24,137 nucleotides of DNA, taken from positions 1 to 24,137 of the IMG/VR virus record IMGVR_UViG_3300006752_000222. The stretch is one strand, 5' to 3'. Both the position numbers and the translations under genes were made by a program. Below the pieces are notes generated by a model, which ran no database searches, was not told the DNA's origin, and saw only the letters and a list, made by a program, of their open reading frames with translations. Shown here piece by piece: positions 1 to 24,137 of the stretch. The DNA comes from a virus. The stretch's first letter is position 1. Each line of letters begins with the position of its first letter.

Positions 1-1
1 A

Positions 2-145
2 ATTGGCATAGAATTAAATGATGCGGTTTCTGAAATTAACAATGGTGGCATCCAAAAAGAAGTAGAAATGCAATGCGGTGAGTGTGAACATGTTTACACT
101 ACACCTATAAACTACGATCCAGTAGGTTTTTTCTTAAATTCCTAG
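2..145 (+). CDS. 26: gp26-like baseplate hub / tail assembly protein, C-terminal fragment
   Basis: This is the last 47 codons of a gene that begins before the window, ending at a TAG at 143-145. The fragment has a Cys-x2-Cys pair (CGEC) followed by a short hydrophobic end, YDPVGFFLNS. As I recall the T4 gp26 family (T4_baseplate), its C-terminus has the same pattern of a CxxC-type segment and then a final Phe-Phe. In T4, gp26 acts in assembly of the central baseplate hub. The zero frame ends 10 nt after a T TTT TTC slippery run at 127-133, and a -1 shift there would join it to the open frame that continues to 414. The family call rests on a short C-terminus, so it is moderate. The alternative is another tail-assembly chaperone of the same size class. 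Confidence 0.55.
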   Translation: MGIELNDAVSEINNGGIQKEVEMQCGECEHVYTTPINYDPVGFFLNS

Positions 146-184
146 GTGGGGCAGACCCTGAGCAAATCAGGGACTATCTAGGAA
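127..184 (+). promoter_or_regulatory. -1 programmed ribosomal frameshift signal
   Basis: The heptamer T TTT TTC lies at 127-133, in phase with the upstream gp26-like frame (codons TTT 128-130 and TTC 131-133). Both Phe codons re-pair perfectly after a -1 slip. After a 5-nt spacer, TTCCTAG at 139-145 pairs with CTAGGAA at 178-184 (7 bp). Inside it, CCCTGA at 156-161 pairs with TCAGGG at 167-172 (6 bp, 5-nt loop). A slippery heptamer, a short spacer and a stable stem are the canonical elements of a -1 frameshift. A homopolymer sequencing error is the main alternative. Confidence 0.7.
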
Positions 185-414
185 GTCTAGAACAGCAAAC
201 AGAAGATATCACAAAAGGCATTGCTGATTTTGTTATGTATTCTGAAGGTTCCATTGACTGGACTACTGCATGGCATATGGGCGTAGTCGATCAGTCGTTG
301 GTACTAGAATCTTTTAGTTCGTATATTACTGCCAAGAACGGCGGTAAAAAAGACAATGAAATGAAACAGGAAATGATACCTGATTATGTACCCGAACAGC
401 CATCAGAGGAATAA
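133..414 (+). CDS. -1 frame extension of the gp26-like protein (frameshift product)
   Basis: This frame is open from 88 to the TAA at 412-414. It has no ATG, GTG or TTG before an internal ATG at 235, so a conventional start would lose nearly half of it. Read by a -1 shift from the gp26-like frame at 127-133, it adds 93 residues beginning LKFLGGADPEQIRDYL and ending in an acidic, proline-containing tail (VPEQPSEE). The middle contains WTTAWHMGVVDQSLVLESF, an amphipathic helix-like stretch. I do not recognise a family. The architecture of a short upstream protein plus a -1 extension just before tail genes is that of the G/GT tail-assembly chaperones of lambda-type phages. The 3' end overlaps the convergent gene at 403-1299 by 12 nt. 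Confidence 0.6.
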   Translation, partial: LKFLGGADPEQIRDYLGSLEQQTEDITKGIADFVMYSEGSIDWTTAWHMGVVDQSLVLESFSSYITAKNGGKKDNEMKQEMIPDYVPEQPSEE

Positions 415-1299
415 GTCAGTACTGTTGTTGCCCTTTAATTGCTCTATGTGATTGACCCCGTCTAGATGTTCATCGATTAAATGCTCTAAGTCAAGTTGTT
501 CTAACTTGTCTATGATAGATTCAATTTCTTCCGAAAGATAACTAAACTCTGATACACAAGTAATCACATTAGCAGGTACTACACTTGCTTGTAATTTATA
601 TTTGGTGCGATCAAACATTGGTATTTGTTCATTGTGTTTTAAATGCAGTAATGCATGGTTGATGTTTCTGTGCATTACAAGACGCATAGCATCTAATTCT
701 TGTGCCGCTATACCAATAAACCCTTGATGTGTATTGTGTTGCATAGCGACGTTTATAATGCGTTGTAGGCCCCCTAAGTGACTGCATACTAACACTCTGT
801 TATACAGTTGGAACCAACTTAATCTCAATATGTAATTATCGTGTTGTGGGTCTAGGAGGTCGCGGAAAGATATTGTGTGCTCCGGTTTAAAATTTTCATA
901 GTTTCTGCCCAGCATATAACTGCCGGCATCAGTTCGGATAACCCAGTCAGCATAATCCGGAGCCTCTGCGTTTGTTTTAACTATGATTTCATCAGGGGAA
1001 TCCTTGTACACTAAGTCGGCCGTTTGCTCCGAAAATTGTTGTACTAGAAAAGGCATACTACCTATCTTGGCAAACTCATGTGCAACTGTTACATCATGTT
1101 CTGCTATAGCCAATATACATTCTAAAAAGTCTTGTGGGTGTCCTGATAAACCGTTGTATTTTTTATCCAGTAAAAGTTTAAACAATCCTAAGTTTCTAAA
1201 AGTCATGAGATTGTCAATAAAACTATTATTGTTTAAGTTACTACATGCTTCGTGAAATTCATGTTTTATGTGTAACCAATTATCTTCTACTGGTATCAT
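403..1299 (-). CDS. Acyl-CoA dehydrogenase-like protein, compact and degenerate
   Basis: This 298-residue protein keeps the outline of the acyl-CoA dehydrogenase (ACAD) fold. Residues about 30-100 look like the N-terminal helical domain: RNLGLFKLLLDKKYNGLSG resembles the family's 'GL..L.....YGG' motif and is followed by IAEHDVTVAHEFAK. A short beta-like middle (about 105-150, DYADWVIRTDAGSYMLG) and a helical C-terminal part (about 165-220) follow. Typical ACADs have about 380 residues, so the middle domain is strongly reduced. I cannot point to a conserved catalytic Glu, so an FAD enzyme, a different activity or a structural derivative are all possible. The start is supported by a CATAAATA late-type motif ending 5 nt upstream of the ATG; there is no Shine-Dalgarno. 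The end overlaps the convergent frameshift product. The reading frame is solid; the family call is a by-eye inference. Confidence 0.55.
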   Translation of the reverse strand: MIPVEDNWLHIKHEFHEACSNLNNNSFIDNLMTFRNLGLFKLLLDKKYNGLSGHPQDFLECILAIAEHDVTVAHEFAKIGSMPFLVQQFSEQTADLVYKDSPDEIIVKTNAEAPDYADWVIRTDAGSYMLGRNYENFKPEHTISFRDLLDPQHDNYILRLSWFQLYNRVLVCSHLGGLQRIINVAMQHNTHQGFIGIAAQELDAMRLVMHRNINHALLHLKHNEQIPMFDRTKYKLQASVVPANVITCVSEFSYLSEEIESIIDKLEQLDLEHLIDEHLDGVNHIEQLKGNNSTDLFL

Positions 1300-1304
1300 G
1301 TTAA

Positions 1305-1312
1305 TATTTATG
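1305..1312 (-). promoter_or_regulatory. Late promoter of the ACAD-like gene (CATAAATA)
   Basis: On the minus strand CATAAATA is followed by exactly 5 nt (TTAAC) and then the ATG at 1299. It matches the T4 late-promoter core TATAAATA at 7 of 8 positions. By T4 geometry (core from about -13 to -6) transcription would start on the A of the ATG. No Shine-Dalgarno fits between them. Confidence 0.6.
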
Positions 1313-1348
1313 TGTTAATGTTTATAGACACTTCGTGTCTTTGCCAAC

Positions 1349-1398
1349 TGCAAACTTCATTCACTTCGTTCATTTCAGTTTTTGTTTGCAATTTTTTT
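1349..1398 (+). terminator. Possible Rho-independent terminator
   Basis: TGCAAAC at 1349-1355 pairs with GTTTGCA at 1384-1390, followed by a run of seven T at 1392-1398. The 28-nt loop is long. A second pairing, AACTG 1346-1350 with CAGTT 1376-1380, would interleave with the first as in a pseudoknot. It could end plus-strand transcripts of the gp26-like gene that run through the convergent gene. Confidence 0.3.
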
Positions 1399-1430
1399 AA
1401 TAAAGAAGTTATCATGTATGTTGAGTCATA

Positions 1431-1451
1431 ATTCACCTGTAGCAGGTGAAT
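1431..1451. repeat. Perfect 9-bp inverted repeat
   Basis: ATTCACCTG at 1431-1439 is the exact reverse complement of CAGGTGAAT at 1443-1451, with a 3-nt centre (TAG). No T-run follows on either strand, so it is not a typical terminator. It may be a protein-binding operator or an RNA stem. Confidence 0.6.
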
Positions 1452-1557
1452 CAATAACGGGTCATCATGTGATGCATCGTCATCTATAACTCGGGTGCTG
1501 TTAAGAAGCGGTGGGCCTTTACTCCTCATACACTACCGTCACGAATCCCACGGAAAC

Positions 1558-1741
1558 CGGTATAACATTGTATAGTTCTGTTATACTGATTCTCAGGTTG
1601 CTTTTTCTCAGAGCCTGAATCGTTTAATACTGTTTGTCGTGCTACTGTATCTCATTTGCCGCCATACATTCCAGATCTCGCACCGTGTGAACGGATTGTC
1701 AAGGAAATCGATATTATATGCCTCGATGGGGTGGTGTATGG
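1558..1741 (+). ncRNA. Candidate structured RNA, several helices (strand uncertain)
   Basis: CGGTATAAC 1558-1566 pairs with GTTATACTG 1580-1588 (9 bp, one G-U). GATTC/CAGG 1588-1597 pairs with CCTGAATC 1614-1621 (8 bp, 2-nt bulge). CCATACA 1662-1668 pairs with TGTATGG 1735-1741 (7 bp). This last helix encloses CCGT-GTGA-ACGG at 1683-1694, whose GTGA loop has GNRA form, and ATCGA 1707-1711 with TCGAT 1723-1727, giving a three-way-junction shape. The helices were found by eye and no known RNA family is recognised. It is not a tRNA: no T-loop or cloverleaf could be found. Confidence 0.3.
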
Positions 1742-1750
1742 TCCTATGTG

Positions 1751-1784
1751 TTTGCCGGGTGTGCCGTGATGTGCCTTGTGTGCC
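1751..1784. repeat. Four spaced short direct repeats (T[G/T]TGCC-type)
   Basis: TTTGCC at 1751-1756 is followed by TGTGCC at 1760-1765, 1770-1775 and 1779-1784. The repeat ends are spaced 9, 10 and 9 nt, close to one DNA helical turn. On the other strand they read GGCACA. The array lies about 70 bp upstream of the oxygenase late promoter. It could be an array of binding sites, but the units are short. Confidence 0.4.
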
Positions 1785-1855
1785 TTAGTCCTGTTGTTCA
1801 GTTAATAGTTATCGTTTTATAATGTTGGATATAACATTTTTTGAGTATTTGTAAT

Positions 1856-1863
1856 TATAAATA
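1856..1863 (+). promoter_or_regulatory. Late promoter of the oxygenase gene (TATAAATA)
   Basis: This is an exact match to the T4 late-promoter core. It ends 5 nt before the ATG at 1869, with no Shine-Dalgarno between, so the predicted message starts at the A of the ATG. Confidence 0.7.
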
Positions 1864-1868
1864 AATTT

Positions 1869-2366
1869 ATGGAGCATTTTATAATCACTAATATTTTGAC
1901 TAAAGATCAGTGTACTGACGTAATAAACAAATTACCAGACGAATCTCCCAACCCTGGGGGTTTAACAATGGTACCTGGTTACTGGACTGACACCAACTGG
2001 AATAACACACATAAAACATTTAATACGCACCGGTTACGATTAACACAGGATTTAGCGAGGTATGTTAGCAGTTTGATCAAGCCAGTAAGTATAGATTCGG
2101 AACCATACACAATAACAAGGCATAATGTTTTCTATGCTAATTATTATAACAAAAATGACACTTGTACTAAACACAAAGATCTATCAAAGTACTCTATATG
2201 TATTCCCCTCAATGACGAGTTTGAAGGCGGGATATTTTATATTGAGGATAAGCCTGTAGAACTAAAAGCAGGGGACGGAATACTTTTCCCTGGTGATACA
2301 GAACATGAAGTAAGCAAAGTTATTTCTGGTACTAGATGGAGTTTATGTATCTGGATTATGGAGTGA
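1869..2366 (+). CDS. 2-oxoglutarate/Fe(II)-dependent oxygenase (prolyl-4-hydroxylase type)
   Basis: This 165-residue protein has the facial triad of the 2OG-Fe(II) oxygenase superfamily: H102-K-D104 (the HxD motif) and H146, with R156 as the likely 2-oxoglutarate-binding Arg ten residues later. The beta-strand FEGGIFYI (about 118-125) and the turn AGDGILFPGDTEHEV (about 134-148) are typical of the double-stranded beta-helix core. Related oxygenases are common in marine T4-like phages, where substrates are mostly unknown; hydroxylation of a protein or nucleic-acid target is possible. The gene is preceded directly by a TATAAATA late promoter, so late and possibly leaderless expression is expected. 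Its last 24 nt overlap the convergent GIY-YIG gene. All metal ligands are present, so it should be active. Confidence 0.85.
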   Translation: MEHFIITNILTKDQCTDVINKLPDESPNPGGLTMVPGYWTDTNWNNTHKTFNTHRLRLTQDLARYVSSLIKPVSIDSEPYTITRHNVFYANYYNKNDTCTKHKDLSKYSICIPLNDEFEGGIFYIEDKPVELKAGDGILFPGDTEHEVSKVISGTRWSLCIWIME

Positions 2367-2786
2367 ATCTTTAACGCCTTCACGTAAGATTTTTGAACCA
2401 CCTACTCGAACGTTGATAATACCATTATAATAGTCATCACGCAATAATACTTTTCTTTCAAATTGCTCTCTTGCTTCTAAATAACTAGCAACGCCTCTGC
2501 TAGGACAAAAGTATAAAATCTCTCTAGTAAACTTATCTTCACCTAGTGCTTTTACATCTTCTTTTAAATTGTCTGAACTGCCCCAATAAGTTTGCCAATC
2601 TGATTCCTTGGTACCTCTGCGTTTGTTCTTTTTGCCTTTCAGCGGCGGTTTTGTTGTTTTAAACTTTGCTAGTTTCTTGCCAACATACTTTTTGTCATTT
2701 GTGTTATTGGTAATTAGATATACAAATGCTTCGCAATCTTCAGGTAAGTTGTCTACTACTTCTCCGTTATAGGTCCAATTGCTCAT
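2343..2786 (-). CDS. GIY-YIG family endonuclease
   Basis: This 147-residue protein carries a GIY-YIG core. FVYLITN (residues 21-27) is the first strand, with FVY in place of GIY, and KKYVGKK (32-38) is the second, with YVG in place of YIG. A basic linker (KPPLKGKKNKRRGTK, about 46-60), the segment ESDWQTYWGSSDNLKEDV (about 61-78), and SYLEAREQFE (101-110) follow; the last includes a candidate metal-binding Glu. The domain fills nearly the whole protein, so it is free-standing and not an obvious homing enzyme with a separate DNA-binding domain. Its start shares one base with the gp46 stop (TAATG), so it is translationally coupled as the last gene of the 55-47-46 operon. A role in DNA processing or host DNA breakdown is plausible; intron-less homing is the alternative. 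Confidence 0.75.
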   Translation of the reverse strand: MSNWTYNGEVVDNLPEDCEAFVYLITNNTNDKKYVGKKLAKFKTTKPPLKGKKNKRRGTKESDWQTYWGSSDNLKEDVKALGEDKFTREILYFCPSRGVASYLEAREQFERKVLLRDDYYNGIINVRVGGSKILREGVKDSLHNPDT

Positions 2787-4555
2787 TAAGTTCCTACATA
2801 TTCTGTGTCTGTGTTGTAACTTGTGAAGCCACCTTCTTTGATCACATACAGCACATCATTAACTCTACCACTAAGTTCTTCTCTGTGTGATATAAGCATA
2901 ATGTTTTTGTTTTGTTCTCTGCTCATTTTCTTGAGAATGCCTAATGCATTCTCAACACCTACACCATCTAAACCACTGTCAATAAGTTCGTCAATACACA
3001 AGAAGTTCATAGGGTGATTAAGACTTTCATATATGTCTCTGAATGCCCAACTCAAACTCAGTATAAGTCTGTTTCGTTCACCTCTACTTAAATTATCAAA
3101 GTCTAAGTCTCTGCCATACTCGGTGATTTCTACACTAAGGTCGCTGTTAAACTTAACGTCATGCGGTAAGCCAATAGCATTTAAGTAGTGTGCTAGTCTG
3201 TGATTCAAGTAAGCAATGTTTTGATCAATAATACGTCTACGGATAAAACTATCTTTACTTGTTAGCAATTTATATAAGAATTCTTGATGATCTTTTAATG
3301 CTGTAAGTTCATTTATAGTGTCCCAACTGACTTCTTGAATGCCTGTTTCCTTCATAGATTCTATTTGTTCAACATAAGGATTCTCTTCGTTATTCTTATC
3401 TTTAATACTTTGTATTAAGTTGTCTACATTATTTCTATGTGTAAGGGCCTCTTCTAGTGTTCTATAGAAGGTTTTAGGGCGTTCTTGAACCGGTCCTAGC
3501 ATTTCTACGCCGTTTTTTAAGTCTTTTTCTTTAGTGATAAGTGTGTCGTAATATGTCTTTTCTTCTGTTATTTCGGTGTTTAAATCGGCCGTATATTCTT
3601 CATGTGTGTCTAAATGTGCTGTTTCTTGCCCACATGCAGGGCATACGCCTTCTTTTGCTTTAACTAGATTTGCTTCTAGTGTTTGCAGTTTAGTATTACT
3701 TCTTTTAATACTGTTTTCTGTGTTAGTTATATTGCTTACTAACACATTTAAATTTGCTTCATGGTCTTTGATTTCTACTAGTGTGTTGTGTTTTGCAATT
3801 TCGTTATCTACATCTAGTTCATTTAATTCTTCTAATGCATCAGCCATTTCAGAAAGTTTAGTTTTCTTATTGGCTTCCCAAGCCATACTGCGACTTTCAA
3901 TTTCCTTAATGTTCTTTTCCATTCGAGTGTTGCCATCTTTGATAGCATTGATACGAATTTCTTCTTCCTTGATACTGTCTCTGGTATCCTTCATTCTTTC
4001 TTTGAGTGTTTCTGCTTTTTCTGATAATTCTTGTATACCAAGCAGTTGTTCGATCATGTCTCGCTGATCGTTATTTTTCATTCCTAAGAAAGGTTCAGTG
4101 TATGTGTTTAGTGCAACAATGTGTTTGAACATTTCATGACTAAAGCCAATAATTTTTTCTATGTGTTTTTGTGTTTCTCTGCTGTCGCCTTGTTGCTCTT
4201 GATCTTCTGATTCCGTGCCGTTAACAAAGAAACGCAACACATTAGGTCGTCTGCCTCTTTCTATGCGATAGTCAACACCGTTTAGTTCAAAGTCGACACT
4301 AACAATCATGCCTTTGCCGTTAGTCTTATTAATAAGATTATCACGTCTGATGTTTGTTAATGCTTCACCATAAAGTGCATAACTGAGTGCATTAATAATA
4401 GTAGTTTTACCTGTACCATTTCTACTACCATCGCCACCTAAGTCTAAGTTATTACCTAGTACTAGTGTTAAGTTCTTGTCATCGAAACGTACACCTTGAA
4501 CGTTGTTTCCAACACTCATGAAATTCTTTACACTGATATTTTTTAGTTTAAGCAT
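2786..4555 (-). CDS. 46: gp46, recombination endonuclease subunit (Rad50/SbcC-like ATPase)
   Basis: This 589-residue protein has the layout of Rad50/SbcC ATPases. Walker A lies at 43-51 (GSRNGTGKT). Long charged coiled-coil arms run from about 170 to 300 and 315 to 430, with a CPAC zinc hook at 305-308 between them. The ABC signature LSRGE is at 489-493, Walker B at 517-523 (NFLCIDE), and the switch His at 557 (LISHRE). With gp47 it resects DNA ends in phage recombination-dependent replication and helps degrade host DNA. The length is close to T4 gp46 (about 560). It starts 3 nt after the gp47 stop and ends by sharing one base with the GIY-YIG start, so it is mid-operon. All ATPase motifs look intact. 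Confidence 0.96.
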   Translation of the reverse strand: MLKLKNISVKNFMSVGNNVQGVRFDDKNLTLVLGNNLDLGGDGSRNGTGKTTIINALSYALYGEALTNIRRDNLINKTNGKGMIVSVDFELNGVDYRIERGRRPNVLRFFVNGTESEDQEQQGDSRETQKHIEKIIGFSHEMFKHIVALNTYTEPFLGMKNNDQRDMIEQLLGIQELSEKAETLKERMKDTRDSIKEEEIRINAIKDGNTRMEKNIKEIESRSMAWEANKKTKLSEMADALEELNELDVDNEIAKHNTLVEIKDHEANLNVLVSNITNTENSIKRSNTKLQTLEANLVKAKEGVCPACGQETAHLDTHEEYTADLNTEITEEKTYYDTLITKEKDLKNGVEMLGPVQERPKTFYRTLEEALTHRNNVDNLIQSIKDKNNEENPYVEQIESMKETGIQEVSWDTINELTALKDHQEFLYKLLTSKDSFIRRRIIDQNIAYLNHRLAHYLNAIGLPHDVKFNSDLSVEITEYGRDLDFDNLSRGERNRLILSLSWAFRDIYESLNHPMNFLCIDELIDSGLDGVGVENALGILKKMSREQNKNIMLISHREELSGRVNDVLYVIKEGGFTSYNTDTEYVGT

Positions 4556-4558
4556 ATA

Positions 4559-5572
4559 TTATAAATTTTGGTAAATGTCAATTAACTTTTCTGTGTCAAT
4601 TGTATTACTTTCTATAGTTTGTAATTGGCTGATAACAATTTGTTCAACACTTTCAAATGATATTTCGCCGGCTTCGTATTCTTCTTCAACTTCTTTAATA
4701 GGTACAAGTTGTATTTCTCTACACTTGTATTTGTCCATAAAGTTTTCTTTGATAAACGTTGCTTCTTCATAACTGATATCAACGTCTAATTTGATTCTAG
4801 CATAAGTGTATGCATCTAAATATTTTGCAGGATTATCGATTAATTCAACAAGTCCGCAAGTAACATACTTAGGACACTCTGGCCAATTAACATATACTGG
4901 TTCTTTGTCCCATTCAAGATACATGTAACCTCTGTCATTGTCACCTGCGTCTGCGTAATTGTGCGGAAATGCGTTACCAATGTAATGTATGTTTTCATCA
5001 TATTGTCTTTTATGGAAATGGCCACTAAAAACATACTCTGGGTTTCTCAGCATAGACGCATTGATACCACCATGATCGGGCATTTCAATCATTGCATTCA
5101 TTTTAAAGAAAGGTAATTCAAAATGTCCAAACATGTATTTGCATGTCATCTTAGCAACTTTCTTGTATTCGTTTTCAACTAACCAAGGCACAATACCAAC
5201 GTTGCCTTCTTCAAACAACTCATCTATCATTACAAAGTTGTTTAAGTCTCTAGCAAACTCCATACTATTGAGTTCACGTTTGTCTCTGTAATATAAATCG
5301 TGGTTACCTGTAATAAAATACACTTTGTCAAATGCGTCGTTGAGTTTCTTTAGATCATTCCAACTGGCATTAAGTGTTGCAACATTTACACTTGCTCTAT
5401 GGTGATGCCAGTCGCCTAAAAAGAAACATGTTTCGGCACCACGAACTTTTGCCTCTGCAATAAACCAGTCAACAAAATTATTACAATCTTTTAAGTGTTG
5501 ATGGCTATTAGATTTAAGTCCGTAATGTATGTCCGTAAAGACGACTGCTTTTTCAAATAAATTGTCTGTCAT
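4559..5572 (-). CDS. 47: gp47, recombination endonuclease subunit (Mre11/SbcD-like nuclease)
   Basis: This 337-residue protein has the calcineurin-like phosphoesterase motifs of Mre11/SbcD in order: D14-x-H16, GDWHHH with D54 at 53-58, GNHD at 89-92, H150 (FGHFE), and GHFHKR with H185 and H187. These provide the two-metal active site. It is the nuclease partner of gp46, acting on DNA ends during recombination and replication restart. T4 gp47 has 339 residues, so this is full length. It lies 2 nt after gp55 and 3 nt before gp46 in a tight minus-strand operon. Confidence 0.96.
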   Translation of the reverse strand: MTDNLFEKAVVFTDIHYGLKSNSHQHLKDCNNFVDWFIAEAKVRGAETCFFLGDWHHHRASVNVATLNASWNDLKKLNDAFDKVYFITGNHDLYYRDKRELNSMEFARDLNNFVMIDELFEEGNVGIVPWLVENEYKKVAKMTCKYMFGHFELPFFKMNAMIEMPDHGGINASMLRNPEYVFSGHFHKRQYDENIHYIGNAFPHNYADAGDNDRGYMYLEWDKEPVYVNWPECPKYVTCGLVELIDNPAKYLDAYTYARIKLDVDISYEEATFIKENFMDKYKCREIQLVPIKEVEEEYEAGEISFESVEQIVISQLQTIESNTIDTEKLIDIYQNL

Positions 5573-5574
5573 AC

Positions 5575-6426
5575 TTAGGCATCCGATTCTGAATTCTTTG
5601 TTTCTTCTCTCAAAGCCTTCATCTCATTTTCATGCTGAATCTGTCTGCCATAACTTGGTAAGTGCCCAGAGTCAATTAATATATCGTCTCTGATGTTTTG
5701 ATTTTTCTTTTCTATGTTTAACACTCTTGTGAAACTGTTATTTACAGCGGCAGTATAATAAGCAAATGGATTGTCTGATTTTGCTTCATTAAATTGCAAA
5801 CCAATCATAGCAAGTTGTAATAATGCTTGACCTCTCATTTCATCAACATAAGTATATCCTCTCCAATTGGATCTTTGACTATACCTGTCAACTAATTTAA
5901 GATACATTTTTCCTAACTCGTTTGTAATGCTACCATGATCAACAGAAAACTTGCCACTCTTAGGACCGCCTTTCCAATGACTCCTAGCAACCTCTTCCCA
6001 TGTACCGTTTATCAAGCCATAATGCTTAAATGGTGGAAAGTTTACTTTTGCTTTTGTTTCTGCTTCGTTTCTAGGATTCTTTTTTCTGCCCGGTTCTAGT
6101 GGAATATGTTCATAAGTCATTTGTCTTATTACCACGTCTTCGTCAGCAATATCTTCAATATCAACTAAAAAGTCTTTTTGTCTAGGCTTTTTATTTGCAG
6201 GTCCTTCGTAACCTTCGACTGCTTTTTTATAAGCAAAGTCCTTCATCTTTCCTGCTTTGTTTTGTTTTGCTTCGAGTATCACTGCATCAGTAATTTCATC
6301 TTCTAAATCAATAATAATGTCTGGATAATCATATTGCGGTGATTTAACCCAACAAAAAGACATCTTGCTTAGATGTATTTGTTTAAGTAAATCTTTATTG
6401 TTCAAGTATTTAACTTTTGCGACCAT
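5575..6426 (-). CDS. 55: gp55, late-transcription sigma factor
   Basis: The N-terminus (KVKYLNNKDLLKQI, residues 4-17) matches that of T4 gp55 (KPKYNYVNNKELLQAI). Residues about 170-250 match its sigma region-2-like core (RSNWRGYTYVDEMRGQALL, NPFAYYTAAVNNSFTRVLNIEKKNQ). gp55 directs host RNA polymerase to TATAAATA-type late promoters, and such motifs occur across this window. T4 gp55 has 185 residues; the extra length here is mainly a charged insert of about 100-140 residues between the N-terminal motif and the core. The C-terminus (ALREETKNSESDA) lacks the hydrophobic SLDFLYE-like tail with which T4 gp55 binds the sliding clamp. It is the first gene of the early operon, with AAGGAG placed before the ATG. 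Confidence 0.85.
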   Translation of the reverse strand: MVAKVKYLNNKDLLKQIHLSKMSFCWVKSPQYDYPDIIIDLEDEITDAVILEAKQNKAGKMKDFAYKKAVEGYEGPANKKPRQKDFLVDIEDIADEDVVIRQMTYEHIPLEPGRKKNPRNEAETKAKVNFPPFKHYGLINGTWEEVARSHWKGGPKSGKFSVDHGSITNELGKMYLKLVDRYSQRSNWRGYTYVDEMRGQALLQLAMIGLQFNEAKSDNPFAYYTAAVNNSFTRVLNIEKKNQNIRDDILIDSGHLPSYGRQIQHENEMKALREETKNSESDA

Positions 6427-6450
6427 TGTGTCTCCTTATAATTAACCTTT

Positions 6451-6478
6451 ATTATACATTAATTTTTTCTAGTGTCAA
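6451..6478 (-). promoter_or_regulatory. Early sigma-70 promoter of the 55-47-46-GIY operon
   Basis: On the minus strand a perfect TTGACA (6473-6478) and a perfect TATAAT (6451-6456) are separated by 16 nt. The -10 box lies 24 nt upstream of the gp55 start codon, with AAGGAG in between. This is a strong host-type promoter, fitting early expression by the host polymerase. Confidence 0.85.
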
Positions 6479-6524
6479 GTATAATTATCCAATTCTGGCC
6501 AATAACGGCTAGTTTATTGATATC

Positions 6525-6532
6525 GATAAATA
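6525..6532 (+). promoter_or_regulatory. Late promoter of the gp48-gp53-hub operon (GATAAATA)
   Basis: GATAAATA followed by C matches the T4 late core at 7 of 8 positions. It ends 21 nt before the ATG of gp48, leaving room for the AGGAG at 6544-6548 (5 nt from the ATG). This copy therefore gives a conventional short leader. It overlaps an imperfect palindrome (TTATTGATATCGATAA, 6515-6530). Confidence 0.7.
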
Positions 6533-6553
6533 CATTGTATATCAGGAGACTAT

Positions 6554-7309
6554 ATGGCAAATACAGACTTAGGAAGAAATAAAAATCTAGACATAGATTG
6601 GAGAGCACGGCTTCAGGTTATGCGAGCCAATAAAGAGAGTTTCTTTCCAGATGAAATGGGAGCCAAAGATATTATGAGACCCCTTAAGGCCGACCGCGGA
6701 ATTGTCTTCCAGTATCAACCAAGTATGTTCATAGCCTATAGTGCTACATATGATACACAGCAGTTTCAGGGGACTAATTACCCGTTGCATACTTTTATGA
6801 TGAGTTCTCCTCCTACATTGCCTGTACAGGCACAGTATACAGTAACTACACAAGAAGAAGCAAAATATTTATTAGCAATGATGCATTTCTTAAAATTGTC
6901 AACAAAAGCAAATTTTGGTGAAGCGGCTGTTAGATCTGGAAAGTTTGGTGCTCCGCCTCCTGTTCTAGAATTTAGTTATTTAGGACCACACGGATACGAT
7001 AGAGTACCAGTAGTTGTAAACGATGTCAACTTTATTTACGAAAATAATGTGGATTACATACCAGTAGAACATAATATTATTGAAACTGGGGAAACATTTG
7101 TTAGTGCGTTTAAAACACAAACTACTTCACAATCAGAAGAGGGAGAAAGCACTACAACAAATGATGCTGGGAAGGCCGCTGGAGTAACTTATGTACCGAC
7201 AGATATACAATTCACAGTAACACTGATGCCTCAGTATTCACCTCGAAGACAGAGAAGACTTTTTGATCTTGATCAAATGAGAAAAGGCGGAAATATAGGA
7301 TTTATTTAA
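6554..7309 (+). CDS. 48: Baseplate tail-tube cap/junction protein, gp48-like
   Basis: This 251-residue protein resembles the related gp48/gp54 family of T4-like phages. Features are a central hydrophobic block (YPLHTFMMSSPPTLPVQAQYTVTTQ, about 76-100), a helix EEAKYLLAMMHFLKLSTKANF (about 101-121), a LEFSYLGPHGYDRVPVVVNDVNFIY stretch (about 138-162) and a conserved-looking end, LMPQYSPRRQRRLFDLDQMRKG. In T4, gp48 caps the baseplate and starts the tail tube. T4 gp48 (364) and gp54 (320) are longer, and the sequence alone does not fully separate the two. Adjacency to gp53 and gp5 favours gp48. The start is set by AGGAG 5 nt upstream. The stop shares one base with the gp53 start. Confidence 0.7.
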   Translation: MANTDLGRNKNLDIDWRARLQVMRANKESFFPDEMGAKDIMRPLKADRGIVFQYQPSMFIAYSATYDTQQFQGTNYPLHTFMMSSPPTLPVQAQYTVTTQEEAKYLLAMMHFLKLSTKANFGEAAVRSGKFGAPPPVLEFSYLGPHGYDRVPVVVNDVNFIYENNVDYIPVEHNIIETGETFVSAFKTQTTSQSEEGESTTTNDAGKAAGVTYVPTDIQFTVTLMPQYSPRRQRRLFDLDQMRKGGNIGFI

Positions 7310-7614
7310 TGGCAGTATATAACAAAAACAGTTTTTTAAAAGACGCACAAAATATGTCGTTTTATACAGGTCTGAATTATATGAATTTACCTGCTGTAGA
7401 ATCTTCTGTGAATGATCAAAAATTTTTAATTACTAAAAAATATGCCAATAGGCCTGACTTACTTGCATTTGATAAATTTGGTAGTCCTGAGTTATGGTGG
7501 GTATTAGTACTAAGTAATCCAGAAATAATAAAAGATCCTATACAAGATTTCAAAGAAGGTACAATTATAAGATTAGTTACAAGTAGCCGGGCAAGACAAA
7601 TAGCAGGTAATTAA
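7309..7614 (+). CDS. 53: Baseplate wedge protein gp53
   Basis: This 101-residue protein has the signature core of gp53: KKYANRPDLLAFDKFGSPELWWVLVLSNPEIIKDPI (about 43-78). It ends with a LysM-like strand (KEGTIIRLV). In T4, gp53 joins neighbouring baseplate wedges around the hub. T4 gp53 has 196 residues; this version keeps mainly the conserved C-terminal half, as in many marine relatives. The start overlaps the gp48 stop (TAATG), so translation is coupled. Confidence 0.85.
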   Translation: MAVYNKNSFLKDAQNMSFYTGLNYMNLPAVESSVNDQKFLITKKYANRPDLLAFDKFGSPELWWVLVLSNPEIIKDPIQDFKEGTIIRLVTSSRARQIAGN

Positions 7615-7615
7615 A

Positions 7616-10600
7616 ATGGCAGAAATAAACTCAGAATATTTTGCTAATCCAGATCTATTCAAAAACATACTACCAAAAGAATTGCAAAGCAATATCCTAT
7701 TTAATCCCACAGATGCATATTCTTCATACACTTATCGTTTGACTTTTAGTATGTTGCCATCTACTTTTTATACTGATGGTCTTGTGAATTTAGATTTAAA
7801 ACAAGGTAACAGGATAATTATTGCACAGACAAGTGTTACTAAATTTCAAGTAGATAATTTATCAATTAGTAGTGTTGTACATCCATCGCCTCCTCCGAAC
7901 ATGAAAGGTCATAAAATGTACAATTACATAATGCATTTTGATTTAAAAGAACCATTTGGAATGTCATTTATTGATTTGCTGAATAGATCTAGATTTGAAC
8001 TAAACAAATCTTTAGGCGAAGAGGAACCGCTACCTTTACAAAATATGCCGTACCTCATGGAAATAGAATTGATTGGCCAAGAAGACAAATTAACAGAAGA
8101 TGATAAATTATTTGGCGATATTAACAATGCTGAGTCTTTTTATCACACAGCAATACCAATAAGAATTATAAATTTTGATGTTAATCCAAGTCCAACAGGA
8201 TCTGAGTATAATATTCAAGCAGTTGCAATAGATGAAGTTACGCAAGCCGCAGATGCAAGTGTACAATTAGTCCCGGCCGATATTAAAATTACCTCAGGTG
8301 ACAAAGGCACAGTAAACGAGTTATTTGAAAGTTTTACTAAACAAATGCAGAAACTACAAAAGACGCAGGTTGGGGATATTGAATTAGAAAAAGAAAATCC
8401 AGATATAGGTATAGAAAAAGCCACCTACAAGTTAGATCCAAACGGACTTCCTGGATTAAAAACTATATTTAAAGAACTGAAAATTGACAAAGAATATTTT
8501 GATACAATGCAAAATTTAACACTCACTACCGATCAAGATGGCAATGAAACTATAGGTAGAGTTGAACAGGCCGCAGAATCCGGGCAAGAAGCACCAGCCG
8601 ATGATGGCAAAAAAGCCAAAATTAAAATAGATATCAACAAAGGTACCCCAGTTGATGCTGTAATGTATGGCTTAGCCTCAATGAATTTTGAATATGCAAA
8701 AACCAATCATAGGTATGATATGTCTGAAGGTGACGCACAATTGGACAAAGAAAAACTCGATGATGATAAAACACAGTATATTACACCATCTATTCGTAAA
8801 GAATACAAGTGGCAAAAATATGATGACAAATACTTGTATACATCGACTGGAAAACCAGCAATGGAATTCATTTATGTACTCACTGGTAAACTAGATTCAT
8901 CATCTGTGATAGATGCAAAAGAATTAACAATAGATACCAATTCAACAAAAGGTAGCAAAACAAACAACGTAAAATTAATCGAAGCCGCAAAAAACAGAAG
9001 TGTAAATAAACTTTATGCTTATATGTACACTGGCATTAATGATCAAATATTTGATGTTGATTTAAAAATAGAAAATGGTATAAGATATTTAGTACCAGTT
9101 GCAGGTGGGCAACAATCCAATTACACACAGTCACCAGCCGCACAAATAAGTTCAGCAGGTACTGAAAAACTTAACGATTTTAATACTAAAGTCAAACCAA
9201 ATACATTAGATCAAATTCTTCAAAAGTTTGAAGACCTTGTCACAGATGCAAAAAATTTAGTTACAACATTAGCAAAGTTACCTATAACACTCACAGAAGA
9301 TTTAGCCGCGGTGGCAACTGGACTTAGTCCAGTTGGTATTACTAAACCAAATTCTAAAAATATCAGAAAACTCAATTTAAAGTTGCCCAGTTCTCCGATT
9401 GCAATATTACAAAAAACCAAAACTATTAAAGAGTTGACCTCAGATTTAGATACAATCACAAACAGAATATCAACTTTGCAGTCTGATGTGGAAGACATTA
9501 TATCAAATGAAATAAGCACACAAATAGCAAAACTTACAGCAAAGGCTTTTACTCCGTTTGCAGTAATAGATAGTGCTTTTAACAAAATTGCAGAAGGTGT
9601 CAATGGCTTTATTGGTGAAATAGAAAGTGCAGTAGGCGATTTGGGTCTAGACCAATTTGGCATAGACACTGGCGGATTATTAGATGAAGCCAAAGAAAAA
9701 ATGGAACAATTTACCAAAGACCTTAATTCCGTTACAACTCCTCCAGGATTCTCCACCGGAGGAGGCCCTGGCACTATTACAAACTCTGTGGTAGAAAATT
9801 TTAAATCTGTATATATGGAAGAATTTGCATTCGATCAAACATCATATGGTTCTGAAAACAGACATGGCGAGGAGCGACCTTTCGGTGAATATGATCCAAA
9901 AATAACATCACTAATAGGTCCAAACTCTAAATTTGCAAATAAAAGTATTTTTACAACGGCTTTGTCAAATAGTACATTAGGTGCACCATACTTAATACAA
10001 ATGGAATTAACTATCAAAGGAGACCCTTATTGGCTTGGCAAAGAAGCACCAAAAGTAAACAATGTATTTATTCACCAGCCGGGCAATGAATTTTTAGGTT
10101 CACTGGAAACAGATATAGGTGCAGTACGTGAACAGTCTGTAAAAGAAAATATTGCACCATATGGAATAGGTGAAGTAGGGTTTTTCTTTACATATTTGTT
10201 TCCGAGAGAATACGATACATGGCATGATGATCCAAGTAGGCACACTGGAGAAATAAAAGATCTATCTATGGACGACTCTTTCTCAGGACTGTTTTTCCCT
10301 TATAAAGTACTTCATAACTTTAATGGTGGACAGTTTAGGCAAACTCTACAATGTTATAGAACAATTTATAAAGGACAATTTCCAAAAACTAACAAAGAAC
10401 TCATAGAGGAGCAATTATCAAAAACAGTACCAGCCGCTTTAGAAACAGCATCATCGAATTTACAATTTGATGAAAACGGAAAATTAGTTCTTGACTCAGG
10501 TAATCCTCTAGAGAATGCAATAAACAATTTAACAGTTACTGAATCCGATTTAGCAAATGCAGGGTATGTAAATCCTCTTACAATTGATGGCCTTAATGGC

Positions 10601-10645
10601 ACAGGTGGCGGCGGAAACAACCCCACGTCTAACCCAGGAGGGTAA
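7616..10645 (+). CDS. Large baseplate hub-region structural protein (possible gp27 counterpart)
   Basis: This 1009-residue protein lies between gp53 and gp5, where marine T4-like phages usually have a large virion protein. The N-terminal part (1-230) looks like mixed beta-strands with a DEVTQAADASVQLVPADI segment. Residues about 330-500 include YAYMYTGINDQIFDVDLKI, a pattern I associate with hub-type tail proteins. Residues about 540-700 are helical and partly coiled coil (LDQILQKFEDLVTDAKNLV; LQSDVEDIISNEIS). The C-terminal third is again globular (LTIKGDPYWLG) and ends in a Gly/Asn-rich tail. A role as the gp27-like ring that holds the gp5 spike is an inference from position and partial similarity. 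It starts 1 nt after the gp53 stop. Its last codons contain AGGAGG and the gp5 late promoter. Confidence 0.6.
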   Translation: MAEINSEYFANPDLFKNILPKELQSNILFNPTDAYSSYTYRLTFSMLPSTFYTDGLVNLDLKQGNRIIIAQTSVTKFQVDNLSISSVVHPSPPPNMKGHKMYNYIMHFDLKEPFGMSFIDLLNRSRFELNKSLGEEEPLPLQNMPYLMEIELIGQEDKLTEDDKLFGDINNAESFYHTAIPIRIINFDVNPSPTGSEYNIQAVAIDEVTQAADASVQLVPADIKITSGDKGTVNELFESFTKQMQKLQKTQVGDIELEKENPDIGIEKATYKLDPNGLPGLKTIFKELKIDKEYFDTMQNLTLTTDQDGNETIGRVEQAAESGQEAPADDGKKAKIKIDINKGTPVDAVMYGLASMNFEYAKTNHRYDMSEGDAQLDKEKLDDDKTQYITPSIRKEYKWQKYDDKYLYTSTGKPAMEFIYVLTGKLDSSSVIDAKELTIDTNSTKGSKTNNVKLIEAAKNRSVNKLYAYMYTGINDQIFDVDLKIENGIRYLVPVAGGQQSNYTQSPAAQISSAGTEKLNDFNTKVKPNTLDQILQKFEDLVTDAKNLVTTLAKLPITLTEDLAAVATGLSPVGITKPNSKNIRKLNLKLPSSPIAILQKTKTIKELTSDLDTITNRISTLQSDVEDIISNEISTQIAKLTAKAFTPFAVIDSAFNKIAEGVNGFIGEIESAVGDLGLDQFGIDTGGLLDEAKEKMEQFTKDLNSVTTPPGFSTGGGPGTITNSVVENFKSVYMEEFAFDQTSYGSENRHGEERPFGEYDPKITSLIGPNSKFANKSIFTTALSNSTLGAPYLIQMELTIKGDPYWLGKEAPKVNNVFIHQPGNEFLGSLETDIGAVREQSVKENIAPYGIGEVGFFFTYLFPREYDTWHDDPSRHTGEIKDLSMDDSFSGLFFPYKVLHNFNGGQFRQTLQCYRTIYKGQFPKTNKELIEEQLSKTVPAALETASSNLQFDENGKLVLDSGNPLENAINNLTVTESDLANAGYVNPLTIDGLNGTGGGGNNPTSNPGG

Positions 10646-10651
10646 TAAATA
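10644..10651 (+). promoter_or_regulatory. Late promoter of gp5 (AATAAATA)
   Basis: The motif overlaps the hub-gene stop codon and ends exactly 5 nt before the gp5 ATG at 10657, so the expected start of transcription is the ATG itself. A good AGGAGG at 10636-10641 lies 15 nt from the ATG, too far for usual Shine-Dalgarno spacing. It would only be present on read-through transcripts. Confidence 0.5.
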
Positions 10652-10656
10652 GACAT

Positions 10657-12267
10657 ATGATACCAAACCGCATAAAAGAAAAAATCACAGCCAATGCAAG
10701 TAAAGGTTCGTCGCTGTATTTTGGCACAGTAATTAGTGCAGACGATCCTTCTAGAAATGGAATACTATTAGTGCATATACCAGAATTGACAGGCACAAAC
10801 ACAAGTACTAGTGCGTTATTTGATTGTATATGGACATCACCATTTGCTGGTGCAACACCGCAGAGAGGCACAGGTGATAAAAATGCACCTGACGTTGCAC
10901 AAACCAGTTATGGAATGTGGATGAGACCACCTGATAATGGTAATCAAGTTGTAGTAGGTTTTTATGAATTTGAAGGTCAACTCTCTGGAATAATTTTAGG
11001 GTGCTTATTTCAAACAAATAGAAATTTTATGGTACCAGGTATTCCAGCAGGAAAATCCATAGGTGGAGTAACACCTGTTAACGAAGCAAACATGTCTGCA
11101 AATATCAAGGACCATAATGTGGAATACAGTGGTACTGTTAAAAATGTCAAAGTAAAAGCAGATGACAGGTCGATGCACGAATTAGAAAGTGTTATTTTTT
11201 CACAAGGACTAATAGATGATTTTATAAGAGGGCAAAGTACTAGTGGTGCTAGGCGAGAAGGCGCAAGTGAAGTTTATGGTATATTAACGCCAGGTCCCAA
11301 GAATCCTAAAGATCCAGGACTAAGACATGCAGGACATCAATTTGTAATGGATGATAGTAACGATAATCCATTTATAAGAATACGAACTGGTGGCGGAAAT
11401 CAAATAGTACTCAATGACGCAGAAAATTTAATATACATATCTAATAAGTCAGGTACGGGGCATATAGAAATAGATGCAGATGGTAACATAGATATATACG
11501 GCACAGGTAGTTATAATGTTAGAACTTCAGGTGACATGAATTTAAGGGCAGACAAAGATGTCAATATTGAAGCAGGTCAAAATGTTAATATCAAAGCCGC
11601 AAATAATTATCCACATCCAAACGATCCTAACGAAACAGAAAAAGGTATTGTAGATGTAGAAGAATTAGCATACTTAAATCCACAATACCAAGACGTGTTA
11701 ACCAACGGTAGTGTAAACATAGAAGGTGTAAAAGATATTAACATGTATTCTAATGCTATCAGCATAGAAGCAAGACCAAGGCTGTTTACAGTAGACGGCA
11801 AAACTGTTCCTGGTAGTTTACAATTATTTGGTGATAACAAGGTACATATGGCAGGAACACAAGTAGAAATAGCCGCACCAGCATCTGTAAACAATCCGCC
11901 ATCCGAACCTACATTACATATCAAGTCAATGGGCGATTTAGATTTATTTTCAACAACCCATACACACATAATGGGTTTAACAAAAACTTATATAAATGCA
12001 GGTGACACAGTTGATATTCAAACAACTGTATTACCGTCAATACCGCCTTTGCCTATTGTACCTAACATGAGCGGAATCGATACACAAAAGACAACAAACA
12101 CTTTGTTGTCATTTGAATTGGCAGGAATTTTAAGCGGCAGTTATCCTAAACGTGCAGAACAAGGAAAAAGTCCTTTAACTCCATTGCTATTATTTGACAA
12201 AAAAATTAATACTATTATTACAAGGTGGCCTGGCATAGAACCAAGTCCTTCAAGGACAAACAAATAA
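10657..12267 (+). CDS. 5: gp5 baseplate central spike, without lysozyme domain
   Basis: This 536-residue protein has the N-terminal OB-fold of gp5 (residues about 18-125: YFGTVISADDPSRNGILLVHI ... MWMRPPDNGNQVVVGFYEFEGQLSGIILG). From about 225 to 310 come strands typical of the needle-shaped beta-helix (GHQFVMDDSND, IRIRTGGGNQIVLND, GHIEIDADGNIDIYG, DMNLRADKDVNIEAGQNVNI). A further region of about 200 residues continues to the end. T4 gp5 (575) carries a lysozyme domain between the OB-fold and the needle. Here that interval (about 125-225) has no lysozyme-like sequence. The protein would pierce the outer membrane without an intrinsic cell-wall hydrolase. Its TAA shares one base with the next gene, whose product is lysozyme-like. 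Confidence 0.88.
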   Translation: MIPNRIKEKITANASKGSSLYFGTVISADDPSRNGILLVHIPELTGTNTSTSALFDCIWTSPFAGATPQRGTGDKNAPDVAQTSYGMWMRPPDNGNQVVVGFYEFEGQLSGIILGCLFQTNRNFMVPGIPAGKSIGGVTPVNEANMSANIKDHNVEYSGTVKNVKVKADDRSMHELESVIFSQGLIDDFIRGQSTSGARREGASEVYGILTPGPKNPKDPGLRHAGHQFVMDDSNDNPFIRIRTGGGNQIVLNDAENLIYISNKSGTGHIEIDADGNIDIYGTGSYNVRTSGDMNLRADKDVNIEAGQNVNIKAANNYPHPNDPNETEKGIVDVEELAYLNPQYQDVLTNGSVNIEGVKDINMYSNAISIEARPRLFTVDGKTVPGSLQLFGDNKVHMAGTQVEIAAPASVNNPPSEPTLHIKSMGDLDLFSTTHTHIMGLTKTYINAGDTVDIQTTVLPSIPPLPIVPNMSGIDTQKTTNTLLSFELAGILSGSYPKRAEQGKSPLTPLLLFDKKINTIITRWPGIEPSPSRTNK

Positions 12268-13085
12268 TGTCGTATATTGATGATTTAAAAGTAGGGCAAT
12301 TAGATCCATCGGATAATGTACCGTTAAATTACTGTGAGCCAAATGGTTTTTATGTAGGTGCTTATTTTGAAGGCACAGATTATATTTCTGGTGTATACAC
12401 TAGAGGAAATAAAATAGCACCCAAGTTTATTTTGCCTAATTTAGCAAATAAAAATCAACTAATTGAACAGGCAAGAGATTTAATATTGCGTAATTATAAA
12501 ACATATCTTGTACCAACAGAAGTACACAACGATACATACATTGGTATATCCCATAAATTAAGTACTATGGAAATATCAAATAAAATGATAGCATTTAATG
12601 ATAATAGCAAACTAGAATTAAATCATCCTGATGTAGCAAAAATTATTAGAAACAATCATGCTTATTTACAAGGAGCAAGTATTGTTAAAAATGGCACAAT
12701 GGATTATAATTTAGCAATGAATTCAATTGCTGTATATGACGAAGTAAATAATTTTTATGTTTACAGTTTGATAAATGGTGCAAAACCAGAATTTATTAAT
12801 AAGTTGCTAGGTATAGACATTACTATTGCATTTAGTGTTGTAGTAGATAAAGTCAAAGTGCCATTAAACACAAATCAAATAGTTGCATTAATATCTTTAG
12901 CATATGGCATAGGTATGAAAAAATTTACAACTAGCCGGCTATTAAGATTACTCAATAGTGGAAACTATAATTGTGCTACATACTTTATGGAGTTTACAGA
13001 AATACCTATTAAAAAAGGTGTTGGAGTCAGCACAATGTTATATAATCAACGTGTAGCCGAAGCAAACCTATTTAGTAGTATTTAA
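12267..13085 (+). CDS. Lysozyme-like (GH24 fold) protein, apparently catalytically degenerate
   Basis: The ATG at 12267 overlaps the gp5 stop (TAATG) and is preferred to an in-frame ATG at 12225 that would lie inside gp5. The product has 272 residues. The C-terminal part (about 180-270) follows the T4-lysozyme/GH24 pattern closely: VPLNTNQIVALISLAYGIGMKKFTTSRLLRLLNSGNYNCA, then QRVAEANLF for the family's RR.AE..LF end. Upstream, AVYDEVNNFYVYSLINGAK (155-173) sits where the catalytic lobe 'AYxDxxGxwTIGYGHT' should be, but no Glu is at the expected position nine residues earlier and no Thr follows. I therefore infer loss of the Glu/Asp/Thr catalytic set. The first 120 residues are unrecognised. 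Coupling to gp5 suggests a detached hub lysozyme turned structural. A divergent active enzyme remains possible. Confidence 0.6.
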   Translation: MSYIDDLKVGQLDPSDNVPLNYCEPNGFYVGAYFEGTDYISGVYTRGNKIAPKFILPNLANKNQLIEQARDLILRNYKTYLVPTEVHNDTYIGISHKLSTMEISNKMIAFNDNSKLELNHPDVAKIIRNNHAYLQGASIVKNGTMDYNLAMNSIAVYDEVNNFYVYSLINGAKPEFINKLLGIDITIAFSVVVDKVKVPLNTNQIVALISLAYGIGMKKFTTSRLLRLLNSGNYNCATYFMEFTEIPIKKGVGVSTMLYNQRVAEANLFSSI

Positions 13086-13274
13086 TTGTCTTTGTAAATC
13101 AGAAATTTTTACATACGCTCTGTATTTTGCATCTTGTTCTTCAGCGACACTATTTTTAAGCATTTTAATTTCTTCTCTAAGAGCATTACACTCGTTGTTT
13201 TTCTCAACGAGCATAGTTCTTAAATCTTCTTCTAACGTGTTGTTTGTAAATTTTTTTGTTAATTGATCGGTCAT
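13068..13274 (-). CDS. Small coiled-coil protein, unknown function
   Basis: This 68-residue, highly charged protein has heptad-like spacing through most of its length (LEEDLRTMLVEKNNECNALREEIKMLKNSV ... VKISDLQRQL), so it is probably a coiled coil that forms dimers or oligomers. No family is recognised. Its ATG shares a base with the stop of the upstream gene (TAATG), which supports it being real. Its 3' end overlaps the convergent lysozyme-like gene by 18 nt. It is the last gene of the minus-strand cassette. Confidence 0.6.
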   Translation of the reverse strand: MTDQLTKKFTNNTLEEDLRTMLVEKNNECNALREEIKMLKNSVAEEQDAKYRAYVKISDLQRQLNTTK

Positions 13275-13537
13275 TATTTTACTGTAATTACACGTTTCAT
13301 GTCATCCAGTTCGGGGATAACATCCACGTTTCTTGCAATATAATCTCTTATAAAGACTAAGGCATATTTTTTAGTTTTAGCATTATAAAATCCTAAACTA
13401 TCAAATTTGCCTCTTTTATCTCTTTGTATCATAGAGTGAATTACCGTTTTGCCACTTGCTGAATTTATGTGGCCGGCTTTCTCCTCTAGGTCTTTAAAGG
13501 TAGATACTATCTTCTTAATAATTTTATCAGTTTTCAT
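13274..13537 (-). CDS. Small basic protein, unknown function
   Basis: This 87-residue protein is rich in Lys and Arg (KTDKIIKKIVSTFKDLEEKAG ... MIQRDKRGKFDSLGFYNAKTKKYALVFIRDYIARN), with an N-terminal helix and a beta-like middle. I do not recognise it. The basic charge would suit nucleic-acid or membrane-surface binding, but this is only an inference. AGGACC lies 4 nt before the ATG as a ribosome-binding site, and the stop is coupled to the next small gene. It lies 76 nt downstream of the TonB-dependent receptor gene on the same strand. Confidence 0.6.
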   Translation of the reverse strand: MKTDKIIKKIVSTFKDLEEKAGHINSASGKTVIHSMIQRDKRGKFDSLGFYNAKTKKYALVFIRDYIARNVDVIPELDDMKRVITVK

Positions 13538-13613
13538 TTTGGTCCTATGTTGTTAAATGATACACTTGTATTTACTATTAAACTTGCTTTATGAAATCAA
13601 AATATGATATTTT

Positions 13614-15341
13614 TTACCACTTGTAAGTCAATGCCAATCTGTATTCTCTTCCTTGGGTATTATAGTAAGGAAGTACTTCTACTTCATCATCAGTAACGTT
13701 CTCTATTGTAAAGTTTACATTTACTCCAGACGCAAATTGCTTACCAACATAAATGTTTAGTTTCTTTAAGTCGTCTAGGTATTCCTGACCTTCTGGCAAG
13801 AAGTCATACTGTCCGGGTGTTCTGTCAAACTGTCCTGAGTATTTGATTCTGTAATCCACACCTTTATAATTTTGTTCCCATGATATCACAGCAACGTATT
13901 CTGGTATTCTAACTTGTTCGGTGTCGTTTACTTTGAGCATAATGCTAATAGGACCCCACGTGTTAGCAAATCTAATGCCCTGTGTTGAATAGTTACCGGT
14001 ATTGTAATACATAGCAGGAGTATAGATATCTTCTGTTACAGCAGGCGTTACAGTAACTACACCTGTATCAGGATCTGTTGTAGTGATCTCAGGAGTAATA
14101 ATGTTTGTAGTTGTGTAGCCACTAGCATATTCAATTGCTTGTTCAAAGTCGTACATGAATATACTTAAAGCACCAAAACCTATTTCGTAACCTGTGCCTT
14201 CTTCAGGTAATAGTTCTTCATTAGCACTTACCCAGTTATCACCGTATACTTCATATAAGTTAGGGCGTCTAAAACTTGTACCAACATTCATAAAGAACTG
14301 TCCGCTTTCTATACCTAGTCTTAATGCATTTTGATCTGCATTACCGACTCTAAAACCAAAGTTATACTTTAGGGCAAATTCGGCATTTATGCTTAAGAAT
14401 GCACCGTAGTTATCTTGCTCGTGTTCATTGTATTGATCTTTACTGCCGTCAACACCATATGTAACTTGTAATAACTTAGACAAGTCTACTGTATCACCTG
14501 CTCTAAAATAATCTCTGCTACTTTCGTTTTGGTATGTGCTAACACCTTCTGTAAAGTATTCTGCTTTGTCTTCTGTTCTACCTATAGTAAAATATTCATT
14601 TCTAATACTAACAGTGAATTTTTCGCCATCCTGTAAGCAATCATTTGATTGTGAGAAATCAGCAGTATAACAGTTATCATAATCATATGCATAATCTGTG
14701 CCACTTACTATTAATTCAAAGTCACCTGCGTCTGCAATAATTTTTGCACTTTGGTTTTCGTATGTATCGCTTTCTGTATTATCATTTCTTGCGAGTTGAT
14801 CGGTTGTATAGTCTGTGTACTGAAACCACGATGTAGGAGCAACACTAATATACCTTTCTTGATTACTACCTAATTTAGTTGTAATACTTCTCTCAATAGT
14901 ATCCTCTATTAATACTGTACCAGCAATACTACCGGAGCCATACATAACACCGTTAGCACCTGAAATTACTTTAACATTTTGACCACTTACAATTTCGTGT
15001 CCAAAGTCATACCAAGCAGAACCTGGTGTGTTAACCGGTATGCCGTTTTTATAAACTGTAGTGTGTACTGTTTGAGCACCACGTTCGTTATATCCTTGAA
15101 AGGCACCAGTGCCTCCTGCTGTCCAGGTAAACTCTGGCAAGATACTTTCTACTATAGTAGTAGATGTTAAAGCATCTGCTACTTCGGTTTCTACTTGTTG
15201 AGCAACCACAACCACTTCTTCTATATCTTCTGCTTTGGCCTCACTTGCCCAAAGCATAAACACCATAAATGCAAATGCAAAATATAGTGGACTAAAGTTT
15301 ATGTGAAAGTTTTTATCAAAATCGTTCATTTTAAATTTCAT
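13614..15341 (-). CDS. TonB-dependent outer-membrane receptor
   Basis: This 575-residue protein begins with a signal peptide: a hydrophobic core FSPLYFAFAFMVFMLWA (about 16-32) and a likely cleavage after AKA at 37. EDIEEVVVVAQ (38-48) is a typical TonB box. Residues about 55-150 form a plug-like domain with the family's NERG, VYKNGIPVNTP and ISGANGVMYGSGSIAGTVLI motifs. The rest alternates as beta-barrel strands and ends with an aromatic residue (RLALTYKW). Two Cys in a loop (NCYTADFSQSNDC) may form a disulphide. At about 425 residues the barrel is at the short end for the family. Such receptors import siderophores, cobalamin or other large nutrients using TonB, and many serve as phage receptors. 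It is translated 1 nt after the nucleosidase stop. A lytic T4-like phage carrying one is unusual. The substrate is unknown. Confidence 0.88.
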   Translation of the reverse strand: MKFKMNDFDKNFHINFSPLYFAFAFMVFMLWASEAKAEDIEEVVVVAQQVETEVADALTSTTIVESILPEFTWTAGGTGAFQGYNERGAQTVHTTVYKNGIPVNTPGSAWYDFGHEIVSGQNVKVISGANGVMYGSGSIAGTVLIEDTIERSITTKLGSNQERYISVAPTSWFQYTDYTTDQLARNDNTESDTYENQSAKIIADAGDFELIVSGTDYAYDYDNCYTADFSQSNDCLQDGEKFTVSIRNEYFTIGRTEDKAEYFTEGVSTYQNESSRDYFRAGDTVDLSKLLQVTYGVDGSKDQYNEHEQDNYGAFLSINAEFALKYNFGFRVGNADQNALRLGIESGQFFMNVGTSFRRPNLYEVYGDNWVSANEELLPEEGTGYEIGFGALSIFMYDFEQAIEYASGYTTTNIITPEITTTDPDTGVVTVTPAVTEDIYTPAMYYNTGNYSTQGIRFANTWGPISIMLKVNDTEQVRIPEYVAVISWEQNYKGVDYRIKYSGQFDRTPGQYDFLPEGQEYLDDLKKLNIYVGKQFASGVNVNFTIENVTDDEVEVLPYYNTQGREYRLALTYKW

Positions 15342-15342
15342 T

Positions 15343-15888
15343 TTATTTTATTAAATCCTTTAAAGTGGACTCGAACATTTCAACACCTAGAGCCTTATTA
15401 GCCTCCCAATCAGATGTCTGATCTCCTTGTCCGATTATATCGCTTATAAACTTCAAACATTTGAAGTCTACGCCAAAATGCATACACACTTTTGCAAGTG
15501 CATAAGCCTCCATGTCAACTACATTACAATAACCTTCGGGTTTAGTTGTAGCAAATTTATCTTGAGTATAACATGTAAAACCTTTGTTGTCAACGATTAT
15601 TTCATGTGTATTTGTTTCAAACGGTGTTTGAAATTGATCAAAGCCAAATGCTCTGCAATCCATATCTGCTTGTACAAATTTACCAATATGCAACATGCCT
15701 TTCATATCTGGATCTATTCCCCCAGCAGTTCCATAATTAACAACCAGTTCTGTATCTGGATTATTAGTTAGGTATTGTGTAAGTACCAATGTAGCATTTA
15801 TTTTGCCTACACCGGTAAAAACTGTATTGTAATTACCTTGTATACCTTCAAGTTCATCTGCTAATGCAACTGCTAAAACGTATTTCAT
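15343..15888 (-). CDS. Compact nucleosidase of the MTA/SAH nucleosidase (PNP/UDP) family
   Basis: This 181-residue protein aligns by eye with E. coli MTA/SAH nucleosidase. An N-terminal Glu lies in ALADELEG (E12 or E14). GVGKINATLVL (26-36), VNYGTAGGIDP (50-60), AFGFDQFQTP (80-89), VVDMEAYALAKVCMHFGV (123-140) and LKFISDIIGQGDQ (145-157) follow. E127 and D150 correspond to the catalytic Glu174 and Asp197 of the E. coli enzyme. The usual length is about 230 residues; a segment after the first strand and the SGD loop before the VDME motif are shortened. The family cleaves the base from methylthioadenosine, S-adenosylhomocysteine or related nucleosides. In a phage it could relieve product inhibition of methylation or salvage adenine. 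AGAGG precedes the ATG, and the gene is coupled to the receptor gene downstream. Confidence 0.8.
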   Translation of the reverse strand: MKYVLAVALADELEGIQGNYNTVFTGVGKINATLVLTQYLTNNPDTELVVNYGTAGGIDPDMKGMLHIGKFVQADMDCRAFGFDQFQTPFETNTHEIIVDNKGFTCYTQDKFATTKPEGYCNVVDMEAYALAKVCMHFGVDFKCLKFISDIIGQGDQTSDWEANKALGVEMFESTLKDLIK

Positions 15889-15941
15889 GATATCCTCTTT
15901 ATAAGTTATACATGTAATTATTTAAACGATATAAGAAAAGA

Positions 15942-15949
15942 GATAAATA
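15942..15949 (+). promoter_or_regulatory. Late promoter of the 194-residue protein gene (GATAAATA)
   Basis: GATAAATA ends 18 nt before the ATG at 15968. AGGAG at 15956-15960 is a good ribosome-binding site 7 nt from the ATG. This is a conventional leader, unlike the 5-nt copies elsewhere in the window. Confidence 0.65.
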
Positions 15950-15967
15950 ACTGGCAGGAGATATTAA

Positions 15968-16552
15968 ATGAGAATTGATGAAGTAATTAACGAAGTTGAA
16001 TTTGGTGCAGTTGACCGTTTAAAACAAGGTGCAAAAAATATTGCTAGTAAAATAGGCGGTAAACTAGGCAGTAATAGAGCAAAAATTGCCAACATTCGCG
16101 GCGACGTGAAAGCAAAAGGTATGAAAGGCGCAAATGTTATTGCTACAAAATATCAGAAATGGTTGGTGCAAAATCATCCAGATCAATCACCTAATATACT
16201 TGACATCGAACAATTCAAGCAATGGATGGCTACATCTCCTAGACTGAAAAATCAAACTAGCACATTTGAATTTTTAAAAGGTAATCCGTCACTGCAAAAT
16301 CTTGCAAAACAATCATCACCAGATAGTCCAGTGAAATTCGATGGCGAAGAAAAAAGTGCTATATTTTTAAATTTGGCTTATGCTGATTCGCAAACACAGC
16401 CTTCCGGTCAGAATAATACAACTACATCAGATTTGAAAGGTGGTAATTTAGACTCTAAACAGCAACAGGAAGTTAATGACTGGGTGCAAAATGCTCCAGA
16501 TGATGTTTTAGCCGCAGTGATACAAGCCGCATCGGCAAAACTTCAAAAGTAG
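15968..16552 (+). CDS. Late protein of unknown function, probably virion-associated
   Basis: This 194-residue protein begins MRIDEVINEVEFGAVDRLKQG, followed by a basic, Gly/Lys/Ala-rich region (about 20-55). A more ordered central part comes next (YQKWLVQNHPDQSPNILDIEQFKQWM, about 62-87), then a low-complexity Ser/Gln/Thr linker (about 140-165) and a final helix (NDWVQNAPDDVLAAVIQAASAKL). I do not recognise it. The M-R-I-x-E-V type start is familiar from small proteins of marine T4-like phages. A late promoter plus Shine-Dalgarno supports late expression. Its place beside gp25 suggests a structural or DNA-packaging-associated role, but nothing in the sequence proves it. Confidence 0.75.
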   Translation: MRIDEVINEVEFGAVDRLKQGAKNIASKIGGKLGSNRAKIANIRGDVKAKGMKGANVIATKYQKWLVQNHPDQSPNILDIEQFKQWMATSPRLKNQTSTFEFLKGNPSLQNLAKQSSPDSPVKFDGEEKSAIFLNLAYADSQTQPSGQNNTTTSDLKGGNLDSKQQQEVNDWVQNAPDDVLAAVIQAASAKLQK

Positions 16553-16629
16553 ATTTTTTCGTAAAACATTAAACGACCCAAAAAACCCCATCATTAAAGC
16601 ATCCGTTAATAATACTGATAAATACTTGT
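16553..16629 (+). other. Short intergenic region before gp25
   Basis: These 77 bases are AT-rich, with a T-run immediately after the preceding gene's stop but no convincing stem before it. The only recognised element is the late promoter GATAAATA at 16617-16624. No Shine-Dalgarno precedes gp25. Confidence 0.5.
16617..16624 (+). promoter_or_regulatory. Late promoter of gp25 (GATAAATA)
   Basis: GATAAATAC ends 5 nt before the ATG at 16630. There is no AGGAG-like sequence in the 40 bases upstream. By T4 late-promoter geometry the message would begin at the ATG. Confidence 0.7.
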
Positions 16630-17001
16630 ATGGCAACATTTATTGGATTCAGTACAGATAATAAGAAAAAACCACCTTATACATTAACTGATTTAGATTT
16701 AGTGAAACAAGATTTATTAAATCATTTTCAGACTCGTAAAGGGGAAAGAGTTATGAGACCAGAGTTTGGTAGCATAATACATGATATCCTAATGGAGCCG
16801 TTTGACAATCTAACACTACAAGATGTACAAGACGAGTGTAAGGCTATTGTTGGTAGTGATCCAAGAGTAGAACTACTTGACGTAAACATTTCAAATACAG
16901 AACATTTTTTAAAAGTAGAACTCTATTTAGAATATAATGTAGATCAAAGTAAAGATGTATTAGAAGTTAGATTGGAAAGAGAATTTAATGGAGATGCATA
17001 A
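16630..17001 (+). CDS. 25: Baseplate wedge protein gp25
   Basis: This 123-residue protein has the gp25/GpW-like wedge features: an N-terminal DLDLVKQDLLNHFQTRKGERVMRPEFGSIIHDILMEP block (about 20-56) and a C-terminal strand pair (VELLDVNISN ... FLKVELYLEYNV). The RKGERVMRPEFG stretch contains the conserved loop that contacts the sheath initiator. T4 gp25 has 132 residues, so this is full length. In the baseplate it joins the gp6 ring and primes sheath assembly. The stop shares one base with the gp6 start (ATAATG). Confidence 0.92.
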   Translation: MATFIGFSTDNKKKPPYTLTDLDLVKQDLLNHFQTRKGERVMRPEFGSIIHDILMEPFDNLTLQDVQDECKAIVGSDPRVELLDVNISNTEHFLKVELYLEYNVDQSKDVLEVRLEREFNGDA

Positions 17002-20000
17002 TGTCAATTAGCAGTAGAAATCAAAATCTATTTGCCGCAGAGGACTGGGAATTAGCCTATCAGGCATTTACACAAGTCAGTTTTAAGGCATATGATTTTA
17101 GTACCATGCGTACATCTATGCTTAATTACATAAGAGAAAATTATCCAGAGTCGTTCAATGACTACATTGAAAGTTCTGAATTTATTGCTATTATAGAATT
17201 ATTAGCATATCTTTCGCAAAGTTTATCATTCAGAGCAGATTTAAATACTAGAGAAAATTTCCTTGCTACAGCAGAAAGCAGAGATAGTATTTTACGTTTA
17301 GCAGACATGCTAGGTTATGCTCCTAAAAGAAATATACCAGCAAGTGGGTTAGTCAAAATTGATAGTGTACAAACAGACGAGCCATTACTAGATGCTTCAG
17401 GCGACAGTTTACAGAATATCAGAATTGATTGGAATGATCCAACAAATAATAATAGTTTTGATCAATTCATTACAGTTTTAAATAGTGCATTTTCAGTAGC
17501 AAATCCTTTTACAAAACCAATCATTGAAGAAACAGTAGGCGGTATTGCTACACAGATATATGGCTTCAATAACGAAATAGGCACAACACCTGTATTTTCA
17601 ACAAGTGCAACAGTAAATGGTACTAGTGTACCTTTTGAATTTGTTAGTACAAATATTGAAAACGGTGTTTTCAAAGAAGCACAACCAGACATTTACAGTC
17701 AGATGAGAATTTCTTATCGAGATGACAAAAGAGGATTAGAAAGTCCTTACACAGGATTTTTCATGATGTTCAAACAAGGCGAGTTGAGTTTTGAAGATTA
17801 TATTTTTGAAAGAGCCTTGCCTAACAGAACAGTAGATATACCAGTTGCAAACATCAATGAAACAGATGTATTTGTGCATCAGTTAGACAATAATGCTGTT
17901 AACCAACTTACTTGGCAAAAAGTCAGCAATCTTCAAGGACAAACTTTATTATATAATGCAACCAGTTTAGAATCTAGAAATTTATATGCAATTGACAACT
18001 TATTCGACGACGGTATTAGAGTAAGATTTTCAGACGGTAATTTTGCAAACATACCTTCTGGTATTTTTAGAATTTATTTCAGAACTAGCATTGGCGAAAA
18101 CATGTCTATTAGACCAGCAGATTTTCAAAACAAAGAATTAACATTACCTTATTATAATAGAAAAGGCGAATTGCATAACCTTACTTTAAGGATGTCATTA
18201 AAAGCCACAGTATCAAATAGTTCAGCCGCAGAAACTTTACAAAGTATTAAACGAAGAGCACCACAAACATATTATACTCAAAATAGAATGGTTAGTGCTC
18301 AAGACTATAATGTATTTCCACTGAGCCAAAGTGCAAACATTCTAAAATTAAAAGCAACAAATAGAACACATGCAGGCCATAGTAGATATATTGATATTGA
18401 AGATCCTACAGGAAGGTTCAGTAGTGTAACTTCGTTTGCAGACGACGGTGCATTATATAAAGATATCGAAAACAAAGATACATATTTAACATTTGGTACA
18501 AGTAAAACAACAATGCAAATTTTAAAAGAAGATGTTGCTAATATTACTAAAGACACAAATCTACAAAACTTTGTTTATGACGATTATAGAAAATTACATA
18601 AAGGCTTAGATGCATTAGCATTTGACTTAACAGCAAATAATAAAGATATTGCATGGGTAACCCAGCCTAGTAAAAATAAAAATAACACAGGTTATTTTAC
18701 TAGACTAGAAGCCGGCGTCAGAACCACACTTAACAATAGTGTAAATGATAATAGAATCATACAAGCCGGTTCATATATAAAATTTAAAAATCCAAACGAT
18801 CCTACACAAGAGGAATTAGCAACCATTACCAGTATTACAAATAATGGTGTACCAACAAATTTACTAAGTGTCACAGAAGGGGTAGTAAAATTAAACAAAG
18901 AAATTCCAAATGCATGGAGAGCCACTGAAATAATACCTACATTAAATGCCAATGCATTAGAAACAGATATAGGCACAGCATTTAATACAAGAATTACAGC
19001 CAAAGAAGATTTTGGTATAGGATATAATTTCAGACCAGGTGGTAGTGGTTCCACACACTGGTATATTATTGACAACAGTAATTTACAAAAAAATGCAGAC
19101 TTTAACCCAGACCTTACCAGCGGTGCTAGTTGGTTAATGAAATTTGAATACAACAGTACAAATAGTACATCAAGCATTTCAAATTACACAGTAACTACCC
19201 GAGGTACTAGAATTATATTTGAAAGTCTTAAAGATATAAAATTTTATTTTTCTAGTGATGAAAAAACATTTGATAGTAAAACAGGTAGAGTATTAAAAGA
19301 TACCATTGCTTTAACTACAGCAAACTTCAAACCAGAGTTAATAGAAACATATAATTGGGTTGATACAAATTTAGATGACATAGGTGACAGTTGGCAATTA
19401 GAAACTACTAATGCAACATACACACCTAATGTAGGAAACAGTCCAGAAATTATTTTAAGAAGCAGAGACACAAAAGCAAAAGATTTAGAAGTAAGATTTA
19501 TCAGTAACTTTGGTTTATTGGTTAACGGCGAAGCATCAGTGTCACCCACAGCAGATTATAGCCAAGGAGATTTTGCACCAGCGGTATCTACAACAATAGC
19601 AGTAGACCCAATATCGACAACTACAGGTAAAGCAGTAGTAAAATTAAATAGTGCAAAATTATCAGGTTTACCAAGCGGTATCACTATACCATTAAGTAAA
19701 TTTGGTACATCTATTGTTGGCGGAGCAAATGGTAATATTGCTTATGTGAATTATGATATTGGTTCAAGCAGTTATAAAACCTATACTGGTAATGCAACCA
19801 CAACTACATTTGAAGTAGGAGATACTGCATCAGAAGGACACATTGATTTGCTGTCTAATTCAAGTATTAAAGTTTCCGATTTTGATAGTTTAAGCAGTAG
19901 ATGGAATGGATTTAAACATGCAGATAAACTACAAATTGTTTATAAAAATGTCAAAGAGTCTTTAGACAAGCCAATAGAATTTGAAATAGTCGATGCATAC

Positions 20001-21221
20001 AGATATGGCGATGGCTTTGCCGATCCGGCAAAAGTTGTTGTCAAACCCATTGACAGTGACTATGATGGATTTCCAGATGATCCAGACTTGTTTGATAAAT
20101 TTGTAGGTAGCACAGACTTTGTTTTCTTTGAGCAATATACAGATTTAGATGGCTACACATATGAAAGACCAGCAAAATTTAAAATATTAAATTTTGCAAC
20201 AGAGACAGAAATATCAGTTGATTATGTGTTAGACACAGTTGCTCCAGGCAGTGATCCAGATAATAAAACTGCATTTACAGATTTTGATTTGATAATTGTA
20301 AAAGATTTAAGTGTAGCAGAAACATATTTAAAAAATAATTTAGGAAAACTTAATCACAAATTAGTTTTTCCAAGATCGCTTTTGCCTAAAGTATACGAAT
20401 TAATTAATGATTTAACAACACCTAAAATGATTGTGCTAACAGAAAACAACCAGTACAATGTAAAAGTAGGTAGAAGTTTTGAGCAAAACACACTTCAAAA
20501 CGATCCAAGAAAATGTGCATTTGAATGGCAACACATTGCTCCAAGTGATGTTAGAATAGATCCTAGTATCAGCAATGTTGTAGAAATGTTTATGCTTACA
20601 AAATCATATTACCAAGCAATGCTAAGTTATAAAAATGGCGGTGTAAGTACATTGCCTAGTGCACCAACATCAGAACAACTTGCACAAGAATATTCAGGAT
20701 TAGATGAGTTTAAGAGTGTTAGTGACCAATTAGTTTACAGCAGTGGTAAATTTAAATTATTATTTGGCGACGACGCCGATCCAGAATTACAAGCAAAAAT
20801 TAAAGTTGTAAAATTACCAGGAAGTACAACAACAGATGCAGAAGTTAGAAGTGCGGTATTAGAATTAATTGATACTTATTTTAATGTAGAAAATTGGGAC
20901 TTTGGTGAAACATTTTATTTCTCAGAGTTAAGTGCATACATTCATCAAGAGTTAGGTAAAGCAATAGCATCAGTTGTTATTGTACCTAGCAAGTCAGAAT
21001 CTATATTTGGTGATCTATATCAAGTTAGAGCGGCATCAGATGAATTATTCTTTTCTACAGCAACAGTTGATAACGTAGAAGTAGTAAAAAGTTTATCTTC
21101 AACAAATTTAAAACAAATGAAGGGCAATGCAATCACAAAATCATCTACAACAAGTAGTACTAGCAGTAGCAGTAGCAGTGGTAGTAGTGGTAGCAGTGGC
21201 TCCGGTGGAAGTGGATACTAA
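17001..21221 (+). CDS. 6: Baseplate wedge protein gp6, greatly enlarged
   Basis: The N-terminus is unmistakably gp6-like: FTQVSFKAYDFSTMRTSMLNYIRENYPESFNDYIESSEFIAII (about 26-68), AYLSQSLSFRADLNTRENFLATAESRDSILRLADMLGY (about 71-108), GFFMMFKQGELSFEDY (about 250-265), and RRAPQTYYTQNRMVSAQDYNVFP (about 417-439). A conserved C-terminal block, APSDVRIDPSISNVVEMFMLTKSYY, lies near 1177-1201. At 1406 residues it is more than twice T4 gp6 (660). Much of the extra length lies between about 500 and 1150 and has no family I recognise. The last 25 residues are almost pure Ser/Gly/Thr. gp6 forms the inner ring of the baseplate iris that opens on infection. It is coupled at both ends through one-base TAATG overlaps. 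Confidence 0.92.
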   Translation: MSISSRNQNLFAAEDWELAYQAFTQVSFKAYDFSTMRTSMLNYIRENYPESFNDYIESSEFIAIIELLAYLSQSLSFRADLNTRENFLATAESRDSILRLADMLGYAPKRNIPASGLVKIDSVQTDEPLLDASGDSLQNIRIDWNDPTNNNSFDQFITVLNSAFSVANPFTKPIIEETVGGIATQIYGFNNEIGTTPVFSTSATVNGTSVPFEFVSTNIENGVFKEAQPDIYSQMRISYRDDKRGLESPYTGFFMMFKQGELSFEDYIFERALPNRTVDIPVANINETDVFVHQLDNNAVNQLTWQKVSNLQGQTLLYNATSLESRNLYAIDNLFDDGIRVRFSDGNFANIPSGIFRIYFRTSIGENMSIRPADFQNKELTLPYYNRKGELHNLTLRMSLKATVSNSSAAETLQSIKRRAPQTYYTQNRMVSAQDYNVFPLSQSANILKLKATNRTHAGHSRYIDIEDPTGRFSSVTSFADDGALYKDIENKDTYLTFGTSKTTMQILKEDVANITKDTNLQNFVYDDYRKLHKGLDALAFDLTANNKDIAWVTQPSKNKNNTGYFTRLEAGVRTTLNNSVNDNRIIQAGSYIKFKNPNDPTQEELATITSITNNGVPTNLLSVTEGVVKLNKEIPNAWRATEIIPTLNANALETDIGTAFNTRITAKEDFGIGYNFRPGGSGSTHWYIIDNSNLQKNADFNPDLTSGASWLMKFEYNSTNSTSSISNYTVTTRGTRIIFESLKDIKFYFSSDEKTFDSKTGRVLKDTIALTTANFKPELIETYNWVDTNLDDIGDSWQLETTNATYTPNVGNSPEIILRSRDTKAKDLEVRFISNFGLLVNGEASVSPTADYSQGDFAPAVSTTIAVDPISTTTGKAVVKLNSAKLSGLPSGITIPLSKFGTSIVGGANGNIAYVNYDIGSSSYKTYTGNATTTTFEVGDTASEGHIDLLSNSSIKVSDFDSLSSRWNGFKHADKLQIVYKNVKESLDKPIEFEIVDAYRYGDGFADPAKVVVKPIDSDYDGFPDDPDLFDKFVGSTDFVFFEQYTDLDGYTYERPAKFKILNFATETEISVDYVLDTVAPGSDPDNKTAFTDFDLIIVKDLSVAETYLKNNLGKLNHKLVFPRSLLPKVYELINDLTTPKMIVLTENNQYNVKVGRSFEQNTLQNDPRKCAFEWQHIAPSDVRIDPSISNVVEMFMLTKSYYQAMLSYKNGGVSTLPSAPTSEQLAQEYSGLDEFKSVSDQLVYSSGKFKLLFGDDADPELQAKIKVVKLPGSTTTDAEVRSAVLELIDTYFNVENWDFGETFYFSELSAYIHQELGKAIASVVIVPSKSESIFGDLYQVRAASDELFFSTATVDNVEVVKSLSSTNLKQMKGNAITKSSTTSSTSSSSSSGSSGSSGSGGSGY

Positions 21222-24137
21222 TGACAAACAAATTTTTTGATCTATTACCTATACAGCACCAGACTAGTGTTAATAAAAATTTCTTTGAAAGCACAGTCGA
21301 ACAATTATTTTCAAAAGCAAATGTAGAAAATATACAAGGCTTTATAGGAACTCCAAGAGAAATTAGCAACAGCAATACATCATTTGTAGAGCAACCAGCA
21401 CCTAATAGAGAATACTATAGTTTTGACCCTGTGGTAACCACAGTAAATCCAGACACAGGTAAACCTGTAAATTATGTTTTCTATGAGGACTTTTTATATG
21501 ACTTAAGAAGCAAAGGTGGATTAATTGATAACCATAACAGATTATTTAAAACTAATCAATATGCTTATGCACCACCAATAAACATAGACAAACTTATAAA
21601 CTATCAGGATTACTATTGGTACCCAACAGGACCAGAAGTCACTGAAATACAGGGTAATTCCTCTGTACAAATTAATATAGATAACATTGTTGGATTAAAA
21701 AATTACACGTCACCGGCAGGGCAAACACTTAGAAATGAGATGGTTATTAAATTCACAGGTGATCATATTTCAAACACCAGTGTACTAACTAAAGATACTA
21801 CTTATATTGTAACAGGCGTAGGTAAAGGAATACAATTTATTTTGCCAGGTGATTCTACATCTGCTTATGCGGAATTTAATGATTTTCCTTTAGAGCGATC
21901 AATATCAATAACATATACTCAGGCAAATTCGCAATCATATTATAATCTAGAAACAAATTTACCAGAAGACTTTGTTGATACACCAGGCGGCGATTTCAAA
22001 GAGTACTATAGAAATTTAGCAGACGGCGTACCGTCAGGAGCCGCCAATGCATCTGTACATAACAATTCTAGACTGTACATTGGTAATATTGAACTTAAAG
22101 TAGGCGATGCCGTGTCAGCCAATGTAAAGTATTTAGGTAACAATGTACAACGAACAGGTAATGTTGTTTATCTAGATGTTGAAGCGGAGTCTAACTACTT
22201 ATTACCCGATAGTGTGCAATGGGATAAAAACTTTGCATTAGACGATTTCCATCAAACATACATAGTACCAGAACTACAATGGAATAACGATACAGTTTAC
22301 GGTTGGGGCACAGCACCATGGGGTTCAGAATCAACACAGAACCAACCCGATTACATGGTTATAGAAAAAGGTTCAAAAAATAGAAATCCATGGAGCAGAT
22401 TAAATTACTGGTGGCATGTAAACGAATTAAGGGAACCACTTAAAGATAATGCAACAGGGTTTGCTTTACCAGATGCGGCTCAACGAGCAACACGACCTAT
22501 TTTAGAATTCGACAGAGATATAGAATTACATAACTGGGGTAACTCCTTTATATCTAAAATAGACATAATTGCAGATAAGAAAAAAGAAGATCTAGAAGGA
22601 TTAGCAATAGGCTTTCCAATCAATAGTGCATCAGGTACTGCAAATGCCAGTATAATTTTCCCACAAGACGATACAGCAATAGCACAAAAAATTTATAGAA
22701 TACAAGATAATAGCGGTACAATTCAATTTAGTGAAGACACTTCTCTAAGTAATTTAATTGTCACTAACGGTCATGTGTACAGTATTACAGGAACTAACAT
22801 AGGTTTAGATTACTACTGGACTGGCACAGCATGGCGACAAGCACAGCAAAAGATACAAATTAACCAAGAGCCTTTATTTAATTTATATGACTCAGAAGGA
22901 GTTAAAGTAGATGATCCTGCAAAATATCCGTATAGTGATTTTAAAGGTTGTCCTATATTTACATATAATACTGATAAAACAAGTACCAAGCAAACATCGT
23001 ATGATGCAGATTTAGGTGCGAATGTTGTTTATCAAACAAGTAAGTTTAGCAGTGAACCTACATTTTTTAATCATTTAGGTAATCATACTGTAACATACAA
23101 AGCAAATTTATTAGCAAACGCATCTACAATATCTGGATATCTTTTTTATAAAGATTTACAACAAGATTATAAAGGCAATGACAATACAAGATTTAGAAAC
23201 AATTGGCATCCAATAAGTACACCAGATCAATATAGAGACTTTAGTAATGTAGAAACATATTTCACAAATGAAGTAGTAAAATACAATGATCAATATTTTG
23301 TAGCAAATGCAAATATTTCTGCTGGTAATTTTGATATTAGTAATTTTAAATTTTATGAGGATGAGCATTCTTTATATTCTAAACAATATGTAGAAGATGT
23401 AATTTTAATTGATAAAATCAATGTAACAGATAAATTTTTCACAACAAGTGCAACACCTTACAACAATGATATTATTGTTAAAATTAATGATACTGTTCTC
23501 ACACTAAACGAAGATTTTGCAATTAGAAATAGCAGTACAGGTATTGTATTAAATCCTACTCTTAAAGATGTATCATTAAATAACCCAGGTTTAGGTTATG
23601 AAGTTGGTGATGTATTAACATTAAGTACACCAGGAAGTAGCAGTAATGTTGCAATAACTGTCACTGATGCTGAAGCATATAGTGGAAACATCAGTAACGG
23701 TGGCGGACAGATCAAAACTATTTCTGTATCAAACTACGGTCTTTACAGCGAACTAGTTGGCCATCCTGGAAATATCACATCAATTATTAATACAGCATCT
23801 AATAACGGACACGGAGTTGATGCAACTTTTAATTTTACATTCAATGAAGCAGTGACTTTAAAAGATACTGATGTAATTAATGTTAGAACATTTACTAAGG
23901 GCGAAAGAAAAACGTCTATTGATGCATATGGATATTTTGAAATTCCAAGTGCAATAAAATATAATCCGTTAAACACTGAAATTACAGAAACAAGATTAAG
24001 TGACCTTGTAGGCCATGGAAATAAATTATTACTAGGGCAGGAAGGTTTTAGCGGTAAAGTAACTGGTAATAACAATTACAAAGATACAAGTAAAACATTT
24101 AATATCAATGATATCAACATTGGTCAAATTGATTCTG
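21221..24137 (+). CDS. Large baseplate/virion structural protein, 3' end outside window (gp7 position)
   Basis: The frame opens at an ATG sharing a base with the gp6 stop and stays open for 972 codons to the window edge. The N-terminus (MTNKFFDLLPIQHQTSVNKNFFESTVEQLFSKANVENIQGFIG) and PINIDKLINYQDYYWYP suggest a wedge protein. NPDYMVIEKGSKNRNPWSRLNYWWHV-like text near 380-410 is a pattern I associate with very large tail proteins downstream of gp6 in marine T4-like phages. Later residues are repetitive beta-rich sequence. T4 has gp7 (1032 residues) directly after gp6, so gp7 is the positional counterpart, but I cannot confirm homology. The sequence is rich in Asn, Thr and Ser with no visible enzyme motif. 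Confidence 0.7.
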   Translation, partial: MTNKFFDLLPIQHQTSVNKNFFESTVEQLFSKANVENIQGFIGTPREISNSNTSFVEQPAPNREYYSFDPVVTTVNPDTGKPVNYVFYEDFLYDLRSKGGLIDNHNRLFKTNQYAYAPPINIDKLINYQDYYWYPTGPEVTEIQGNSSVQINIDNIVGLKNYTSPAGQTLRNEMVIKFTGDHISNTSVLTKDTTYIVTGVGKGIQFILPGDSTSAYAEFNDFPLERSISITYTQANSQSYYNLETNLPEDFVDTPGGDFKEYYRNLADGVPSGAANASVHNNSRLYIGNIELKVGDAVSANVKYLGNNVQRTGNVVYLDVEAESNYLLPDSVQWDKNFALDDFHQTYIVPELQWNNDTVYGWGTAPWGSESTQNQPDYMVIEKGSKNRNPWSRLNYWWHVNELREPLKDNATGFALPDAAQRATRPILEFDRDIELHNWGNSFISKIDIIADKKKEDLEGLAIGFPINSASGTANASIIFPQDDTAIAQKIYRIQDNSGTIQFSEDTSLSNLIVTNGHVYSITGTNIGLDYYWTGTAWRQAQQKIQINQEPLFNLYDSEGVKVDDPAKYPYSDFKGCPIFTYNTDKTSTKQTSYDADLGANVVYQTSKFSSEPTFFNHLGNHTVTYKANLLANASTISGYLFYKDLQQDYKGNDNTRFRNNWHPISTPDQYRDFSNVETYFTNEVVKYNDQYFVANANISAGNFDISNFKFYEDEHSLYSKQYVEDVILIDKINVTDKFFTTSATPYNNDIIVKINDTVLTLNEDFAIRNSSTGIVLNPTLKDVSLNNPGLGYEVGDVLTLSTPGSSSNVAITVTDAEAYSGNISNGGGQIKTISVSNYGLYSELVGHPGNITSIINTASNNGHGVDATFNFTFNEAVTLKDTDVINVRTFTKGERKTSIDAYGYFEIPSAIKYNPLNTEITETRLSDLVGHGNKLLLGQEGFSGKVTGNNNYKDTSKTFNINDINIGQIDS

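Follow-up and report, generated by a model that had tools for sequence, protein, structure and literature searches.

The receptor gene and its neighbourhood

The minus strand of the window, by which is meant the whole 24,137-nucleotide stretch of viral DNA that was analysed, carries at 13614..15341 a frame that is open from its ATG through 575 codons and encodes a TonB-dependent receptor (TBDR) of BtuB type, 575 amino acids in length. Its first 37 residues (15231..15341; all parts of the gene are given on the minus strand) form a signal-peptide region, recognized from the sequence and from a helical N-terminus in the structural model, in which a hydrophobic segment runs up to AKA|EDIEE with probable cleavage at AKA|ED. 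The EEVVVVA that follows belongs to a TonB box-like stretch, IEEVVVVA (residues 40-47; 15201..15224), that is conserved in relatives: E41 and V45 do not vary among 58 sequences, nor in any of the 14 most divergent members. The plug domain (residues 48-142; 14916..15200) matches Pfam Plug PF07715 with E 1.2e-7 and 32.7 bits, the gathering score being 23.9, and the beta-barrel (residues 151-575; 13617..14891), to which no Pfam barrel model matches, is recognized from an AlphaFold2 model and Foldseek. Built from 58 sequences, this model has a confident plug and barrel (mean pLDDT 85.3, pTM 0.80), and Foldseek matches it to TonB-dependent transporters (E 6.5e-20). About 22-23 barrel strands are predicted, a count that is approximate, so that plug domain, N-terminal TonB box and a predicted barrel of ~22 strands, the features of the TBDR superfamily, are all present. 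An earlier note on this DNA had named signal peptide, TonB box, plug and barrel and proposed structure prediction as a check; all four were recovered by sequence, Pfam, AlphaFold2 and Foldseek, and sequence and model together strongly support its view that the phage genome encodes an outer-membrane TBDR able to work. The short barrel described there is accurate in that the protein is shorter than BtuB, but with the strand number predicted here the loss falls mostly in loops and in a gap of ~16 residues near the plug start.

Immediately upstream on the same strand, with 1 bp between its stop and the TBDR ATG, lies the gene of an MTA/SAH-nucleosidase-like protein of 181 amino acids (15343..15888, minus strand; Pfam PNP_UDP_1, E 2.9e-14; NCBIfam nucleosidase, E 1.3e-21). 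Downstream, likewise on the minus strand, are two conserved small ORFs: o87 (13274..13537; 87 amino acids), which has no significant family match and adjoins the TBDR in relatives that share this arrangement, and o68 (13068..13274; 68 amino acids), which is kept in the same relatives and ends the minus-strand cluster. Other window neighbours are of T4 type, with homologues of gp5, gp6, gp25, gp46, gp47 and gp55. The label T4-like, applied previously, is thus apt in a broad sense, but the nearest cultured phages are the jumbo phages PA5oct, Atu_ph07, SCTP-2 and their relatives. The corresponding UvsX region of PA5oct has no TBDR annotation, and no plug domain was found in five complete cultured relatives, of which PA5oct is one. 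Two further minus-strand ORFs, at 403-1299 (298 amino acids) and 1308-1529 (73 amino acids), have no Pfam or PHROG match. The T4 late-promoter word TATAAATA occurs once in the window against 4.45 expected, so the phage may rely on another late promoter, and T4-type late promoters were set aside as unusable evidence for the timing of TBDR expression.

Distribution and exchange among phage contigs

The TBDR family is widespread among giant, mostly uncultured phages. A scan of IMG/VR with the single sequence returned 32 TBDR loci, and scans with alignments returned 225-240 matching stretches, the best 80 of each scan being retained. From IMG/VR phage contigs at least 95 full-length copies were extracted, with an open frame in every one; identity to the window copy ranges from 100% down to about 45%, and lower in the set anchored on UvsW. 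Two main loci are occupied. At site A, the window type, the series nucleosidase-TBDR-o87-o68 is placed among the baseplate genes but runs on the other strand. At site B the TBDR belongs to the replication cluster and is flanked by an AAA-ATPase gene and uvsW; L058-L066 have a variant gene order. Among 76 informative UvsW-anchored contigs the TBDR is present in 61 and absent from 15, and since the AAA and uvsW genes are adjacent in most of the latter, the receptor gene acts like a cassette with a set position. The TBDR tree needs at least 4 switches between the two sites, and in the pair L001 and L004 the TBDR differs by a dS of 0.45 as against 1.4 or more for neighbouring genes, from which it follows that the gene has been exchanged between lineages.

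The gene is under purifying selection, with dN/dS of about 0.07-0.20. As a host-type transport gene that is stably kept in phages under such selection, it has the properties of an auxiliary metabolic gene. No second TBDR copy was found in any contig examined, including one of 340 kb. One sample yielded both a site-B contig and a window-type contig, but the two did not occur together elsewhere. The TBDR profile matches L015 a second time over a short stretch of 39 residues (G013:C1:30579-30695; E 3.7e-5), within an ORF of ~406 amino acids just upstream of the TBDR. The signal-peptide regions of the family are of several unrelated types, modular and common to different genomic sites. One type, which starts MNxFDKNFHxNFSPLY and has conserved acidic and aromatic positions, is odd for a signal peptide; this start was seen in 24/80 TBDR sequences and in no other phage ORF among those searched.

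Affinity to BtuB

In both sequence and structure the best match of the phage TBDR is BtuB. When the family profile was run against all PDB sequences, BtuB alone fell below E = 0.1 (E 3.7e-7), and the top Foldseek match was BtuB with calcium and cyanocobalamin (E 6.5e-20, TM 0.72), ten of the top 12 being E. coli BtuB and one more a Bacteroides BtuB. Alignment to a BtuB profile by hhalign gave 99.9% and E 5.5e-37 over 494 columns, and among seven E. coli TBDRs the phage profile scored BtuB at 41 bits and PqqU, the next, at 9.5. A cobalamin riboswitch lies nearby or upstream in 11/12 of the best cellular matches from 274 Gammaproteobacteria; this fraction alone is weak evidence, because the control set chosen by Plug domain is itself rich in BtuB (13/30). 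Within that set of 30, selected by Plug score alone, riboswitch-linked TBDRs score higher (Mann-Whitney p = 7e-4) in a comparison that is blunted because the longest ORF was not the TBDR in 3/30 loci. It is therefore the score ranking and the comparison within E. coli that carry weight for the BtuB affinity, and not the riboswitch fraction. A plug-motif histidine considered as a BtuB-specific mark was dropped, as its count had been taken from the wrong alignment column and it is present also in some other TBDRs.

Predicted fold, TonB box, plug, C-terminal motif and aligned acidic calcium-cage residues are shared with BtuB. The phage proteins differ from it in their 18-23% overall identity, in the plug-start gap and shorter loops, in a conserved cysteine pair, in being carried by phages, in the lack of a detected riboswitch, and in falling below the curated BtuB cut-offs, which are missed widely (19.4 vs 599.7 bits for TIGR01779, 30.6 vs 836 bits for NF007926) because the phage TBDR is too diverged.

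Phylogenetic position

Phage TBDRs are monophyletic with support 100, and phage and BtuB rows separate from all 21 other TBDRs with SH-aLRT 99. When the cellular rows picked by their likeness to the phage proteins were left out, the tree gave no settled placement, the BtuB grouping being not rejected (p-AU 0.53), and a phage clade nested in BtuB is not separated from one that is its sister (p-AU 0.46). The stem branch of the phage clade measures 1.8-2.1 changes per site. We regard the phage TBDR as a new, diverged, phage-specific branch of BtuB type. One close host clade, anticipated in the earlier note as a mark of capture, did not emerge: in the 274 Gammaproteobacteria the best cellular match reached 47 bits, compared with about 1000 within the phage family, and the genome_contigs scan by short peptide patterns gave one weak match at 23% identity. 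The absence of a close cellular relative in these searches speaks against recent capture from a host and makes the family look, as judged from sequence, like an old phage branch. A closer cellular relative elsewhere is possible, since the profile search covered Gammaproteobacteria only.

The predicted ligand site

The calcium cage of BtuB, which we take to consist of D179, D193, D195, D230 and D241, has a largely conserved counterpart in the phage alignment. An acidic motif, RNDNxExDxYxN (residues 185-196; 14754..14789, minus strand), aligns with the D193/D195 region, such that D193-x-D195-x-F-x-S of BtuB corresponds to E190-x-D192-x-Y194-x-N196. A second motif with acidic and cysteine residues, YDYDNC...NDC (residues 219-235; 14637..14687, minus strand), aligns with Y229-D230, as phage Y221-D222, and with D241. 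The counterparts of D193 (as glutamate), D195 and D230, namely E190, D192 and D222, are each invariant in 58/58 sequences, as is Y194, and these four residues are all present in 14/14 of the most divergent members; D241 is matched by D234 in 46/58, and D179 has no aligned phage counterpart. In 25 TBDRs other than BtuB the three acids of the E190/D192/D222 type never occur together, in an alignment that is poor for the distant rows. In BtuB the cage of five aspartates holds two calcium ions and raises cobalamin affinity 1000-fold (PMC7360065).

Possible links to cobalamin metabolism

The phages carry genes for an MTA/SAH nucleosidase, APRT and SAM synthetase (MetK) near site B. The three recur downstream of uvsW (L012:14377-15475, L020:15448-16566 and others) as an apparent phage set for SAM and adenine recycling; MetK and APRT occur also in relatives without the TBDR. 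B12-binding radical-SAM proteins are encoded on five TBDR-bearing contigs, among them each of the three that exceed 200 kb, and their best family is the KedN5 methylcobalamin-dependent C-methyltransferase, matched at E 7e-44 to 5e-67 and below the family cut-off. These proteins are of 616 amino acids or more at L240 (G306:111207-113057), L241, L334 and L335; the gene in G306 lies two genes from an NAD-synthase-like gene, and that in G017 adjoins a sugar-epimerase-like gene. A KedN5-like protein is absent from five complete cultured relatives without the TBDR. A B12-type methyltransferase was not found in most TBDR-bearing contigs, which are incomplete, and neither the window nor a 93-kb contig of window type showed an enzyme that uses B12. 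A B12-dependent class II ribonucleotide reductase was considered and rejected; the phage enzyme is class I NrdAB and so does not need B12. Cobalamin riboswitch control of BtuB is usual, not universal, and no Rfam match to this riboswitch was found in the six loci scanned, the window and five other phage loci.

Methylcobalamin radical-SAM enzymes consume two SAM per methylation and release SAH and 5'-deoxyadenosine; MTA/SAH nucleosidase acts on both, and the adenine it sets free can be recycled by APRT. The occurrence of nucleosidase, APRT and SAM-synthetase genes together with a radical-SAM enzyme suggests a use for imported B12 in what would be a coherent module, and host methionine synthase is likely another beneficiary. 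A bolder proposal, which we regard as doubtful, is that jumbo phages possess a complete B12-using module for a methylation peculiar to the phage, whose target might be phage DNA or a surface glycan, and that infection depends on B12 supply. In such a module the BtuB-type receptor would import cobalamin, the methylcobalamin radical-SAM methyltransferase would use it, MetK would make SAM, MTA/SAH nucleosidase would clear inhibitory by-products and APRT would recycle adenine.

Probable function of the phage receptor

We consider it reasonably probable that the gene encodes a BtuB-type outer-membrane transporter for cobalamin (vitamin B12 or a related cobamide) which a jumbo-phage clade has adapted and retained. 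Judged from sequence comparison and the predicted fold, import of cobalamin during infection is the most likely role, and because the nearest cellular relatives of the receptor are BtuB proteins, the phages probably make the host import this scarce vitamin while infected. The receptor would be made during infection, exported and folded into the host outer membrane, would bind cobalamin at a calcium-dependent site, and would be powered by host TonB-ExbBD. The imported cofactor would then feed methionine and SAM metabolism through host MetH and, on the phage side, MetK, MTA/SAH nucleosidase and APRT; some of the phages may also use it for their methylcobalamin-dependent radical-SAM methyltransferase. 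Import of a scarce nutrient was one of three roles offered in the earlier note, and it is the best supported of them, with cobalamin now proposed as the nutrient.

An unlikely alternative is that a transporter descended from BtuB now imports something else, such as a different corrinoid, a chelated metal or some other micronutrient in short supply. The long stem branch would fit such a change of ligand, as would the phage-specific, invariant cysteine pair C224 and C235 and the very variable stretch at residues 406-445, but the residues aligned with the BtuB calcium cage, needed for its cobalamin affinity, do not vary. Somewhat less probable is a surface protein for competition between phages, which would replace or mask host BtuB-like receptors and so exclude superinfection, or act as a decoy on envelope debris. 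BtuB is known as a receptor for a T5-like phage (PMC8624392), and the single variable region and frequent exchange between lineages and loci would suit this role. A block or decoy, however, needs no invariant TonB box or ligand site, and dN/dS is low across the gene; the conserved TonB box and BtuB-type acidic residues, which the superinfection and decoy roles suggested previously leave unexplained, fit active transport and speak against a purely blocking or decoy function.

That the protein is part of the virion or an adsorption factor, as has been suggested for the TBDR of pelagiphage Skadi (PMC10504331), is very improbable: the window TBDR does lie inside the baseplate gene cluster, but on the strand opposite to it, at site B the gene is instead in the replication cluster, and the protein has a signal peptide and TonB box. 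Virtually no credence attaches to a chimeric assembly or decaying host fragment, a concern raised at the outset for which no support was found, as the same arrangement recurs in three other assemblies at 99-100% identity, relatives occur in more than 200 viral stretches, frames are intact in relatives of 45-91% identity, and the gene is under purifying selection.

Relation to known phage systems

The marine megaphage Mar_Mega_1 carries a SusC-type TBDR proposed to raise nutrient uptake (PMC9723777); this too is a TBDR of a very large phage, here a marine one, but it belongs to another TBDR family and its proposed substrate is a carbohydrate. A SusC protein of an uncultured marine phage (805 amino acids, 11% identity) is likewise the sole significant viral structure match to the phage TBDR. 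Skadi, too, is a marine phage with an annotated TBDR, located in a structural gene region and related by its authors to adsorption (PMC10504331). Phage genes for vitamin B12 biosynthesis (PMC11360552, PMC11480375) also touch B12 supply, but through biosynthesis and not uptake, and neither paper mentions BtuB or TonB. In the papers searched, which took in few from subscription journals and no preprints, no phage family of BtuB-type receptors was found described, and two jumbo-phage papers leave TonB, BtuB and cobalamin unmentioned.

Seawater contains little B12, and many bacteria depend on taking it up. If the proposed function is correct, viruses with a common B12 receptor of their own would act directly on the vitamin uptake of the cells they infect, virus production would be linked to B12 supply, and a large transporter gene would be moved by phages between lineages. 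It would also be unusual in that a phage equips the outer membrane of its host with an active, TonB-driven transporter. A tblastn search of the INPHARED phage collection with the window protein gave no significant match. A btuB annotated there in the record of Acinetobacter phage MD-2021a (CAKLQH020000002.1, L336) was rejected as a phage example: it lies among trp, ydiU and other bacterial genes, and because these neighbours are bacterial chromosomal genes the record is probably mislabelled bacterial DNA.
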